Shown here: positions 1 to 64,000 of the stretch, piece by piece
Layout of the letters: each line of letters opens with the position of its first letter
How positions within the stretch are numbered: position 1 is the stretch's first letter
Assembly: GCF_900635155.1 (NCBI RefSeq)
Contig: NZ_LR134002.1
Location: forward strand, 1,054,001 to 1,118,000
Source of the DNA: Streptococcus sanguinis
Lineage (GTDB): Bacteria > Bacillota > Bacilli > Lactobacillales > Streptococcaceae
DNA: 64,000 nt
Direction: 5' to 3'
Translations under genes and position numbers: made by a program
Notes under the pieces: generated by a model
Database searches by the model: none
What the model saw: the letters and a program-made list of their open reading frames with translations, nothing else
Told to the model about the DNA's origin: nothing

Positions 1-1723
1 AACCACTAGTAGCCTCGGGAGGGGGCGGAAACCCACTTGTAAAAGTCAATAAGATTATCCATCTTCTGCGTTAGAACCCCCAGTCTACTCGAGAGGGTAC
101 GGGAACGTATTTGTTGGTATTTTGTTTTCAAATGGTACTACGGGTAAGACCCCCCATTCACCTTGAAAAGGGGCGGAAACATATTCTCGAATTTTATATA
201 GGCTTGTATCATACTGCGTAAGAATCCCTAGTAACCTCGAGAGGGTACGGAAACCTAACATTGAAAAACTACTAATCATTCGCATACTTCTCTAAGAATC
301 CCTATTCACCCCGAGAGGGGGCGGAAACTGCCCTTCAAGTGCTTTAGGGTTGTGTAAGTCTGCGTAAGACCCCCCAATCACCTCGCGAGGGTACGGAGAC
401 CTTGTCGTGGTCGTCCAAGTGCCGAGTGTGGTCTTATAAGTCTCCATTTATCTTGAGAGATTACGGAAACTTATCTACGTATTGGTCATTAGCTTCAGCA
501 CCACTTGTAAGAACCCCCAATCACCCCGCGAGGGTACGGCAACGGATTGTTTGAATACACTTGTGTATCAAACGGATAGGTAAAAAGCCCCAGTCACCTC
601 GAGAGGGGACGGAAACAATTCAATTTGAAGCTCTAACTCATACCATTTTTTGTAAGAAACCCCAGTGTCACCTCGGGAGGGTACGGAAACAGAACGGCAT
701 AAGCTGCAAGACAACGGAAACCAATAAGTAAGAACCCCCATTCAGCTCGCGAGGGTACGGAAACATTTCTTCTAATACTCTTCTTGTAGTTTTGCGACTT
801 GGTAAGACCCCCCATTCACCTTCGAGAGAGGACGGAAACTTACTCTTGGTTGTCTTCATAGCTCTTCTTTTCTTAAGTAAGACCCCCCATTCGCCTCGCG
901 AGGGTACGGAAACCGAAATTTCTTTCAACCTTTCAATAAACGGGATTCTGTAAGAACCTCCATTCACCTCGGGAGGGTACGGAAACATAACGTCGTCTTC
1001 CTCATCCTTAGAATTACTCTTTGGTAATAACCCCCATTCACCTCGAGAGGGTACGGAAACTTGGCTCCGTCGATTGCTTGGTCTACGGTCTTAAAGTAAG
1101 AAACCCCAGTTACCTCGGTAGGGGACGGAAACCTACTAAGTTTCTCCTCTTCAAAAACTTTCCATTCCGTAATAACCCCCAGTCACCTCGAGAGGGTACG
1201 GAAACCGGCCAACTACTGCCGTCCCTGTTACCGAGACGCTGGGTAAGAACCCTCATTCACCCCGAGAGGGTACGGAAACGCGCAAATGTGTATGCATAGA
1301 CTTGAAGTCGAATACAGTAAGACACCCCAGTGACCTCGGGAGGAGACAAAAACTGTCATTTGGTGACCTCCTTCCTTGTGCTTGGCTTGGTAATACCCCC
1401 TAATCACCTCGAGAGGGTACGGAAACTTGCTAACTTCTCCTGTCTTTGGCAATTCGTTCGTGTAAGAACCCCCATTCACCTCTGAAGGGGGCGGAAACAA
1501 TAGATTTCGAGGATTGTCATTCTCACCACTCAACTGGTAAGACCCCCCAGTCTCCTCGAGAGGGGACGGAAACATATTGCCTTCCTGATCTTCAATCTTC
1601 ACTTCAATAAAGTAAGAAACCTCAGTCACCTCGGGAGGGGACGGAAACATACTCAGCATAGTATTCCAAATAAAACGTGAGTTCTGTAAGACACCCCAGT
1701 CACCTCGCGAGGGGACTGCAAAC
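1..1723 (+). CRISPR. Type III-A CRISPR array, 24 repeats visible, left end outside window
   Basis: The first unit (1-32) is cut by the window edge. Full repeats start at 70, 144, 218, 292, 364, 434, 507, 580, 652, 728, 802, 877, 950, 1024, 1096, 1169, 1243, 1317, 1390, 1462, 1537, 1612 and 1686. Repeats are 37 nt, except 39 nt at 652 and 38 nt at 802 and 1686; spacers are 33-38 nt. The repeat begins GTAAGAACCCCC, has a hairpin CCTC-GA-GAGG and ends ACGGAAAC, the 8-nt crRNA handle known from S. thermophilus type III-A, so the crRNA strand is +. No two repeats are identical. The most altered visible handle (CTGCAAAC, 1716-1723) marks the leader-distal end, so the leader should lie left of the window. 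Short open frames across the array on both strands are artefacts. Confidence 0.97.
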
Positions 1724-1780
1724 TGGGGGATTATGATGCGATTTTTAAAATAGGATTAGATATTTAAAATAAGAAAAACC

Positions 1781-1809
1781 TTGACATCGCTTTCAAGATT
1801 TGATATAAT
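1781..1809 (+). promoter_or_regulatory. Sigma-70-type promoter of the cas6-csm operon
   Basis: TTGACA at 1781-1786 and TATAAT at 1804-1809 are separated by exactly 17 bp, a perfect vegetative promoter. It lies between the last CRISPR repeat and cas6 and points into the csm genes, so the effector operon can be expressed independently of the array. The rest of 1724-1921 holds the hairpin described next and the cas6 ribosome binding site. Confidence 0.85.
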
Positions 1810-1841
1810 AACAATCGTAAAAACAGTACTGATAATAACTA

Positions 1842-1900
1842 AAAAAGGGCGCCCTAGATTCGGTGAAAAATACTTTCACCGTTTTTAGGCGCTTTTTCTT
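1842..1900 (+). terminator. Terminator-like long hairpin in the 5' leader of the csm operon
   Basis: After the promoter the transcript can fold GCGCC (1849-1853) with GGCGC (1888-1892), and inside it CGGTGAAA (1861-1868) with TTTCACCG (1874-1881). A flanking A-run (1841-1846) faces a T-run (1893-1897). This has the form of an intrinsic terminator, located between the csm promoter and cas6. It could attenuate the operon, stop array read-through, or make a short leader RNA; the sequence does not decide which. Confidence 0.6.
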
Positions 1901-1921
1901 ATTATAGAAAGGAATGGAAAT

Positions 1922-2656
1922 GTGAAGAAAATACGATTGCATCTTTCAAAGGTATCTTTGAAGGATGATGACTTAGTCTGTAAACTGCAGGGCTTTCTCA
2001 TGGAGAAGCTTTCGGATGACTTTGCCTCCTTCCTCCATCAGCAAGAGACCAATCCCTACTCGATGAATCTTCGTTCGGAGCGGGAGGAGTCTATTTGGAC
2101 GGTAAACTTACTTTCAGAAGAAGCGGAGCAGCAGATATTGCCCCAGTTATTGAGTCTTGAAACGATAAAATTAGAGACTTATTCTGAGGAGATTCTGGTG
2201 AAGAATATCGAGATCCAGTCTCTTTCGTCCCAGTCCTTGCTGGAGGTTTTTCAGGGAGATGAGGCTTCGCACTTGATAAGCCTGAACTTCTATACTCCGA
2301 CGACCTTTAAACGTCAGGGGCAGTTTGTCCTTTTTCCAGATACACGTCTAATCTTTCAGAGCCTCATGCAGAAGTACAGCCGGCTGGTGGAAGGCAAAGC
2401 AGAGATAGAGGAGGAAACGCTGGAGTTTTTAGCAGAGCATAGTCAAATCACCAGCTATCGTCTAAAGAGTCATTATTTTCCGATTCATGGACGAAAATAC
2501 CCCGCCTTTGAGGGCAGGGTAACTATTCGGGTTCAGGGAGCATCTACTTTAAAGGCCTATGCCCAGATGCTTCTGAGATTCGGGGAATATTCTGGAGTCG
2601 GAGCTAAATGCAGCTTAGGAATGGGAGGGATGAGAATTGAAGAAAGAAAAACTTGA
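1922..2656 (+). CDS. cas6: CRISPR-associated endoribonuclease Cas6
   Basis: Cas6 cuts the array transcript within each repeat and leaves the 8-nt handle on the crRNA. The 244-aa protein has the usual length. It matches the streptococcal type III-A Cas6 pattern: an N-terminal ferredoxin-like region with LHQQETNPY near residue 38, FKRQGQFVLFP in the middle, and a C-terminal glycine-rich loop GVGAKCSLGMGG. The start is GTG at 1922, eight bases after AGAAAGGA (1906-1913); the ATGs at 1914 and 1920 are out of frame. It is the first gene of the operon and overlaps csm1 by 20 bases. Because the array repeats are so diverse, this enzyme must tolerate many sequence variants, which fits recognition mainly through the hairpin. 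Confidence 0.93.
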   Translation: MKKIRLHLSKVSLKDDDLVCKLQGFLMEKLSDDFASFLHQQETNPYSMNLRSEREESIWTVNLLSEEAEQQILPQLLSLETIKLETYSEEILVKNIEIQSLSSQSLLEVFQGDEASHLISLNFYTPTTFKRQGQFVLFPDTRLIFQSLMQKYSRLVEGKAEIEEETLEFLAEHSQITSYRLKSHYFPIHGRKYPAFEGRVTIRVQGASTLKAYAQMLLRFGEYSGVGAKCSLGMGGMRIEERKT

Positions 2657-4934
2657 ATTAATCCATGCGGCCTTGTTTCACAATCTTGGCCGAGTTGTTA
2701 GTCGCTCGCACGGTCGGCCAGATGATATAGATTTGGGAAAAGAATGGTTAAAAGAGCAACTGCCCCATCTTAATTTTGGTGGGGATAACAGAACAGAAAA
2801 AATAATCACTTTGGCCAGTCATATTGCCAGTGGCTCATTGGATGAAAACAAAGTTTCAAAAGAGAAGCTTTTCAAACCGCTGGCTGATATATTCAACGCC
2901 TTCAAAAAGAAAGAGGAGGCTCGTTATCAGAAGTTTGAAGTCTTGACAGATGAGAGTGAACTCAATATTGCCGTCAACGAAACAGTTGATATTAGTCAGG
3001 ACTGCTATAAGGAACTGCTGAATATTTTGAATGAAAAACTGCAACAACTTCCCTTAGAGGAAGAAAGCTTGCCTTCCTTTTTCAATCTTTGGAGGAGCTT
3101 GTTTTCGAAAGTTCCTCTACTTCCTGGAGACAAGGAGCTGGGAGATCTCTCTCTGGCAGAGCATAGTCGATTAACGGTTGCTTTTGCTACTTCGATTTTT
3201 GATTATCTGGAAAGTCAAGACCAATATACTCTACTAGATGATGAATCCAAATTTTATAGAGAATCAGCCTTCTTGCTAGCCAGTTTTGATCTTTCTGGTA
3301 TTCAGGACTTTATCTACAATATCGCCAGCAAAGGGGCTGCTAAGCAACTCAAGGCTCGCAGTCTTTATCTGGAATTTATGAGTGAAAATATTGTGGATAG
3401 TCTCTTGGAGAAGTTGGCGCTATCACGCGCCAATGCCCTTTATGTCGGTGGAGGCCATGCCTATTTCGTTCTACCCAATACAGAAGCTACAGTGGCGGTC
3501 TTGGAGCAGTTTGAAATAGAATTTAACAGTTTCCTCCTGAAACATTTTCAGACGGGTCTCTATGTTGCTTTTGGTTGGGCACCATTTGCCGCAGAGCAGA
3601 TTATGAAATACCGTTATGGCTCGGTTGCTAGTTATCTACAACACTATCGTGAGATCTACCAAGAGACTAGTCGGATGATTTCTGAAAAGAAAATCTCTCG
3701 CTACGATGCAACTACCCTGCGAGAGCTCAATAAGGGTGGTAAGCAATCTGAACGAGAGTGTGAAATTTGCCATGCAGTTGGGGATATAAAAGAACTGCGG
3801 ATAGGTGGCGAGGATGTACAAAATCTTTGTCCTATTTGTCGTGAGCTTAGAGGATTTGCTGCTATAATTCATACTTTTAACGACACTGAAAATCCTGAAA
3901 GGGAAGACTATTATTATTTTCAGATTGTAGAGGGAGAAGAAGGACTGCCGATTGGCCCTGGAGCTGTATTGTTGGCTGTGGGTGAAGATGATATTCCCAC
4001 TTCAGGTCGTTTATATGTGAAAAATAAATTTTCTACGAACTATGCTGCTATTCATGTCTATATCGGAGACCGTCAGGCAGCGAATATCGAAGATTATGCT
4101 GGTCTGTCTCAAAAAGAAATCGAAGGAAATGAGGGTGAGACTAGGGGAATTAAGCGTCTGGCTGTTTTGCGTTTGGATGTAGACAATCTAGGTGCGGCCT
4201 TTATGGCTGGATTTTCTGAACAAGCAGCTGGAAGTTATAATACTCTTGCTCGCTCTGCTGTATTTTCTCAGCAAATGAGTCTTTTCTTTAAGTTTCATAT
4301 TAATCATTTTGCAGAAGGTAAGAATTTAACGATTATCTATGCAGGTGGTGATGATGTGTTTGCGATTGGCAGCTGGCAGGATGTTATAGATTTTGCGGTT
4401 GATATTAGGCAGAAATTTATTGCTTTTACAAATGGGAAATTGACCTTATCAGCAGGTATCGGGCTTTATCCAGATAAAACCCCGATTCATCTGATGGCTT
4501 TGGATGCTGGACATCTTGAAGAGGCCGCTAAGTCCAATGGCAAAGATAGCATTTCTCTTTTCAATGAACGGTACACTTTCACGTTTGATGACTTTATTGA
4601 TGAGATTTACAAAGGAAAATTAAAGGATATTCGGAGATATTTCTCTGGGCAGAAGGAGCGGGGCATCAATTTTCTCTATCGCTTGGTCGAACTTTTGCAA
4701 CTTAATGATAAAACGATGTATAAGGGATATGGGCCGGAAGATGATAGAAGGATGAATGTTGCCCGCTTGGCCTATCTATTGGCGCGAATGGAAGATGAAG
4801 CTAACAAAGAGGAGAAGGAGCATTTCAGAGAATTTAAAAATGCTTTTTGGGGTTGGTACAAGAGGAGCAGTAAAACACAGAGAGAAGCTGAGTTCGCTCT
4901 CATCTACTATCTATATGAGATTAGAAAGGTATAA
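2637..4934 (+). CDS. csm1: Type III-A large subunit Cas10/Csm1, HD site degenerate, GGDD cyclase intact
   Basis: Cas10 senses target RNA and makes cyclic oligoadenylates with its Palm domain; in most family members an N-terminal HD domain also cuts ssDNA. The start is TTG at 2637 behind GGGAGGGA (2623-2630), inside the end of cas6. The family motif LLHDIGK reads LFHNLGR here, so the HD pair is H15-N16 (codons CAC AAT). The later ADNIASG motif reads ASHIASG, and the intervening segment that normally carries further histidines is short. The Palm2 motif YAGGDDVFA is intact at about 569-573. A zinc-ribbon CEIC...CPIC pair lies near 375-405. Length, 765 aa, is normal. Predicted to be a signalling subunit without DNase activity. 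Confidence 0.95.
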   Translation: MKKEKLELIHAALFHNLGRVVSRSHGRPDDIDLGKEWLKEQLPHLNFGGDNRTEKIITLASHIASGSLDENKVSKEKLFKPLADIFNAFKKKEEARYQKFEVLTDESELNIAVNETVDISQDCYKELLNILNEKLQQLPLEEESLPSFFNLWRSLFSKVPLLPGDKELGDLSLAEHSRLTVAFATSIFDYLESQDQYTLLDDESKFYRESAFLLASFDLSGIQDFIYNIASKGAAKQLKARSLYLEFMSENIVDSLLEKLALSRANALYVGGGHAYFVLPNTEATVAVLEQFEIEFNSFLLKHFQTGLYVAFGWAPFAAEQIMKYRYGSVASYLQHYREIYQETSRMISEKKISRYDATTLRELNKGGKQSERECEICHAVGDIKELRIGGEDVQNLCPICRELRGFAAIIHTFNDTENPEREDYYYFQIVEGEEGLPIGPGAVLLAVGEDDIPTSGRLYVKNKFSTNYAAIHVYIGDRQAANIEDYAGLSQKEIEGNEGETRGIKRLAVLRLDVDNLGAAFMAGFSEQAAGSYNTLARSAVFSQQMSLFFKFHINHFAEGKNLTIIYAGGDDVFAIGSWQDVIDFAVDIRQKFIAFTNGKLTLSAGIGLYPDKTPIHLMALDAGHLEEAAKSNGKDSISLFNERYTFTFDDFIDEIYKGKLKDIRRYFSGQKERGINFLYRLVELLQLNDKTMYKGYGPEDDRRMNVARLAYLLARMEDEANKEEKEHFREFKNAFWGWYKRSSKTQREAEFALIYYLYEIRKV

Positions 4935-4937
4935 AAG

Positions 4938-5453
4938 ATGGCACCGTACGAAAAAAATAAGAACAACCGAAATAACGGTAAAAAGAATTTTCAAAACAAT
5001 CGTAATCAAGATAGATATGGTAATCAAAGTAATGAACAAAAATTTTTTAAGCTTAAGTCGCCTATTTTGACGGATGATTATGTTGATAAAGCTGACCTGG
5101 TCATTCATAGCTTGAAAAATTCAGGGACATACACAGAAGGGCCAAACAAAGGGAAGATAAAATTCAAATTAACCAGTACACAAATTCGTAATTTAGCAGC
5201 CTTGACCAGCAATCTTTTTGACGAAAGTAAAACAAAAAATGATATTGAGGAATTAAGAGAAAAAATTTCCTATTTGAGGATTCAGTTTGTCTACCAATCC
5301 GGAAGAGAACCAGCTGTAGAAGATTTTGTTAAAAAAGCAGGTTTATTAGAAGCGTTGACAGAAATTCAAGATATACCTAGTTTACAGCGCTTCTGTCGAT
5401 ATATGGAAGCTTTGATTGCATATTTTAAATTCAATGGAGGAAGAGATCAATGA
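4938..5453 (+). CDS. csm2: Type III-A small subunit Csm2 with basic N-terminal extension
   Basis: Csm2 forms the inner helical filament along the crRNA-target duplex. The conserved part starts about residue 37 (LTDDYVDKADLVI) and includes KLTSTQIRNL and RFCRYMEALIAYFKF near the C-terminus. The protein is 171 aa, longer than typical Csm2 (about 120-140). The excess is an Asn/Lys/Arg-rich low-complexity N-terminus (KNKNNRNNGKKNFQNN), probably disordered and able to contact RNA. The start ATG lies three bases after the csm1 stop, and the gene overlaps csm3 by ATGA. Confidence 0.9.
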   Translation: MAPYEKNKNNRNNGKKNFQNNRNQDRYGNQSNEQKFFKLKSPILTDDYVDKADLVIHSLKNSGTYTEGPNKGKIKFKLTSTQIRNLAALTSNLFDESKTKNDIEELREKISYLRIQFVYQSGREPAVEDFVKKAGLLEALTEIQDIPSLQRFCRYMEALIAYFKFNGGRDQ

Positions 5454-6160
5454 CCTATTCAAAAGTAAAAATTTCAGGAATTATTGAGCTGAAAAGCGGA
5501 CTTCATATTGGTACCAGTAATGCCTTCGCAGCTATTGGTGCTACCAATAATCCTATTATCAAAGATCCCCTTACGAATCTTCCCTATATTCCTGGATCTA
5601 CTTTAAAAGGAAAAATGCGCAGCTTACTTTATCGGACAGACTATAATAGCAACACAACAGAGAAGCTAAGTAAAGATAGTTTGGAAATTAGCCGTCTTTT
5701 CGGAAATTCAGAAACTTATAAAATTGGCCGCTTGGTTTTTCGAGATGCCTTTCTAAACAACAAAGAAGAGCTAGGTAAAAGAGTATCTACTTACACAGAA
5801 GTTAAGTTTGAAAATACAATCAATCGCATTACAGCTGAAGCAACTCCTCGACAAGTTGAGCGAGCTATTCGTGAAAGTGAATTTGCTTTTGAGATTATCT
5901 ATTCTATTCAGGAGAAAGAACTCACTGAGGTCGAAAAGGATATGGAAATTCTCAAAGCTGGTTTTGAATTGTTAGAATGGGATTACTTAGGCGGTTCTGG
6001 CAGTCGCGGCTATGGTAAAGTGTGTTTTAAAAACTTTGAGGTTAGGACTGTCTTTGGTGAATTTGATGAGGATAGGATTAAAAAAGCCCTGAAACCATTT
6101 ACTAATGATGAGTCCGATGGTGGAGGAAGTATAGAGATCCCAGATTCAGAAATTAAGTAA
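5450..6160 (+). CDS. csm3: Type III-A backbone subunit Csm3 with catalytic Asp replaced by Asn33
   Basis: Csm3 polymerises along the crRNA as a RAMP backbone and in characterised systems cuts target RNA every 6 nt, using an Asp in the motif AIDSP (D33 in S. thermophilus, D32 in S. epidermidis). Here the region aligns without gaps: SGLHIGTSNAFAAIGATNNP, with Asn at residue 33 (codon AAT near 5546). The rest of the fold is intact: KDPLTNLPYIPGSTLKGKMR, EVKFENTINRITAEATPRQ and the glycine loop GGSGSRGYGK near 180. The 236-aa length is normal, so assembly should be unaffected while target RNA cleavage should be lost. It starts within the ATGA overlap with csm2. Confidence 0.94.
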   Translation: MTYSKVKISGIIELKSGLHIGTSNAFAAIGATNNPIIKDPLTNLPYIPGSTLKGKMRSLLYRTDYNSNTTEKLSKDSLEISRLFGNSETYKIGRLVFRDAFLNNKEELGKRVSTYTEVKFENTINRITAEATPRQVERAIRESEFAFEIIYSIQEKELTEVEKDMEILKAGFELLEWDYLGGSGSRGYGKVCFKNFEVRTVFGEFDEDRIKKALKPFTNDESDGGGSIEIPDSEIK

Positions 6161-6171
6161 GGAGGTCTGCT

Positions 6172-7080
6172 ATGGCCTATCAACTCTATAAATTAGATTT
6201 TAAGTCTGCTCATTTTGGAGAAGGTCATTTGGATGATTCGGTCATGACTTTCACGGCAGCTCGTCTTTACTCTGCCTTAGTGCTTGAAGCTATTAAGGCG
6301 GGGGTCTTAGATGAGTTTGAGAATTTATCTCGACAGGATGAGTTTGTATTGACTGATGCTTTCCCCTATATGGAAACCCCTTATCTCCCTAAGCCAATCG
6401 GCTATCCATTGTTGGATAAAGTCAACCTAAATGAAGATATTATCAAACAGCGGGAAGAAGCAAAAAAAGCAAAAAAATTAGCTTTTATTAAGTTGGGGGA
6501 TTTTGACTGCTTTCTATCTGGAAATAGTATCGTTAGTGAATCTCTGGCAACAAAATCAGTTAACACAAAAAACCAGCCCTTCCAAGACGGGAATCTTTAT
6601 CAAGTTGCTTCAGTTCACTTTGACAAAAGCAGTCTGTATTTCATCGCCAATCAATCTGATTTGTTGGATCGTTTATTGGAAAGTCTTCAGTTTAGTGGTA
6701 TCGGAGGCAAGCGCAGCAGTGGTTACGGTGGTTTTACTCTGGATAAAACAGTTCAACAACCGCTTGATTTTTTTAAAAGATTAACTGTTCAATATACAGG
6801 GAAAGTAATGGCTTTGACGACTTCTTTGCCGGTAGATAGTGAATTGAAACTCGCAATGAATGAGGGAAGATACTTACTGAAAAAGTCAAGTGGCTTTGCA
6901 TTTAGTGAGGAGACGGAGTCTAATTATCGCAAGCAGAATCTTTACACTTTTAAGGCAGGTTCAACCTTTTCCAAAACTTATAATGGGCAAATCTGTGATG
7001 TCAAGCCAAGTGATGAGTTTCCTCATTCAGTCTGGCATTATACTAAACCCTTATTCTATATATTGGAGGAATCCAAATGA
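6172..7080 (+). CDS. csm4: Type III-A crRNA-handle-binding subunit Csm4
   Basis: Csm4 is the RAMP protein that caps the 5' end of the complex and joins the crRNA handle to Cas10. The 302-aa protein begins YQLYKLDFKSAHFGEG, a typical Csm4 start. It carries a lysine/alanine-rich insert (REEAKKAKKLAF) near 90-105 and the RAMP glycine-rich loop GIGGKRSSGYGGF near 180-190. It follows csm3 by 11 bases with AAGGAGG as ribosome binding site and overlaps csm5 by ATGA. No disrupting change is visible. Confidence 0.92.
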   Translation: MAYQLYKLDFKSAHFGEGHLDDSVMTFTAARLYSALVLEAIKAGVLDEFENLSRQDEFVLTDAFPYMETPYLPKPIGYPLLDKVNLNEDIIKQREEAKKAKKLAFIKLGDFDCFLSGNSIVSESLATKSVNTKNQPFQDGNLYQVASVHFDKSSLYFIANQSDLLDRLLESLQFSGIGGKRSSGYGGFTLDKTVQQPLDFFKRLTVQYTGKVMALTTSLPVDSELKLAMNEGRYLLKKSSGFAFSEETESNYRKQNLYTFKAGSTFSKTYNGQICDVKPSDEFPHSVWHYTKPLFYILEESK

Positions 7081-8216
7081 AGACAAAATATAGGAAATTC
7101 AAGCTGACTCTGTGGACTTTGGGACCAGTGCATATCGGGAGTGGTCAGCTTCATACTGCTCGTGAGTATATTCTTGAAGGGGATGAATATTATTTTCCAG
7201 ATATGACTCTGCTTTATGACGAACTTATCAAACAAGGTATTGATGAAAAATTCCAAAAGTTCTTAATTGATTCGGATAATAAAACCAATCGAATAAGCGA
7301 TTTTCTGGCTGAGCATGGCATAACAAAACGTGATTTTGGGGGCTATAGACTTAAAGCAACAGGGCTTGAAAATCCTAAAGAAGAGAATGCAACTCGAAAT
7401 CAGGAAACGACAAATCTAGGAGAAATAAATGGCGTTCATCAATTTATGAGAGATTGTTACGGTAACCCTTATATCCCTGGCAGCTCTCTTAAAGGTGCTA
7501 TTCGCACTATTTTGATGAATACGCATTGGCACTCAATGAATTTTAAGAAGAAAAATAAAAAAGGCAAAATCATTGAAAATAAGAAAGCGATTCCTTGGGG
7601 ACCAACTAGACGACAGAGACATGAAAAAATAAAACCTTTTGATGATATTTTTAATGAAATTCGTGTCTCAGACAGTCAGCCTCTGACAAATGATGATTTA
7701 ATTCTTGTTCAAAAGTGGGATTTCACTCCAGATAAAGATACAAAACCACATTCACTAAGTATCTATCGTGAAGCTCTGAGACCTGGAACCAAGCTGGAAT
7801 TTGAAATTATTGCCGCTTTAGGTTTCGAAGGTGGAAGAGCTGGTGAGCTCATTTCTTCTCTTGGGGAATATGCACAAAAATTTTACTTTGGAATGACAGA
7901 AGATGAAGGCTATGAAGGATATAAAGATTTCTTTCTAAAAAAATTTCCTAATCATTTAATTCAAAACAATCTATCCTATCCCCTCTATCTAGGTGGTGGT
8001 AGCGGCGCTTGGACCAAAACAGTATTTAGGCAAGCGGATGGCGAAGTTCAAAAACGACATAAGAAAATGTCTGAACGAGGAGCTCTAAAATTGACAAAGG
8101 CGCCCCAGCAAGTTATAAAAACTACTAAAGGTGAAAAAAGTTTGATAAATAATGCTCAAAATTTCTATGAAATGGGCAAAACCTGTTTTACGATTACGGA
8201 GGTAGGTACAAGATGA
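7077..8216 (+). CDS. csm5: Type III-A RAMP subunit Csm5
   Basis: Csm5 caps the 3' end of the crRNP and takes part in crRNA maturation with host nucleases. The 379-aa protein opens FKLTLWTLGPVHIGSGQ and contains the RAMP segment YGNPYIPGSSLKGAIRT near 125-143. A basic linker (KKKNKKGKIIENKKA) near 160 and the late glycine segment LGGGSGAW near 305 are also visible. It overlaps csm4 and csm6 by four bases each, which implies translational coupling. No truncation or frameshift is seen. Confidence 0.92.
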   Translation: MKTKYRKFKLTLWTLGPVHIGSGQLHTAREYILEGDEYYFPDMTLLYDELIKQGIDEKFQKFLIDSDNKTNRISDFLAEHGITKRDFGGYRLKATGLENPKEENATRNQETTNLGEINGVHQFMRDCYGNPYIPGSSLKGAIRTILMNTHWHSMNFKKKNKKGKIIENKKAIPWGPTRRQRHEKIKPFDDIFNEIRVSDSQPLTNDDLILVQKWDFTPDKDTKPHSLSIYREALRPGTKLEFEIIAALGFEGGRAGELISSLGEYAQKFYFGMTEDEGYEGYKDFFLKKFPNHLIQNNLSYPLYLGGGSGAWTKTVFRQADGEVQKRHKKMSERGALKLTKAPQQVIKTTKGEKSLINNAQNFYEMGKTCFTITEVGTR

Positions 8217-9529
8217 AGACATTAATCACATTTATTAGTCAGTATGATCCGATTGGTGTAAAATTTAAACATCCTACAAAAAAAGATGAAACGGGTCGAG
8301 AAAAAACGGACAATTTTCGAAGAGCCTTGTCTATAGGGGACATTCATACATATGAGCATGATGGATACCAACAGGAAATTTCAGATGGTCCTGCACTCGT
8401 AATTATTAAAGATGAATTACCTGACAAGCTTATTGTTATATATAGTGATGAGATGAAGGTAAAGCAGGAAAACTTTGAAAGGACTGTTAAAACTGTTTAT
8501 AGAAAAAAAGCAGTCCAAATCCCTGTGATTCAAAATGAGTATGTAACAGAGGGTGTTCATGAATTTGAAGCAATGTATAAATTTGTAGAAAAAATCCTTG
8601 ATAGAGAAGATATGTCCAACGGAGATTATATTTTAAATATTACAAGTGGTACTGCTCAATGCCAGGCTGCCATGTACTTTATCAATTTTATCAAGGATTA
8701 TCATACAAGACTTGCTCGGGTAGATTCTCCAAATGGGAAGAAAACAAATAGGTCTAATCAGGGCGCTCCTTATTTTGAAGAAGTTGTTTTAGATGATTTA
8801 TTGAAAAAACAAACAGCAGAAAAGGAAGATGAGCGTAAACCAGAAATTGAAACAGGCGAAAAGTTAAAAAACAATTTATTGCAACGGACCTATAAAGATT
8901 TCATTTTGAAGTATGAATACAAAGCAGCATTAGATATCTTAAAGGGAAATCCCGATATCATTTCTGATAAACAAGATCAAGAAAAATCAAAAAATATATT
9001 AGAAAGCATGATTAGTGTTTTTCAAAAACAGAGAGTTCTTGAAGAGATTGTAGCTGATGATAATTTGCAATATGGTGACACAGATGAGTTTCAAAAAGTG
9101 TTAAATTATTATCTGATGATTGATATTCTAAACCGTAGAGGTCAAGTGACTGATGTGCTAGTCAAGGCAAAATCCTTTGCGGAGTTTATCTTAAAATCTG
9201 TGATTGAAAGAAGACATTCAGATTTAGAACTAATTAAAAAGAATAAGAGAATTAATATTTTTGATATGATTAAAATTCTCAACCATTATCATGAATATTC
9301 TAAATTTGAAACTCCAATTTCAAAAATTATAGCTGTAAATAAGCAAAGGAATGACGTTGCTCACGGACTGGTTGTGATTTCAGTGGAGCAAGAGGAATTG
9401 GACGAATTGGTGAAGGGGTTGAAAGAGCTCGTCATTGCTGCATATTTTGATATGAATGCCTCTTTATATCAGAAATATTTTGATTATTATGATATAAAGA
9501 ATCAAGATTTAATCAGCTGTCTTAAATAG
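8213..9529 (+). CDS. csm6: Cyclic-oligoadenylate-activated RNase Csm6 (CARF-HEPN)
   Basis: Csm6 is a stand-alone dimeric RNase that binds the cyclic oligoadenylate made by Cas10 through a CARF domain and cuts RNA through a HEPN domain. The 438-aa protein has the CARF ligand-loop signature NITSGTAQ at residues 142-149. The HEPN motif R-X4-H is intact as RNDVAH (R379 to H384) near the C-terminus. With the Csm3 and HD sites apparently dead, this is the only nuclease of the interference step that looks active in the locus. It is the last gene of the operon and is followed by a terminator. Confidence 0.92.
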   Translation: MKTLITFISQYDPIGVKFKHPTKKDETGREKTDNFRRALSIGDIHTYEHDGYQQEISDGPALVIIKDELPDKLIVIYSDEMKVKQENFERTVKTVYRKKAVQIPVIQNEYVTEGVHEFEAMYKFVEKILDREDMSNGDYILNITSGTAQCQAAMYFINFIKDYHTRLARVDSPNGKKTNRSNQGAPYFEEVVLDDLLKKQTAEKEDERKPEIETGEKLKNNLLQRTYKDFILKYEYKAALDILKGNPDIISDKQDQEKSKNILESMISVFQKQRVLEEIVADDNLQYGDTDEFQKVLNYYLMIDILNRRGQVTDVLVKAKSFAEFILKSVIERRHSDLELIKKNKRINIFDMIKILNHYHEYSKFETPISKIIAVNKQRNDVAHGLVVISVEQEELDELVKGLKELVIAAYFDMNASLYQKYFDYYDIKNQDLISCLK

Positions 9530-9596
9530 ACTTCCACTTTCCCTACCTCTTTCCTCCATCTGATAGACCTGAAGTGAAACCAAGTCTGAAAAATAG

Positions 9597-9644
9597 AAAA
9601 AACACCTATAGCCTGCAGTAAGCTGCCTGCTTCTAGGTGTTTTA
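9597..9644. terminator. Bidirectional terminator between csm6 and the LysR gene
   Basis: AAAACACCTA (9599-9608) pairs with TAGGTGTTTT (9634-9643). A- and T-runs on both sides serve the converging csm operon (+) and the LysR gene (-). The remaining 67 bases after csm6 show nothing else. Confidence 0.8.
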
Positions 9645-9646
9645 CT

Positions 9647-10555
9647 TTATTTATCAAACTTCACTTCCTCAATCAGATACTCAATGAAGCGTTCTCCCAT
9701 CTTAGACAGGCTGGCTTTTTCGTGCTGGATGTAGACCAGTTCAATCGGATCATCAATGTCCAGTGGGATAGAGACAATGTTATCACCATTGAGGTTGCTG
9801 TTGAGAATACCAGTTGCAATTGTGTAGCCGTCCAAACCGATCAAAAGGTTAAAGAGGGTCGCACGATCGCTGACCACGATGGATTTTTTATGGTGTTCCT
9901 GAGAGAGAATTTCCTCAGAAAAGTAGAAGGAGTTGTGGGTCCCTTGGTCGTAGCTGAGATAGGGGAAGTTTTCTAAATCAGATAATTGAACCAGCTTTTT
10001 CTTGGCCAGCGGATTGGACTTGCTGACAAAGATATGGGGCTGAGCTGTAAAGAGATGAGTAGCAATCAGGTGATTGTCATCCAGCATCTTGGATAGGACA
10101 TCGCGGTTGTAGCTATTGAGAAAGAGGACGCCGATTTCGCTGCGGAAGTTTTTTACGTCGTCAATAATTTCCCAAGTCCGAGTTTCCCGCAAAAAGAGCT
10201 CGTATTTCTCCATATCGCTTTTTTTAAGAAGGGAGACAAAGGCATTGACCACAAAGGCATAGTGCTGGGCAGAAACGCTGAAAAGTTCACGGTGGGCGAC
10301 GGGGTTTTTGTATCGCTCCTCTAGAAGTTGCGTCTGCTCAACTACCTGCCGAGCATAAGAAAGAAACTCCATGCCGTCCTTGGTCAAGGTAATTCCTTTG
10401 GGATTGCGAATAAAAATCTCGATGCCCATTTCATTTTCCAAATCCCGCACAGCATTGGACAAACTAGGCTGAGTAATGAAAAGCTGCTTGGCAGCTTCGT
10501 TCATACTGCCAGTCTCGACGATTTTGATAATATAGTGTAACTGTTGAATTCTCAT
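9647..10555 (-). CDS. mtaR: LysR-type regulator of the MtaR/CpsY group
   Basis: The 302-aa protein has an N-terminal winged helix-turn-helix, MRIQQLHYIIKIVETGSMNEAA and TQPSLSNAVRDLE within residues 1-50. An effector-binding domain with PHIFVSKSNPLA and YTIATGILNSNLNG follows. The sequence closely resembles streptococcal MtaR/CpsY/MetR regulators, which control methionine uptake and surface or virulence traits in other streptococci. No target gene is adjacent: it faces the csm operon and is divergent from the 10864 gene across 308 bp. The class is secure; assignment to MtaR rests on remembered similarity. Confidence 0.85.
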   Translation of the reverse strand: MRIQQLHYIIKIVETGSMNEAAKQLFITQPSLSNAVRDLENEMGIEIFIRNPKGITLTKDGMEFLSYARQVVEQTQLLEERYKNPVAHRELFSVSAQHYAFVVNAFVSLLKKSDMEKYELFLRETRTWEIIDDVKNFRSEIGVLFLNSYNRDVLSKMLDDNHLIATHLFTAQPHIFVSKSNPLAKKKLVQLSDLENFPYLSYDQGTHNSFYFSEEILSQEHHKKSIVVSDRATLFNLLIGLDGYTIATGILNSNLNGDNIVSIPLDIDDPIELVYIQHEKASLSKMGERFIEYLIEEVKFDK

Positions 10556-10863
10556 AGGACTATTTTATCACAAACTTAGTTGATTTTTCTAGTGATTGCT
10601 AGTTCTGAGGAGAAACTTCACATATGTAATAACTTATATATTTTACTATGGATATAGAATGGTGGGAGTAGATTTTCTTAATCTACTTGAATAAAGATTT
10701 TTATAAGATTGGTTGCATCTGGATTTTGATTTTTTGAAATAGCCATGATAAAATAAAAGTTGGTCTTAGTCTATTAGATAGGGTTAATGAAATCTGTTTT
10801 GAATACTATATATGTAGTCTAAACTAAATCTATAAGTTAGTAAGGTAATTAAATCAAGAAGTT
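10556..10863. other. 308-bp divergent intergenic region
   Basis: AT-rich spacer between the LysR gene (-) and the 10864 gene (+). LysR genes are usually autoregulated from such a region, and T-N11-A type sites could be present, but I see no convincing -35/-10 pair, operator or RNA structure. No open frame of note. Confidence 0.4.
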
Positions 10864-11721
10864 ATGAAAAAAGATGATGAATCATTCGAAGAAATATTTT
10901 CGGATATTTCCATAGAGGAGAAAAAGAATAAAAGGACTGCATTTATTGTCATAGGTTCTTTAGTTTACGGAGCACTTGTTTTGACGGCTGTTGTTTTTTC
11001 ATTTCTTCATTCGCATAAACATTCAACTTCTAGAAAAACTAGTTCAACACAGGAAATAGTATATTCTACAAGTTCTGATTCTGAACAAAATGAGGCAGAA
11101 ATTTTTGCTAGAAAGTTGATAAGTGACGAAAAAGAATATCAATTTTCTTGGGAAGTTCAGGATTTTGATGGTTTAAGATTTGACAAAAATCTTGGAGGGA
11201 CAAGTCTGGATGCGATAATCAGCAGATATGGGAGGCCTGATTCGGGTGAAGGATGGATAGCCTTGAATTATGGGAAAGAAACTCCTCAAATTCGGTTGCG
11301 ATGGCATAGTATCGAGCGTTATAAGTATGCTTATGTAAGCTTAGTTTTTGAAAAATTTAAAGATGAATACAAACTTATCTCTAAAGAATACTACAATTTA
11401 AATAGTTCTAAATTACCCATTGATACCGAAGCGAGCAGAGATTTCACTTGGACTCAAGCAGCGTTCGATAGTTTGCTTTTGGAAAATAAGGAAGGAAATT
11501 CTCAAACGGGTTCTACCTATGAAGAAATTATCAGTCTGTATGGACCACCGCAAAATCAAAATCTGTCAGCTGAAGATTATATTTCTAATTTAAAAGTTTC
11601 TTATGTGTCACCTAAGCCAGATGAAAGCAATATGAAGCTTAGGCAAGTCGATTTAGAGTTTATTAAGATAGATTCGGGCAGCTGGTATCTTGTGAAAAAA
11701 GATTCTGTAAATTTGAACTAG
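10864..11721 (+). CDS. Membrane-anchored extracellular protein with two SmpA/BLIP-like repeats
   Basis: The 285-aa protein has a charged 23-residue cytoplasmic start and one transmembrane segment at about 25-47 (TAFIVIGSLVYGALVLTAVV). A Ser/Thr-rich linker (55-75) leads to two homologous extracytoplasmic modules. Each has the pattern LDAIISRYGRP...LNYG (about 115-135) or YEEIISLYGPP...LKVSY (about 220-240), followed by a strand ending EF/LVKK or EYKLISKEYY. This resembles the small SmpA/OmlA or BLIP-like fold of many Gram-positive surface proteins. Function is unknown. The ribosome binding site is poor (AAGAAG close to the ATG), and the gene stands alone. Confidence 0.7.
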   Translation: MKKDDESFEEIFSDISIEEKKNKRTAFIVIGSLVYGALVLTAVVFSFLHSHKHSTSRKTSSTQEIVYSTSSDSEQNEAEIFARKLISDEKEYQFSWEVQDFDGLRFDKNLGGTSLDAIISRYGRPDSGEGWIALNYGKETPQIRLRWHSIERYKYAYVSLVFEKFKDEYKLISKEYYNLNSSKLPIDTEASRDFTWTQAAFDSLLLENKEGNSQTGSTYEEIISLYGPPQNQNLSAEDYISNLKVSYVSPKPDESNMKLRQVDLEFIKIDSGSWYLVKKDSVNLN

Positions 11722-11764
11722 TTCTAGATTTTATTTTCTGATGCATTATTTTTTTGTAGTCACC

Positions 11765-11793
11765 TTGACATTCCTCATCTCTAACGATATAAT
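11765..11793 (+). promoter_or_regulatory. Promoter of pyrK-pyrD
   Basis: TTGACA (11765-11770) and TATAAT (11788-11793) are 17 bp apart, directly upstream of the PyrR-type leader. Confidence 0.85.
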
Positions 11794-11805
11794 GTTTACA
11801 ATTTA

Positions 11806-11906
11806 ACCTTTAATCAAGTCCAGTGAGGCTGCAAGGTGGGAAAAGCGGTATAAGAGGCAGTTAGCTGCCTTGTTTTTTGCGAAACCTTGCTGCGGCGAGG
11901 TTTTTT
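11806..11906 (+). promoter_or_regulatory. PyrR-dependent attenuator before pyrK
   Basis: The PyrR binding-loop motif AGTCCAGTGAGGCT is at 11817-11830, enclosed by ACCTT and AAGGT arms that form the anti-antiterminator. GCAAGGT (11831-11837) can instead pair with ACCTTGC (11884-11890), giving an antiterminator. The terminator is AACCTTGC (11883-11890) with GCGAGGTT (11895-11902) and a T-run. When UMP is high, PyrR should hold the first stem and cause termination. A further hairpin AGGCAG-TTAG-CTGCCT (11855-11870) followed by a T-run lies inside the antiterminator loop. Confidence 0.9.
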
Positions 11907-11927
11907 CTTGTAGAAAGTGAGGTTGTC

Positions 11928-13684
<1,757 letters not shown>

Positions 13685-13698
13685 AGTTACATTTTTAC

Positions 13699-13727
13699 TT
13701 GACAATTCTGCTGTGAAATTATAGAAT
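13699..13727 (+). promoter_or_regulatory. Promoter of pyrF
   Basis: TTGACA (13699-13704) and TAGAAT (13722-13727) with 17-bp spacing. pyrF therefore has its own promoter instead of relying on pyrK read-through. Confidence 0.8.
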
Positions 13728-13737
13728 GAACTAAATA

Positions 13738-13837
13738 TAACCTTTAAAGAAGTCCAGAGAGGCTACTAAGGTACATACGTTTGAATGGCAGATACTGCCA
13801 CATTTTCGTGTAACCTTGCTCTCGGGCAAGGTTTTTC
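13738..13837 (+). promoter_or_regulatory. Second PyrR-dependent attenuator, before pyrF
   Basis: The PyrR loop AGTCCAGAGAGGCT is at 13751-13764, flanked by ACCTT and AAGGT arms. The terminator AACCTTGC (13812-13819) with GCAAGGTT (13826-13833) and a T-run follows. It has the same architecture as the pyrK leader. A GGCAG-ATA-CTGCC hairpin sits between, here without a T-run. Confidence 0.9.
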
Positions 13838-13931
13838 TATGGCTCTGAGCCTAATGCGAAGGTTGGTTTTGAGATATAAATGCCTAATGGACTTTTTTGA
13901 AGATAATAATTTAAAAGGAGATTTTCCCCTC

Positions 13932-14624
13932 ATGCGTGAAGAACGGCCTATTATCGCCCTCGACTTTCCATCTTTTGATGATGTCAAAGATTTCTTGGAG
14001 CATTTTCCGGAAGATGAAAAACTCTATGTCAAAATCGGCATGGAATTCTTCTATGCCATTGGTCCAGAAATCGTTCATTATCTGAAAGGTCTTGGACACA
14101 GCATTTTCTTGGATTTGAAACTGCACGACATTCCCAATACGGTGCGCTCAGCCATGTCTGTCCTAGGTACCTTTGGTATTGACATGGTGACAGTTCATGC
14201 AGCGGGTGGTGTGGAGATGATGAGCGAAGCTAAGAAGGTCTTGGGGGATAAGGCTAAGTTGGTTGCGGTAACTCAGCTGACCTCGACCAGTGAGGATGAT
14301 ATGCGGGATTGCCAAAACATCCAGACTACGGTTCAGGAGTCTGTTGTCAATTACGCTCGGAAGGCCAAAGAAGCTGGTTTGGATGGCGTAGTTTGCTCAG
14401 CTCAAGAAGTGGAACTGATAAAGGCGGCTACTGCAAATGACTTTCTCTGTGTGACGCCTGGTATTCGGCCAGCTGGATCAGAAATCGGCGACCAAAAACG
14501 GGTCATGACACCGCAGGAAGCTCATCAAATCGGCAGTGATTATATTGTAGTCGGCCGTCCAATTATCCAAGCTGAAAATCCTTGGGATGCTTACCACGAG
14601 ATTAAGAAGCAGTGGAATAGCTAG
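13932..14624 (+). CDS. pyrF: Orotidine 5'-phosphate decarboxylase PyrF
   Basis: PyrF decarboxylates OMP to UMP, the last step of the pathway. The catalytic D-x-K-x-x-D signature is visible as [12 protein letters not shown] near residue 60. The phosphate site includes [16 protein letters not shown] and IVVGRPI near the C-terminus. I chose ATG 13932 ([13 protein letters not shown]), preceded by AAAGGAG at 13914-13920; longer in-frame starts fall in the attenuator. Result is 230 aa, normal for streptococci. Confidence 0.94.
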
Positions 14625-14702
14625 GTAAAACAAGAAATACGAATTAAATCGTTATACAAAATTAACAGCATCATAAACATTCAAATTTATAAGGAGCAAA
14701 AA

Positions 14703-15332
14703 ATGACTTTAGCAAAAGAGATTGCGCGTGATTTATTGAAAATCAAAGCTGTGTATTTGAAGCCGGAAGAGCCTTTTACATGGGCGTCGGGCATCAAGTC
14801 ACCTATATATACGGACAACCGTGTGACTTTGGCTTATCCAGAGACTCGGACCTTGATTGAAGATGGTTTTGTCGAAAAGATTCGGGCGGAATTTCCAGAT
14901 GTAGAAGTCATTGCTGGAACTGCGACAGCAGGTATTCCTCACGGAGCTATTATTGCAGATAAAATGAACCTGCCATTTGCCTATATCCGCAGCAAACCAA
15001 AAGATCACGGAGCAGGCAATCAAATCGAAGGTCGCGTAGTGCCTGGACAGAAGATGGTTGTCATTGAAGACTTAATCTCGACGGGCGGTTCGGTCTTGGA
15101 TGCTATCGCTGCCGCTAAACGTGAAGGTGCGGATGTGGTTGGAGCAGCGGCTATCTTTACCTATGAGCTGCCAAAGGCAGAAAAGAACTTCGATGAAGCA
15201 GGTGTCAAATTGGTGACCCTTTCTAACTACACTGAGCTAATCACTCTGGCTGAAGCAGAAGGTTATGTCAGTCCTGAGGGCTTGGCCTTGCTTGAGAAAT
15301 TTAAGCATGACCAAGAAAATTGGCAGGCCTAG
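14703..15332 (+). CDS. pyrE: Orotate phosphoribosyltransferase PyrE
   Basis: PyrE joins orotate to PRPP to make OMP. The PRPP-binding loop [12 protein letters not shown] is clear near 117-128, and TYTDNR-type residues near the N-terminus (SPIYTDNRV) are conserved. The protein is 209 aa. It sits 78 bases after pyrF with its own AAGGAGC ribosome binding site. No separate attenuator is visible, so it is probably read from the pyrF promoter. Confidence 0.95.
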
Positions 15333-15346
15333 ACCGAATAGAAATA

Positions 15347-15377
15347 AAATGATCTGACTCTTATTCAGGTCATTTTT
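15347..15377 (+). terminator. Terminator after pyrE
   Basis: AAATGATCTGA (15347-15357) pairs with TCAGGTCATTT (15365-15375), one G-U pair, followed by more T. Confidence 0.75.
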
Positions 15378-15443
15378 CAGTAAAACGTCCTTGTCTTGCC
15401 TTTAAAAATGGCTTAAAGTCTCTGTGTTTGGTATAATAGAGCT

Positions 15444-16982
15444 ATGTCTAAGATTTATCATCTATCCTTTTCGATATTACAGAAAGTTATGCTGATTACG
15501 GCTGTTCACTGGTTTCTGATTGCCATCTGGCATGTTGCAGAGCTGAATAGTATAGCTATAATTGCCTTTGCTGGGTTAGCTTATCTGGCCTATCGCTATC
15601 GGCATTTGCTAGAAAAGTCCTATCATTGGCTGATGAAGCATAAATTTCTTGTTATGGTAGCTGCCTTTATTTTTCAGCTGATTATGCTCTTTTCAGCAGA
15701 GCTTTTGATTAGGCGGGATGCAGCAGTAGTCTTTACAGGAGCTTTCAAAACTCTGAAAGAAAGCTCCATTTCCAGCTATCTGACCCGGAATCCTAACAAT
15801 GTCTCACTATTTCTCTACGAGCGTTTTTTCTTTAATGTATTTGGGGAATCTGGTCTATGGGTCATGCAGGCCTTGAATATTGTTTATACTAACGTAACGG
15901 CCTTGATTCTCTATAAGGGTTGCCAAAAGTATTTTTCACAAAAAACTGCAGATGCTGTATTTAGTCTTTATGTGCTTTTACTGGGCTTTTCTCCTTATTT
16001 CTTTTCAATGTATACGGATATTCCGCCCCTGCCTTTCATTAGTCTGCAAATTTTTCTAGTTCTGGGGTTGCTGAAGGGAGAGGAGACTAGCAGACAGCTG
16101 GTTTGGCGCGGTATTTTGCTTGGGCTAATGACAAGTCTGGCTTTCTTCTTTAGACCAACAGTAATGATTCTGCTGATAGCTGTCTTCGGAGTTCTCTTGT
16201 TCAAAAAGAATTGGAAGAAGTTCTTTCTGACACTGGTCGTTTTTGCTTGCAGTTTTGCGATTAGCTATGCCCCGCTGCATTACTGGTCCAAGCATCAGAC
16301 GGAAGTGCCGATTATGGAGGGAGAGGGATTGGCAAAAGGCCCCTTGCTCTTTATTAATCTAGGTCTGACCTTCAATGGCCACAATCAGGAAGATATGAAA
16401 GAAGGGCTCTTGCAGTATATTGAGCCTGATAAGCAAGCTTATTACAACAACGGTATGTTTGCCAAGGAATATGTTATCAAGGAAATCAAGCGGCGCTTAA
16501 GTGAATATAATCCTTTGACTTTCGCTCATCATCTCTTCCATAAGCAGTCTTTGACTGTAGCAGAAGGAGATTTGGGCTGGCTCTACCGCAGTGTCGAAAA
16601 TGAAAAGACACCTTATATATCGCCTTTTTACCAAGATACGAAGAATAATCCTTTTACTCAGTTTGTCCGTGACTTCTTCCTGAACACTGACAAGTCAGAA
16701 TTTGTCTATTTCTCGCTGTCCAAGCAGGTGGTTTGGATTGTCATGGCAGCAGGACTTGTCTTTGCTCTTTGGAAATATCGCTTCAGTGATGAACTGAATT
16801 TTCTAACCTTAGCTGTTTTTGGTGGCCTGCTCTTTTTGCAGATTTTCGAGGGAGGAAAGACGAGATATCTGATTCAGTTTTTGCCACAGATTTTGATTCT
16901 GTCTGCTGTGGGCTTATCTCAGTACCCACAAGCCCTAGGGAAGTTTCGCTTTTGGACTAGAAAGAAGGAATCTTTGAAATGA
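15444..16982 (+). CDS. Polytopic membrane protein, GT-C type glycosyltransferase-like
   Basis: The 512-aa protein has about ten hydrophobic segments and one large extracytoplasmic stretch (about 270-410). An acidic motif LIRRDAAVVFTGA follows the second or third segment, like the Asp-containing first loop of GT-C (GT39-like) transferases. It resembles the XrtG-associated glycosyltransferase-like membrane family seen in many streptococci. The substrate is unknown, probably a polyprenyl-linked sugar. The stop overlaps the next gene by ATGA, so the two are likely co-translated. Confidence 0.65.
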   Translation: MSKIYHLSFSILQKVMLITAVHWFLIAIWHVAELNSIAIIAFAGLAYLAYRYRHLLEKSYHWLMKHKFLVMVAAFIFQLIMLFSAELLIRRDAAVVFTGAFKTLKESSISSYLTRNPNNVSLFLYERFFFNVFGESGLWVMQALNIVYTNVTALILYKGCQKYFSQKTADAVFSLYVLLLGFSPYFFSMYTDIPPLPFISLQIFLVLGLLKGEETSRQLVWRGILLGLMTSLAFFFRPTVMILLIAVFGVLLFKKNWKKFFLTLVVFACSFAISYAPLHYWSKHQTEVPIMEGEGLAKGPLLFINLGLTFNGHNQEDMKEGLLQYIEPDKQAYYNNGMFAKEYVIKEIKRRLSEYNPLTFAHHLFHKQSLTVAEGDLGWLYRSVENEKTPYISPFYQDTKNNPFTQFVRDFFLNTDKSEFVYFSLSKQVVWIVMAAGLVFALWKYRFSDELNFLTLAVFGGLLFLQIFEGGKTRYLIQFLPQILILSAVGLSQYPQALGKFRFWTRKKESLK

Positions 16983-17731
16983 AAAGACCTGTTCCTATCT
17001 ATGAACCGCTTTATAGCTTGACGCCTATTGCAGACAATATCTGGATTGTCGACGGTGATTTGATTGAGATGGATGCGGTGCTGATAAATCTCCCCTTTTC
17101 AACCCGCATGACTGTCATCAAGTTAGCAAATGGACAGCTATGGTGCCATTCACCAATCCAGCCAAATCAAGCCTTGTTTGACCAGTTGGACGCTTTGGGA
17201 CCAGTCGCACACCTTGTTTCATCTAATAAGATTCACTATGCTTATATAGCTGACTGGAAGAAGCGTTATCCTGAGGCAATTGCTTGGTCTAGCCCAGGAG
17301 TTGAGGAGAGAGCGACCAAGCAGAAAATTTCAGTCACTTTTGATGAAAAACTGACGGATGAGGCTCCAGAAGCTTGGGGAGACCAGATAGAACAGTTGGT
17401 TTTCAAGGGAAGTACTTATATTGAGGAAGTTGTCTTTTTTCATAGGGACAGTCAAACCTTGATTTTGACAGATTTGATTGAGAATTTTGAAACAGAGCGT
17501 TTTCCAAGTCAGCTTCGTGGCAAGGCTTATAAGTTAGTTCGAGTTGCAGCTCCAGATGGTCAGACGCCTATTGACTACCGTATGACCTTTATCGGTCATC
17601 AAAAAGAAGCCAAAGAATGTCTAGAGCAGATGCTGGCTTGGCAACCAGAAAAAATCATCCTAGCCCACGGTTCTTGTTTTCTGGAAAATGGCACAGCAGA
17701 ACTAAGAAGAGCACTTAGGTGGATTAGATAG
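16979..17731 (+). CDS. DUF4336-like protein, metallo-beta-lactamase-type fold without classical motif
   Basis: The 250-aa soluble protein begins YEPLYSLTPIADNIWIVDG, typical of the DUF4336 group, which is related to metallo-beta-lactamase folds. The strands MTVIKLANGQLWCHSPI and TLILTDLIENF and the late IILAHGSCFLENG fit that fold. The usual HxHxDH zinc motif is not present, so hydrolase activity is doubtful. It is translationally coupled to the membrane protein upstream. Function unknown. Confidence 0.65.
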   Translation: MKRPVPIYEPLYSLTPIADNIWIVDGDLIEMDAVLINLPFSTRMTVIKLANGQLWCHSPIQPNQALFDQLDALGPVAHLVSSNKIHYAYIADWKKRYPEAIAWSSPGVEERATKQKISVTFDEKLTDEAPEAWGDQIEQLVFKGSTYIEEVVFFHRDSQTLILTDLIENFETERFPSQLRGKAYKLVRVAAPDGQTPIDYRMTFIGHQKEAKECLEQMLAWQPEKIILAHGSCFLENGTAELRRALRWIR

Positions 17732-17780
17732 GAAAAAATTATTTATTGCCTTGTTCCAAGGAGGAAGTCTCTAAAATTTT

Positions 17781-18413
17781 ATGATAAAGAGAAGTTTGTT
17801 TTTTTATTTTATATACAAAATTGTTTTTCTTATGCTTTTGATCTTGCTGACCGTTTTTGCTTTTTCCTATTTGATTCATAACGGAAGTGGATATGTACGG
17901 GAAGAAGCGAGTAAGAGTGAGAGAAAAAGTGCTTATGTAGGGGTCGCTGGTGGAATTATTATTTCTGGTTTCACTTTTGTTCGATTTCTTGAATTAACTG
18001 AGCATATCAGCAGGCATAGAAAATATCTTAAAATAATGACGGAGGAATTATCTCCAACTCCTGATTTTGAAACAATAGAAGAAGAGGCTGACTTTCATGA
18101 CAAAGAATTAAAGCTTTTGATTTATAAGGATTGCCTCATTACTTATCATAACTATTTCTGTTTTAGGAAGATTGATTCTCAAATTTGGCAGATTTTCTTG
18201 AATAAATATCAGAAATATAGTCGATACAAGGGCAAGAAAAGCAAGTCTCTTTTGCCGCCGAAATTCTTCCTTATTGTCAGAAATCAAGATTATAGGGAAC
18301 AGTTTATGCCATTTAGGTACAAAGAGAAAAATTGGAGTCGTTTTAGTTCTTATCTAGCCGACCATTATCCGGCCATAGAGCTAGATGAACAAGTTCGTGA
18401 AATTGAGACGTAA
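17781..18413 (+). CDS. Membrane protein of unknown function (YcxB-like layout)
   Basis: The 210-aa protein has two transmembrane segments, at about 9-32 and 52-70 ([18 protein letters not shown]). A cytoplasmic domain with strands such as [20 protein letters not shown] follows, and the segment [12 protein letters not shown] near 150 resembles the arrangement of YcxB-like proteins. The only strong ribosome binding site (AAGGAGG, 17758-17764) is 16 bases from the ATG, unusually far; a stop codon just upstream rules out an earlier start. Its last codons carry the ung ribosome binding site. Confidence 0.6.
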
Positions 18414-18423
18414 GGAGACATAT

Positions 18424-19077
18424 ATGCAGCATTCAGCTTGGCATGCTTTGATTAAGGAGCAGCTGCCGGAAGGTTATTTTGCAAAAATCAATCATTTTTT
18501 AGATGAAGTGTATGCTTCAGGGACCATTTACCCACCTCGGGAAAAGGTATTTAATGCGATTCAGACGACAGATTTAGCGGATGTTAAGGTGGTTATTTTA
18601 GGGCAGGATCCCTACCACGGACCGAGACAGGCACAGGGCTTGAGTTTCTCTGTACCTGATGACATTCCAGCTCCGCCTTCTTTGCAGAATATTCTCAAAG
18701 AATTGGCTGATGATATTGGAGTGAAGGAGTCGCATGATTTGACTTCCTGGGCTCAGCAGGGTGTTCTCTTGCTCAATGCTGGTCTGACAGTGCCGGCTGG
18801 CCAGGCCAATGCGCATGCCGGCTTAATCTGGGAGCCTTTTACAGATGCTATTATCAAAGTAGTTAATGAAAAGTCTGATCCAGTTGTCTTTATCCTATGG
18901 GGTTCCTATGCCCGCAAGAAAAAAGCCTTGATAAGCAATTCGCAACATTTGATAATCGAGTCAGCTCACCCAAGTCCGCTGTCTGCTTACCGTGGTTTCT
19001 TTGGTAGTAAACCTTTTTCTCGTACCAATGATTTCTTAGTGGCTAAGGGCTTGGATCCTATCGATTGGTTAGCTTAG
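18424..19077 (+). CDS. ung: Uracil-DNA glycosylase Ung
   Basis: Ung removes uracil from DNA. The water-activating motif GQDPYHG is at about 61-67, and the DNA-intercalating loop [11 protein letters not shown] is near 180. The start ATG 18424 is six bases after AAGGAG (18412-18417), giving 217 aa, the same length as the pneumococcal enzyme. The ung-mutX-pyrC order is conserved in S. pneumoniae and groups two nucleotide-damage enzymes with a pyrimidine gene. Confidence 0.96.
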
Positions 19078-19085
19078 GAGGTAGT

Positions 19086-19550
19086 ATGGTTCAGTTAGCA
19101 ACGATTTGTTATATCGATAATGGCCGGGAGTTTCTCATGCTGCACCGCAACAAAAAGCCCAATGATGTTCATGCTGGGAAGTGGATTGGTGTCGGTGGCA
19201 AGCTAGAGCGAGGAGAAACCCCGCAGGAATGCGCTGCACGCGAGATTCTAGAGGAAACAGGACTAAAGGCTAAACCTGTTCTCAAAGGCGTTATTACTTT
19301 TCCAGAGTTTACTCCCGACTTGGACTGGTACACCTATGTTTTTAAGGTGACTGAGTTCGAGGGTGAACTGATTGAATGCAACGAAGGGACTTTGGAATGG
19401 GTGCCCTATGACCAGATTTTATCTAAACCAACCTGGGAAGGCGATCATACTTTTGTTGAGTGGCTTTTAGAAGACAAGCCTTTCTTTTCTGCAAAGTTTG
19501 TTTATGACGGAGATAAGCTATTGGATACGCAGGTGGACTTTTACGAATAA
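19086..19550 (+). CDS. mutX: NUDIX hydrolase MutX (8-oxo-dGTP diphosphatase)
   Basis: MutX hydrolyses 8-oxo-dGTP so that it is not incorporated into DNA. The Nudix box GGKLERGETPQECAAREILEETGL is complete at about 37-60. The start ATG 19086 follows AGGAGGT (19076-19082) and gives 154 aa, as in S. pneumoniae MutX. The ribosome binding site overlaps the ung stop codon, so the two are co-translated. Confidence 0.93.
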   Translation: MVQLATICYIDNGREFLMLHRNKKPNDVHAGKWIGVGGKLERGETPQECAAREILEETGLKAKPVLKGVITFPEFTPDLDWYTYVFKVTEFEGELIECNEGTLEWVPYDQILSKPTWEGDHTFVEWLLEDKPFFSAKFVYDGDKLLDTQVDFYE

Positions 19551-19559
19551 GGAGATAAG

Positions 19560-20831
19560 ATGATGCTATTAATCAAAAACGGACGAGTTATGGATCCTAA
19601 GACTGGTTTTGACCAAATTTCCGACCTCTTGGTTGAGGGGAAGAAAATTGTCAAAATTGGACAAGATTTGCAGGCAGAAGGAGCAAAAGTTATTGATGCC
19701 AGTGGTTTGGTGGTGGCTCCAGGTTTGGTGGATATACACGTTCATTTTCGGGAGCCAGGCCAGACTCATAAGGAAGACATTCATACAGGGGCTTTGGCAG
19801 CAGCAGCAGGGGGCTTTACGACAGTTGTTATGATGGCCAATACCAATCCGACCATTTCTACAGTTGAAACTCTGAAAGAAGTGCTAGAGTCGGCTAGTCG
19901 TGAAAATATCCATATCAAGTCGGTTGCAACAATTACAGAGAATTTTGATGGGCAGCATCTGACAGACTTCCAAGGTCTTTTGGCAGCTGGTGCAGTAGGT
20001 TTTTCTGATGATGGTATTCCGCTGACCAACGCTGGCATTGTCCGCAAGGCGCTCGTGGAAGCACGTAAAAATGACACCTTTATCAGCTTGCATGAGGAAG
20101 ATCCTAATCTCAACGGCATACTTGGTTTCAACGAACATATCGCCAAAGAGCATTTTCATATCTGCGGTGCGACAGGTGTGGCAGAATACAGCATGATTGC
20201 CCGCGATGTCATGATTGCTTATGATGCAAAGGCTCATGTGCATATCCAGCATTTGTCCAAGGCTGAGAGTGTAAAGGTGGTGGAATTCGCTCAGAAGCTA
20301 GGCGCTCAAGTCACTGCTGAAGCAGCACCTCAGCACTTCTCTAAGACAGAAGCTTTGCTATTGACCAAAGGCAGCAATGCTAAGATGAATCCGCCTCTTC
20401 GCTTAGAATCGGACCGTCTGGCGGTTATCAATGGGCTCAAATCTGGTGTCATTTCTGTCATTGCGACGGACCATGCTCCCCATCATGCTGACGAGAAAAA
20501 TGTTGAAGACATCACTAAAGCGCCTTCTGGTATGACTGGTCTTGAGACCTCGCTCTCACTGGGGCTGACCTATCTGGTAGAGGCTGGTCATCTGAGTTTG
20601 ATGGAACTTTTGGAGAAAATGACTCTTAATCCGGCTCAGTTGTATGGTTTCGATGCTGGCTTCATTGCTCAGGATGGTCCTGCCGATTTGACAATATTTG
20701 ACCCAGAAGAGAATAGACTTGTGACTGATCACTTTGCCTCCAAGGCTGCCAATTCACCTTTCGTTGGTGAAAATCTTAAAGGCCAAGTGAAGTTTACTAT
20801 TTGTGATGGGGAAATTGTCTTTGAAGGATAA
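19560..20831 (+). CDS. pyrC: Dihydroorotase PyrC
   Basis: PyrC cyclises carbamoyl-aspartate to dihydroorotate. Type I dihydroorotase signatures are present: [11 protein letters not shown] with metal-binding HxH at about 59-61, and IATDHAPH near 305. The 423-aa reading uses ATG 19560; the adjacent ATG 19563 (MLLIKNG) is equally possible and has better spacing from AAGGAG (19549-19554). The gene lies nine bases after mutX and has no PyrR loop, unlike pyrK and pyrF. Confidence 0.95.
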
Positions 20832-20839
20832 TATAGTTC

Positions 20840-20867
20840 AGACTCTGATGAATTTCAGAGTCTTTTT
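20840..20867 (+). terminator. Terminator after pyrC
   Basis: AGACTCTGA (20840-20848) pairs with TCAGAGTCT (20855-20863), followed by a T-run. Confidence 0.85.
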
Positions 20868-20993
20868 AACACAGAAAACTTTCCAGAAAATTTCTGAAAA
20901 ACCGAATGTTTGTTGAAATATTAAGGATATAGTTCCTTTTTAAACCAAAAAGAGGTATAATATAACAAAATACTAAAGAGGAGTGTTCGTTAT

Positions 20994-23141
20994 ATGAAGA
21001 AGAAATTTTTCATCTTACCTGTTCTATCAACAGTGCTTTTGGCACCTGCTTTTTTGTCGCATCAAGTCTCTGCAGAAGAGGCAGCTGCTAGTCCAGAGCC
21101 AGCGGCGGCCGAGTTGACCAATCAGCCAGCTGCTGAGACAGCTTCTGCAGCGCAACCAACTGCTCCAGCAGCTTCAGCAGAAGAAAAGCCAGCAGATAGT
21201 CAGAATACAGCTGGTCCAGCTGCGACAGAAGCCGCTGCAGCACCAGCCCAGTCTGAAAATCTGCCAGAGGCTACGATTCTCCATACTAACGATGTGCATG
21301 GCCGCATCGTAGAGGAAAAAGGCGTTATCGGTGATGCTAAGTTGGCTACTGTTATTAAGGAAGAGCGCGCTAAAAATCCTAAAGTGCTTGTTGTGGATGC
21401 GGGTGATGCCTTCCAAGGGCTGCCAATTTCCAATAGTTCCAAAGGGGAAGAACGTGCGAAAATCCTCAATGAAATTGGCTACGATGCTATGGCAGTCGGT
21501 AACCATGAGTTTGACTTTGGTCTAGATGAGGCGAAAAAATACAAGGAAATTCTTAAATTCCCACTTCTCAGCTCCAATACCTACGCCAATAATGCTCGAG
21601 TTTTCCAAGCTTCTACCATTGTTGACAAGGACCCAGCGGTTGAGGGAGATGAGTTTGTAGTAATCGGTGTGACAACACCAGAAACTGCTACAAAAACTCA
21701 CCCTAAAAACGTCCAAGGTGTGACCTTCACTGATCCAATCACAGAAGTTAATCGCGTCATTGACGAAATCGAAGCACGCGCAGCGGCAGAAGGAAAGAAC
21801 TACAAAAACTATGTTGTTCTAGCTCACTTGGGCGTTGACACGACAACTCCGACTGAGTGGCGCGGTTCAACTTTGGCTGAAGCCCTTTCTAAAAATCCTA
21901 AGCTCAAAGGTAAGCGTGTAACCGTTATTGACGGCCACTCCCACACAGTAGAGTCTACGACTTATGGTGACAATGTAACTTACAACCAGACCGGTAGCTA
22001 CCTACACAATATCGGAAAAGTGACTTTCAAGGCCAATCAACTGCTAGGTAATCCTCAGCAAATCCCTGCTGAAACAGCTAAAAAAGTCGCTCCAGACCCA
22101 GTTGTTGCAGACATGGTCAGCAAGATTAAAGCTAAGTACGACTCAGATAATGCCAAGGTTATCGTTGCAAACAGCCCAGTAGAGCTTAATGGCGACCGTG
22201 AAAATGTCCGCGTTCGGGAAACCAATCTGGGTAATGTCGTAGCCGATGCTCTCTACGATTATGGTCAAACTGGCTTTGCCAACAAAACAGACCTGGCAGT
22301 TACTAACGGAGGCGGCCTGCGCGAAACTATTGCCAAAGACAAACCAATCACCAAGGGAAATGTTATCGCCGTATTGCCTTTTGGAAATACTATTTCTCAA
22401 ATCAAGGTAACTGGTCAAAATATCGCAGATATGTTTGCCAAATCTCTAGGCTCTATTCTTCAGGAAAAAGATGGCAAGCCTGTGCTGGATGAGAACGGAC
22501 AACCCCTGCTAGAACCAAGCGGTGGTTACCTGCAAATCTCTGGTGCTAAAGTCTACTACGACACGACTCTGCCGGCCAATCAGCGTGTCCTCCACATTGA
22601 GATTAAGAACAAAGAAACGGGTGTTTATGAGCCTCTTGATCCAAATAAGACCTACTATCTGACGACTAATGATTTCTTGGCTGCTGGTGGTGATGGTTAT
22701 ACCATGCTGGGTGGCCCTCGTGAGGAAGGACCATCTATGGATGTGGCTTTCGCAGACTATCTTGCAAAAGCTGATTTGACAGCCTATGCGGTTATCAATC
22801 CAAACTCACGTGCTATCTCTATTTCATCCACTAAGGATACAGATGGTGATGGCTACACAGATATTGAAGAAATCAAGCAAGGAACGGATCCAGCTAATGC
22901 GGCTTCCTACCCAGCTGGTGCCAAAGCAGCTGATCCTGCAAAACAGGCAGCTCCACTGGTTAATACTCCAAAACAAACCAAGCAAGTAGCAGTTCATGTT
23001 GCCAAGACCTTCACAAAGGATCCTGCAGCTAAAGTGCTGCCTCAGACAGGCAGCGAATCAACAGTTGCTTTGAGTCTAGTTGGTATGGTTTTAGGATTCT
23101 TTGGATTGGCAGGAATCAAGAAAAGTCATAAAGAAGACTAG
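20994..23141 (+). CDS. nt5e: Cell-wall-anchored 5'-nucleotidase (Nt5e-like)
   Basis: This secreted enzyme dephosphorylates nucleotides; S. sanguinis Nt5e makes adenosine from ATP/AMP and dampens host defence. The 715-aa protein has a signal peptide (1-27, ending HQVSAEE) and an Ala/Pro/Glu-rich spacer to about 85. The metallophosphatase domain has ILHTNDVHG, VDAGDAFQG, VGNHEFDFG and VIDGHSHT. A 5'-nucleotidase C-terminal domain carries TNGGGLRET and FLAAGGDGYTM. A calcium-loop segment DTDGDGYTDIEE (about 617) precedes the sortase signal LPQTG with a hydrophobic stretch and KKSHKED tail. The -10 box TATAAT is at 20956-20961, and the ribosome binding site is AAAGAGGAG. Confidence 0.92.
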   Translation: MKKKFFILPVLSTVLLAPAFLSHQVSAEEAAASPEPAAAELTNQPAAETASAAQPTAPAASAEEKPADSQNTAGPAATEAAAAPAQSENLPEATILHTNDVHGRIVEEKGVIGDAKLATVIKEERAKNPKVLVVDAGDAFQGLPISNSSKGEERAKILNEIGYDAMAVGNHEFDFGLDEAKKYKEILKFPLLSSNTYANNARVFQASTIVDKDPAVEGDEFVVIGVTTPETATKTHPKNVQGVTFTDPITEVNRVIDEIEARAAAEGKNYKNYVVLAHLGVDTTTPTEWRGSTLAEALSKNPKLKGKRVTVIDGHSHTVESTTYGDNVTYNQTGSYLHNIGKVTFKANQLLGNPQQIPAETAKKVAPDPVVADMVSKIKAKYDSDNAKVIVANSPVELNGDRENVRVRETNLGNVVADALYDYGQTGFANKTDLAVTNGGGLRETIAKDKPITKGNVIAVLPFGNTISQIKVTGQNIADMFAKSLGSILQEKDGKPVLDENGQPLLEPSGGYLQISGAKVYYDTTLPANQRVLHIEIKNKETGVYEPLDPNKTYYLTTNDFLAAGGDGYTMLGGPREEGPSMDVAFADYLAKADLTAYAVINPNSRAISISSTKDTDGDGYTDIEEIKQGTDPANAASYPAGAKAADPAKQAAPLVNTPKQTKQVAVHVAKTFTKDPAAKVLPQTGSESTVALSLVGMVLGFFGLAGIKKSHKED

Positions 23142-23152
23142 TTAGAAGACAC

Positions 23153-23187
23153 AATAAAACGGAAGTTGTTCACTTCCGTTTTATTTC
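23153..23187. terminator. Bidirectional terminator between nt5e and plsY
   Basis: AATAAAACGGAAGT (23153-23166) pairs with ACTTCCGTTTTATT (23172-23185). The plsY stop codon lies inside the hairpin. Confidence 0.88.
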
Positions 23188-23831
23188 TTAGCCTCAGGCT
23201 TTTGATGGGTGATATTCAAGCCCCAAGGGATTAAGTTTTCTTTTTTCTGTTTGATACGTTGGATATTGTCCTTGTGCCGAAGGATAATAATCAAAGCCAG
23301 CGCAATGATAATCAAAGTGAAGAAGAGGTCATAGCTGGGCAGGATAAAGCCAACTAGAGGAAAGAGCAGCGCCGACAGGATAGCGATGACTGCTGAGAGC
23401 ACACTTGCCAGAGAAATCATACTTCCTAGATAAAGGATGCTGGCAAAGATGACAATCAGATAGACAAAGAATGCTGGTGAGAAGCCCAGAACAACCCCTG
23501 CACTGGTTGCCACTGCCTTGCCGCCCTTAAAGCCAGCAAAGATAGGGAAAGTATGGCCTATCACAGCCAAGAGGCCAAAGACAAGCGGCGAAACTCCCTC
23601 AATATGCAAAAAGAAAGGCAGCAGGGTCGCTGCAGTTCCTTTGAGAAAGTCAATAGCAAAAGTAGCCGTCCCCGCTGTCTTTCCTAAAATACGGAAAGTA
23701 TTGGTCGTTCCGGTATTGCCGCTGCCGTATTCTCTCAGGTTCTTTTTAAAGAAAATTTGCCCAATCCAAAGTCCAGTCGGAATAGAGCCCAGTAAGTATG
23801 CTAGTATTAATCCAATTATCGTGTTCATCAT
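23181..23831 (-). CDS. plsY: Glycerol-3-phosphate acyltransferase PlsY
   Basis: PlsY transfers the acyl group from acyl-phosphate to glycerol-3-phosphate, the first step of phospholipid synthesis. The 216-aa integral membrane protein has about five hydrophobic segments and the conserved loops [28 protein letters not shown] and [20 protein letters not shown]. Starts at 23831 or 23828 are equivalent. The C-terminal tail is basic. It is divergent from parE, as in other streptococci. Confidence 0.94.
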
Positions 23832-24021
23832 GATTTTATTATACCATTATTTCGCTTTCTTACAATAGAAAAGGATAGAATTTATAGCAGGAAATGTCTA
23901 CTCGGATATTGGATTGTTCTTCGTGTAAAATCAGTCCTCATCAGCATTTTTTTCAAAAAAATCTTTGCAATATTTGCCAAAAACTTGTAAGATAGAAAAG
24001 ATGAATCATTAGGAGGTTCTT

Positions 24022-25971
24022 GTGGCAAAAAAGGAAATCAATATTAACAATTATAATGACGATGCCATTCAGGTATTAGAAGGGTTGGATGCAGTCCGCA
24101 AACGTCCGGGGATGTATATCGGATCGACCGACGGAGCCGGACTTCACCATCTGGTCTGGGAGATTGTGGACAATGCTGTCGATGAAGCCCTGTCAGGTTT
24201 CGGCGACCGGATCGATGTGACGATTAACAAGGACGGCAGTCTGACTGTCGCAGACCACGGACGCGGGATGCCAGTCGGCAAGCACGCTATGGGCATTCCT
24301 ACGGTTGAGGTCATCTTCACCGTTCTCCACGCCGGTGGTAAGTTCGGCCAAGGTGGCTATAAGACCTCAGGCGGTCTCCACGGTGTAGGGTCCTCTGTTG
24401 TCAATGCCCTGTCTAGCTGGCTGGAAGTGGAAATCACGCGGGATGGGACTGTTTACAAGCAGCGCTTTGAAAATGGCGGAAAACCAGTCACTACGCTCAA
24501 GAAAATCGGCACTGCACCTAAGTCCAAGTCTGGGACCAAAGTGACCTTCATGCCGGACGATACGATTTTTTCAACGACAGACTTCAAGTACAACACTATT
24601 GCGGAGCGGCTGAAGGAATCCGCCTTCTTACTCAAGAATGTCCGTCTGTCGCTGACTGATGCGCGGACTGGCGAAGAAGTAGAGTTCCACTATGAGAATG
24701 GCGTTGAAGACTTTGTCAGCTATCTCAATGAAGACAAGGAAACCCTGACTCCTGTTCTCTATTTCGAGGGCGAGGAGAGCGGCTTCCAAGTTCAGGTGGC
24801 TCTCCAGTATAACGACGGCTACGCCGATAATATCCTGTCCTTTGTCAATAACGTTCGCACCAAGGACGGCGGTACCCATGAGACGGGTCTCAAGACCGCA
24901 ATTACCAAGGCCATGAACGACTATGCCAGAAAGACGGGCCTGCTCAAGGAAAAGGACAAGAATCTGGAAGGTTCGGACTACCGCGAAGGTCTGGCTGCTG
25001 TCCTGTCCATCCTAGTCCCTGAGGCGCACCTGCAGTTTGAAGGCCAGACCAAGGACAAGCTGGGCAGCCCTTTGGCTCGTCCTGCCGTGGACTCCATCGT
25101 CTCTGACAAGCTGACTTTCTTCCTCTTGGAAAATGGCGAACTGGCATCCAATCTCATCCGCAAGGCTATCAAGGCCAGAGATGCCAGAGAAGCGGCCCGC
25201 AAGGCGCGTGATGAAAGCCGTAATGGGAAGAAGAATAAAAAAGACAAGGGCTTGCTCTCTGGTAAGCTGACTCCAGCCCAGTCCAAGAATCCGACCAAGA
25301 ACGAACTCTATCTGGTCGAGGGAGACTCTGCCGGTGGCTCCGCCAAGCAAGGCCGTGACCGTAAGTTCCAAGCTATTCTGCCTCTACGCGGTAAGGTCAT
25401 CAATACTGCCAAGGCTAAGATGGCTGACATTCTCAAGAATGAAGAAATCAACACCATGATCTACACGATTGGAGCGGGTGTTGGTACAGACTTTACCCTT
25501 GAGGATGCCAACTATGACAAGATCATCATCATGACTGATGCGGACACCGACGGTGCCCATATCCAGACCTTGCTGCTGACCTTTTTCTATCGCTATATGC
25601 GCCCGCTAGTTGAGGCTGGTCGCGTCTATATCGCCCTGCCGCCTCTCTACAAGATGTCCAAGGGCAAGGGCAAGAGCGAAGTCGTCGAGTATGCCTGGAC
25701 CGATGGCGAGTTGGACGACCTGCGCCGCAAGTTTGGCAAGGGGGCTATGCTTCAGCGCTACAAGGGGCTCGGTGAAATGAACGCCGACCAGCTCTGGGAG
25801 ACGACCATGAATCCCGAAACCCGCACCCTCATCCGTGTCACCATCGAAGACCTGGCCCGCGCCGAACGCCGCGTCAATGTCCTCATGGGTGACAAGGTCG
25901 AACCACGCCGCAAGTGGATTGAGGATAATGTCAAGTTTACGCTTGAGGAGAGTGGGGAGATGGTGTTTTGA
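24022..25971 (+). CDS. parE: DNA topoisomerase IV subunit B ParE
   Basis: ParE is the ATPase subunit of topoisomerase IV, which decatenates daughter chromosomes. The GHKL ATPase motifs are EIVDNAVDEALSG, DHGRGMPVG and GGLHGVGSSVVNAL. The TOPRIM motifs are VEGDSAGGSAKQGRDR and DADTDGAHI. Length is 649 aa. The start is GTG 24022 after AGGAGG (24011-24016). The gene is GC-rich relative to its neighbours: positions 25681-25740 are 37/60 G+C, while 26101-26160 just downstream are 11/60. parC is about 4 kb away instead of adjacent. Confidence 0.96.
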   Translation: MAKKEININNYNDDAIQVLEGLDAVRKRPGMYIGSTDGAGLHHLVWEIVDNAVDEALSGFGDRIDVTINKDGSLTVADHGRGMPVGKHAMGIPTVEVIFTVLHAGGKFGQGGYKTSGGLHGVGSSVVNALSSWLEVEITRDGTVYKQRFENGGKPVTTLKKIGTAPKSKSGTKVTFMPDDTIFSTTDFKYNTIAERLKESAFLLKNVRLSLTDARTGEEVEFHYENGVEDFVSYLNEDKETLTPVLYFEGEESGFQVQVALQYNDGYADNILSFVNNVRTKDGGTHETGLKTAITKAMNDYARKTGLLKEKDKNLEGSDYREGLAAVLSILVPEAHLQFEGQTKDKLGSPLARPAVDSIVSDKLTFFLLENGELASNLIRKAIKARDAREAARKARDESRNGKKNKKDKGLLSGKLTPAQSKNPTKNELYLVEGDSAGGSAKQGRDRKFQAILPLRGKVINTAKAKMADILKNEEINTMIYTIGAGVGTDFTLEDANYDKIIIMTDADTDGAHIQTLLLTFFYRYMRPLVEAGRVYIALPPLYKMSKGKGKSEVVEYAWTDGELDDLRRKFGKGAMLQRYKGLGEMNADQLWETTMNPETRTLIRVTIEDLARAERRVNVLMGDKVEPRRKWIEDNVKFTLEESGEMVF

Positions 25972-27023
25972 GAAGGATGATAGAGAACATTGAGCGTTGG
26001 AAGGTTAATCTCTCCGATTGGATGGATATATCTATAGATAAGATCTATAGATATACGGAACCTAATTATAGTTATAAAGATTCTAAACGAAAAATAGAGA
26101 ATTTAGAAGTTTTAAAAATACTTGATAATCAAGATGATATTAATTTAAGACAGAAAAATGATGCAATTAAGTATCTCTTTAGTATGATACCGACAACTTT
26201 TATACTGTATATATTTTTATTTGTTATCTTTCCAAAACTTAAGTTATCTGATAAGGATTTCATATTTTTGAGTGTTTTTGTTGGTTTTATAATTATTCTA
26301 TTTCTGATAGTAGTATTTGGGGTTATCAGATCCATAATTCCTGAACTTGTTATATTTATAGAATGGCTCATTTCTAGGTTTCCTAAACAGTATAGAGCAA
26401 AGATTAAATGGCTCAGAAAATTACCGTCACTATTGCCGTTGACTATATGGCCACTATTTTTTTCTGATATTCTAAAAAACACATCGAAGCAATATGGTCT
26501 TGGAGAGAATTTAGTTCTTACGATAACACTCGTTTCGATATCATCGTTTATTTTATGGTTGTATTTAAGTGATTTGATTAAAAGCCAACCTGTTTTTCAA
26601 GTTGAAGCTTTAATTGTTAGCCCAGCTATGATTTTATCCGTTCTTGCAATTTCTACCCTCGTTTTCGATATTGATTGGAAAAATAAGTTACCGTGGACTC
26701 TATCAGTTGTTTTTTTCACAATATCAAGTACGTTTTTAGACTTATTAATTAGCAATAGACGTGAAAAAGAATACGCAATAGCTCAAGAAATTTTCCAAGA
26801 GCAACTGCTTTTAGAAAAACCAAGGTACAAAGAGTTGAAGAAGTGTTACTATCATGGTGGTGAGAAGTATAAAGAGAAGTTATTAAGTACGGAAAAATTT
26901 TTAAGGCTTATAAAAAAACGTGAAAAGTATTTAATTCGAAGGGATAAAAATAATAGATACATCTATAAATCAGGGTTTAACCCCCAAAATAACATATCCC
27001 CCACAAGGAATTCTCTTCCTTAG
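25968..27023 (+). CDS. AT-rich multi-pass membrane protein of unknown function
   Basis: The 351-aa protein starts at TTG 25968, overlapping the parE stop, with GGGGAG upstream (about 25954-25959). An ATG at 25977 is possible but has no spaced ribosome binding site. Hydrophobic segments lie near 69-88, 95-120, 148-165, 177-200 and 207-245 (IVSPAMILSVLAISTLVF). A Lys/Glu-rich cytoplasmic tail (about 265-340) follows. I recognise no family. Very low GC suggests recent acquisition. Membrane topology plus a charged tail in an accessory spot would suit a defence effector, but nothing specific shows this. Confidence 0.6.
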   Translation: MRRMIENIERWKVNLSDWMDISIDKIYRYTEPNYSYKDSKRKIENLEVLKILDNQDDINLRQKNDAIKYLFSMIPTTFILYIFLFVIFPKLKLSDKDFIFLSVFVGFIIILFLIVVFGVIRSIIPELVIFIEWLISRFPKQYRAKIKWLRKLPSLLPLTIWPLFFSDILKNTSKQYGLGENLVLTITLVSISSFILWLYLSDLIKSQPVFQVEALIVSPAMILSVLAISTLVFDIDWKNKLPWTLSVVFFTISSTFLDLLISNRREKEYAIAQEIFQEQLLLEKPRYKELKKCYYHGGEKYKEKLLSTEKFLRLIKKREKYLIRRDKNNRYIYKSGFNPQNNISPTRNSLP

Positions 27024-27270
27024 TCCTAGAGACCCTCACCAGATTTTCTGTCAAGCTCGCCAGAGCTTAAGTGAGGTCGTCAGATTTTCTGATAAGGCAT
27101 TTTTGGGCAAATTCTGTTTGGCAGAAAATCTGGCGAGTATTTTTCAAGTAAAAGACGAACGTTTGTTTTTCTGGAAAGCAGTTTTAAAGCAAAAAACCTT
27201 TTCAGAAAATCAGAAAAGGTAAAACGGGAATTAAAGTTAAAATAAATAAAAAATTTAGGAGATTATAGAA
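27024..27270. repeat. Intergenic region with nested inverted repeats built on CAGATTTTCTG
   Basis: CTCACCAGATTTTCTG (27035-27050) is an imperfect inverted match to CAGAAAATCTGGCGAG (27122-27137). A third copy, CAGATTTTCTGATAAGG, starts at 27081. Inside, AAGCTC-GCCA-GAGCTT forms a small hairpin near 27053-27068. The region can fold into a long structure. It separates the AT-rich insert gene from the next gene and may be the scar or end of an inserted element. Confidence 0.55.
27191..27220 (-). terminator. Minus-strand terminator without an obvious gene
   Basis: On the minus strand ACCTTTTC (27220-27213) pairs with GAAAAGGT (27203-27196) and is followed by six T (complement of 27191-27196). 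No minus-strand gene lies to its right, so it may end an antisense transcript or be a relic. Confidence 0.45.
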
Positions 27271-28017
27271 ATGAAAAAAATTTATGGAATTACTAGTGTA
27301 GATGTTCAGACTTTAGAAAACAACGAATTTTTCCAGCTCATGTCTGAGAGTCGGAGCGAGGTTGCGGCATTTATCAAGGAAAATAAGGTGGATGGCATTT
27401 ACACGACCAAGCTGGATGAGATGGACAAACTTCTGGAACAGCTGCAGGGCGGGCTTCATCAGACCAAGTCCAGCAAGCTGGTGGCTAGTTTGGATCAGGC
27501 TGACCGCGAGCGAGATGATGCCTTGGGTACGCTCCAATCTTTGGTTCGGGCCTTTGCACGGGTCAAGGATGCAGCGACCAAGGAAGCTTATGAGACCCTG
27601 TCTCAGCTCCTGAAAAACTACACCGGCCTAGCTGGCACTAGCTTGGAAAAAGAGACCGAGGGCATTAACCACCTAGTCCAAGAGCTGAAAAAGCCGGCCT
27701 ACCAGACAGCGCTAGTTAAGCTTCATCTGGAAGCCCATGTCGACAGTCTGGCTGCTGCTCAGAAGGCCTTTGAGAAGGTCTACAAGGAGCGACTGACTGA
27801 GCTCAAGGGCAAGACGCCGAGCCAGAATAAGAACGTCCGCCACAAGCTCCAAGAAATCTATGATTTTCTTGTTGATTTCACTGCAATCATTGCTTACGCT
27901 TATCCTGAAAGAACTCACGTGGTCAATCTTCGAGACCATCTCAACACTATCCGCAACCGCTACAAAAAACGCAAACCTGCTAAGAAGGCGAAGGAAGAAG
28001 CGTCGGAGAGTAACTAG
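27271..28017 (+). CDS. DUF6261-like helical protein
   Basis: The 248-aa protein is soluble, almost entirely alpha-helical and highly charged. It begins MKKIYGITSVDVQTLENNEF and ends in a basic tail RNRYKKRKPAKKAKEE (about 228-243). It resembles the DUF6261 group, of unknown function. Helical repeats around LVASLDQADRERDDALGTLQ and LEAHVDSLAAAQKAFEKVY suggest a bundle. The ribosome binding site is TTTAGGAGATT. It lies in the accessory stretch between parE and parC. Confidence 0.55.
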   Translation: MKKIYGITSVDVQTLENNEFFQLMSESRSEVAAFIKENKVDGIYTTKLDEMDKLLEQLQGGLHQTKSSKLVASLDQADRERDDALGTLQSLVRAFARVKDAATKEAYETLSQLLKNYTGLAGTSLEKETEGINHLVQELKKPAYQTALVKLHLEAHVDSLAAAQKAFEKVYKERLTELKGKTPSQNKNVRHKLQEIYDFLVDFTAIIAYAYPERTHVVNLRDHLNTIRNRYKKRKPAKKAKEEASESN

Positions 28018-28080
28018 AATATAACTAAATTTGAGTTGAAAAATTGTTAGTGGTCGCATCGGATTTGAAAGGAGTAGAAA

Positions 28081-28455
28081 ATGATAATCAGACCTGCAAG
28101 CACAAAAGATTTTCAAGCTATTTATGCTCTTTATCAAAATGAAAAATGGATTTCTTTTACAGAGGAAAAAGTGAAATCACTATTTTCAACAAATCTGTCC
28201 CATTACTTGGTAGTTGAAGAGAACCAGAAAATCCTTGGTTTTGCCCGCTACTTGACAGATGAAGTCATGACGACCTTTTTAGCTGAGATTATCATTGATA
28301 AAGCCTATCGCGGAAAAGGATTGGGACGGCGATTGATCACTGAAATTCATCAAAAACATCCTTTAACTCGCATTGAATTAATATCAGAAGCGGATGGATT
28401 TTATCAGACAGTAGGTTTTAAAGCTGTGGGAACAGGGCTTAGGAAATCTGAATGA
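28081..28455 (+). CDS. GNAT-family N-acetyltransferase
   Basis: The 124-aa protein has the GNAT acetyl-CoA site AEIIIDKAYRGKGLGRRLI (about 73-91), with the R/Q-x-x-G-x-G/A motif as RGKGLG. It has the usual C-terminal FYQTVGFKAVG. It is compact, resembling small tailoring or toxin-neutralising acetyltransferases; the substrate cannot be told. The ribosome binding site is AAAGGAGTAG. Confidence 0.85.
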   Translation: MIIRPASTKDFQAIYALYQNEKWISFTEEKVKSLFSTNLSHYLVVEENQKILGFARYLTDEVMTTFLAEIIIDKAYRGKGLGRRLITEIHQKHPLTRIELISEADGFYQTVGFKAVGTGLRKSE

Positions 28456-28456
28456 G

Positions 28457-28629
28457 AGGAGCCAACCCAATAAACTGGGTCTGACGGATTCGCTTGAATT
28501 AGCCAAGATGGAAGAAAAAATCAGTAAGCCCTCACAAAGGACATTCATAACCGCAACCTCTACATGAAGGGCGTAGACCATAGTTACTACTATGAAGGCT
28601 ATAGCCTATATAAAGCTGAGGAGTTGTGA
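28457..28629 (+). pseudogene. Remnant of a fic-family gene with internal deletion
   Basis: Two short stretches in different frames resemble the ends of streptococcal Fic AMP-transferases. NKLGLTDSLELAKMEEKISK (28469-28528) is the typical N-terminal region. DIHNRNLYMKGVDHSYYYEG, up to KAEEL and a stop at 28627-28629, is the typical C-terminal end. The catalytic HPFxxGNG core is missing, so most of the gene has been deleted. Identification rests on remembered family sequence. Confidence 0.55.
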
Positions 28630-28658
28630 GGTAAGAAAGTTTGCAGAGGAGGGTTTAG

Positions 28659-29195
28659 ATGACTATTCTTGAAACAGACCGTCTGATCTTGCGGGACTTG
28701 CAGGAATCAGATTTGCCGGCTTTGATTGCTCTGAATCAGGATTCGGAGATCATGCAGTATTTTCCGAAGCCATATAGTCAAGCGGAGTCCTTGCGACTTT
28801 ATCAGGGCATTCAAGATGAAGTTACGGCTTATGGCTACAGTCTTTGGGCTGTTGAAGAAAAGGACAGTCAGGAGTTTATCGGCTTGGTAGGTCTGCACCA
28901 TTCGGATTTGCGGATTTTTGCTGGAAAAGAAGCTGTAGAAATCGGCTGGCGTCTGCGAAAAGAATTTTGGAATCGTGGTTATGCGACGGAGGCTGCCCAA
29001 GCCTGTCTAGACTTCGCTTTCCAGCAAGCTGGCTTGTCAGAAGTTTACTCTTTTACATCCTTGCTCAATCTCCCTTCGCAAAAAGTCATGCAAAAGCTAG
29101 GCATGGAATTTGTCAAAGAATTTGATAATGAAAAAGTTCCAGCAGACAGTCCCCTTTATAGACATGTCCTCTACAGAATCAAGAGTTTCAACTAA
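28659..29195 (+). CDS. RimJ/RimL-type GNAT acetyltransferase
   Basis: The 178-aa protein begins ETDRLILRDLQESDLPAL, the classic start of RimJ/RimL-like acetyltransferases. The acetyl-CoA loop is WRLRKEFWNRGYATEAA (about 104-120), and LNLPSQKVMQKLGMEF follows near 140. It may acetylate a protein N-terminus or a small amine. It reads into the aadE-like gene after 16 bases. Confidence 0.88.
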   Translation: MTILETDRLILRDLQESDLPALIALNQDSEIMQYFPKPYSQAESLRLYQGIQDEVTAYGYSLWAVEEKDSQEFIGLVGLHHSDLRIFAGKEAVEIGWRLRKEFWNRGYATEAAQACLDFAFQQAGLSEVYSFTSLLNLPSQKVMQKLGMEFVKEFDNEKVPADSPLYRHVLYRIKSFN

Positions 29196-29211
29196 AAAGG
29201 TAGGTATTCCC

Positions 29212-30027
29212 ATGAGAACTGAAACCGAGATGTTTGATGCGATTTTGCAAACCGCAAAAGAGCTACAGGTTGATGCTGTCGCTATGTCCGGTTCACGGAC
29301 AAACCCAAAGGCTTCCAAGGACGAGTTCCAAGACTATGATGTGGTCTACATTGTGGAAGATTTGGATGCTCTGACAGCTGACCTTGCTTGGTTGGACAGA
29401 TTCGGCAAGCGCATGATTGAGCAACATGTCCTACTAGACCATCGCCGCCTCTATCTCATGCTTTTTGAGGATGGCAATCGGATAGATTTGACCCTTTGCC
29501 CAAAGGAGCACATCAAAAAGTGGGTGGATAGCGAAGCGGATTTCACGGTGCTGACTGACCCGCAGGGGCTGTTTGCTCCTTATTCACCGACACCCAAGCG
29601 CTATTGGACGACACCAGCTAGTGCGACTGACTTTGACAAATCCTGCAATGAATTCTGGTGGGTGTCAGCTTATGTGGTTAAGGGCATTCATCGGAACCAC
29701 CTTGTCTATGCGACGGATCATTTGTATGGAATCTGCCAGCAAGAAGTGCTCAAGCTTTTAGCTTGGCAAGTGGCAGCAGATAAGGGGACGGTCGATGTTG
29801 GCAAGAACTACAAATACCTCTTTCAGCATTTGCCTGCTGAAAAAGAGAAAGAATTTGCAGCCTTGCTTGACTTTTCTGACCAGAAAAAAATCACCAGGTC
29901 TCTCTTATCTACCATGCGCTTTTTCCACAAAGAAGCCCAGGCATTCTCTCTCAAAACTGGCCTCCACTATGACAAAGCAACCGCAGAGAAGATGCTTGAG
30001 TATGCTGAGGAGAGGCTTAGCTTCTAG
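29212..30027 (+). CDS. aadE: AadE-like aminoglycoside 6-adenylyltransferase
   Basis: The family moves AMP from ATP to the 6-hydroxyl of streptomycin. The nucleotidyltransferase motif is visible as AMSGSRTNPKASKDEFQDYDVVYIV (about 24-48), with metal-binding DYD. Other family segments are RIDLTLCP, CNEFWWVSAYVVKGI and VGKNYKYLFQHLP. I place the start at ATG 29212, giving 271 aa, slightly short of the mobile ANT(6) enzymes (about 290-300). The chromosomal setting suggests an intrinsic homologue; resistance is not certain. Confidence 0.82.
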   Translation: MRTETEMFDAILQTAKELQVDAVAMSGSRTNPKASKDEFQDYDVVYIVEDLDALTADLAWLDRFGKRMIEQHVLLDHRRLYLMLFEDGNRIDLTLCPKEHIKKWVDSEADFTVLTDPQGLFAPYSPTPKRYWTTPASATDFDKSCNEFWWVSAYVVKGIHRNHLVYATDHLYGICQQEVLKLLAWQVAADKGTVDVGKNYKYLFQHLPAEKEKEFAALLDFSDQKKITRSLLSTMRFFHKEAQAFSLKTGLHYDKATAEKMLEYAEERLSF

Positions 30028-30062
30028 TTATTATTAAAAAGAAAAATAAAAAGAGAATTATT

Positions 30063-32513
30063 ATGTCCAACATTCAAAACATGTCCCTTGAGGACATCAT
30101 GGGAGAGCGTTTTGCTCGCTACTCCAAATACATCATTCAAGAGCGGGCCTTGCCGGACATTCGCGATGGCTTGAAGCCTGTTCAGCGCCGTATTCTTTAT
30201 TCGATGAACAAGGACGGCAACACCTTTGACAAGGGCTACCGCAAGTCTGCTAAGTCTGTCGGAAACATCATGGGGAATTTCCACCCCCACGGCGACAGCT
30301 CCATCTACGATGCCATGGTTCGTATGTCTCAGGATTGGAAAAACCGTGAGATTCTCGTTGAGATGCACGGGAACAATGGCTCAATGGACGGTGATCCACC
30401 GGCGGCTATGCGTTATACTGAGGCGCGCTTATCTGAGATGGCTGACTATCTTTTGCAGGATATCGAGAAAGATACCGTTCCTTTTGCTTGGAACTTCGAT
30501 GATACCGAGAAGGAGCCGACTGTTCTGCCGGCAGCCTTTCCTAATCTCTTGGTCAATGGAGCAACTGGGATTTCTGCTGGTTATGCGACTGATATTCCAC
30601 CTCATAATCTAGCCGAAGTCATTGACGCGGTCATCTATATGATAGACCATCCGTCTGCCAAGGTGGACAAACTCATGGAGTTTCTGCCTGGTCCAGACTT
30701 CCCGACAGGAGCCATTGTCCAAGGCCGTGATGAGATCAAGAAAGCCTATGAGACTGGTAAAGGTCGCGTCGTGGTGCGTTCCAGAACTGAGATTGAAAAG
30801 CTGAAGGGTGGTAAAGAGCAAATCGTCATCACCGAGATTCCTTACGAGATTAATAAAGCAGTCTTGGTCAAAAAGATTGACGATGTTCGGGTCAATAACA
30901 AGGTGGCCGGCATTGCTGAGGTACGGGACGAATCCGACCGGGACGGTCTTCGCATTGCCATTGAGCTCAAGAAAGACGCCAATACTGAGCTGATTCTCAA
31001 CTACCTTTTTAAGTACACTGATTTGCAAGTTAATTACAACTTCAACATGGTGGCGATTGACAATTTCACGCCGCGTTTGGTGGGAATTGTGCCAATCTTG
31101 ACCAGCTACATTGCCCACCGCAAGGAGATTATTCTGGCTCGCAGCCGTTTTGACAAGGCCAAGGCTGAGAAACGACTGCATATCGTGCAAGGATTAATTC
31201 GGGTTATTTCCATCTTGGACGAGGTGATTGCCCTGATTCGTGCTTCAGAAAACAAAGCAGACGCCAAGGAAAATCTTAAAGTCAGCTATGATTTCACTGA
31301 GGAGCAAGCTGAGGCTATCGTCACTCTCCAACTCTACCGTTTGACAAATACAGACGTAGTGGTTCTGGAAGAGGAAGAAGCAGAGCTGCGCGAGAAGATT
31401 GCGATGCTGGCTGCTATTATCGGTGATGAGCGCACCATGTATAACCTCATGAAGCGTGAGCTCCGTGATGTCAAGAAGAAGTTCGGCAATCCGCGTCTCA
31501 GTGAGCTGCAGGATACGGCAAACGCCATTGAGATTGATACAGCTAGTCTCATTGTTGAGGAAGAGACTTATGTCAGCGTGACTCGTTCTGGTTATATCAA
31601 GCGGACAAGTCCGCGTTCCTTCTCTGCTTCAACTCTAGAGGAGATGGGCAAGCGTGACGATGATCGACTGGTTTTTGTCAGTCCAGCCAAGACGACCCAG
31701 CATTTGCTGATTTTCACTAGCCTGGGAAATGTTATTTACCGGCCTGTTCATGAGCTGTCAGACATCCGCTGGAAAGAAATCGGAGAACACCTCAGCCAGA
31801 CCATCAGCAATTTTGATACCAAGGAAGAGGTTATCTATACAGAATTGCTGGACAGCTTTGAGGAGGGCACTTACTTTGCAGCGACTAAACTAGGTCAAAT
31901 CAAGCGTGTAGAGCGCAAGGAATTTAGTCCTTGGCGGACTTACAAGTCCAAATCGCTTAAGTTTGCTAAACTAAAAAATGAAGAAGATCAGGTTATTGCT
32001 CTGGCGCCGATTAAGCTGGATGATGTTATGCTCGTGACCAAGAATGGCTATGCCCTTCGCTTCAATATTGAGGAAGTTCCTGTCATCGGAGCTAAGGCAG
32101 CTGGGGTTAAAGCCATCAATCTCAAGAAAGACGATGTCCTAGCGGCAGCCTTTATCGCCAATACAGACTCGCTCTACCTCCTGACTCAGCGCGGTTCGAT
32201 CAAGCGTATGGCAGTCGCAGATATTCCTGTTACCAGTCGGGCAAATCGCGGTCTTCAAGTTCTGAGAGATCTTAAGACCAAGCCGCATCGTGTCTTTGCA
32301 GCTGGACCAGTCTTTGGTGAAGCAGTGGACTTTGACCTCTTCACAACAGAAGCAGAAGCCAGTGAGGAGCAGATTTTGCAGGTGCTTTCCAATAAAGGAA
32401 CTGCCTATGAGATTAATCTAGCTGATCTTAGCCTGTCTGAGAGAACTAGCAACGGCAGCTTCATTTCTGATACCATTTCAGACGAAGAAGTCTTCTCAGC
32501 TTACATCAAGTAA
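30063..32513 (+). CDS. parC: DNA topoisomerase IV subunit A ParC
   Basis: ParC is the DNA-cleaving subunit of topoisomerase IV. The quinolone-determining stretch reads [13 protein letters not shown] with Ser79- and Asp83-equivalent residues unchanged. The active-site region AAMRYTEARLS carries the catalytic Tyr. The C-terminal beta-pinwheel blades (for example GNVIYRPVHEL, GSIKRMAV) are complete. Length is 816 aa. The gene is followed by a terminator and ilvE, the usual streptococcal order. Confidence 0.96.
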   Translation: MSNIQNMSLEDIMGERFARYSKYIIQERALPDIRDGLKPVQRRILYSMNKDGNTFDKGYRKSAKSVGNIMGNFHPHGDSSIYDAMVRMSQDWKNREILVEMHGNNGSMDGDPPAAMRYTEARLSEMADYLLQDIEKDTVPFAWNFDDTEKEPTVLPAAFPNLLVNGATGISAGYATDIPPHNLAEVIDAVIYMIDHPSAKVDKLMEFLPGPDFPTGAIVQGRDEIKKAYETGKGRVVVRSRTEIEKLKGGKEQIVITEIPYEINKAVLVKKIDDVRVNNKVAGIAEVRDESDRDGLRIAIELKKDANTELILNYLFKYTDLQVNYNFNMVAIDNFTPRLVGIVPILTSYIAHRKEIILARSRFDKAKAEKRLHIVQGLIRVISILDEVIALIRASENKADAKENLKVSYDFTEEQAEAIVTLQLYRLTNTDVVVLEEEEAELREKIAMLAAIIGDERTMYNLMKRELRDVKKKFGNPRLSELQDTANAIEIDTASLIVEEETYVSVTRSGYIKRTSPRSFSASTLEEMGKRDDDRLVFVSPAKTTQHLLIFTSLGNVIYRPVHELSDIRWKEIGEHLSQTISNFDTKEEVIYTELLDSFEEGTYFAATKLGQIKRVERKEFSPWRTYKSKSLKFAKLKNEEDQVIALAPIKLDDVMLVTKNGYALRFNIEEVPVIGAKAAGVKAINLKKDDVLAAAFIANTDSLYLLTQRGSIKRMAVADIPVTSRANRGLQVLRDLKTKPHRVFAAGPVFGEAVDFDLFTTEAEASEEQILQVLSNKGTAYEINLADLSLSERTSNGSFISDTISDEEVFSAYIK

Positions 32514-32519
32514 TCATCA

Positions 32520-32546
32520 AACCAGTTCGCAGGAGCTGGTTTTTTC
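32520..32546 (+). terminator. Terminator after parC
   Basis: AACCAGTTC (32520-32528) pairs with GAGCTGGTT (32533-32541), loop GCAG, then a T-run. Confidence 0.88.
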
Positions 32547-32615
32547 AATTTCTAAAATTTTGATAGTGGCACAAAAGGTTGAATAACAAAATTTTCTGAA
32601 AATTGAAAATAATAC

Positions 32616-32643
32616 TTGAAAATATCTTAAAAAGGTGTAAAAT
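32616..32643 (+). promoter_or_regulatory. Promoter of ilvE
   Basis: TTGAAA (32616-32621) and TAAAAT (32638-32643) with 16-bp spacing, 45 bases before the ilvE start. No T-box or attenuator fits in the short leader. Confidence 0.6.
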
Positions 32644-32687
32644 AGGGAGTATCTAAAAATGAAGTTTGGAAGAAGAGGAAAAAGATC

Positions 32688-33707
32688 ATGACTGTAAATC
32701 TCGACTGGGAAAATCTAGGATTCTCCTATATGAAACTGCCTTATCGCTATTTAGCATACTATCGCAATGGCCAGTGGGAAAAAGGAACATTAACAGAGGA
32801 CGCTACGCTCCATATCTCTGAGTCGTCTCCTAGCCTTCACTATGGCCAGCAGGCTTTTGAAGGTCTGAAGGCTTATCGAACTAAGGACGGTAGTATTCAG
32901 CTTTTCCGTCCGGATAAAAATGCGGAGCGTTTACAGCTGACAGCTGATCGCTTGCTCATGCCGCAGGTTCCAACAGAAATGTTTGTGGATGCAGTTAAGC
33001 AGGTTGTCCGAGCTAATGAAGAATATGTTCCACCATACGGAACAGGCGGAACCCTTTATATTCGGCCTCTCTTGATTGGAGTCGGCGATATTATCGGAGT
33101 GAAGCCAGCTGAAGAATACATTTTCACTATTTTTGTAATGCCAGTCGGCAACTACTTCAAAGGCGGTCTGACTCCGACTAATTTCATTGTGTCAGATGAC
33201 TATGACCGCGCTGCACCTCACGGAACTGGTGCGGCAAAAGTGGGTGGCAATTACGCTGCTAGCTTATTACCAGGAAAGATTGCTAAGGATAAGCATTTCT
33301 CTGATGTGATTTATCTGGATCCTGCCACCCATACCAAGATTGAAGAAGTGGGGTCGGCCAACTTTTTTGGTATCACCAAGGATAATGAGTTTGTAACACC
33401 GCTCAGTCCCTCAATCTTGCCATCCATCACCAAGTACTCTTTGCTTTATCTGGCGGAGCATAGACTAGGACTCAAACCGATTGAGGGCGATGTTCCACTG
33501 GCAGATTTGGGTAAATTCACTGAAGCGGGAGCTTGCGGAACAGCTGCAGTTATTTCTCCTATCGGAGGTATCCAGCACGGCGAAGATTTCCATGTCTTTT
33601 ATAGCGAAACAGAAGTCGGCCCAGTCACTCGCAAGCTGTATGACGAATTGATTGGTATCCAGTTCGGTGATATAGAAGCGCCAGAAGGTTGGATTGTGAA
33701 AGTATAA
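32688..33707 (+). CDS. ilvE: Branched-chain amino-acid aminotransferase IlvE
   Basis: IlvE interconverts branched-chain amino acids and their 2-oxo acids with PLP. The fold-type IV motif GAAKVGGNYAAS, holding the PLP lysine, is near residue 185. GSANFFGI and ITKYSLLYLA follow, and ACGTAAVISPI closes the cofactor site. The 339-aa length is typical. RBS is AAGAGGAAAA. It lies alone between the parC terminator and its own. Confidence 0.95.
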   Translation: MTVNLDWENLGFSYMKLPYRYLAYYRNGQWEKGTLTEDATLHISESSPSLHYGQQAFEGLKAYRTKDGSIQLFRPDKNAERLQLTADRLLMPQVPTEMFVDAVKQVVRANEEYVPPYGTGGTLYIRPLLIGVGDIIGVKPAEEYIFTIFVMPVGNYFKGGLTPTNFIVSDDYDRAAPHGTGAAKVGGNYAASLLPGKIAKDKHFSDVIYLDPATHTKIEEVGSANFFGITKDNEFVTPLSPSILPSITKYSLLYLAEHRLGLKPIEGDVPLADLGKFTEAGACGTAAVISPIGGIQHGEDFHVFYSETEVGPVTRKLYDELIGIQFGDIEAPEGWIVKV

Positions 33708-33710
33708 TCT

Positions 33711-33738
33711 AAAAGCTGTCCTTGATTGGGCAGTTTTT
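33711..33738 (+). terminator. Terminator after ilvE
   Basis: CTGTCC (33716-33721) pairs with GGGCAG (33728-33733) and is followed by five T. Confidence 0.7.
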
Positions 33739-33812
33739 CTGTAATTCTAGCCCAAGATAGCTTGCGTAGTCAGCCTTTTTCGTGTACAATAGAAATTTGA
33801 AAGAGGTAAGTT

Positions 33813-34043
33813 ATGAGTAAAAAAGACAAAAAGATTGAAATTCAAATCACAGATAGCAAAGTGAAAGTCGGAGCAGACCAATTTGACGGTTATAGTCTTG
33901 CTATTGGCAAGAAGGTTATCGGCGAGATTGCTGAACTAGATGGCCAGTTTGCGATCATCAAAAATGGAAATGCTGAAAGTTTTTATAAAAAACTTGAAAG
34001 AGCTGTGGAAACTTTGATTGAAACCTATAATTTAAGCAAATAG
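33813..34043 (+). CDS. DUF2969 family small protein
   Basis: The 76-aa soluble protein matches the DUF2969 family of lactic acid bacteria: KKIEIQITDSKVKVGADQF, then KKVIGEIAELDGQFAII and a C-terminal helix KKLERAVETLIETYNL. No function is known. RBS GAAAGAGGTAAG precedes the ATG. It often sits upstream of tRNA genes and rpsA in streptococci, as here. Confidence 0.8.
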   Translation: MSKKDKKIEIQITDSKVKVGADQFDGYSLAIGKKVIGEIAELDGQFAIIKNGNAESFYKKLERAVETLIETYNLSK

Positions 34044-34046
34044 GGC

Positions 34047-34075
34047 TTGCATTTTCATTGTATCAATGTTATAAT
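34047..34075 (+). promoter_or_regulatory. Promoter of the tRNA-Tyr/tRNA-Gln pair
   Basis: TTGCAT (34047-34052) and TATAAT (34070-34075) with 17-bp spacing, ending 17 bases before the tRNA. Confidence 0.8.
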
Positions 34076-34092
34076 AGATAGCGTTGATTGTC

Positions 34093-34173
34093 GGAGAGAT
34101 AGCGAAGAGGCTAAACGCGGCGGACTGTAAATCCGCTCCTTCGGGTTCGGGGGTTCGAATCCCTCTCTCTCCA
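34093..34173 (+). tRNA. tRNA-Tyr (GTA)
   Basis: The acceptor arm GGAGAGA pairs with TCTCTCC (34166-34172). The anticodon GTA is at 34127-34129 in the loop CTGTAAA. The long variable arm is the class II form expected of bacterial tRNA-Tyr. The T-loop is GTTCGAATC. CCA is not encoded. Confidence 0.97.
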
Positions 34174-34186
34174 TTCTTTATATTAA

Positions 34187-34258
34187 TGGGGTATAGCCAA
34201 GCGGTAAGGCAAGGGACTTTGACTCCCTCATGCGTTGGTTCGAATCCAGCTACCCCAG
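34187..34258 (+). tRNA. tRNA-Gln (TTG)
   Basis: The acceptor arm TGGGGTA pairs with TACCCCA (34251-34257). The anticodon TTG is at 34219-34221, and the T-loop is GTTCGAATC. It lies 13 bases after tRNA-Tyr, so both are probably cut from one transcript. Confidence 0.97.
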
Positions 34259-34384
34259 TTCTTAGGTAATAGATCTGATAAAATAATAAAATGTCTTCGG
34301 TGTTTTATTTCTTTATAGGATGGAAATCGTTAACGATAGATCAATGTCATTTGCGGGTGCTTAGGAAAATAAATAAGTAGTATG

Positions 34385-34410
34385 TCAAGCGAAAGCTTGA
34401 TTGTTGGAGG
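34385..34410 (+). promoter_or_regulatory. rpsA leader hairpin with GAAA tetraloop next to the ribosome binding site
   Basis: TCAAGC (34385-34390) and GCTTGA (34395-34400) enclose a GAAA tetraloop. The ribosome binding site GGAGG (34406-34410) follows directly. rpsA autoregulates translation in other bacteria, so this hairpin is a candidate control element. Confidence 0.5.
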
Positions 34411-34420
34411 ATTTTTTTAG

Positions 34421-35623
34421 ATGAATGAATTTGAAGATTTGCTAAATAGTGTTAGCCAAGTTGAGCCAGGTGACGTCGTTACTGCTGAAGTATTGACTGT
34501 TGACGCTAACCAAGCTAATGTTGCAATCGCTGGAACTGGTGTCGAAGGTGTTTTGACTCTTCGTGAGTTGACAAACGACCGCGACGCTGATATCAACGAC
34601 CTTGTAAAACCGGGTGAAACACTTGAATTGCTTGTTCTTCGTCAAGTAGTAGGTAAAGATACAGACACCGTAACTTACCTGGTATCTAAAAAACGTTTGG
34701 AAGCTCGCAAAGCTTGGGACAAATTGGTTGGTCGTGAAGAAGAAGTTGTCACTGTTAAGGGCACTCGTGCTGTTAAAGGTGGACTTTCAGTTGAGTTTGA
34801 AGGACTTCGTGGATTTATCCCTGCTTCAATGCTTGATACTCGTTTCGTTCGTAACACTGAGCGTTTTGTAGGTCAAGAGTTTGATGCTAAGATCAAAGAA
34901 GTAGATCCAAAAGAAAACCGCTTCATCCTTTCACGTCGTGAAGTTGTAGAAGCTGAAGCTGCAGCAGCACGTGCTGAAGTCTTTGGTAAGTTGAACGTTG
35001 GTGATATTGTAACTGGTAAAGTTGCTCGCATCACTAGCTTCGGTGCTTTCATTGACCTTGGCGGAGTTGACGGATTGGTTCACTTGACTGAATTGTCACA
35101 TGAGCGCAACGTATCACCTAAGTCTGTTGTATCAGTTGGTGATGAAATCGAAGTGAAAGTTCTTGACTTGAACGAAGAAGAAGGACGCGTATCCCTCTCT
35201 CTTAAAGCAACAACACCTGGACCATGGGATGGCGTTGAGCAAAAACTTGCGGCAGGCGATGTGATTGAAGGAACTGTAAAACGTTTGACTGATTTCGGTG
35301 CTTTCGTTGAAGTATTGCCAGGAATTGATGGACTTGTTCACATTTCACAAATTTCTCACAAACGTGTTGAAAGCCCTAAGGATGCCCTTAAGGTTGGTCA
35401 AGAAGTGACTGTTAAGGTGCTTGAAGTGAATGCTGCTGATGAGCGTGTATCACTTTCTATCAAGGCTCTTGAAGAACGTCCAGCTCAAGAAGAAGGACAA
35501 AAAGATGAGAAACGTCAATCACGTCCTCGTCGTCCAAAACGTCAAGAAAAACGTGACTTTGAACTTCCAGAAACTCAAACTGGATTCTCAATGGCTGATT
35601 TGTTTGGCGATATTGAATTGTAA
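34421..35623 (+). CDS. rpsA: 30S ribosomal protein S1
   Basis: S1 helps mRNA bind the 30S subunit. The 400-aa protein has four S1 domains, typical of Gram-positive bacteria, where the Escherichia coli form has six. They begin at about 16, 105, 187 and 272, the last two with [23 protein letters not shown] and [21 protein letters not shown]. The tail is basic and acidic, rich in Arg/Lys/Glu. Codon use is highly biased, as expected for a highly expressed gene. Confidence 0.95.
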
Positions 35624-35630
35624 TTAGATA

Positions 35631-35660
35631 AAAGAAGTTGAGATTTCTCAACTTCTTTTT
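35631..35660 (+). terminator. Terminator after rpsA
   Basis: AAAGAAGTTGAGA (35631-35643) pairs with TCTCAACTTCTTT (35646-35658) and continues in T. Confidence 0.9.
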
Positions 35661-35671
35661 CTGATTTTCAC

Positions 35672-35700
35672 TTGTATTTTCAAAGAAAATCAGTTATAAT
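35672..35700 (+). promoter_or_regulatory. Promoter of tRNA-Arg
   Basis: TTGTAT (35672-35677) and TATAAT (35695-35700), spacing 17 bp. Confidence 0.75.
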
Positions 35701-35710
35701 GAATTAGTTG

Positions 35711-35782
35711 CCACCCTTAGTGTAATGGATATCACGCAAGATTCCGGTTCTTGAGATGGGAGTTCGATTCTCTCAGGGTGGA
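35711..35782 (+). tRNA. tRNA-Arg (CCG)
   Basis: The acceptor arm CCACCCT pairs with AGGGTGG (35775-35781). The anticodon arm CAAGA/TCTTG encloses TTCCGGT with anticodon CCG at 35744-35746, reading CGG. The T-loop is GTTCGATTC. A terminator follows directly. Confidence 0.95.
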
Positions 35783-35795
35783 TGATTTAAAATTG

Positions 35796-35816
35796 GACTC
35801 TTCGGAGTCTTTTTTT
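35796..35816 (+). terminator. Terminator after tRNA-Arg
   Basis: GACTC-TTCG-GAGTC (35796-35809) with a stable TTCG tetraloop, followed by seven T. Confidence 0.85.
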
Positions 35817-35839
35817 GCTCTTTCTTGGAGGAACATGCA

Positions 35840-36256
35840 ATGACAGTAAAATTAATCGCTCATACCTTAATCGAGAAAGAGGGGAAGTATTTGCTTATCA
35901 AACGCTCTAAGATAAAGCGAGGCCTTCCTAATGTTTATCCATCTTATTGGGATATTCCAGGCGGAAGTGTAGAAGAGAATGAACTGCCTAGAGAGGCAAC
36001 TCTACGCGAGGCTATGGAGGAGGTTAATCAAAAGATTCGGATTGATAAGGTTATCCATGAAGATAGTCAGTTTGATGCTAGCAAAGATACTGTTTTCACA
36101 CGCTTAGTTTATGCGGGTAGAATTACGGAGCAGCGTGATATTATATTAGATCCAGAAGAGCACACAGACTTTGTCTGGATTACTTCTTTAAAAGACCTAG
36201 AGAAAGAGCTCATCGTACCTTATTTGCTTGAAATTTTTGCTAATAAATCCATTTAA
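35840..36256 (+). CDS. NUDIX hydrolase
   Basis: The 138-aa protein carries a full Nudix box GGSVEENELPREATLREAMEEV (about 41-62), preceded by KRSKIKRGLPNVYPSYWDIP. It is a mutT-like housecleaning hydrolase with unknown substrate. The start is ATG 35840 after GGAGGAA (35827-35833); an in-frame TTG at 35825 overlaps that ribosome binding site and is unlikely. Expression may come from read-through past the tRNA-Arg terminator, since no other promoter is obvious. Confidence 0.88.
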   Translation: MTVKLIAHTLIEKEGKYLLIKRSKIKRGLPNVYPSYWDIPGGSVEENELPREATLREAMEEVNQKIRIDKVIHEDSQFDASKDTVFTRLVYAGRITEQRDIILDPEEHTDFVWITSLKDLEKELIVPYLLEIFANKSI

Positions 36257-36263
36257 AGCAACA

Positions 36264-36297
36264 AAAAAACATCCCCTTTTATCAGGAGATGTTTTTA
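36264..36297. terminator. Bidirectional terminator between the NUDIX gene and ldh
   Basis: AAAAACATC (36265-36273) pairs with GATGTTTTT (36288-36296). It serves both converging genes. Confidence 0.8.
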
Positions 36298-36300
36298 TAA

Positions 36301-37335
<1,035 letters not shown>

Positions 37336-37337
37336 TC

Positions 37338-37366
37338 ATTCTACCACTTTTGGCATATTTTGTCAC
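37338..37366 (-). promoter_or_regulatory. ldh promoter
   Basis: Read on the minus strand, GTGACA (complement of 37361-37366) and TAGAAT (complement of 37338-37343) are 17 bp apart. Confidence 0.65.
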
Positions 37367-37387
37367 GGTCAACTTGTATATCTAGCG

Positions 37388-37404
37388 ATGTAAACGTTTT
37401 TACA
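37388..37404. promoter_or_regulatory. Catabolite-responsive element (cre) upstream of ldh
   Basis: ATGTAAACGTTTTTACA fits the CcpA cre consensus (TGNAANCGNTNNCA type) and is nearly palindromic. It lies about 22 bp upstream of the ldh -35 box, a position typical for activation, and about 15 bp upstream of the gyrA -35. Confidence 0.7.
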
Positions 37405-37418
37405 AATGGTTCAAAATA

Positions 37419-37447
37419 CTGAAAAATTAAAGAAAATGTGGTATAAT
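37419..37447 (+). promoter_or_regulatory. gyrA promoter, extended -10
   Basis: CTGAAA (37419-37424), 17 bp, then TATAAT (37442-37447), preceded by TGG, an extended -10 element. Confidence 0.7.
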
Positions 37448-37483
37448 ATAGGATAGTTTAATATGAAAGAAAGGCATTTTTTA

Positions 37484-39943
37484 ATGCAAGACAGAAACTT
37501 AGTAAATGTTAATCTGACTAGTGAAATGAAGACTAGTTTCATCGATTACGCAATGAGTGTTATCGTGGCTCGGGCACTTCCAGATGTTCGTGATGGTCTA
37601 AAGCCAGTTCACCGTCGGATTCTCTATGGTATGAATGAGCTGGGTGTGACGCCTGAGAAGCCTCACAAGAAATCAGCTCGTATCACAGGGGATGTCATGG
37701 GTAAGTATCACCCGCATGGTGACTCCTCTATTTATGAAGCGATGGTGCGGATGGCTCAATGGTGGAGCTATCGCTATATGCTTGTAGATGGCCATGGAAA
37801 CTTCGGTTCTATGGACGGAGACGGAGCCGCTGCTCAACGTTATACAGAAGCACGTATGAGCAAGATTGCTCTGGAGATGCTTCGTGATATTAATAAAAAC
37901 ACTGTTGATTATATCGATAACTATGATGCCAGCGAGAGAGAGCCTGTAGTTCTTCCTGCTCGCTTCCCTAACTTACTTGTAAATGGAGCGACAGGGATTG
38001 CAGTTGGGATGGCGACTAATATCCCACCTCATAATCTTGGTGAGTCCATTGATGCAGTTAAGCTTGTCATGGACAATCCGGAAGCAACAACTCGCGACAT
38101 CATGGAAGTCCTACCTGGACCAGATTTTCCAACAGGAGCACTGGTTATGGGCAAGTCTGGTATTCACCGGGCTTATGAAACAGGGAAGGGTTCGATTGTT
38201 CTTCGTTCTCGTACTGAAATCGAAGAGATGAAAAATGGTCGTGAGCGAATTGTCGTAACCGAGTTTCCTTACATGGTTAATAAGACTAAGGTCCATGAGC
38301 ATATTGTTCGTCTGGTGCAGGAAAAACGCATTGACGGTATCACAGCTGTTCGTGATGAGTCCAACCGTGAAGGGGTACGTTTTGTTATTGAGGTTCGTCG
38401 TGATGCCTCTGCACATGTCATTTTAAACAATCTTTTCAAGCTGACTCAGATGCAGACCAATTTCAGCTTCAATATGCTGGCTATTCAAAATGGTGTGCCA
38501 AAGATTCTATCTCTGCGTGAGATTTTGTTAGCCTACATTGAGCACCAAAAGGAAGTGGTGACTCGACGGACTGCTTTCGATAAAGAAAAGGCAGAAGCAC
38601 GAGCTCATATCTTGGCTGGTTTGCTGATTGCGTTGGATCACATTGATGAAGTGATTCGCATTATCCGTAATAGCGAGACAGACGCAGAAGCACAAGCTGA
38701 ATTGATGGCTAAGTTTGAGCTGTCTGAGCGCCAGAGTCAGGCTATCCTTGATATGCGTCTGCGTCGTCTGACTGGTTTGGAACGTGATAAGATTCAGTCA
38801 GAATACGACGAGCTGATTGCCTTGATTGCAGACTTGGCTGATATCTTGGCTAAGCCAGAGCGCGTTATCGCTATTATCAAGGAAGAATTAGACGAGGTCA
38901 AGCGTAAATTTGCTGATGATCGCCGAACTGAGCTGATGGTGGGGGAAGTTCTTTCTCTTGAAGATGAAGATTTGATTGAGGAAGCGGATGTTTTGATTAC
39001 CCTGTCTAATAAAGGTTATATCAAACGTCTGAATCAGGCTGAATTTACCGCTCAGAAACGCGGAGGCCGCGGTGTTCAAGGAACTGGCGTCAAAGACGAT
39101 GACTTCGTCAAAGAGCTTGTTTCAACAAGTACCCACGATAGACTGCTCTTCTTTACTAACAAAGGCCGAGTCTATCGTCTCAAAGGATATGAAATCCCTG
39201 AGTATGGTCGGACAGCCAAGGGCTTGCCTGTTGTTAATCTCTTGAAGTTAGATGAAGGAGAGACCATTCAGACCATTATTAATGTCCAACAGGACCGCAG
39301 TGATGATTCCTATCTCTTCTTTACTACCCGTCATGGGGTGGTCAAACGGACCAGTGTAACGGAATTTGCTAATATTCGTCAGAACGGTCTCAAGGCTTTG
39401 AATTTGAAAGACGAAGACGAGTTAATCAATGTCTTTCTGACAGACGGCGCTGCAGACGTTATCATTGGTACTAAGTTTGGTTATTCTGTCCGCTTCAATG
39501 AGACAGCTGTTCGGAGCATGAGTCGTATAGCGACTGGTGTTCGCGGAGTCAATCTTCGAGATGGTGACCAGGTTGTTGGTGCTGGTGTGATTGCTGAGGG
39601 GGACGAAGTGCTTGTCATTACCGAAAAAGGCTATGGTAAGCGAACTCTTGCTAGTGAGTATCCAACCAAGGGCCGTGGCGGTAAAGGGATTAAAACAGCC
39701 AATATCACTGATAAGAACGGACCTCTTGCTGGTCTGATGACTGTTACTGGCGAGGAAGATTTGATGATTATCACTAATACAGGCGTCATCATTCGGACCA
39801 GTGTGGCTAATATTTCTCAGACTGGCCGCTCAACCATGGGAGTTAAGGTCATGCGTCTGGACCAAAATGCACAGATTGTCACCTTTACAAGCGTCGAAGC
39901 AGATGATAAAGAAGATGTAGCAGAGGAAGAAAACGAATCGTAA
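37484..39943 (+). CDS. gyrA: DNA gyrase subunit A
   Basis: GyrA is the breakage-reunion subunit of gyrase. The quinolone region reads [13 protein letters not shown] with Ser81- and Glu85-equivalents unchanged. The catalytic Tyr is in [11 protein letters not shown], and the GyrA-box-like [11 protein letters not shown] marks the wrapping domain near 527. The start is ATG 37484 ([10 protein letters not shown]) after AGAAAGG (37467-37473); the ATG at 37463 has no ribosome binding site. Length 819 aa. srtA follows after 14 bases, as in most streptococci. Confidence 0.97.
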
Positions 39944-39957
39944 AAGAGGACCTCTAT

Positions 39958-40713
39958 ATGGTACAAGGAAAAAGAAGTCGAAAAAGAAAACAAAAAAGCA
40001 AAAGAAATATTTTTATCAATATCGTTGCGACATTATTAATTATTGTGGCTCTTGGCTTAATCTTTAATGCGCAAATCCGAAACATGATTATGGTTTGGCA
40101 TACCAACAAATATCAGGTTAGCAAGGTTTCTAAAGACTCTATTGATAAGAATAAAAACGTTAAGACAAGTTTTGATTTTAACAAGGTAGAGTCGCTTTCT
40201 ACAGAAGCGGTCATCAATGCTCAGTGGAAAGCGCAGCAACTGCCTGTTATCGGAGGTATCTCAATTCCAGAAGTATCCATGAATTTGCCAATCTTCAAAG
40301 GACTGGATAATGCTGGATTGTATTATGGTGCTGGTACGATGAAAGAAACCCAGCAGATGGGGCAGGGAAATTATGCCTTGGCTAGCCACCATGTCTTTGG
40401 CATCACAGGGGCTAGTAACATGCTCTTTTCCCCACTGGACCGTGCTAAGGCTGGTATGAAGATTTATATCACCGATAAAGAGCAAGTCTATACTTATGTA
40501 ATCACCAGTGTTGAAACGGTAACTCCGGATCGAACAGATCTGATTGAGGATACTGAAGGCGTTACAGAGATTACTTTGGTTACTTGTGAGGATGCCGCGG
40601 CAACCAACCGGACTATTGTCAAAGGAACGTTAGAAGGTTCTGTTGAGTATGATAAGGCTCCTAAGGAAGTTCTTGAATCTTTCAGTAAATCCTATAATCA
40701 AATGCAGATTTAA
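39958..40713 (+). CDS. srtA: Class A sortase
   Basis: SrtA joins LPXTG surface proteins, such as the 5'-nucleotidase in this window, to peptidoglycan. The 251-aa protein has a basic cytoplasmic start and one membrane anchor (about 18-36). The catalytic residues are His144 in ALASHHVFG, Cys210 in TLVTCEDAAATNR and the Arg of the same motif (R218). Co-location with gyrA is conserved in streptococci and suggests co-transcription. Confidence 0.96.
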   Translation: MVQGKRSRKRKQKSKRNIFINIVATLLIIVALGLIFNAQIRNMIMVWHTNKYQVSKVSKDSIDKNKNVKTSFDFNKVESLSTEAVINAQWKAQQLPVIGGISIPEVSMNLPIFKGLDNAGLYYGAGTMKETQQMGQGNYALASHHVFGITGASNMLFSPLDRAKAGMKIYITDKEQVYTYVITSVETVTPDRTDLIEDTEGVTEITLVTCEDAAATNRTIVKGTLEGSVEYDKAPKEVLESFSKSYNQMQI

Positions 40714-40736
40714 AGGTAAAAAACTAAAAAATATTT

Positions 40737-40781
40737 CACTCTAAAGGTTAGGAAGAATTCTAACTTTTGGAGTGTTTTTTT
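40737..40781 (+). terminator. Terminator after srtA
   Basis: CACTCTAAAGGTTAG (40737-40751) pairs with CTAACTTTTGGAGTG (40760-40774), followed by a run of T. Confidence 0.9.
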
Positions 40782-40870
40782 ATCTAAAATTTGTTCTGAA
40801 TGAAAGATTTTTTGTATCAATTCTTGCTGATTTTAACTCTTTTTCCGAATAATAAGGTAAGGAGGTTTCT

Positions 40871-41554
40871 ATGTATAGCATTTCATTTCAAGATGATATT
40901 AGCATAATGCCACGGGAGCGTTTAATGAGAGAAGGAGCTGAAAAACTTAGTAATCAGGAACTCCTATCAATCTTTCTCAGGACAGGCAACAAAAAAGAAA
41001 CTGTTTTTCAAGTTTCTCAAAGAATTTTATCATCTATTTCCAGTTTGAACGATCTTAAGTATTTAACTTTGCAGGAATTGCAGACTATTTCTGGAATCGG
41101 TCCGATTAAGGCTGTGGAGCTACAGGCCATTATCGAATTAGGGCGACGGATTAACCGTGCAGAAGTTCTGCAGAAAGAGCAGATTATGGGCAGTCAAAAA
41201 TTAGCCCAGAAGATGCAGCAAGAGCTAGGAGACATGAGGCAAGAGTGCTTGGTTGCTATTTATCTTAATAGTCAAAATCAAATTTTGCACCAGCAGACTA
41301 TTTTCATGGGGACTGTAAGCAGAAGCATTGCTGAGCCGAGAGAAATTCTCCACTACGCTCTCAAGCACCTGGCGACATCTATCATACTGGTACACAATCA
41401 TCCATCTGGATCAGTCGTTCCTAGCAGAAACGATGATGAAGTGACGCAGCATATGAAAGAAGCGTGTGAGATGATGGGCTTGGTTCTTTTGGATCATCTG
41501 ATTGTGTCTAGGTCTAACTACTATAGCTACCGAGAAGAGACAGATATGATATAA
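40871..41554 (+). CDS. radC: RadC family JAB-domain protein
   Basis: The 227-aa protein has an N-terminal helix-hairpin-helix ([20 protein letters not shown], about 73-92). A C-terminal JAB/MPN+ metalloprotease-like domain carries [14 protein letters not shown], the zinc-binding HxHx7-10D motif. Despite its name, a role in recombination repair is not established. RBS AAGGAGG precedes the ATG. Confidence 0.93.
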
Positions 41555-41573
41555 TTTGATTTACTTGAATATA

Positions 41574-41606
41574 AAAAACTTCTATTCGTGTAGAACAGAA
41601 GTTTAT
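41574..41606. terminator. Bidirectional terminator between radC and the C26 gene
   Basis: AAACTTCT (41576-41583) pairs with AGAAGTTT (41597-41604), with A- and T-runs at the two sides. Confidence 0.7.
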
Positions 41607-41622
41607 CTAGAAATAGAGGCTT

Positions 41623-42315
41623 TTAAAGAATATTGACAACATAATCAAACAGGGCTAAATCTCCTTCTCTGGAGCCAAACAAGAACTCTGGGTGCCATTG
41701 GACGCCAAGGAAAGGGCTACCGTCAGTAGAAGTGATTGCTTCAATAATCTTATCGCGAGGATCATAGGCGATGACTTCTAGGCCAGCCGCTAAATCCTTG
41801 ATACTCTGGTGGTGGAAGGAGTTGATTTCAGATGCAGGGCCGTAAATTTCGTGCAGAATAGAGCCATTTTTGGTCACCATAGTTTGAGTTGTGTACTCAG
41901 CAGAGCTATCTTGCCAATGATCTTCAATGTCTTGATGAAGAGTTCCGCCTAGGGCGACATTATAAAGTTGGGTTCCGCGGCAGACGGTGAAGATTGGTTT
42001 ATTTTGACTGCGAGCTTCCTTGATTAAAGCAAGTTCAAAAATGTCCCGTTTGAGTAGATAATCATCGCTTTCAATGACTTTTTCTTCCCCATAGAACTGC
42101 GGACATACATTCTGACCGCCTGTGATGATTAATTTGTCAACAACGGAAACATACCGTTTTGCCATTTCTTCATCACCAATTGGCAAAATTATTGGAATTC
42201 CGCCAACTTCTTTGACTCCCTCAACGAATCCAGTCGCCGTATAGCTCATATGGATGAAGTGATCGTCTGGGATTTCTCTTTCATTTCCGGTTATTCCAAT
42301 AATTGGTTTACTCAT
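41623..42315 (-). CDS. Class I glutamine amidotransferase-like hydrolase (peptidase C26)
   Basis: The 230-aa protein belongs to the gamma-glutamyl-GABA hydrolase (PuuD-like) group. The nucleophile elbow is FTVCRGTQLYNVALGG, with Cys near 111. The His-Glu pair is in GVQWHPEF near the end, and LIITGGQNVCPQFYGE is the oxyanion region. The real substrate in streptococci is unknown. It lies 24 bases after rex and is probably co-transcribed with it, as in S. pneumoniae. Confidence 0.9.
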   Translation of the reverse strand: MSKPIIGITGNEREIPDDHFIHMSYTATGFVEGVKEVGGIPIILPIGDEEMAKRYVSVVDKLIITGGQNVCPQFYGEEKVIESDDYLLKRDIFELALIKEARSQNKPIFTVCRGTQLYNVALGGTLHQDIEDHWQDSSAEYTTQTMVTKNGSILHEIYGPASEINSFHHQSIKDLAAGLEVIAYDPRDKIIEAITSTDGSPFLGVQWHPEFLFGSREGDLALFDYVVNIL

Positions 42316-42339
42316 TGAGTGTTCAATACCTCTTTCAAA

Positions 42340-42987
42340 TTAATGTTCATTTTTTCTCATGAAGTAGAGCAGAGTCTGCAGTTCGCTAGTCAGGTCAACG
42401 TACTGAACGACCACGTCCTTAGGTAGGGATAGATTTACTGGCGAGAAGCAGAGAATACCTTTAACACCTGCTTGAACTAAGATAGATGCAACTTCTTGGG
42501 CTTTTACGCTAGGTACAGTTAGGATGGCAGTTTGCACATTTCCTGACTGTATTTTTTCTTTGATTTGGGAAATTCCATAGATAGGAATCCCATCGCTGGT
42601 TGTGCTACCAACTTCTGGATGGTCATCTGTGTCGAAAGCCATTACAACCTTCATTTTATTGCGCTCATGAAAACGATAGTGCAGCAGAGCCCGCCCCATG
42701 TTACCGACACCAACAATCATGACATTGGTGATAGCATTGTCATTCAAGAGGTCAGCAAAAAAGTTCATCAATTTCTTGACATCATAGCCAAATCCTCTGC
42801 GGCCAAGTTCACCGAAATAAGAAAAATCTCGTCTGACGGTAGCAGAGTCAATGCCAATAGCTTCAGCTATTTGCTTGGAGTTGGCTTTCTCAATCTTCTC
42901 AGCATTAAAACGTTTAAAAATACGATAGTAGAGCGACAGTCTCTTAGCAGTTGCTCGGGGAATTGTAGTATTTTTTTCAGTTTTCAC
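42340..42987 (-). CDS. rex: Redox-sensing transcriptional repressor Rex
   Basis: Rex binds operators when NADH is low and releases them when NADH rises, controlling fermentation genes. The 215-aa protein has an N-terminal winged helix ([26 protein letters not shown], about 37-62) and a Rossmann domain with [16 protein letters not shown] near 90 and a domain-swapped C-terminal helix. No clear TTGTGA-N6-TCACAA operator is seen near ldh in this window. Confidence 0.95.
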
Positions 42988-43107
42988 AAAATCACAACCT
43001 TTCTAATTCTATTTTATAGGAAGTTTGTGAAAAAATCAACTAATTAAGGATGTTTGATTTATAAAAAAGAAAATCAGTAATCGCTGGGAATAGTAGCGTT
43101 GAAAAAC

Positions 43108-43329
43108 TTAGTCCTGATAGAGACTTAGGTCTAACTGGTACATCTGGCGGTACAAGTCCCCAATTAGCCCTGTAAAAGGCAGCTGGTGTCCTTTATAGGT
43201 AACAGAAAGCACCCTGAGCGAGTCAGGAACCGTGACGCAGCCAGAGAAGGCTAGAAGAAATTCGTCAAAGTCTTCATAGGTTAGTGTTCGTTTTACCTTA
43301 TATGAGTCCAAATAGGTCAGTTCAACCAT
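43108..43329 (-). CDS. DUF4649 family small protein
   Basis: The 73-aa protein (MVELTYLDSYKVKRTLTYED) matches the DUF4649 family found next to a DUF1831 gene and cysteine desulfurase in streptococci. It contains the segment LRVLSVTYKGHQLPFTGLIGDLY. No function known. It is probably the last gene of the prs2 operon. Confidence 0.75.
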   Translation of the reverse strand: MVELTYLDSYKVKRTLTYEDFDEFLLAFSGCVTVPDSLRVLSVTYKGHQLPFTGLIGDLYRQMYQLDLSLYQD

Positions 43330-43451
43330 CGTTAATCCTTTCTTTGGGTTCGATTAGTCATTTGATATTTTCAAGGGTTCTAGGCAGAAGTCAAGCTTTT
43401 TTGGTTTTTTAAAGAGTCAAAACCAAAAAAGCAAAATTACGAGAATCTTGC

Positions 43452-43799
43452 TTATTGTGGTGTCTTTTCAAAAATATTTCTTTCAACCAAGCTGTCCATC
43501 AAAAAATAAAATTTTTGTTGGATAATGTGATGATCTTCTGATTTGAAAATATTGACCAAGCGCAGGCCTGATTTGTCAGTGATGTTAATTTTAAAACCAT
43601 TCAAATCTTTATTGACGATGATTTTCAGCAGAAAACCATTTCCGCTGTTGGGAACAGATTCCAACAGACGAGAGAGTTCATAGTTGCCAACCTTGCTTTC
43701 CGAGAAAGTATTGTCGCGCAAAGTAAATTTCTTGACATTTGGGTGAAGTGAATAGGTATATTCACAGTTTGCTAAGCTAACAGATGTTTGAAAGGCCAT
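43452..43799 (-). CDS. DUF1831 family protein
   Basis: The 115-aa protein (MAFQTSVSLANCEYTYSLHPNV) matches DUF1831, a small alpha/beta family of lactic acid bacteria of unknown function. It starts one base after the desulfurase stop, so the two are translationally coupled. The persistent pairing suggests a role with sulfur transfer; this is inference from context only. A hairpin-forming spacer of 122 bases separates it from the DUF4649 gene. Confidence 0.8.
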   Translation of the reverse strand: MAFQTSVSLANCEYTYSLHPNVKKFTLRDNTFSESKVGNYELSRLLESVPNSGNGFLLKIIVNKDLNGFKINITDKSGLRLVNIFKSEDHHIIQQKFYFLMDSLVERNIFEKTPQ

Positions 43800-43800
43800 C

Positions 43801-44913
43801 TTATCCTCCTAAAATTTCTTTTAATTTCTTTGTAAATAATTGAATCTCTTGCAGAGTCGTTTGATCCGAAGTACTGATCCGAACGGACTCATACAAGCGA
43901 TTGGAATCCTTGCCATACATAGCCTGCAAGACATGACTGGGTTGTATAGCTCCGGCTGTGCAGGCTGAGCCTGTTGAAATGGAAAATGCATTTAAATCCA
44001 TTTGAAGCAGAAGCAGGTCATTTTTTTGATTGGGAAATCCCAAATTGATGACATATGGTAAGCTTGGTTGACTTTCATTTAAGTAAAAGTCAATGTCCGA
44101 TAAGTCAGCAAGTAAGTTGTCTTTTAAGTATTGCGCATGCTCTAGATTTTCCTCTAGATGTTCCATGCTCTCTAACAGAGCAGCCGCCATGCCTGTGATA
44201 GAGATTAGATTTTCAGTTCCGGCCCGGTGTTTTTCTTCCTGATCACCACCGTGCATGAAATTGTCAAAATCTATCTTCTTGGCATAAAGGAAGCCAACGC
44301 CTTTGGGACCATGAAACTTATGAGCTGAAGCAGATAGAAAGTCAATTCCTAGCTCGCCAGGGTAGATGGGAAGTTTACCAATTGCTTGGACAGCATCAAC
44401 GTGAAAAGCAGCAGGATGTTCTTGCAGTAATGCACCAATTTCCTTAACGGGAAGGATAGCACCCGTCTCGTTATTAACCGCCATGACAGATACAAGAATA
44501 GTGTCAGGTCTAAGTGCTTTCTTAATATCCTCCGCTCGAATCTGACCATCCACCGGCTGAACAAAAGTAGCTTCAAAGTCGAATTTATCTACTAGGTATT
44601 CCACCACTTCTAAGACAGCATGGTGCTCAATAGCAGTGGTGACAATATGCTTCCCTCGGTTCTGGTGACGAAGGGCATAGCCTTTGATTGCAGTATTGTT
44701 GCTTTCAGTGCCGCCTGAAGTAAAAAGAATCTTATTGCTTTGAGTATGCAGGGCTTGAGCAATATCCTCACGCGCCTGTCTGAGCAGTTTACTAGCTTCT
44801 CGACCATGTCTGTGTGTACTGGAAGGATTTCCAAAGACAGTCATAGTCTTGGTCATTGCTTGGATTGCAGCGGGCGACAAAGCAGTTGTAGCAGCATTAT
44901 CTAAATAAATCAC
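43801..44913 (-). CDS. Cysteine desulfurase (NifS/IscS-like)
   Basis: This PLP enzyme takes sulfur from cysteine. PLP-lysine is in SASAHKFHGPKGVGFLY near 200. The active-site Cys loop is SISTGSACTAGAIQPSHV near 325, and NNETGAILPVKEIG and FTSGGTESNN are also clear. I place the start at GTG 44913 (VIYLDNAATTALSP), ten bases after the prs2 stop; a longer reading to 44994 would run into prs2. Length 370 aa. It is one of possibly several desulfurases; which pathway it feeds (tRNA thiolation or other) is not shown. Confidence 0.92.
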   Translation of the reverse strand: MIYLDNAATTALSPAAIQAMTKTMTVFGNPSSTHRHGREASKLLRQAREDIAQALHTQSNKILFTSGGTESNNTAIKGYALRHQNRGKHIVTTAIEHHAVLEVVEYLVDKFDFEATFVQPVDGQIRAEDIKKALRPDTILVSVMAVNNETGAILPVKEIGALLQEHPAAFHVDAVQAIGKLPIYPGELGIDFLSASAHKFHGPKGVGFLYAKKIDFDNFMHGGDQEEKHRAGTENLISITGMAAALLESMEHLEENLEHAQYLKDNLLADLSDIDFYLNESQPSLPYVINLGFPNQKNDLLLLQMDLNAFSISTGSACTAGAIQPSHVLQAMYGKDSNRLYESVRISTSDQTTLQEIQLFTKKLKEILGG

Positions 44914-44923
44914 TCTGGTTACC

Positions 44924-45880
44924 TTATTTCTTTTGATAGGCAAAGAGCGGGCTGACTGGTCTTCTTTCTTGGATGCGGACAATAGCATCACCAATCAGTT
45001 CACTTGCTGTAATGTAGTGGAGATTCTTAGGTGTTTTTTCTTTGGTATCAACAGAGTCGGTCACAAGAATTTCCCTGATAGGAGAATTATCCAGTAATTC
45101 CGCAGCCTTTCCAGCAAAGAGTCCGTGACTGGATACAGCATAGATTTCGATTGCGCCTTCACGACTGACAATTTTTGAAGCTTCAGAGAAAGTCCGACCC
45201 GTATTCAAAATATCGTCAATCAAAATAGCCTTCTTTCCTTCGACATCTCCGATGATGTAGCCCTCAGAGCGACCAGCCTCATCTTCGCCATAATCAATGA
45301 TCGCAATCGGGGAATCCAAATACTCAGCAAGGTTGCGGGCGCGTTTGACGCCAGAGTTTTTAGGACTGACGACAACGACATCTTCGCCAGTTAGTCCCTT
45401 ATTGCAGTAGTGTTTGGCAAAGAGTGGAATAGTGAAAAGGTTGTCAACTGGGATATCAAAGAAACCTTGAACCTGCACTGCATGAAGATCCAGAGAAATC
45501 ACGCGATCTACTCCAGCACCGACCAGCATATTGGCAACTAGCTTAGCTGTGATTGGCTCGCGTGGAGCAGCTGTCCGATCCTGACGGGCGTAACCAAAAT
45601 AAGGCATAACAACATTGACTGTATTAGCACTGGCACGCTTGCAGGCATCCACCATAATCAAGAGCTCCATCAAGTGATTATTGACAGGGAAGCTAGTGGA
45701 CTGAATGATATAAATATCATAGCCGCGGACACTCTCTTCGATATTAATTTGAATCTCGCCGTCCGAGAATTGGCGGGAGGAAAGTTTTCCCAAAGGAACC
45801 CCAGCAGCCTCAGCGATTTTTTCAGCTATGGAATGATTGGAGTTGAGGGAAAAAAGCTTCATATTTTTTTTATCTGACAT
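44924..45880 (-). CDS. prs2: Ribose-phosphate pyrophosphokinase, second streptococcal paralogue
   Basis: Prs makes PRPP from ribose-5-phosphate and ATP. The 318-aa protein has [18 protein letters not shown], the ATP-site [15 protein letters not shown] and the catalytic flexible loop region. It matches the second prs gene of S. pneumoniae. Its PRPP-binding loop reads [12 protein letters not shown] where the main enzyme reads LIDDMIDTAGT, and [13 protein letters not shown] replaces the usual VVSPDHGGVTRAR. Activity or regulation may differ from the housekeeping copy. Confidence 0.9.
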
Positions 45881-46015
45881 GAGTTGGACCGTCCTCTTTT
45901 TGTCTCATTTCTATATCTAATGCTCCATGAAATTTATTTTTCAATATGCTTTAGATTGCTACCTTTTATTTTACCAAAAAAATTAGATTATTTCAGCTAT
46001 TTTGTGGTTGTTGGT

Positions 46016-46579
46016 TTACAAGTTTTCAGAAAATCTTGCTATCTTGCTCTTGCCGGGTTTGTAGTCGATCTTGTGCTGTTTTAGGAAGTCAAGGAAATTT
46101 TCCTTTCCTTTTTCAAAATCTTCAACCTCGACTTCAAGTTCGAAGTCTGTTTTGCCAAAATAGTGGCTCTCATCCAGAGCCAGCAGACCAATTTCGTCTT
46201 CTTTTTCATAGCGGATAGTCTCTAGAGAGCCTAAAACTTTTAAGTCTTGAATGGGAAGTCCTTTTTGAATCAGGGTATCTAAAATCTCACCGGCAGGAAA
46301 GATATTGTTCTGTAAAATATTTTCAGTTTCTTCTGGTGTCAAGTTCTGATTGAGTTCCAAGGCTCCGACTTCTTGAGGAATCTTGAGCGTCAGCTCAGCT
46401 TCGCGATGCTTGAAAGTTCGTACTCGAAAAGCCATGTGAGCGTGACGGATAGACTGCTGATCTGACTCGATGTAGTAGTTGGTCTGGCTAACAGGAGTGA
46501 TGTCAGCAAACAACTGGAGCAAACGGTCGTGCTCTTCTTTTGTCAGCATGGTTTTAAATTCAATTTCTAAGTGGGTCAT
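46016..46579 (-). CDS. CYTH domain protein (YjbK-like)
   Basis: CYTH enzymes are triphosphate-tunnel metalloenzymes acting on triphosphates. The 187-aa protein has the N-terminal acidic signature LEIEFK (the ExExK motif) and alternating charged strands (AFRVRTFKHREAELTLKIP, DFELEVEVEDFEKG) lining the predicted tunnel. The start is ATG 46579 after AAAAGGAC; a TTG at 46585 is less likely. It is divergent from relQ, a conserved pairing in Firmicutes that hints at a link with (p)ppGpp or polyphosphate metabolism. Confidence 0.9.
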   Translation of the reverse strand: MTHLEIEFKTMLTKEEHDRLLQLFADITPVSQTNYYIESDQQSIRHAHMAFRVRTFKHREAELTLKIPQEVGALELNQNLTPEETENILQNNIFPAGEILDTLIQKGLPIQDLKVLGSLETIRYEKEDEIGLLALDESHYFGKTDFELEVEVEDFEKGKENFLDFLKQHKIDYKPGKSKIARFSENL

Positions 46580-46679
46580 TTTCAAGTCCTTTTCTTTGCT
46601 TTTGTTTGAAAGCGATTTATGTTATAATAACAGTTGTGTTTATTTTATACAAAAAATAATGATATGACAAGGTAAGTGT

Positions 46680-47351
46680 ATGACAATAGAATGGGAAGAG
46701 TTTCTAGACCCCTACATTCAAGCGGTTGGAGAGCTGAAAATTAAGTTGCGTGGGGTGCGAAAGCAATACCGCAAGCAGCAGCGTCATTCCCCGATTGAGT
46801 TTGTGACCGGGCGTGTCAAGCCAATTGAGAGCATTAAAGAAAAGATGGTTCTGCGAGGCATTCGCGAGGAAAACATCGAGCAGGAGATGCAGGATATTGC
46901 AGGCTTACGGGTTATGGTCCAGTTTGTCGATGATGTGGATGAAGTTTTAGAAGTCCTGCGAAACAGGACAGATATGCGGATTATTCAGGAACGGGATTAC
47001 ATCAAAAACAAAAAAGCCAGTGGCTATCGGAGTTACCATGTGATTGTAGAGTATCCAGTTGATACGATTAATGGTCATCGGCTTATTCTGGCTGAAATTC
47101 AGATTCGCACCCTTTCGATGAATTTTTGGGCTACGATTGAGCATTCTTTGAATTACAAGTATAAAGGAGAATTTCCCGAGGAAATCAAATGCCGCTTGGA
47201 AACCACAGCTAACCTAGCCTATCAGCTGGATGAGGAGATGGGTGCTATTCGTGACGCTATCCAGGAGGCGCAGGCCCTCTTTGACCCTCTTCACCGCAAG
47301 TTAAATGACGGTGTAGGAAATAGTGATGATACAGATGAAGAATACAGATAA
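46680..47351 (+). CDS. relQ: Small alarmone synthetase RelQ
   Basis: RelQ makes (p)ppGpp from ATP and GTP/GDP in response to stress, without a hydrolase domain. The 223-aa protein has the synthetase core: [28 protein letters not shown] (metal-binding region), [14 protein letters not shown] and [19 protein letters not shown]. The C-terminal helices ([16 protein letters not shown]) resemble the tetramerisation region. It overlaps nadK by 17 bases, and the relQ-nadK-rluD-pta order is conserved in streptococci. Confidence 0.95.
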
Positions 47352-48153
47352 AAAAATAGCGATTATCCGTAATCGGAAAAGACAGAGTGAACAAGTTTAT
47401 CAGGATTTGAAGCAGAAGCTGAAACAGAACGGCTTTATTTTAACTCCTAAGAATCCCGACATCGTGATTTCGGTTGGTGGTGACGGCATGTTGCTATCGG
47501 CTTTTCATATGTATGAAGAACAGCTGGATCGGGTTCGCTTTGTTGGTGTGCATACAGGCCATCTCGGATTCTATACGGACTACCGTGATTTTGAACTAGA
47601 TAAGTTGGTGGAAAATCTCAAATTAGACTCCGGGGCTCAGGTTTCTTATCCAATTTTAAATGTCAAAATTACTTTTGAAAATGGTGATACACGCATCATT
47701 CGCGCTTTGAACGAAGCAACAATCAAGCGCTCGGATCGGACTATGGTAGCCGATGTCATTATCAATCGGGTTCATTTCGAGCGTTTCCGAGGAGACGGGA
47801 TTTCCGTTTCGACTCCGACGGGCAGTACAGCCTATAATAAATCTCTGGGTGGAGCGGTATTGCATCCGACGATTGAAGCCTTGCAAGTAACAGAAATTGC
47901 CAGCCTCAACAATCGGGTTTATCGGACGTTGGGCTCGTCGGTCATTGTTCCCAAAAAGGATAAGATTGAGTTAGTGCCGACCCGCAGTGACTATCACACT
48001 ATTGCGGTTGATAATCAGACTTTCTCTTTCAAAAATATTGTCCGTATTGAGTATCAGATTGACAATCATAAGATACATTTTGTGGCTTCACCAAGCCATA
48101 CCAGCTTTTGGAATCGTGTCAGAGACTCCTTTATTGGAGAGTGCAAGGAATGA
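47335..48153 (+). CDS. nadK: NAD kinase
   Basis: NadK phosphorylates NAD to NADP. The 272-aa protein has the kinase motifs [15 protein letters not shown] (GGDG, about 45), [11 protein letters not shown] and the substrate site [21 protein letters not shown] chose ATG 47335 (MKNTDKK) by likeness to pneumococcal NadK; ATG 47326 and GTG 47323 in the same frame are possible. The gene begins inside relQ and its stop overlaps the start of the next gene (ATGA). Confidence 0.94.
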
Positions 48154-49040
48154 GGTTTGAGTTTATTGCCGACGAACATGTCAAGGTGAAGACTTTTTTG
48201 AAGCGGCATGAAATTTCCAAAGGCCTCTTGGCTAAGATAAAATTTTCCGGAGGAAACATTCTCGTCAACCATCAGCCTCAGAACGCTGTTTATCTCTTGG
48301 ATATTGGCGATAAGGTGACGATTGACATCCCGTCTGAAAAGGGATTTGAGAGCCTGAAGGCTGTTGATAAGGACTTGTCTGTCATTTACGAAGATGAGCA
48401 TTTTTTGATTTTGGATAAGCCGGCAGGGGTGGCCAGTATTCCCAGTGTTAACCATTCCAATACCATGGCTAATTTCGTTAAGGCTTACTATATTGGTCAG
48501 GACTATGAAAACCAACAGGTGCATATCGTGACGCGTTTGGATAAGGATACAAGTGGGCTCATGCTCTTTGCCAAGCATGGCTATGCTCATGCAAGATTGG
48601 ACAAGCAGCTGCAGAGGAAGCTGATAGAAAAGCGCTATTACGCTCTGGTTAGGGGTAGTGGTCTCCTAGAAGAACAAGGCGAGATTATTGCTCCGATAGG
48701 GCGCAACCCTGAGAGTATCATTACGAGGCGCGTGACAGAGGATGGCAAGTACGCCCATACCAGCTACAAGGTCATAGAGCGATTTGGAGATGTCTATCTG
48801 GTGGATATCCATCTTCATACTGGGCGGACTCATCAAATCCGCGTTCATTTTTCACACATTGGCTTTCCGCTTTTGGGTGATGACCTTTATGGAGGGAGTT
48901 TGGTACACGGAATAGAGCGTCAAGCTTTGCATTGCCATTCTTTGAAATTTTATAATCCTTTTAGCGGTCAGGAAGTTGAGCGCGCCAGTCCTTTGCCGGA
49001 AGATTTTAAACAAGTTATCAAGAAATTAAAAGCTAAATAG
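48150..49040 (+). CDS. rluD: RluD-type 23S rRNA pseudouridine synthase
   Basis: The enzyme isomerises uridine to pseudouridine in rRNA. The 296-aa protein has an N-terminal S4-like region ([19 protein letters not shown]). The catalytic motif is [17 protein letters not shown] (Asp near 130), and [28 protein letters not shown] follows. The start ATG 48150 overlaps the nadK stop and is preceded by GCAAGGA. Which uridines it modifies cannot be read from sequence; RluD-like is the closest label. Confidence 0.9.
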
Positions 49041-49060
49041 ATAAAGGAGTGTTAAGAACA

Positions 49061-50038
49061 ATGAAAATTTTTGACTCAATTCGTGAAGCCTTGAAAGATA
49101 AGGAAGTAAAGATTGTCTTGCCAGAGGGTGAAGAACCGCGTATTCTGCAGGCGACCAAACTATTGGTGAAAGAAACCAGTATTACACCAGTTCTTTTGGG
49201 TAATCCTGATAAAATCCGTATTTATCTAGAAATTGAAGGGATAAAAGAAGGGTATCAGGTTATTGATCCTTCAAACTGTTCTTGCTTCGAGGAAATGGTA
49301 GAGGCTTTCGTTGAGCGTCGTAAAGGGAAAATCACAGCAGACGAAGCACGCCAGTTGCTAAAGGAAGATGTCAACTACTTTGGTGTTATGTTGGTTTATC
49401 TTGGTAAAGTCCAAGGAATGGTTTCAGGAGCGATTCACTCCACTGCAGCGACTGTTCGGCCGGCTCTACAAATTATCAAGACTCTGCCTTGGGTGTCTCG
49501 CACTTCAGGAGCTTTCCTCATGGTGCGTGATGATGAGCGTTATATTTTCAGTGACTGTGCCATCAATATAGATCCAGACGCCAATATCTTGGCAGAGATT
49601 GCTGTTAACTCAGCCCTAACAGCGCAGATTTTCGGTATCGATCCTAAAGTTGCTATGCTCAGCTATTCGACCAAGGGCTCTGGTTTCGGAGAGAAGGTTG
49701 ATAAGGTCGTAGAAGCAACTAAGCTAGCTCGGGAAATGCGTCCAGACTTGGTTATCGATGGTGAATTGCAGTTTGATGCAGCTTTTGTTCCTGCAACAGC
49801 AGAACTGAAAGCGCCTGGCAGCCCGGTGGCTGGTCAAGCAACTGTCTTTGTCTTCCCAAGTATTGAAGCAGGTAATATCAGCTACAAGATGGCAGAGCGT
49901 TTGGGTGGCTTTTCAGCGGTAGGGCCTATCCTGCAGGGCCTTAACCATCCAGTTAATGACCTTTCCCGAGGATGTAATGCGGATGATGTATACAAGCTGA
50001 CTTTGATTACAGCCAGTCAGGCTGTCGGCCATTATTAA
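49061..50038 (+). CDS. pta: Phosphate acetyltransferase Pta
   Basis: Pta converts acetyl-CoA and phosphate to acetyl phosphate, which gives ATP through acetate kinase and can phosphorylate response regulators. The 325-aa protein is the short form without the N-terminal DRTGG-type domain. Motifs include IVLPEGEEPRILQA, VSGAIHSTAATVRPALQIIKT and MLSYSTKGSG. The start ATG 49061 is 11 bases after AAAGGAG (49043-49049). Confidence 0.95.
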   Translation: MKIFDSIREALKDKEVKIVLPEGEEPRILQATKLLVKETSITPVLLGNPDKIRIYLEIEGIKEGYQVIDPSNCSCFEEMVEAFVERRKGKITADEARQLLKEDVNYFGVMLVYLGKVQGMVSGAIHSTAATVRPALQIIKTLPWVSRTSGAFLMVRDDERYIFSDCAINIDPDANILAEIAVNSALTAQIFGIDPKVAMLSYSTKGSGFGEKVDKVVEATKLAREMRPDLVIDGELQFDAAFVPATAELKAPGSPVAGQATVFVFPSIEAGNISYKMAERLGGFSAVGPILQGLNHPVNDLSRGCNADDVYKLTLITASQAVGHY

Positions 50039-50054
50039 ACGATAGGAAACAATT

Positions 50055-50079
50055 GGAGGGCATAAGCTCTCCTATTTTT
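50055..50079 (+). terminator. Terminator after pta
   Basis: GGAGGGC (50055-50061) pairs with GCTCTCC (50066-50072), loop ATAA, followed by a T-rich run. Confidence 0.75.
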
Positions 50080-50088
50080 CTTTCCTTA

Positions 50089-50097
50089 TGCTATACT
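50089..50097 (+). promoter_or_regulatory. Extended -10 element immediately before mutY
   Basis: TGCTATACT (50089-50097) is an extended -10 with the -10 hexamer TATACT ending seven bases before ATG 50104. Transcription would begin at or next to the start codon. Confidence 0.5.
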
Positions 50098-50103
50098 AGA
50101 TTT

Positions 50104-51234
50104 ATGTTAGATTTGAAAGAATATGGAATTGAGATGTGGGAGGCAGATAAAATCGCCTCTTTTCGCGAGAAATTATTGACTTGGTATGATGAAAATAAAC
50201 GTGATCTACCTTGGCGCAGGACAAATAATCCTTATCATATCTGGGTTTCTGAGATTATGCTGCAGCAGACTCGGGTGGACACTGTGATTCCTTACTATGA
50301 GCGCTTTCTTGATTGGTTCCCGACAGTAGCTGATTTAGCACAGGCACCAGAGGATAGACTCCTCAAGGCTTGGGAAGGGTTGGGGTATTATTCGCGGGTG
50401 CGAAATATGCAAAAAGCAGCCCAGCAGATAATGACGGATTTCGCTGGAAAATTTCCTGATAGCTATGAAGGAATTGCTAGCCTTAAAGGAATTGGACCTT
50501 ATACAGCTGGTGCCATTGCTAGTATCGCCTTTGGTCTAGCTGAGCCTGCGGTGGATGGCAATGTCATGCGGGTGCTTAGTCGATTGTTTGAAGTGAATCT
50601 AGATATTGGCCAACCCAGCAATCGTAAGGTCTTTCAGGCGATGATGGAGATTTTGATTGATCCAGACAGACCAGGAGATTTCAATCAGGCACTGATGGAT
50701 TTGGGGTCAGATATCGAAGCCCCTGTTAATCCTCGTCCAGAAGAAAGTCCTGTAAAAGAGTTCAGCGCAGCTTATTTACACGGAACAATGGATAAATATC
50801 CAATCAAAGCACCTAAAAAGAAGCCAGTTCCGGTCTATCTTCAGGGTTTGATTATCGAAAATGAACAGGGACAATTCTTACTTGAAAAGAATGAGGCTGC
50901 TGGCCTGTTATCAGGTTTTTGGCATTTTCCCTTGATTGAAATCGAGGAGTTTCAAGCAGAAAATCAGCCAAGTCTGGATTTATCTCCTCAAGAAAGCTTT
51001 GAGCAGGATTATGATTTGATTGTTGATTGGCAGCAGCAGTCCATTTCAAATGTTCAGCATGTTTTCAGTCATCGCAAGTGGCATATCCAGCTGGCTTATG
51101 GCCGAGTTAATGAAAGTCAGCACGCAGCTGAGGGAGAAGTCTTGTGGCTTCATCCAGAAGACTTTGGCAATTACCCCTTTGCCAAACCCCAGCAGAAGAT
51201 GTGGGAGGCTTTTCAGGAAGTTAGAAATAAATAA
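50104..51234 (+). CDS. mutY: A/G-specific adenine glycosylase MutY, lacking the [4Fe-4S] cysteines
   Basis: MutY removes adenine mispaired with 8-oxoguanine. The helix-hairpin-helix SLKGIGPYTAGAIASIAFG with following catalytic Asp (AVDGNVMRVL) and the early WVSEIMLQQTRV with catalytic Glu are intact. The region that normally holds the C-X6-C-X2-C-X5-C cluster reads MDLGSDIEAPVNPRPEESPV and has no cysteine, a trait I also recall in S. pneumoniae. A C-terminal Nudix-like 8-oxoG recognition domain follows (about 230-376). I chose ATG 50104 (MLDLKEYG) by homology; there is no good ribosome binding site, and ATG 50134 is an alternative. Confidence 0.92.
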   Translation: MLDLKEYGIEMWEADKIASFREKLLTWYDENKRDLPWRRTNNPYHIWVSEIMLQQTRVDTVIPYYERFLDWFPTVADLAQAPEDRLLKAWEGLGYYSRVRNMQKAAQQIMTDFAGKFPDSYEGIASLKGIGPYTAGAIASIAFGLAEPAVDGNVMRVLSRLFEVNLDIGQPSNRKVFQAMMEILIDPDRPGDFNQALMDLGSDIEAPVNPRPEESPVKEFSAAYLHGTMDKYPIKAPKKKPVPVYLQGLIIENEQGQFLLEKNEAAGLLSGFWHFPLIEIEEFQAENQPSLDLSPQESFEQDYDLIVDWQQQSISNVQHVFSHRKWHIQLAYGRVNESQHAAEGEVLWLHPEDFGNYPFAKPQQKMWEAFQEVRNK

Positions 51235-51235
51235 A

Positions 51236-51267
51236 AAAATCTGGGACTCTTTTTGTCTCAGATTTTT
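51236..51267. terminator. Bidirectional terminator between mutY and the thioredoxin-like gene
   Basis: AAATCTGGGAC (51237-51247) pairs with GTCTCAGATTT (51255-51265), with A- and T-runs outside. Confidence 0.8.
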
Positions 51268-51281
51268 GAATTGAATCAATT

Positions 51282-51629
51282 TTATAAGTTTGCAAAAGCT
51301 TTAATCTCATCTGCAGTCATAGAAGAATCACAACGAACAGATACTTGGCCGTCTTGAACATGAACAAAACCAGGAACCGTCGGAATGCTGTATTCAGAGC
51401 GGAAGGCTTGCAGTTTCTCTAATTCGCTGGCTTCTTCGCTATTGATAAAGAAAATATGTGCCTTGGTATCAGCGACAACGCCAGCAAGAGTAGCAGCGAA
51501 TTTACGGCAGTAAGGGCAAGTTTTGCGACCTACGAAGAAAGTTGCTGTCTCTTTATCAGAAATCACTTGATGAGCACGGTCAACAGTTGTGACTTCTAAG
51601 TCTTTAATATTTTGAGCAAAGTGTTCCAT
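51282..51629 (-). CDS. Thioredoxin-fold protein with CPYC motif
   Basis: The 115-aa protein has the redox motif KTCPYCRKFA (about 37-46) and a cis-Pro-like segment SIPTVPGFVHV, so it is a thioredoxin/glutaredoxin-like fold. It resembles bacteriocin-transport accessory (PedC/BrcD-like) proteins that are common in streptococci away from bacteriocin genes. There is no signal peptide, so it is cytoplasmic. A disulfide-reducing role is likely; the partner is unknown. It lies downstream of pgm, past two terminators. Confidence 0.82.
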   Translation of the reverse strand: MEHFAQNIKDLEVTTVDRAHQVISDKETATFFVGRKTCPYCRKFAATLAGVVADTKAHIFFINSEEASELEKLQAFRSEYSIPTVPGFVHVQDGQVSVRCDSSMTADEIKAFANL

Positions 51630-51666
51630 AAATAATCCTCATTTCTTTTGATAAAACTAGTATGCC

Positions 51667-51733
51667 ATAAAAAGCAAAAAAATGCTTGATTTGGAAACGA
51701 AAAACCAGAGAATGCGAAATCCATCCTCTGGTT
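51667..51733 (-). terminator. Two consecutive minus-strand terminators after pgm
   Basis: On the minus strand, CTCTGGTT/AACCAGAG (positions 51726-51733 and 51703-51710) form a hairpin with a T-run. Further on, AAGCA/TGCTT (51682-51686 and 51671-51675) form a second hairpin with T-rich flanks. Confidence 0.7.
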
Positions 51734-51745
51734 GATAGTGTTATT

Positions 51746-53464
51746 TTACTTGATAAAAGCATTAATCTCTGCTTCAATAGCAGCAATTTTTGCTTGAGCA
51801 TTCTCATTGCTATCACCGACAACGGCAATGTAGAACTTGATTTTTGGTTCTGTTCCGGATGGACGGACAGCAATCCAAGAGCCATCAGCCAAAGTATATT
51901 TCAGCACATCGCTTGGAGGAGTCGTCAGAGCTGTAACAGTACCATCTGCGGCGGTAGAAGTCTGCGCCTTAAAGTCTTCAGTAACAGAAATAGCAGTAGC
52001 GTTGAAATCTTTTGGACCATTGTCGCGGAACTTAGCCATGATAGCCTTGATTTGCTCAGCTCCATCAACACCTGACAGTGTGACAGAGATAGTCTTTTCA
52101 GCAAAGTAACCATACTCTTTGTAGATTTCTTCAATACCGTCAGCCAGAGTCAAGCCACGTGAGCGGTAGTAGGCAGCAAGCTCAGCCACGACTAAAACAG
52201 CTTGGATAGCATCTTTATCACGTACAAATGGCTTAATCAGATAGCCGAAGCTTTCTTCAAATCCCATCATGTAGGTGTGGTTGTGTTTTTCTTCGAATTC
52301 TTGAATCTTTTCAGCGATAAATTTGAAACCAGTCAAGACATTGAACATGGATGCGCCATAACTTTCAGCAATCTTGGTCACCAAGTCAGTAGAAACGATA
52401 GACTTGCAGAGAGCTGCGTTAGCTGGCAGAGTTCCAGCACTCTTATGGGCTTCCAAGATGTATTTAGCCATAATGGCTCCGATTTGGTTACCTGAAAGGT
52501 TGAGGTAGCTTCCGTCTTTTTGCAGAACTTCTACACCGACACGGTCAGCATCTGGGTCAGTTGCGACCAAGACATCTGCACCAACTTTACGGCCTAATTC
52601 CTCTGCTAAGGCAAAGGCTGCTTGGCTTTCAGGGTTTGGAGACTTAACAGTAGAGAAGTCAGGATCAGCTACAGCTTGAGCTTCAACAATTTCTACAGAA
52701 TCAAATCCAGCTTGAGCCAAAGCGCGACGAGCCAACATTTCACCAGTACCGTGCAGTGGAGTATAGACAATCTTCATGTCCTTGCCGTATTCATCAATCA
52801 GTTTTTGGTTGATATTTACATCTTTAACTTCCTTGAGGTATTCAGCATCAATAGCATCGCCAATCACTTCAATCAAGCCAGAAGCTTTTTCAGCTTCAAC
52901 ATCAGCGACCTCAATAGCAAAAGGATTTTCAATAGCACGGATGTAGTCAGTCAATGCATCTGCATCATGCGGAGGCATTTGTCCGCCGTCTTCACCATAT
53001 ACCTTGTAGCCGTTAAATGGAGCAGGGTTGTGGCTGGCCGTAATCATGATACCAGCAAAAGTTCCTAAATGACGTACCGCAAATGAAAGTTCTGGAGTTG
53101 GGCGCAGACTTTCAAAGACATAGGACTTGATGCCGTGCTTAGCTAAAACAGCAGCAGATTCAAAGGCAAATTCTGGTGAGAAATGACGGGAGTCGTAAGC
53201 AATCGCAACACCGCGTTTTTTGAACTCATCACCTTTTTCTTCAATCAAGCGAGCCAAACCTTCGGTTGCCTGACGGACAACATAAATATTAATACGGTTG
53301 GTACCAGCGCCAATCAAACCACGCATACCAGCAGTACCAAACTCAAGATTGGTGTAAAAGGCATCTTCCTTAGTTTTTTCATCCATACTATTCAAGTCTT
53401 GGCGAAGATAGTCAGGAAGTTCAGCATAATCAAGCCATTTTTTGAAGTTATCTTGATAAGTCAT
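51746..53464 (-). CDS. pgm: Phosphoglucomutase / phospho-sugar mutase
   Basis: The enzyme interconverts glucose-6- and glucose-1-phosphate, feeding capsule, teichoic acid and galactose metabolism. The 572-aa protein has the phosphoserine loop ITASHNPAPFNGYKVYG (about 140-156), the metal loop ATDPDADRVGVEV and the phosphate-binding SGTEPKIKFY at the C-terminus. The start MTYQDNFKKWLDY follows an AAAGGAGAC ribosome binding site. Monocistronic. Confidence 0.95.
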   Translation of the reverse strand: MTYQDNFKKWLDYAELPDYLRQDLNSMDEKTKEDAFYTNLEFGTAGMRGLIGAGTNRINIYVVRQATEGLARLIEEKGDEFKKRGVAIAYDSRHFSPEFAFESAAVLAKHGIKSYVFESLRPTPELSFAVRHLGTFAGIMITASHNPAPFNGYKVYGEDGGQMPPHDADALTDYIRAIENPFAIEVADVEAEKASGLIEVIGDAIDAEYLKEVKDVNINQKLIDEYGKDMKIVYTPLHGTGEMLARRALAQAGFDSVEIVEAQAVADPDFSTVKSPNPESQAAFALAEELGRKVGADVLVATDPDADRVGVEVLQKDGSYLNLSGNQIGAIMAKYILEAHKSAGTLPANAALCKSIVSTDLVTKIAESYGASMFNVLTGFKFIAEKIQEFEEKHNHTYMMGFEESFGYLIKPFVRDKDAIQAVLVVAELAAYYRSRGLTLADGIEEIYKEYGYFAEKTISVTLSGVDGAEQIKAIMAKFRDNGPKDFNATAISVTEDFKAQTSTAADGTVTALTTPPSDVLKYTLADGSWIAVRPSGTEPKIKFYIAVVGDSNENAQAKIAAIEAEINAFIK

Positions 53465-53702
53465 AGGTGGAGTCTCCTTTATTTTTAAAATGAAGAGATG
53501 GAAATTTTAGTAAAAAATCCTGCTCTTAAATTTTCTTAATCGCTTTCATTGTAGCATATTTTCATTAATTTTGAAAGAGGTTACCTAGAAAACGATGAAA
53601 TACTTTTCAAGGCATTGTTTCAAAGATTTCAGAATGGTATTGCAGAATTGCGAGCTTAAAAAAAGACCAAAGCATTGCTTGGTCTGGAAAGCTAAATCAT
53701 CA

Positions 53703-54266
53703 TCATTTTTTGGCTTTTTCAAGCGCAGGAATGATAGTTGCTGTCAAAATCGCAGAAATGATTAACTCGGCAATGGAATTTGCTGATAGAATCACAGCCA
53801 GAAGTGCTTTGATATCACCTTGGTATACATTTGCAAAGAGAAAGAAGATACCGCCCAAGACGAAGATGGTATTAGTGGCAGAACCAACGGAGCCTGCTAG
53901 AATCAAGCCGGCTTTATTTTTCATTGCTTTATATACGAAATAAGGAGTGATACCGATGAGAATGCGAGGCACCATGGCAACAAGAAGCGAAGAAATGCTT
54001 CCATTTGGTACAAAAGGGCTAAAGAGATAGCTGGTTGGCAGCAGCACCAAGGTATTGGTAACAACGCTGATACATCCCATGAGCCCACCTAGAACAGCTC
54101 CGACTTTAGGGCCATAGAGGATACTGGCGATAATCACTGGGATGTGAATAATCGTAGGTTTAATCGGTACTGGAAGTAAGTTGAAAATAACCGAGCTGAG
54201 CAGGTGCAGTACCAACATAATGGCAAAGAAAATAGCAATTTGAGCAATTTTAGACTGTTTTTTCAT
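53703..54266 (-). CDS. ECF transporter S component, probably pantothenate-specific (PanT)
   Basis: The 187-aa integral membrane protein has about six hydrophobic segments and the family start SKIAQIAIFFAIMLVLHLLSS. The loop YGPKVGAVLGGLMGCIS is typical of S components. It overlaps coaC by 17 bases and follows coaB-coaC, so pantothenate, the CoA precursor, is the likely substrate. The shared ECF ATPases and T component are not in this window. Confidence 0.82.
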   Translation of the reverse strand: MKKQSKIAQIAIFFAIMLVLHLLSSVIFNLLPVPIKPTIIHIPVIIASILYGPKVGAVLGGLMGCISVVTNTLVLLPTSYLFSPFVPNGSISSLLVAMVPRILIGITPYFVYKAMKNKAGLILAGSVGSATNTIFVLGGIFFLFANVYQGDIKALLAVILSANSIAELIISAILTATIIPALEKAKK

Positions 54267-54801
54267 AAATAAGTTCCTTTACTATATTAATAATCGTATC
54301 AATTTCAGCTAGAGCACCTGTCCCCTGATCGCCACAGGCTAGAACGGCTTCACGCGGTTGGATAATCCTCCATCCAAAATGCTGCAGGCGCTCCAAATTG
54401 TGCTGGGTTAGTGGATTTTCAAACATTTTAGTGTTCATAGCTGGAGCTAAAACTTTCTTGGTATGAGGCGGCAGAGCCAGGGCGGTAGCTGTCACTATAT
54501 TATCAGCTAAGCCGTTAGCTAATTTAGCGATGGTATTTGCTGTAGCTGGCGCCAACAAAAAGAGGTCAGACTCTTTAGCGATGTCAATGTGATTGACCTT
54601 GCTAGGGTCAGGTTCTTGCATAATATCAATTGCAACTGGTCTTTGCGACAAGACTTGCAGGGTCAGCGGTGTGATAAATTCTGTAGCTGCCTCTGTCATG
54701 AGGACAGCAACTTTAAAGTTCTCTTTCTTTAGACGACTGGTGATATCAGCAGCCTTGTAAGCTGATATGCTGCCGCTAACTGCTAAGATAATCTGAGTCA
54801 T
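54250..54801 (-). CDS. coaC: Phosphopantothenoylcysteine decarboxylase CoaC
   Basis: This flavoprotein decarboxylates 4'-phosphopantothenoylcysteine to phosphopantetheine. The 183-aa protein has the FMN loop LAVSGSISAYKAADI (about 5-19). It also has the active-site segment NHIDIAKESDLFLLAPATANTIAKLANG with catalytic His, PAMNTKMFENP and ACGDQGTGAL. In most bacteria it is fused with CoaB; streptococci keep it separate. Confidence 0.93.
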   Translation of the reverse strand: MTQIILAVSGSISAYKAADITSRLKKENFKVAVLMTEAATEFITPLTLQVLSQRPVAIDIMQEPDPSKVNHIDIAKESDLFLLAPATANTIAKLANGLADNIVTATALALPPHTKKVLAPAMNTKMFENPLTQHNLERLQHFGWRIIQPREAVLACGDQGTGALAEIDTIINIVKELIYEKTV

Positions 54802-54812
54802 GTTTTCCCTCC

Positions 54813-55496
54813 TTATGGACTGTGGATATGCAGGTAGAGGAGCTGAGCAATTTCTTCTTTGGATTGAGCTTGAGTTACAGTCTCTTTTCTGACAAGATAG
54901 GCTTTGTGCTCATGGTTAGAAATATCTGTCAAATCATTGGCGACAATGATTTCTGCCTGATTTTTTATGAGACTGGCTCGCGCGGTCTTGAGTAACTCTT
55001 CCTTAGAAACATCGACCAAGAGTTTGAAGCCAATCAAGCGAATGTCTGGATTCCATTTTTTTACTAGGCTGATGATTTTAGGTGTCTTTTTGAGAAAAAG
55101 AACTTGAACATCATCCTGAGAAGAAATCTTGCTTTCTGAGTTAGTCTTATTCAGAAATTCAGTCATATCAGAGCTAGCTGCTACAGCTTCCAAACTAGTC
55201 ATGTAGACGGGAGTATAATCAGAGACTGCCATTGCATGAATAAGTACATCATGTGTGTGAACGAGCGGCTCCAGGCTTTCAAGCAGTTCTGCAACATTTT
55301 CAATCTGGACAATGGTAAGGTTGGGATGAGCTGCAGGGCGAACAGCTTTAGAAGTCGTCACCAGAGTCACCTGATCGCCCTTGTCTAGGAAATTTTCAGC
55401 TATAATTTTGCCAAGCTGGCCTGTCGAATGATTGGTAATAGAGCGGACACGGTCGATTTTCTCGCTGGTCCCGCCAGAAGTAATCAATATGTTCAT
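54813..55496 (-). CDS. coaB: Phosphopantothenate-cysteine ligase CoaB
   Basis: CoaB joins cysteine to 4'-phosphopantothenate. The 227-aa protein has ILITSGGTSEKIDRVRSITNHSTGQLGKIIAE at the N-terminus (nucleotide site), AVSDYTPVY and KKTPKIISLVKKWNPDIRLIGFKLLVDV. It precedes coaC by 11 bases. Together with the S component it forms a three-gene CoA supply operon read leftwards, divergent from fhs. Confidence 0.92.
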   Translation of the reverse strand: MNILITSGGTSEKIDRVRSITNHSTGQLGKIIAENFLDKGDQVTLVTTSKAVRPAAHPNLTIVQIENVAELLESLEPLVHTHDVLIHAMAVSDYTPVYMTSLEAVAASSDMTEFLNKTNSESKISSQDDVQVLFLKKTPKIISLVKKWNPDIRLIGFKLLVDVSKEELLKTARASLIKNQAEIIVANDLTDISNHEHKAYLVRKETVTQAQSKEEIAQLLYLHIHSP

Positions 55497-55709
55497 AGCA
55501 CTATTTTACAAGAAAAAAGAAATTTAGTAAAATAATTCTAATTGCAGAGTGTCACAGCGGAAAATAATTCTCTGAAATCTTATATTTTAGAGAATTTAAA
55601 TTTCTTAACTTTTCTTTTTCCCGAACATTAAAATCTTTTTAGAGCTTAATCATGTAGAGTTTGCTCTTTTTTGTTATAATCTTTATATTAATTGACAGAG
55701 GAGTTCTTG

Positions 55710-57380
55710 ATGAAAACAGATATTGAAATTGCTCAAAGTGTTGAATTGAAGCCTATTGTTGATGTAGTGAAAAAAGTCGGCATCAACTATGATGACTTGG
55801 AATTATATGGTAAGTACAAAGCTAAGCTAAGCTTTGATAAAATTCGTGAGGTTGAAAAAAATCCTGTTGGCAAACTGATTTTGGTAACGGCAATCAATCC
55901 GACACCTGCTGGAGAAGGTAAATCTACCATTACCATTGGACTGGCTGACGCACTCAATAAAATTGGCAAGAAAACTATGATTGCCATCCGCGAACCATCT
56001 TTGGGGCCGGTTATGGGCATCAAAGGGGGAGCAGCCGGCGGCGGTCACGCGCAAGTTTTACCGATGGAAGATATCAACTTGCATTTTACTGGTGACATGC
56101 ATGCCATCACGACTGCTAATAATGCCCTGTCAGCTTTTATCGATAATCACCTTCATCAGGGAAATGCACTGGGAATCGATCAGCGCCGCATTATTTGGAA
56201 ACGGGTGGTTGATCTAAATGACCGAGCTCTTCGCCATGTGACCGTTGGCTTAGGAAGTCCTGTTAATGGTATTCCGCGCGAAGATGGCTTTGATATCTCG
56301 GTTGCCTCTGAAATTATGGCGATTCTTTGCCTAGCTACGGATATTGAAGATTTGAAAAAGCGCTTGGCTAACATTGTCATCGGTTATCGCTATGACCGCT
56401 CACCAGTCTATGTTCGTGACCTTGAGGTAGAAGGAGCCTTGGCTTTAGTCTTGAAAGATGCGATTAAGCCAAATCTAGTTCAGACTATTTACGGGACACC
56501 AGCCTTTGTTCATGGCGGACCTTTTGCTAATATCGCTCATGGATGTAACTCTGTTTTAGCGACTAGCACAGCGCTGCGCTTGGCTGATTATTCAGTGACT
56601 GAAGCAGGATTTGGTGCGGATCTTGGTGCTGAAAAATTCTTAGATATTAAAACACCAAACTTACCAACTTCTCCAGATGCAGTAGTGATTGTTGCAACCT
56701 TGCGCGCCCTCAAGATGAATGGTGGAGTAGCTAAGGATGCACTTACAGAAGAGAATGTTGAGGCAATCCGAGCTGGTTTTGCTAATCTTAAGCGGCACGT
56801 TGAAAATATCCGTAAGTTCGGTATTCCAGCAGTTGTTGCTATTAATGAATTTGTATCTGATACGGAAGCTGAAATTGCTACTCTGAAAGACCTATGTGCA
56901 GAAATCGGAGTACCGGTTGAGCTAGCTAGCGTCTGGGCTGATGGTGCCGAAGGTGGTGTATCTCTGGCTGAGACTGTAGTCAAAACCATTAATGAAGAAC
57001 CTGCTCATTACACTCGTCTCTATGACAACGACCTCTCTATTGAAGAAAAAATCGAGAAGATTGTCAGAGAAATCTATCGTGGTTCAAAGGTAAACTTTGA
57101 GAAAAAAGCGCAGACTCAGATTCGCGAAATTGTCAAAAATGGCTGGGACAAGCTGCCAATCTGTATGGCTAAAACACAGTATAGCTTCTCAGACAATCCT
57201 GCTGCTCTGGGCGCGCCAGAAAATTTCGAAATTACCATTCGTGAATTGGTACCAAAACTTGGGGCAGGCTTTATCGTGGCTTTGACAGGAGATGTCATGA
57301 CCATGCCAGGATTGCCAAAACGTCCTGCTGCGCTTAATATGGATGTTGCAGCAGACGGCACAGCCATTGGTCTATTTTAA
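55710..57380 (+). CDS. fhs: Formate-tetrahydrofolate ligase
   Basis: Fhs charges tetrahydrofolate with formate for purine and fMet synthesis. The 556-aa protein has the ATP loop [14 protein letters not shown] (about 65-78), [19 protein letters not shown] and the C-terminal [18 protein letters not shown]. The start is ATG 55710, six bases after CAGAGGAG (55696-55703); an in-frame TTG at 55692 overlaps that site. A -10 TATAAT is at 55675-55680. Confidence 0.97.
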
Positions 57381-57388
57381 TCTTGGTT

Positions 57389-57415
57389 TAAAAGGCTCTT
57401 TACGAGTCTTTTTTT
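57389..57415 (+). terminator. Terminator after fhs
   Basis: AAAGGCTC-TTTAC-GAGTCTTT with a T-run (57391-57415). The -10 box TATAAT of the next gene begins three bases later, at 57418. Confidence 0.75.
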
Positions 57416-57457
57416 GGTATAATAGTGAAAATAATGAGAATTGAATATGGAGCCAAC

Positions 57458-57991
57458 ATGAACATTAGATTAGCAAACCCATCAGACGTTGCGACTTTGC
57501 TTGCTATTTATGCGCCTTATGTAGAAAATACAGCCATCACTTTTGAATATGAAGTACCGACCATTAAGGATTTTGCAACTAGAATTGAGAAAACATTGGA
57601 AAAATATCCTTATCTCGTAGCGGAAGAAGATGGTTTAATTTTAGGTTATGCCTATGCTTCGACTTATTATGCGCGTGCAGCCTATGATTGGGCGGTGGAA
57701 TTGTCCGTCTATGCCAGTCAAGATGCTAGAGGAAAAGGAGTCGGCAGTAAGCTTTATGATGAACTTGAAGACCTGTTAGATCAGATGGGATATATGCATT
57801 TTCTAGCTTGTATTTCTTTACCTAACGAAGATAGCATTGCTTTTCATACTAAGCGAGGTTATAAGCAAGTAGCACATTTCCCTAAAATTGGCTATAAATT
57901 CGAACGTTGGCATGACATTGTTTGGCTCCAAAAGTCCTTAGACAAGCAAGCTAAACCAATCAAACCTTTAAAAGAAATGGAGTGGAAATGA
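57458..57991 (+). CDS. GNAT acetyltransferase, phosphinothricin-acetyltransferase-like
   Basis: The 177-aa protein resembles PAT-like acetyltransferases: MNIRLANPSDVATLLAIYAPYV, NTAITFEYEVPT, ELSVYASQDARGKGVGSKLYDEL (acetyl-CoA site, about 88-110) and GYKFERWHDIVWLQK. The start is ATG 57458 after ATGGAG; an in-frame start at 57425 lies almost on the -10 box. It overlaps the lipoprotein gene by ATGA. The substrate is unknown. Confidence 0.85.
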   Translation: MNIRLANPSDVATLLAIYAPYVENTAITFEYEVPTIKDFATRIEKTLEKYPYLVAEEDGLILGYAYASTYYARAAYDWAVELSVYASQDARGKGVGSKLYDELEDLLDQMGYMHFLACISLPNEDSIAFHTKRGYKQVAHFPKIGYKFERWHDIVWLQKSLDKQAKPIKPLKEMEWK

Positions 57992-58599
57992 TGAAAAAGA
58001 AACATTTATTAATAATTCTTCTAAGCATTAGTCTTTTGACCTTGACCGGTTGTCAGTCCGTTGAAAATTGGTTTAAAAATGCCAAGGAGGAATGGATTGG
58101 TTTAGAGATGACGGTTCGCACCTATGATGAAAATTCCCAGCTCATTGATCAAATGTCGGGCAAGTCCCTATCTATCTCGCGTAACGAGGAGTTTGACTCA
58201 GTTGATGCGGAAGGAATTTCTAAAGAAGACTCTTCTGTGCTCAAAATCACCTTGGGTAAGTATGAGATTGACCATGTGGGCTCTTCCTTGATTGCAGAAG
58301 AAAAAGGCTTGAAAGATGTGTTTGCTCAATATCAAAAGACTGCAGATGTTGAGGAGAATAGCCATGCAGTTCCCGTTTTAAATCGCATGATTTCAGCCTT
58401 TAAAAACGACTTTACCGGAAAGAAAAAGGTCATTTTGATTCGCTCTCAAAACGGGACTCCTCTGGCAGCTTATGCTGGCGACCGAGTCTCTCTAGATAAA
58501 TCCGATGCCCCTAAAACTTCTGAATTACTGATTGATGGCAAGCGCCTCGTGATTTACCGCTGCGACTACACTATTTATGACCGAGAATTGCTGGAGTAA
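57988..58599 (+). CDS. Lipoprotein of the DUF5052 type
   Basis: The protein has a lipoprotein signal: KKKHLLIILLSISLLTL followed by the lipobox LTGC, so the mature protein starts at Cys near 22 and is anchored outside the membrane. The rest is a beta-rich domain with repeated strands (MTVRTYDENSQLIDQMSGKS, LLIDGKRLVIYRCDYTIYD), like DUF5052 proteins of lactic acid bacteria. No enzymatic motif is visible. Start ATG 57988 is coupled to the previous stop; ATG 57991 is also possible. Confidence 0.75.
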   Translation: MMKKKHLLIILLSISLLTLTGCQSVENWFKNAKEEWIGLEMTVRTYDENSQLIDQMSGKSLSISRNEEFDSVDAEGISKEDSSVLKITLGKYEIDHVGSSLIAEEKGLKDVFAQYQKTADVEENSHAVPVLNRMISAFKNDFTGKKKVILIRSQNGTPLAAYAGDRVSLDKSDAPKTSELLIDGKRLVIYRCDYTIYDRELLE

Positions 58600-58602
58600 G
58601 CT

Positions 58603-59256
58603 ATGAATGTAGAGGAATTGGTAAAAGAGTTAAAAGCTGTGGCTAACCCTGATGATGCAGTGGCTATGAAAGCCTATATGAAAAATAAATTTGAGTTTCT
58701 AGGGGTCAAGACTCCAGCCAGACGGAAGCTCGCAGAAACTTTTTTCAAACAGCAGACTGACTCCGTCATTGACTGGAATTTTATAAATGAAGCTTGGAAC
58801 AATCCCTATCGAGAATTGCAGTATGCCTCGCTAGATTATCTGGAAAGTCGCAAGAAACTATTGATTCCATCTGACTTGTCTCATTTGAAAAAGCTGGCTC
58901 AAACAAAATCTTGGTGGGATACCATAGACTTTTTGGACCGCTTGGTTGGATCCATCATTGCCCGATTTCCAGAAACCAAAGAGATTATTTTAGCTTGGAG
59001 TCGTGATGAGGATATCTGGCTGCGGCGCTTGGCAATTGATCATCAGCTATTTCGGAAAGAGGAAACAGATACGGAGCTCTTGGAGAAGATTTTAGTGAAT
59101 AATCTAGGCCAAACAGAATTCTTTATTAACAAGGCCATTGGCTGGGCGCTGAGAGATTATTCAAAAACCAATCCAGACTGGGTCAGAGAATTTATCGAGC
59201 GGCATCAGATAGAAATGGCTGGACTTAGTATTCGAGAGGGAAGTAAGTATTTATGA
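58603..59256 (+). CDS. DNA alkylation repair protein, AlkD-like HEAT repeats
   Basis: The 217-aa protein is all helical with AlkD-family features: FLGVKTPARRKLA (about 32-44), ELQYASLDYLE, SWWDTIDFLDRLVGSIIARFPE and DIWLRRLAIDHQLFRKEETD near 145. FFINKAIGWALRDYSKTNP also fits. AlkD-type enzymes excise positively charged alkylated bases. It is four bases after the lipoprotein gene and overlaps the next gene. Confidence 0.88.
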   Translation: MNVEELVKELKAVANPDDAVAMKAYMKNKFEFLGVKTPARRKLAETFFKQQTDSVIDWNFINEAWNNPYRELQYASLDYLESRKKLLIPSDLSHLKKLAQTKSWWDTIDFLDRLVGSIIARFPETKEIILAWSRDEDIWLRRLAIDHQLFRKEETDTELLEKILVNNLGQTEFFINKAIGWALRDYSKTNPDWVREFIERHQIEMAGLSIREGSKYL

Positions 59257-59795
59257 AACATATTTATTTAAAATATCTGGAAGAGAAGGATTACTCGGTT
59301 TGGCTGGAAGGATTTTCCAATAGACTGCCTTCTCAATCACCATTTGATGCTGGGCTTTTAGATATGACAATTTGTACAGAAAGTTGGTTTGCGGATTTGG
59401 TGGCTAAGCACCGCGATTTCCGAGAGAAAGACCAACAGTATATTTGGGGAATTTATGATGCAAAAAGAGGAAAACATGTAGGTATGGTTAATTTATTTGT
59501 GCTAGCTAGAGATGATTTTCAATGGGCAGAAATAGGTTATACGATACATAATCAATTTTGGCGTCAGGGCTACGCCAGAGCTATGTTAGAAGAACTCAAG
59601 AAAGTCAGTCGCGAACTAGGATTTCATCGTTTAGAAGCACATGTTGATCTACAGAATATCCCTTCGCAGAATTTGCTGGAGCAAGCTGATTTCTATCGTG
59701 AAGGTGTACGGAAACAATTCCAAAAAGAAGGGCAGGAGTGGAAGGATAGACAAGTTTTTGTTTATATTTTAGATTGTAAGTGTCTAGAGTTTTGA
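59253..59795 (+). CDS. RimJ/RimL-type GNAT acetyltransferase
   Basis: The 180-aa protein has the acetyl-CoA site IGYTIHNQFWRQGYARAMLEEL (about 101-122) and the family end NLLEQADFYREGVRKQFQKEG. Substrate unknown. It overlaps the AlkD-like gene by ATGA and is the last chromosomal gene before the conjugative element. Confidence 0.85.
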   Translation: MKHIYLKYLEEKDYSVWLEGFSNRLPSQSPFDAGLLDMTICTESWFADLVAKHRDFREKDQQYIWGIYDAKRGKHVGMVNLFVLARDDFQWAEIGYTIHNQFWRQGYARAMLEELKKVSRELGFHRLEAHVDLQNIPSQNLLEQADFYREGVRKQFQKEGQEWKDRQVFVYILDCKCLEF

Positions 59796-59822
59796 GAAAG
59801 TGAAAAATTAAATAAGAAATTG

Positions 59823-59855
59823 ACGAGGAAATGAGAAATCATTTCCTCGTTTTTT
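59823..59855 (+). terminator. Strong terminator before the conjugative element
   Basis: A perfect 12-bp stem: ACGAGGAAATGA (59823-59834) with TCATTTCCTCGT (59839-59850), loop GAAA, then six T. The element's first ribosome binding site lies about 20 bases later. Confidence 0.93.
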
Positions 59856-59886
59856 GTTTATTTAAGATAACTAAGGAGGGGCTAAT

Positions 59887-60048
59887 ATGTCACCTAAAGA
59901 AAAAGAATCCAGAGAGGCTATTATTTCATTCTTGATGAAAGAGACAGGTTCTACCCGAAAAGAAACGCTAGAAAATTTGAAAGAACTAGAAGCGTTTGGA
60001 TTGATTAGATTTAACTCAAAAGGTGCTTTTAGACTGAGGGAGGTTTAA
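59887..60048 (+). CDS. Small conjugative-element protein, 53 aa
   Basis: The short ORF starts with ATG 59887 behind a strong AAGGAGGGG (59873-59881) and encodes MSPKEKESREAIISF up to GAFRLREV. Three bases separate its stop from the repA ATG, and GGGAGG inside its end is the repA ribosome binding site. The sequence looks like a small winged-helix half (ETLENLKELEAFGLIRFN). It may be a regulator of repA; this is inferred from position. Confidence 0.65.
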   Translation: MSPKEKESREAIISFLMKETGSTRKETLENLKELEAFGLIRFNSKGAFRLREV

Positions 60049-60051
60049 TCA

Positions 60052-60927
60052 ATGCGAGATATAAAATTTATTAGTGCAAGTCATTATCAAACATCAGAAC
60101 GATTTTATGCATTGCCCAAAATTCTATTTGAAAGCCCTTTGTACGAGAACATGAGATTAGACTCCAAAGTAGCTTATTCTATGCTGAAAGACAGATTGGA
60201 TTTATCTTTCAAGAACAATTGGATTGATGAAGATGGAAATATCTATTTGGTATATTCTAACTCTAATCTAATGAAGATCCTAAATTGTTCAAAATCTACC
60301 CTTTTAAGAATTAAGAAGCAGCTTACAGAATATGGTTTAATTCGTGAAATTCAACAATCTACTAGTAAATCAGGAAACCTTGCTAACCGGATTTACCTTG
60401 GTCTACTACAAGATGATACACCTACTAGAAATGCTGATAAATCAGGTGATTTCAAATCTGACACCAGGGGGGTGTCAAATTTAGACCAGGGGGGTGTCAA
60501 AAAAACACTAGGGGGGTGTCAAATTGATACTACCCCGGTATCAGATTTATCCCCTAACGATACTGATATTAGTGATACTGATATTAGTGATACTGATATA
60601 AATGATACTGAATTAATTATTTCTGAGGAGGATGAGGAAAAGGCTACTCAAAATTCAAAAAATAAAGATCCAAATTCCCTTTTCCGGAAGGTTGATAAAG
60701 CTACCCAATATGATAAAGATTATATCTGTGATTTGGTATATGCTCAGCTTTTGGAAGATAACTACTCAGAAACAGTAATTAGTGTTATCATGCTGCCATT
60801 TGAGGATCGTTACAAGTATGCTCTAGAGAATATGCGCTTTGCACGTTCATCTGAAATGGTTGCTGAGTACATCTACAATGGGCTACTAGCAACTTACAAC
60901 AGCAATGCCAGAAAGCAGTTGGAATAA
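60052..60927 (+). CDS. repA: RepA N-terminal-domain replication initiator of the element
   Basis: The 291-aa protein has the RepA_N-type N-terminal domain: FYALPKILFESPLYENMRLDSKVAYSMLKDRL (about 18-49) and a helix-turn-helix around NSNLMKILNCSKSTLLRIKKQLTEYGLI. A low-complexity middle (DTDISDTDIS, about 170-185) and a separate C-terminal helical domain follow. Such proteins start autonomous plasmid-like replication of the excised element. The coding sequence carries iteron-like repeats at 60464-60523 and a 15-bp tandem repeat at 60559-60612. Confidence 0.88.
   Translation: MRDIKFISASHYQTSERFYALPKILFESPLYENMRLDSKVAYSMLKDRLDLSFKNNWIDEDGNIYLVYSNSNLMKILNCSKSTLLRIKKQLTEYGLIREIQQSTSKSGNLANRIYLGLLQDDTPTRNADKSGDFKSDTRGVSNLDQGGVKKTLGGCQIDTTPVSDLSPNDTDISDTDISDTDINDTELIISEEDEEKATQNSKNKDPNSLFRKVDKATQYDKDYICDLVYAQLLEDNYSETVISVIMLPFEDRYKYALENMRFARSSEMVAEYIYNGLLATYNSNARKQLE
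60464..60523 (+). repeat. Three iteron-like repeats inside repA, exact 22-bp period
   Basis: CCAGGGGGGTGTCAAA occurs at 60464-60479 and 60486-60501, and CTAGGGGGGTGTCAAA at 60508-60523. The spacing of 22 bp places them on one face of the helix. The first copy also forms GACACC-AGGGG-GGTGTC. RepA_N plasmids carry their origin as iterons inside the rep gene, so this is the probable origin. Confidence 0.8.
60559..60612 (+). repeat. 15-bp tandem repeat in repA
   Basis: GATACTGATATTAGT repeats at 60559, 60574 and 60589 (last with AAAT) and starts again at 60604. It encodes DTDIS-DTDIS-DTDIN-DTE. It may be an AT-rich unwinding region beside the iterons or just a flexible linker. Confidence 0.8.
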
Positions 60928-60995
60928 GATTTTGTTCTCCAGGAACAATGAGATAGATTTTACTAGAAAGAAATGTTTGAACGGAGAGGAAATTT

Positions 60996-61205
60996 ATGAC
61001 ACTTTTTGCATATATTTTTATATTTATCACTGTAGGTTTTCTTATAAATCAACTGTATGAATGGTTCGGTATTTCTTGGCAGTTGATTATTGATGAAGGT
61101 GCTAAGATAGTTGTTTGGTTTTTAGTTGCTGCTATTTTAACTTTCTTTTTGGGAATAGCTTTTGGATTGCCTCATTTTGAGATTAAATTGATTCCACATT
61201 TTTAA
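60996..61205 (+). CDS. Small membrane protein of the element, 69 aa
   Basis: The 69-aa protein has two hydrophobic segments (about 3-20 and 35-58) and starts after GGAGAGGAAATTT. No family is recognised. It lies between repA and the structured non-coding stretch. Confidence 0.65.
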   Translation: MTLFAYIFIFITVGFLINQLYEWFGISWQLIIDEGAKIVVWFLVAAILTFFLGIAFGLPHFEIKLIPHF

Positions 61206-61463
61206 AAACTTGACCTCAGTAAGTCAATAAACTGCTGAAGCACTTTGACAACTGCATATATCCTCTGCCCTGATACAGCGTGACTATGAGATACAAAATA
61301 GGGGGCGGAGTGTAAAGCCAGACTCTGGCCTCAGTCACATATTGCATTTTTGCAGGTTTGCCGTTACAACCATAAACGGTGCGCATGAAGTACGGATATA
61401 ACCTTTAAGGTTATACAGCATGGGTGTAAATTAACCTAAATTTATTCGAGAAGGAGAAAAAGA
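61206..61463 (+). ncRNA. Highly structured non-coding stretch; leader RNA or transfer origin candidate
   Basis: Several hairpins are visible. GTGACT-AT-GAG (61280-61290) pairs with CTCAGTCAC (61330-61338) and encloses GCCAG-ACT-CTGGC (61317-61329). CCGTT (61361-61365) pairs with AACGG (61375-61379). TATAACC (61397-61403) pairs with GGTTATA (61409-61415). No open frame is present. It ends at the ribosome binding site GAAGGAG of the next gene. It may be a structured mRNA leader or include oriT; I cannot assign a named RNA family. Confidence 0.5.
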
Positions 61464-61799
61464 ATGAATAAATTTAAAGACCTTGCAGACAATGAAGTCT
61501 GCATCAGAGATTTAAAACAGTTAGGACGTGAAGGTGGAGCCTCTGCCTATCTGGAAACTGGCGAGATTTTGGTTTTAAAGCCAAAATATGGAACCATTTC
61601 AAGACGTGGTTACGTTGCCGGAAAGTCTAGAGTCGTTGAGTTGAAAGTCGAGTATAAAGACATTTTTTCTGCAATTCGCACAATTACCAGAAATAATATT
61701 TTAATTGCAAGAAGATGTCGATTTGGAATGACAAGCGTATTGAGACTGACCGGAACAGGTTATCACCGAACTAGAAGAAAAATAGGAGGAACTACATGA
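61464..61799 (+). CDS. Small basic conserved protein of the element
   Basis: The 111-aa protein is strongly basic (GTISRRGYVAGKSRVVELK, RTITRNNILIARRCRFG, YHRTRRKIGG), suggesting contact with nucleic acid. It has no recognised domain. It follows the structured region with a GAAGGAG ribosome binding site and overlaps the PC4-like gene by ATGA, so both probably act together in DNA transfer or its control. Confidence 0.65.
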   Translation: MNKFKDLADNEVCIRDLKQLGREGGASAYLETGEILVLKPKYGTISRRGYVAGKSRVVELKVEYKDIFSAIRTITRNNILIARRCRFGMTSVLRLTGTGYHRTRRKIGGTT

Positions 61800-62125
61800 C
61801 GGATTGGAAAGACGGAAATGATTGGAGTTTTGAAAAACCTCAGGAACAGAACCAGTCCAACCGTCACCCCAGAAAAGATAATAATGAGCCAGTTCATTTT
61901 AAAGTGGTTGAGCATATAGCAACACTGTCAACCACTGAAAAAGGCTGGCGGAAGGAACTAAATAAAGTTTCTTGGAACAACACAGTTCCAAGATATGATA
62001 TTCGATCCTGGAAGGACGATTATTCACGAGTTGGCAAAGGAGTCACACTTTTCGAGGATGAAATGATTGTCCTGAGGAAAGTGTTGCAACAATTAAATCT
62101 AACAGAAGATAGAAAAGAGGAATAA
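61796..62125 (+). CDS. PC4/YdbC-like ssDNA-binding protein
   Basis: The 109-aa protein has an acidic-polar N-terminus and then the PC4-like domain: VVEHIATLSTTEKGWRKELNKVSWN and PRYDIRSWKDDYSRVGKGVTLFEDE. This matches the YdbC family (PF02229-like), which binds single-stranded DNA as a dimer. In a conjugative element it could protect the transferred strand or assist the relaxosome. Confidence 0.78.
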   Translation: MTDWKDGNDWSFEKPQEQNQSNRHPRKDNNEPVHFKVVEHIATLSTTEKGWRKELNKVSWNNTVPRYDIRSWKDDYSRVGKGVTLFEDEMIVLRKVLQQLNLTEDRKEE

Positions 62126-62130
62126 AACAA

Positions 62131-62358
62131 ATGGAAACGGCAGTAAAAGTATTTCAAATGTTACAGATCATTGTAGGTATTACAGGTTTAGTCTGGGTAC
62201 TAGTTGGTGTTATTGAATTTTTCGGAGGACGAAACAATAATGACTCGATGCGTCAGGAAAAAGGCGCAAATTCAATGATCAATGGTGGCGCTGTTGGTGT
62301 AATTGCAGTTTCAGTCTGCCAAGCAATCATTACAGCGCTTAATTCAATTCCAAAATAA
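62131..62358 (+). CDS. Maff-2 family conjugation membrane protein
   Basis: The 75-aa protein has two hydrophobic stretches, LQIIVGITGLVWVLVGVIEFF and INGGAVGVIAVSVCQAIITAL, joined by RQEKGANSM, the Maff-2 pattern. It resembles a small pilin or VirB2-like subunit. Maff-2 genes lie directly before the VirB6-like gene in many Firmicute elements, as here. Confidence 0.82.
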   Translation: METAVKVFQMLQIIVGITGLVWVLVGVIEFFGGRNNNDSMRQEKGANSMINGGAVGVIAVSVCQAIITALNSIPK

Positions 62359-62380
62359 GTAGTGAAAGGAGCTAGAGGGA

Positions 62381-63112
62381 ATGGATAGCATTAGTAAATC
62401 TCTAGCTAGCTATAGTTCAACCGTTAATCAGTATGCGGACAAAATCAATAATGCCTTATTGCCTATTGCAGCAGTCATTATTTTAACTTTCTTCCTTTTC
62501 GACATGATGTCCTGGAATAGGAGATTAGGTCAAGAGGGAGGGAGTTTAACCATACAGCTTTGGATGGAGGTAGCCTTGGGCTATATTCTAGCCTTTATGT
62601 TGGTTTATTTCAGCTCAGAAATTTTTGATGTTATAGTCTACTTTTTCAATAAAGGCATTACCTTAGTCAACAGTGTCCTGCCAAAGACAGGTTTCAAATC
62701 TGATATAGATACTTCAGGAGTGAGCGGCTGGATCATGAAACAAATAGTTGGCTTAGTTGGTTCAGCAACCGATTTTGTTGGGAACGTTTGTGCTGGAATT
62801 ATTGCCTTTCTAAGATTTTTCCAGATGTATATTCTCAAGGCTGTGGCACCAATTTTGACAGCTTTATTCATGTCAGAAAAGACAAGAAATATCACTATTA
62901 ATTTTCTAAAGCTTTTTGCAGCTTATGCTTTTCAAGGATTGTTGTTGGTCATTGTTATTAAACTTTATCCAGCTTTAGTTTCAGATGATATGTTTAAGGC
63001 AGGTAAGGGCGATTGGGTAACTGCTTTTGCTTCTATTGGTAAAAGCGTTGTTTACATCATGTGTCTCTTTGGTAGTCAAAAACAAGCGAAAACACTCTTA
63101 AATGCTATGTAA
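62381..63112 (+). CDS. TrbL/VirB6-like conjugation channel protein
   Basis: The 243-aa protein has about six membrane segments, including LLPIAAVIILTFFLFDMMSW and LQ-type amphipathic regions. The central part IVGLVGSATDFVGNVCAGIIAFLRFFQMYILKAVAPILTALF is typical of the VirB6/TrbL family in Tn5252-like elements. It forms part of the inner-membrane complex of the type IV secretion machine. Confidence 0.82.
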   Translation: MDSISKSLASYSSTVNQYADKINNALLPIAAVIILTFFLFDMMSWNRRLGQEGGSLTIQLWMEVALGYILAFMLVYFSSEIFDVIVYFFNKGITLVNSVLPKTGFKSDIDTSGVSGWIMKQIVGLVGSATDFVGNVCAGIIAFLRFFQMYILKAVAPILTALFMSEKTRNITINFLKLFAAYAFQGLLLVIVIKLYPALVSDDMFKAGKGDWVTAFASIGKSVVYIMCLFGSQKQAKTLLNAM

Positions 63113-63163
63113 AAATCATAAAAAATATGGTAAAATAATTCTAATATATTAGGAGGTGAGGTC

Positions 63164-63574
63164 ATGGCAGAAATGAAGTATCAAATCAGGCGAGAAGGCA
63201 GTCATTTCAAATTATCTTTTCCCGAAGAAGAGCCAGCTACTGTACCATTCCAACCATCAAAGACGAAGAAGTATAAGCCATCCATTTGGTCTAAGATTGG
63301 TACTTTTTTTGATATTGCATTCAACATCATTGTCATGGTGTTTGGATTTCTGATTGCGACCCCATTCTTTATCCTAAATGTTCTGTTGAATTGGGTAGTT
63401 ATGTTTCTTGGATTGTCTCTCTTCTGGATATTTGCTTATTTTGCTTATAGAGTCTTTATCTTGAATGTCGTTGAAGGAGGAAATCCATTTGAGACTGGTT
63501 GGTCAGTATTAGCTATTTTACTTATTTCTTTTATCGGAGCTATTATGGCTACCATTAGCAAAATCAGAGAATAA
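63164..63574 (+). CDS. Conjugative-element membrane protein of unknown function
   Basis: The 136-aa protein has a soluble N-terminal 40 residues and three hydrophobic segments (about 50-68, 72-95 and 112-130). RBS TTAGGAGGTGAGG is strong, and a weak -10 (TAAAAT, near 63132) hints at its own promoter. No family is recognised. It is followed by a terminator. Confidence 0.68.
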   Translation: MAEMKYQIRREGSHFKLSFPEEEPATVPFQPSKTKKYKPSIWSKIGTFFDIAFNIIVMVFGFLIATPFFILNVLLNWVVMFLGLSLFWIFAYFAYRVFILNVVEGGNPFETGWSVLAILLISFIGAIMATISKIRE

Positions 63575-63597
63575 AACTGAATTGAATAGGTTGAACT

Positions 63598-63624
63598 AAC
63601 ACTTTGCAAGGCAAGGTGTTTTTT
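63598..63624 (+). terminator. Terminator within the transfer gene cluster
   Basis: AACACTTTGC (63598-63607) pairs with GCAAGGTGTT (63611-63620), followed by T. It lies between two transfer genes and may adjust their relative levels. Confidence 0.7.
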
Positions 63625-63645
63625 AATTGGCTAGAAGGAGGCAGA

Positions 63646-64000
63646 ATGAACAATAAACTAGGGAGTGAATTTATAAAAACGTTTGATGATTATGAACGCC
63701 CGATAGCGTTTGGAATGACCAAACGAATTCTAATCTTGGTGTTGGGGATTGTGCTAGTTTCGGCTATTACAATCACCATTTCACTGATGGGACTCTCGGA
63801 TATTTTAATGTACCTAACGGCTTTTATCGTTGCCCCGCCTTTTGTAATTTATGGGCTAGGCTTTGATGAACTCGTTAAGGATAGAGTGATGTTTAATTTA
63901 AAAGTCCAAAAAAGGGGCTATTTAACAGAATTTGAGGAAGGAGAGGAGTTTACAAAAGATGATTTTAAACTTTGGAGGAAAGTCAAAGAATTTGACGAAA
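63646..64000 (+). CDS. PrgI-like conjugative membrane protein, cut by window end
   Basis: The open frame starts at ATG 63646 after AAGGAGG (63635-63641) and runs past the right edge; 118 residues are visible. It begins MNNKLGSEFIKTFDDYERPIAFG. Two hydrophobic segments follow at about 27-50 and 55-76, then a charged region (DELVKDRVMFNLKVQKRGYL). Size, topology and position before the expected VirB4-type ATPase suit the PrgI/TcpE-like class; the exact family is not certain. Confidence 0.65.
   Translation, partial: MNNKLGSEFIKTFDDYERPIAFGMTKRILILVLGIVLVSAITITISLMGLSDILMYLTAFIVAPPFVIYGLGFDELVKDRVMFNLKVQKRGYLTEFEEGEEFTKDDFKLWRKVKEFDE

What the first reader, a model, noticed from the sequence alone, without database searches (positions are those of the whole stretch)
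1922..9529. A signalling-only type III-A CRISPR system
Both effector sites that destroy the target (Csm3 Asp, Cas10 HD) are substituted, but the GGDD cyclase motif (570-573) and the Csm6 CARF and HEPN motifs (R379...H384) are intact, as are all seven genes and their overlaps. Random decay would be expected to leave stops or frameshifts; here only catalytic positions have changed. The locus looks converted to a sensor that answers phage transcripts by activating Csm6, an abortive or dormancy response. I know of dead-HD and dead-backbone type III variants separately, but I am not aware of this double loss in a streptococcal III-A locus.
Basis: partly seen in the sequence, partly recalled or inferred. 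Interest (0 to 1): 0.92.

Follow-up and report, generated by a model that had tools for sequence, protein, structure and literature searches.

The report
Nuclease-dead, signalling-only type III-A CRISPR
An oral streptococcus carries a CRISPR immune complex whose two cutting sites look naturally switched off while its alarm-signal parts are kept, and the same form is conserved across related species, so it probably senses invaders and raises an alarm rather than cutting them.

Summary
Csm3 has Asn at residue 33 (Asp in active Csm3) and Cas10 has His-Asn instead of His-Asp at 15-16; GGDD and the Csm6 HEPN R379...H384 are intact, and all seven genes are open. N33 and HN occur together in 6 of 6 members of one clade (S. 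sanguinis-like, S. sinensis, S. cristatus), under purifying selection (dN/dS 0.10-0.30). The cas10-csm6 module moved between species after they split. Spacers are mostly antisense to the frame they match (11 of 15), and repeats keep a Cas6-type hairpin. This argues against simple decay. Best reading: an RNA sensor whose only output is cyclic oligoadenylate acting on Csm6 (inferred, not assayed). Corrections: HD loss is common in streptococcal III-A (15 of 17 loci), only the Csm3 loss is special; changes are not confined to catalytic positions; the CARF is not intact (Gln10-Tyr11 plus an insertion where Enterococcus Csm6 binds and degrades cA6). Not excluded: a one-way alarm that lost all three off-switches. 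Unexplained: repeats are hypervariable while identical spacers are shared between arrays.

The parts
1..1722 (+). Trailer part of the CRISPR array (whole array is G000:C1:1053199-1055722, 35 repeats of 37 nt): 5 identical leader-end repeats, then 3 identical ones, then 27 that all differ
1781..1809 (+). Promoter-like site TTGACA-17-TATAAT (12 of 12) ahead of cas6
   Evidence: aligned in seven loci
1847..1900 (+). Terminator-like hairpin with T-run between promoter and cas6; possible attenuator
1922..2656 (+). cas6
2637..4934 (+). cas10/csm1, TTG start; HD motif is HN, GGDD intact
2682..2684 (+). Cas10 residue 16, Asn (AAT) where S. thermophilus has Asp
4344..4355 (+). Cas10 GGDD (570-573), intact
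   Evidence: 120 of 120
4938..5453 (+). csm2 (171 aa; 117-131 aa in the 11 other loci)
5450..6160 (+). csm3/cas7
5546..5548 (+). Csm3 residue 33, Asn (AAT) in place of the catalytic Asp
6172..7080 (+). csm4
7077..8216 (+). csm5
8213..9529 (+). csm6 (CARF-HEPN), the only csm6 found at the locus
8240..8245 (+). Csm6 Gln10-Tyr11, in place of [Asn/Thr/Asp]10-[Thr/Ser/Arg]11 of other streptococcal Csm6s
8252..8383 (+). Clade-specific stretch in the CARF ligand segment (window residues 14-57; shorter in G019)
9347..9364 (+). Csm6 HEPN motif R379-N-D-V-A-H384, intact

Best explanation
A natural signalling-only type III-A system. Cas6 cuts the array transcript at hairpin repeats. The Csm complex carries the crRNA and binds complementary transcripts of invading elements without cutting them (Csm3 N33) and without cutting DNA (Cas10 HN). 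Binding switches on the intact Palm (GGDD) domain, which makes cyclic oligoadenylate; this binds Csm6 and its HEPN domains cut RNA, giving growth arrest or loss of the invader. The target RNA is not cut, so the signal should last longer per target than in a canonical complex. Shown: residues, conservation, selection on the proteins, module transfer, antisense spacers, hairpin constraint. Inferred: loss of both cleavages, cOA synthesis, Csm6 activation, physiological outcome.
For: N33 and HN together in 6 of 6 clade loci; GGDD and HEPN in 17 of 17 loci. In the 120 listed relatives of each, GGDD 120 of 120 Cas10 and R379/H384 120 of 120 Csm6; of the 34 Cas10s with at least 80% identity, 31 have HN, 1 YN, 2 lack the site. 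dN/dS in the clade: cas6 .10, cas10 .15, csm2 .27, csm3 .17, csm4 .14, csm5 .23, csm6 .30; Palm2 .08. G000 against G198, G020, G024: csm3 dS .16-.19 and cas10 .34-.35, while cas6 is 1.4-1.8 and pyrDb 1.9-2.4 or saturated, so the module crossed species. N33 is one clade in the csm3 and cas10 trees. Of 15 spacers with protospacers outside arrays (three N33 arrays), 11 are antisense to the longest frame at every place found, 2 ambiguous, 2 sense or without a frame. Repeats keep a GNRA loop in 157 of 169 and the stem. cas1 and cas2 present. A Csm complex with dead Csm3 makes cA6 for longer (passages of PMC7101355).
Against: No assay. D to N is not proof of zero activity. Frame breaks in csm4 (G192) and csm5 (G019), 2 of 6 loci. 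csm6 evolves fastest (.30; HEPN half .41), and its CARF ligand site is changed, so cA6 may not be the activator. csm2, csm5 and csm6 ratios are higher than in the D33 group (.27/.14.23/.16.30/.20). No phage match for the in-window array part or for 3 tested spacers in viral contigs. Two spacers are not antisense. The antisense spacers could partly predate arrival of this module. Dead Csm3 had a minimal effect on outcome in staphylococci, so the change could be near-neutral.
Confidence: 0.72

Rival explanations
1. Decay: the effector lost its nucleases because it no longer matters, and the locus is on its way out.
For: Frame breaks in csm4 (G192) and csm5 (G019); shrunken HD region; csm6 ratio .30; many diverged repeats.
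Against: Purifying selection in all seven genes; identical residues in 6 of 6 loci across species; module spread between species; 5 identical leader-end repeats and cas1/cas2; antisense spacers; hairpin constraint.
Confidence: 0.1
2. Guide-directed RNA binder: the non-cutting complex blocks translation or marks transcripts, and cOA signalling is secondary.
For: Csm3 conserved except for the catalytic Asp and short variable patches among five clade members; spacers antisense to coding frames.
Against: GGDD 120 of 120 and HEPN R/H 120 of 120 would not be needed; Palm2 is among the most constrained parts of Cas10 (.08).
Confidence: 0.09
3. Not really dead: Asn33 or neighbouring residues retain slow RNA cleavage, giving a slow timer rather than none.
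For: The loop around residue 33 is otherwise close to that of active Csm3s.
Against: Asp33 is the residue implicated in target cleavage, and D33A is used to abolish it (passages of PMC6461802).
Confidence: 0.09

Closest known systems
Canonical streptococcal III-A Csm (S. thermophilus; here 11 other Streptococcus loci)
   Same: Same gene order cas6-cas10-csm2-csm3-csm4-csm5-csm6; GGDD; HEPN Csm6; repeat hairpin and 5' tag type
   Different: D33 kept in 11 of 11; 10 of 11 show two csm6 hits (G064 one; the second of G132 only a partial frame); no Gln-Tyr and no insertion in the Csm6 CARF
HD-less signalling systems (e.g. Vibrio metoecus Cmr with NucC, PMC8682760, title and start of abstract seen in listings; survey PMC11229360, passages seen)
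   Same: Cas10 without HD, acts through cOA
   Different: The survey text has no occurrence of 'cas7' or 'csm3', so the Cas7 Asp was not scored there in the main text; here Csm3 is dead as well
[quoted passage not shown]
   Same: Catalytic Asp of Cas7 not conserved; in type VII the repeats often carry multiple substitutions
   Different: There another nuclease is thought to do the cutting (HD in III-G/H, Cas14 in VII), and the cyclase is inactive in III-G/H; here the cyclase is the part kept
Laboratory dCsm3 and HD mutants of S. epidermidis and S. thermophilus
   Same: Same residues; longer cA6 production (PMC7101355, passages) or minimal effect on defence outcome (PMC11708336, passages)
   Different: Engineered there; here natural, together and fixed in a clade

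Membership tests
Type III-A CRISPR-Cas | Cas10/Csm1 and Csm2-Csm5 of subtype III-A | tested here: met
   NCBIfam models over cut-off for all
Type III-A CRISPR-Cas | Adaptation genes and CRISPR array | tested here: met
   cas1, cas2, 35-repeat array
Type III-A CRISPR-Cas | Csm3 catalytic Asp (target RNA cleavage) | tested here: not met
   N33; activity itself not assayed. Filed as a variant of III-A on gene content, not as a canonical RNA-cutting Csm
Type III-A CRISPR-Cas | crRNA complementary to transcripts | tested here: met
   11 of 15 spacers with protospacers antisense to the longest frame, 2 ambiguous, 2 not
Signalling (cOA) type III system | Active-site GGDD in Cas10 Palm | tested here: met
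   17 of 17 loci, 120 of 120
Signalling (cOA) type III system | CARF effector with intact effector site | tested here: met
   Csm6 HEPN R379/H384
Signalling (cOA) type III system | cOA made on target binding | not testable with these tools
   needs biochemistry
cA6-type Csm6 with ring-nuclease CARF (EiCsm6) | Asn10 and Thr11 (cA6 sensing and degradation) | tested here: not met
   Gln10, Tyr11 in 6 of 6 loci and in 116 of 116 database relatives holding the site; roles from PMC7101355. EiCsm6's own N-terminus was not aligned, so the register rests on equal numbering of streptococcal Csm6s
cA6-type Csm6 with ring-nuclease CARF (EiCsm6) | Thr114 and Gln116 in the SGT-x-Q motif | tested here: met
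   SGTAQ or SGTPQ in 120 of 120

The most novel reading that the evidence does not exclude
A one-way alarm. This mobile cas10-csm6 module has lost every known means of ending the response: target-RNA cleavage by Csm3, invader-DNA removal by Cas10 HD, and cA6 degradation by the Csm6 CARF (Tyr at the Thr11 position, with a new insertion in the ligand segment). No STIV_B116-like (PF08960) ring nuclease was found in the genome (other ring-nuclease families not searched). Detection would commit the cell to arrest, and the module spreads between species as a suicide-type sensor. Equally new would be the alternative that the rebuilt CARF site reads a different messenger or needs more of it.
Probability: 0.28. 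Interest if true: 0.82.

Novelty: new variant of a known kind. Interest (0 to 1): 0.62.

Why it matters
How complexes with a dead Csm3 shut off is stated to be elusive (PMC9368842 discussion). Here nature has run the dead-Csm3 experiment and kept it across species. The swap of effector modules behind a 98%-identical cas6 (G000 against G194) gives a natural dead-Csm3 / D33 pair in closely related lineages (pyrDb dS .40).

Tried and rejected
Considered and rejected: assembly or annotation artefact (same residues in 6 separate loci and in database proteins); whole-operon relaxation; loss of adaptation genes as the window alone might suggest (cas1 and cas2 lie upstream); the D in 'LDVDD' becoming N in Cas10 as a cyclase defect (N there is common in Cas10 by recall; not tested; it marks 34 of 120); an adenine-type hypermutator for the repeats (alleles include G/T and T/A changes; not pursued further). 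Phage searches with spacers gave nothing. Rfam gave no family for the leader hairpin. Literature: ten searches in the open-licence library showed me no report of a natural III-A locus with dead Csm3 plus intact signalling, nor of hypervariable III-A repeats in streptococci; I saw listings and passages, not whole papers (one discussion section in full), and most subscription papers are not in that library.

One further search hit (G192 spacer region, G060) fell under the script's identity filter.

Full report
CHECK. The window starts inside a complete III-A locus. Seven genes, cas6 to csm6 (1922-9529), are open and hit their NCBIfam models above cut-off. Csm3 residue 33 is Asn and Cas10 residues 15-16 are His-Asn; the S. 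thermophilus chains in 9no4 and 6nud have Asp at both, and chains with Asn exist in the 6ifk set. GGDD (570-573) and Csm6 R379/H384 are intact. Directly upstream, outside the window, are cas1, cas2 and the rest of a 35-repeat array; cas1 has one match in the genome.

DISTRIBUTION. Of 284 genus genomes searched with this Csm3, 25 matched; 17 encode a real Csm3 (58-100% identity) and 8 gave only weak partial matches. In those 17 loci N33 occurs in 6 (G000, G192, G198, G020, G024, G019) and D33 in 11. Cas10 reads HN in the same 6; elsewhere HD in 2, HA in 7, YN in 1, CS in 1, so HD is kept in only 2 of 17. GGDD is 17 of 17. Near-identical Csm6s are named S. sanguinis, and one of them lies on a contig of G192's exact length, so the window is most likely S. 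sanguinis or a close relative (inferred). Of the 120 listed database Csm3s (7797 matched) 113 have D, 2 N (one cluster stands for 427 sequences), 1 A and 4 lack the site.

SELECTION AND ORIGIN. NG86 dN/dS in the clade is .10 (cas6).15 (cas10).27 (csm2).17 (csm3).14 (csm4).23 (csm5).30 (csm6); the D33 group gives .07.11.14.13.14.16.20 (csm4 pairs with G192 and csm5 pairs with G019 dropped as frame-broken; pairs outside dS .02-1.5 dropped, which leaves 8 of 15 clade pairs for cas6). Cas10 Palm2 is at .08, the first 60 residues at .12, residues 61-215 at about .27. Between G000 and G198/G020/G024, csm3 dS is .16-.19 and cas10 .34-.35, while cas6 is 1.4-1.8 and the neighbouring housekeeping gene pyrDb 1.9-2.4 or saturated (G019 pyrDb was read on the wrong strand there and is not used). 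So the cas10-csm6 module crossed species after they split. G194 has cas6 98% identical to the window but a Cas10 only about 52% identical, with D33 in Csm3: the module is exchanged behind a resident cas6. Trees make N33 a single clade in csm3 (100/99) and cas10 (100/100); in cas10 the HD-less G194 and G239 group with it (100/99), so HD loss looks older than the Csm3 change (order inferred; both rows have long branches).

THE ARRAY WORKS AS A MEMORY. Spacers of three N33 loci were compared with the 284 genomes (only 2 candidates per genome were scored, so misses are likely). Fifteen spacers have protospacers outside arrays that pass my filter: 5 of 34 in G000, 3 of 37 in G192, 7 of 43 in G020. 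Eleven are antisense to the longest frame at every place found, two ambiguous (G000 s8, G020 s23), two sense or without a frame (G192 s25, G020 s24) (earlier partial counts). For the 12 spacers the 8-nt tag matches the target flank at 0-5 of 8 places. Several hit elements in G187 and G193 whose genes include ArdC_N/Toprim/DUF3991 (G187) and RepA_N (G193), so conjugative or plasmid-like (inferred). For the window's own array four are antisense and one ambiguous. Against this: no phage match for the in-window part of the array and none for three spacers in viral contigs.

CSM6 IS REBUILT. In all 6 clade Csm6s residues 10-11 are Gln-Tyr; in the 20 other streptococcal Csm6s that hold the site (of 21), residue 11 is T (16), S (3) or R (1). 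Database relatives: SQYD in 116 of 116 that hold the site. In Enterococcus italicus Csm6, Asn10 serves cA6 sensing and Thr11 cA6 degradation; T11A with a dead-Csm3 complex gave strong growth inhibition, but T11A with an HD-dead complex gave only a weak arrest, which the authors put down to weaker cA6 binding (passages of PMC7101355). The clade also has an insertion just after this motif, in the segment that contacts the ligand there. So the 'intact CARF' is only half right: SGT-x-Q is kept, the N-terminal ligand segment is not. Either cA6 decay is lost, or binding is weaker, or the ligand differs. PADLOC already holds a model for this Csm6 subfamily (PDLC01811, 893 bits).

MECHANISM. Best reading: a sensor complex that binds target RNA without cutting RNA or DNA and acts only through cOA and Csm6 (0.72). 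Precedents: HD-less systems with cyclase (passages), viable dCsm3 mutants (discussion of PMC9368842), and minimal effect of dCsm3 on outcome in staphylococci (passages of PMC11708336). A warning from the same literature is that a dead Cmr4 causes autoimmunity in Saccharolobus (abstract and discussion), so the clade must tolerate or limit it; a changed Csm6 threshold is one possible way (speculation).

NOVELTY. HD loss is common; Cas7 Asp loss is known in III-G, III-H and type VII, where another nuclease is thought to act. The combination here, III-A with dead Csm3, dead HD, live cyclase and live Csm6, was not found in ten searches of the open library (listed in Tried and rejected). It is a new variant of a known kind.

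UNEXPLAINED. Repeats are hypervariable in most of the 17 arrays, with D33 as well as N33: in G000 29 distinct among 35, in G020 42 among 44, but only 2 among 9 in G019 and 4 among 10 in G239. In the six arrays G000, G192, G194, G198, G020 and G024 (last repeat of each left out), 190 repeats give 169 distinct; these keep GNRA in 157 and standard pairs at 20-27 (169), 21-26 (168) and 19-28 (164), while 18-29 pairs in only 86 and the loop base (23) and base 29 are near 50% minor allele. An alternative register pairs almost as well. Across the 17 arrays 36 spacer pairs matched at 100% over at least 31 nt; of the 30 usable (6 dropped for register shifts), flanking repeats differ on average at 4.5 and 3.6 of 37 places against 5.9 for random repeat pairs, and 11 differ within 15 nt on both sides. 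Depletion of differences next to the spacer points to recombination as part of the cause. Neutral divergence between strains sharing spacers is itself high (pyrDb dS .25 for G000/G192.28-.42 among G198, G020, G024), so the repeat differences alone do not demand a raised mutation rate; the identity of the spacers is what stands out. In G000 some deep spacers match targets at 97-100% (s14, s16) and others at 89% (s30, s32). Independent acquisition, spacer exchange and repeat-biased mutation are not separated.

Noticed in passing
L003:1199-3722 (window 1-1722 and upstream) and the arrays of G192, G198, G020, G024, G194, G122, G065, G132, G107, G102, G213, G100, G077: Repeats are hypervariable at fixed positions (loop base 23, bases 7-9, 13-17, 29 or 30) while the hairpin, GNRA loop and 3' tag are mostly kept; identical spacers in different arrays are often flanked by different repeats; cause unknown.
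   Followed up: partly
window 1781-1900: A perfect sigma-70-type promoter is followed by a terminator-like hairpin before cas6; both can be seen in G000, G192, G194, G198, G020, G024 and G019 despite sequence divergence, suggesting attenuation control of the cas operon.
   Followed up: partly
L048 (G194): cas6 98% identical to the window but Cas10 only about 52% identical, with D33, YN and two csm6 genes: effector module swap behind the same cas6 and array type.
   Followed up: yes
L156 (G020:C1:805000-808500) and G020 array spacer 36: Spacer 36 of G020 matches G020's own chromosome (97% over 35 nt, antisense to a 124-codon frame): a self-match tolerated in a locus of the N33 clade.
   Followed up: partly
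L035 csm4 (G192) and L039 csm5 (G019): Each is split by a frame break; sequencing error or real loss cannot be told apart here.
   Followed up: no
P0111: A Csm3 of 59% identity has Ala at the position of the catalytic Asp: a possible second, independent natural dead Csm3.
   Followed up: no
window 11803-11911: PyrR-type RNA element just below its Rfam threshold (51.9 against 54 bits) ahead of the pyr genes.
   Followed up: no
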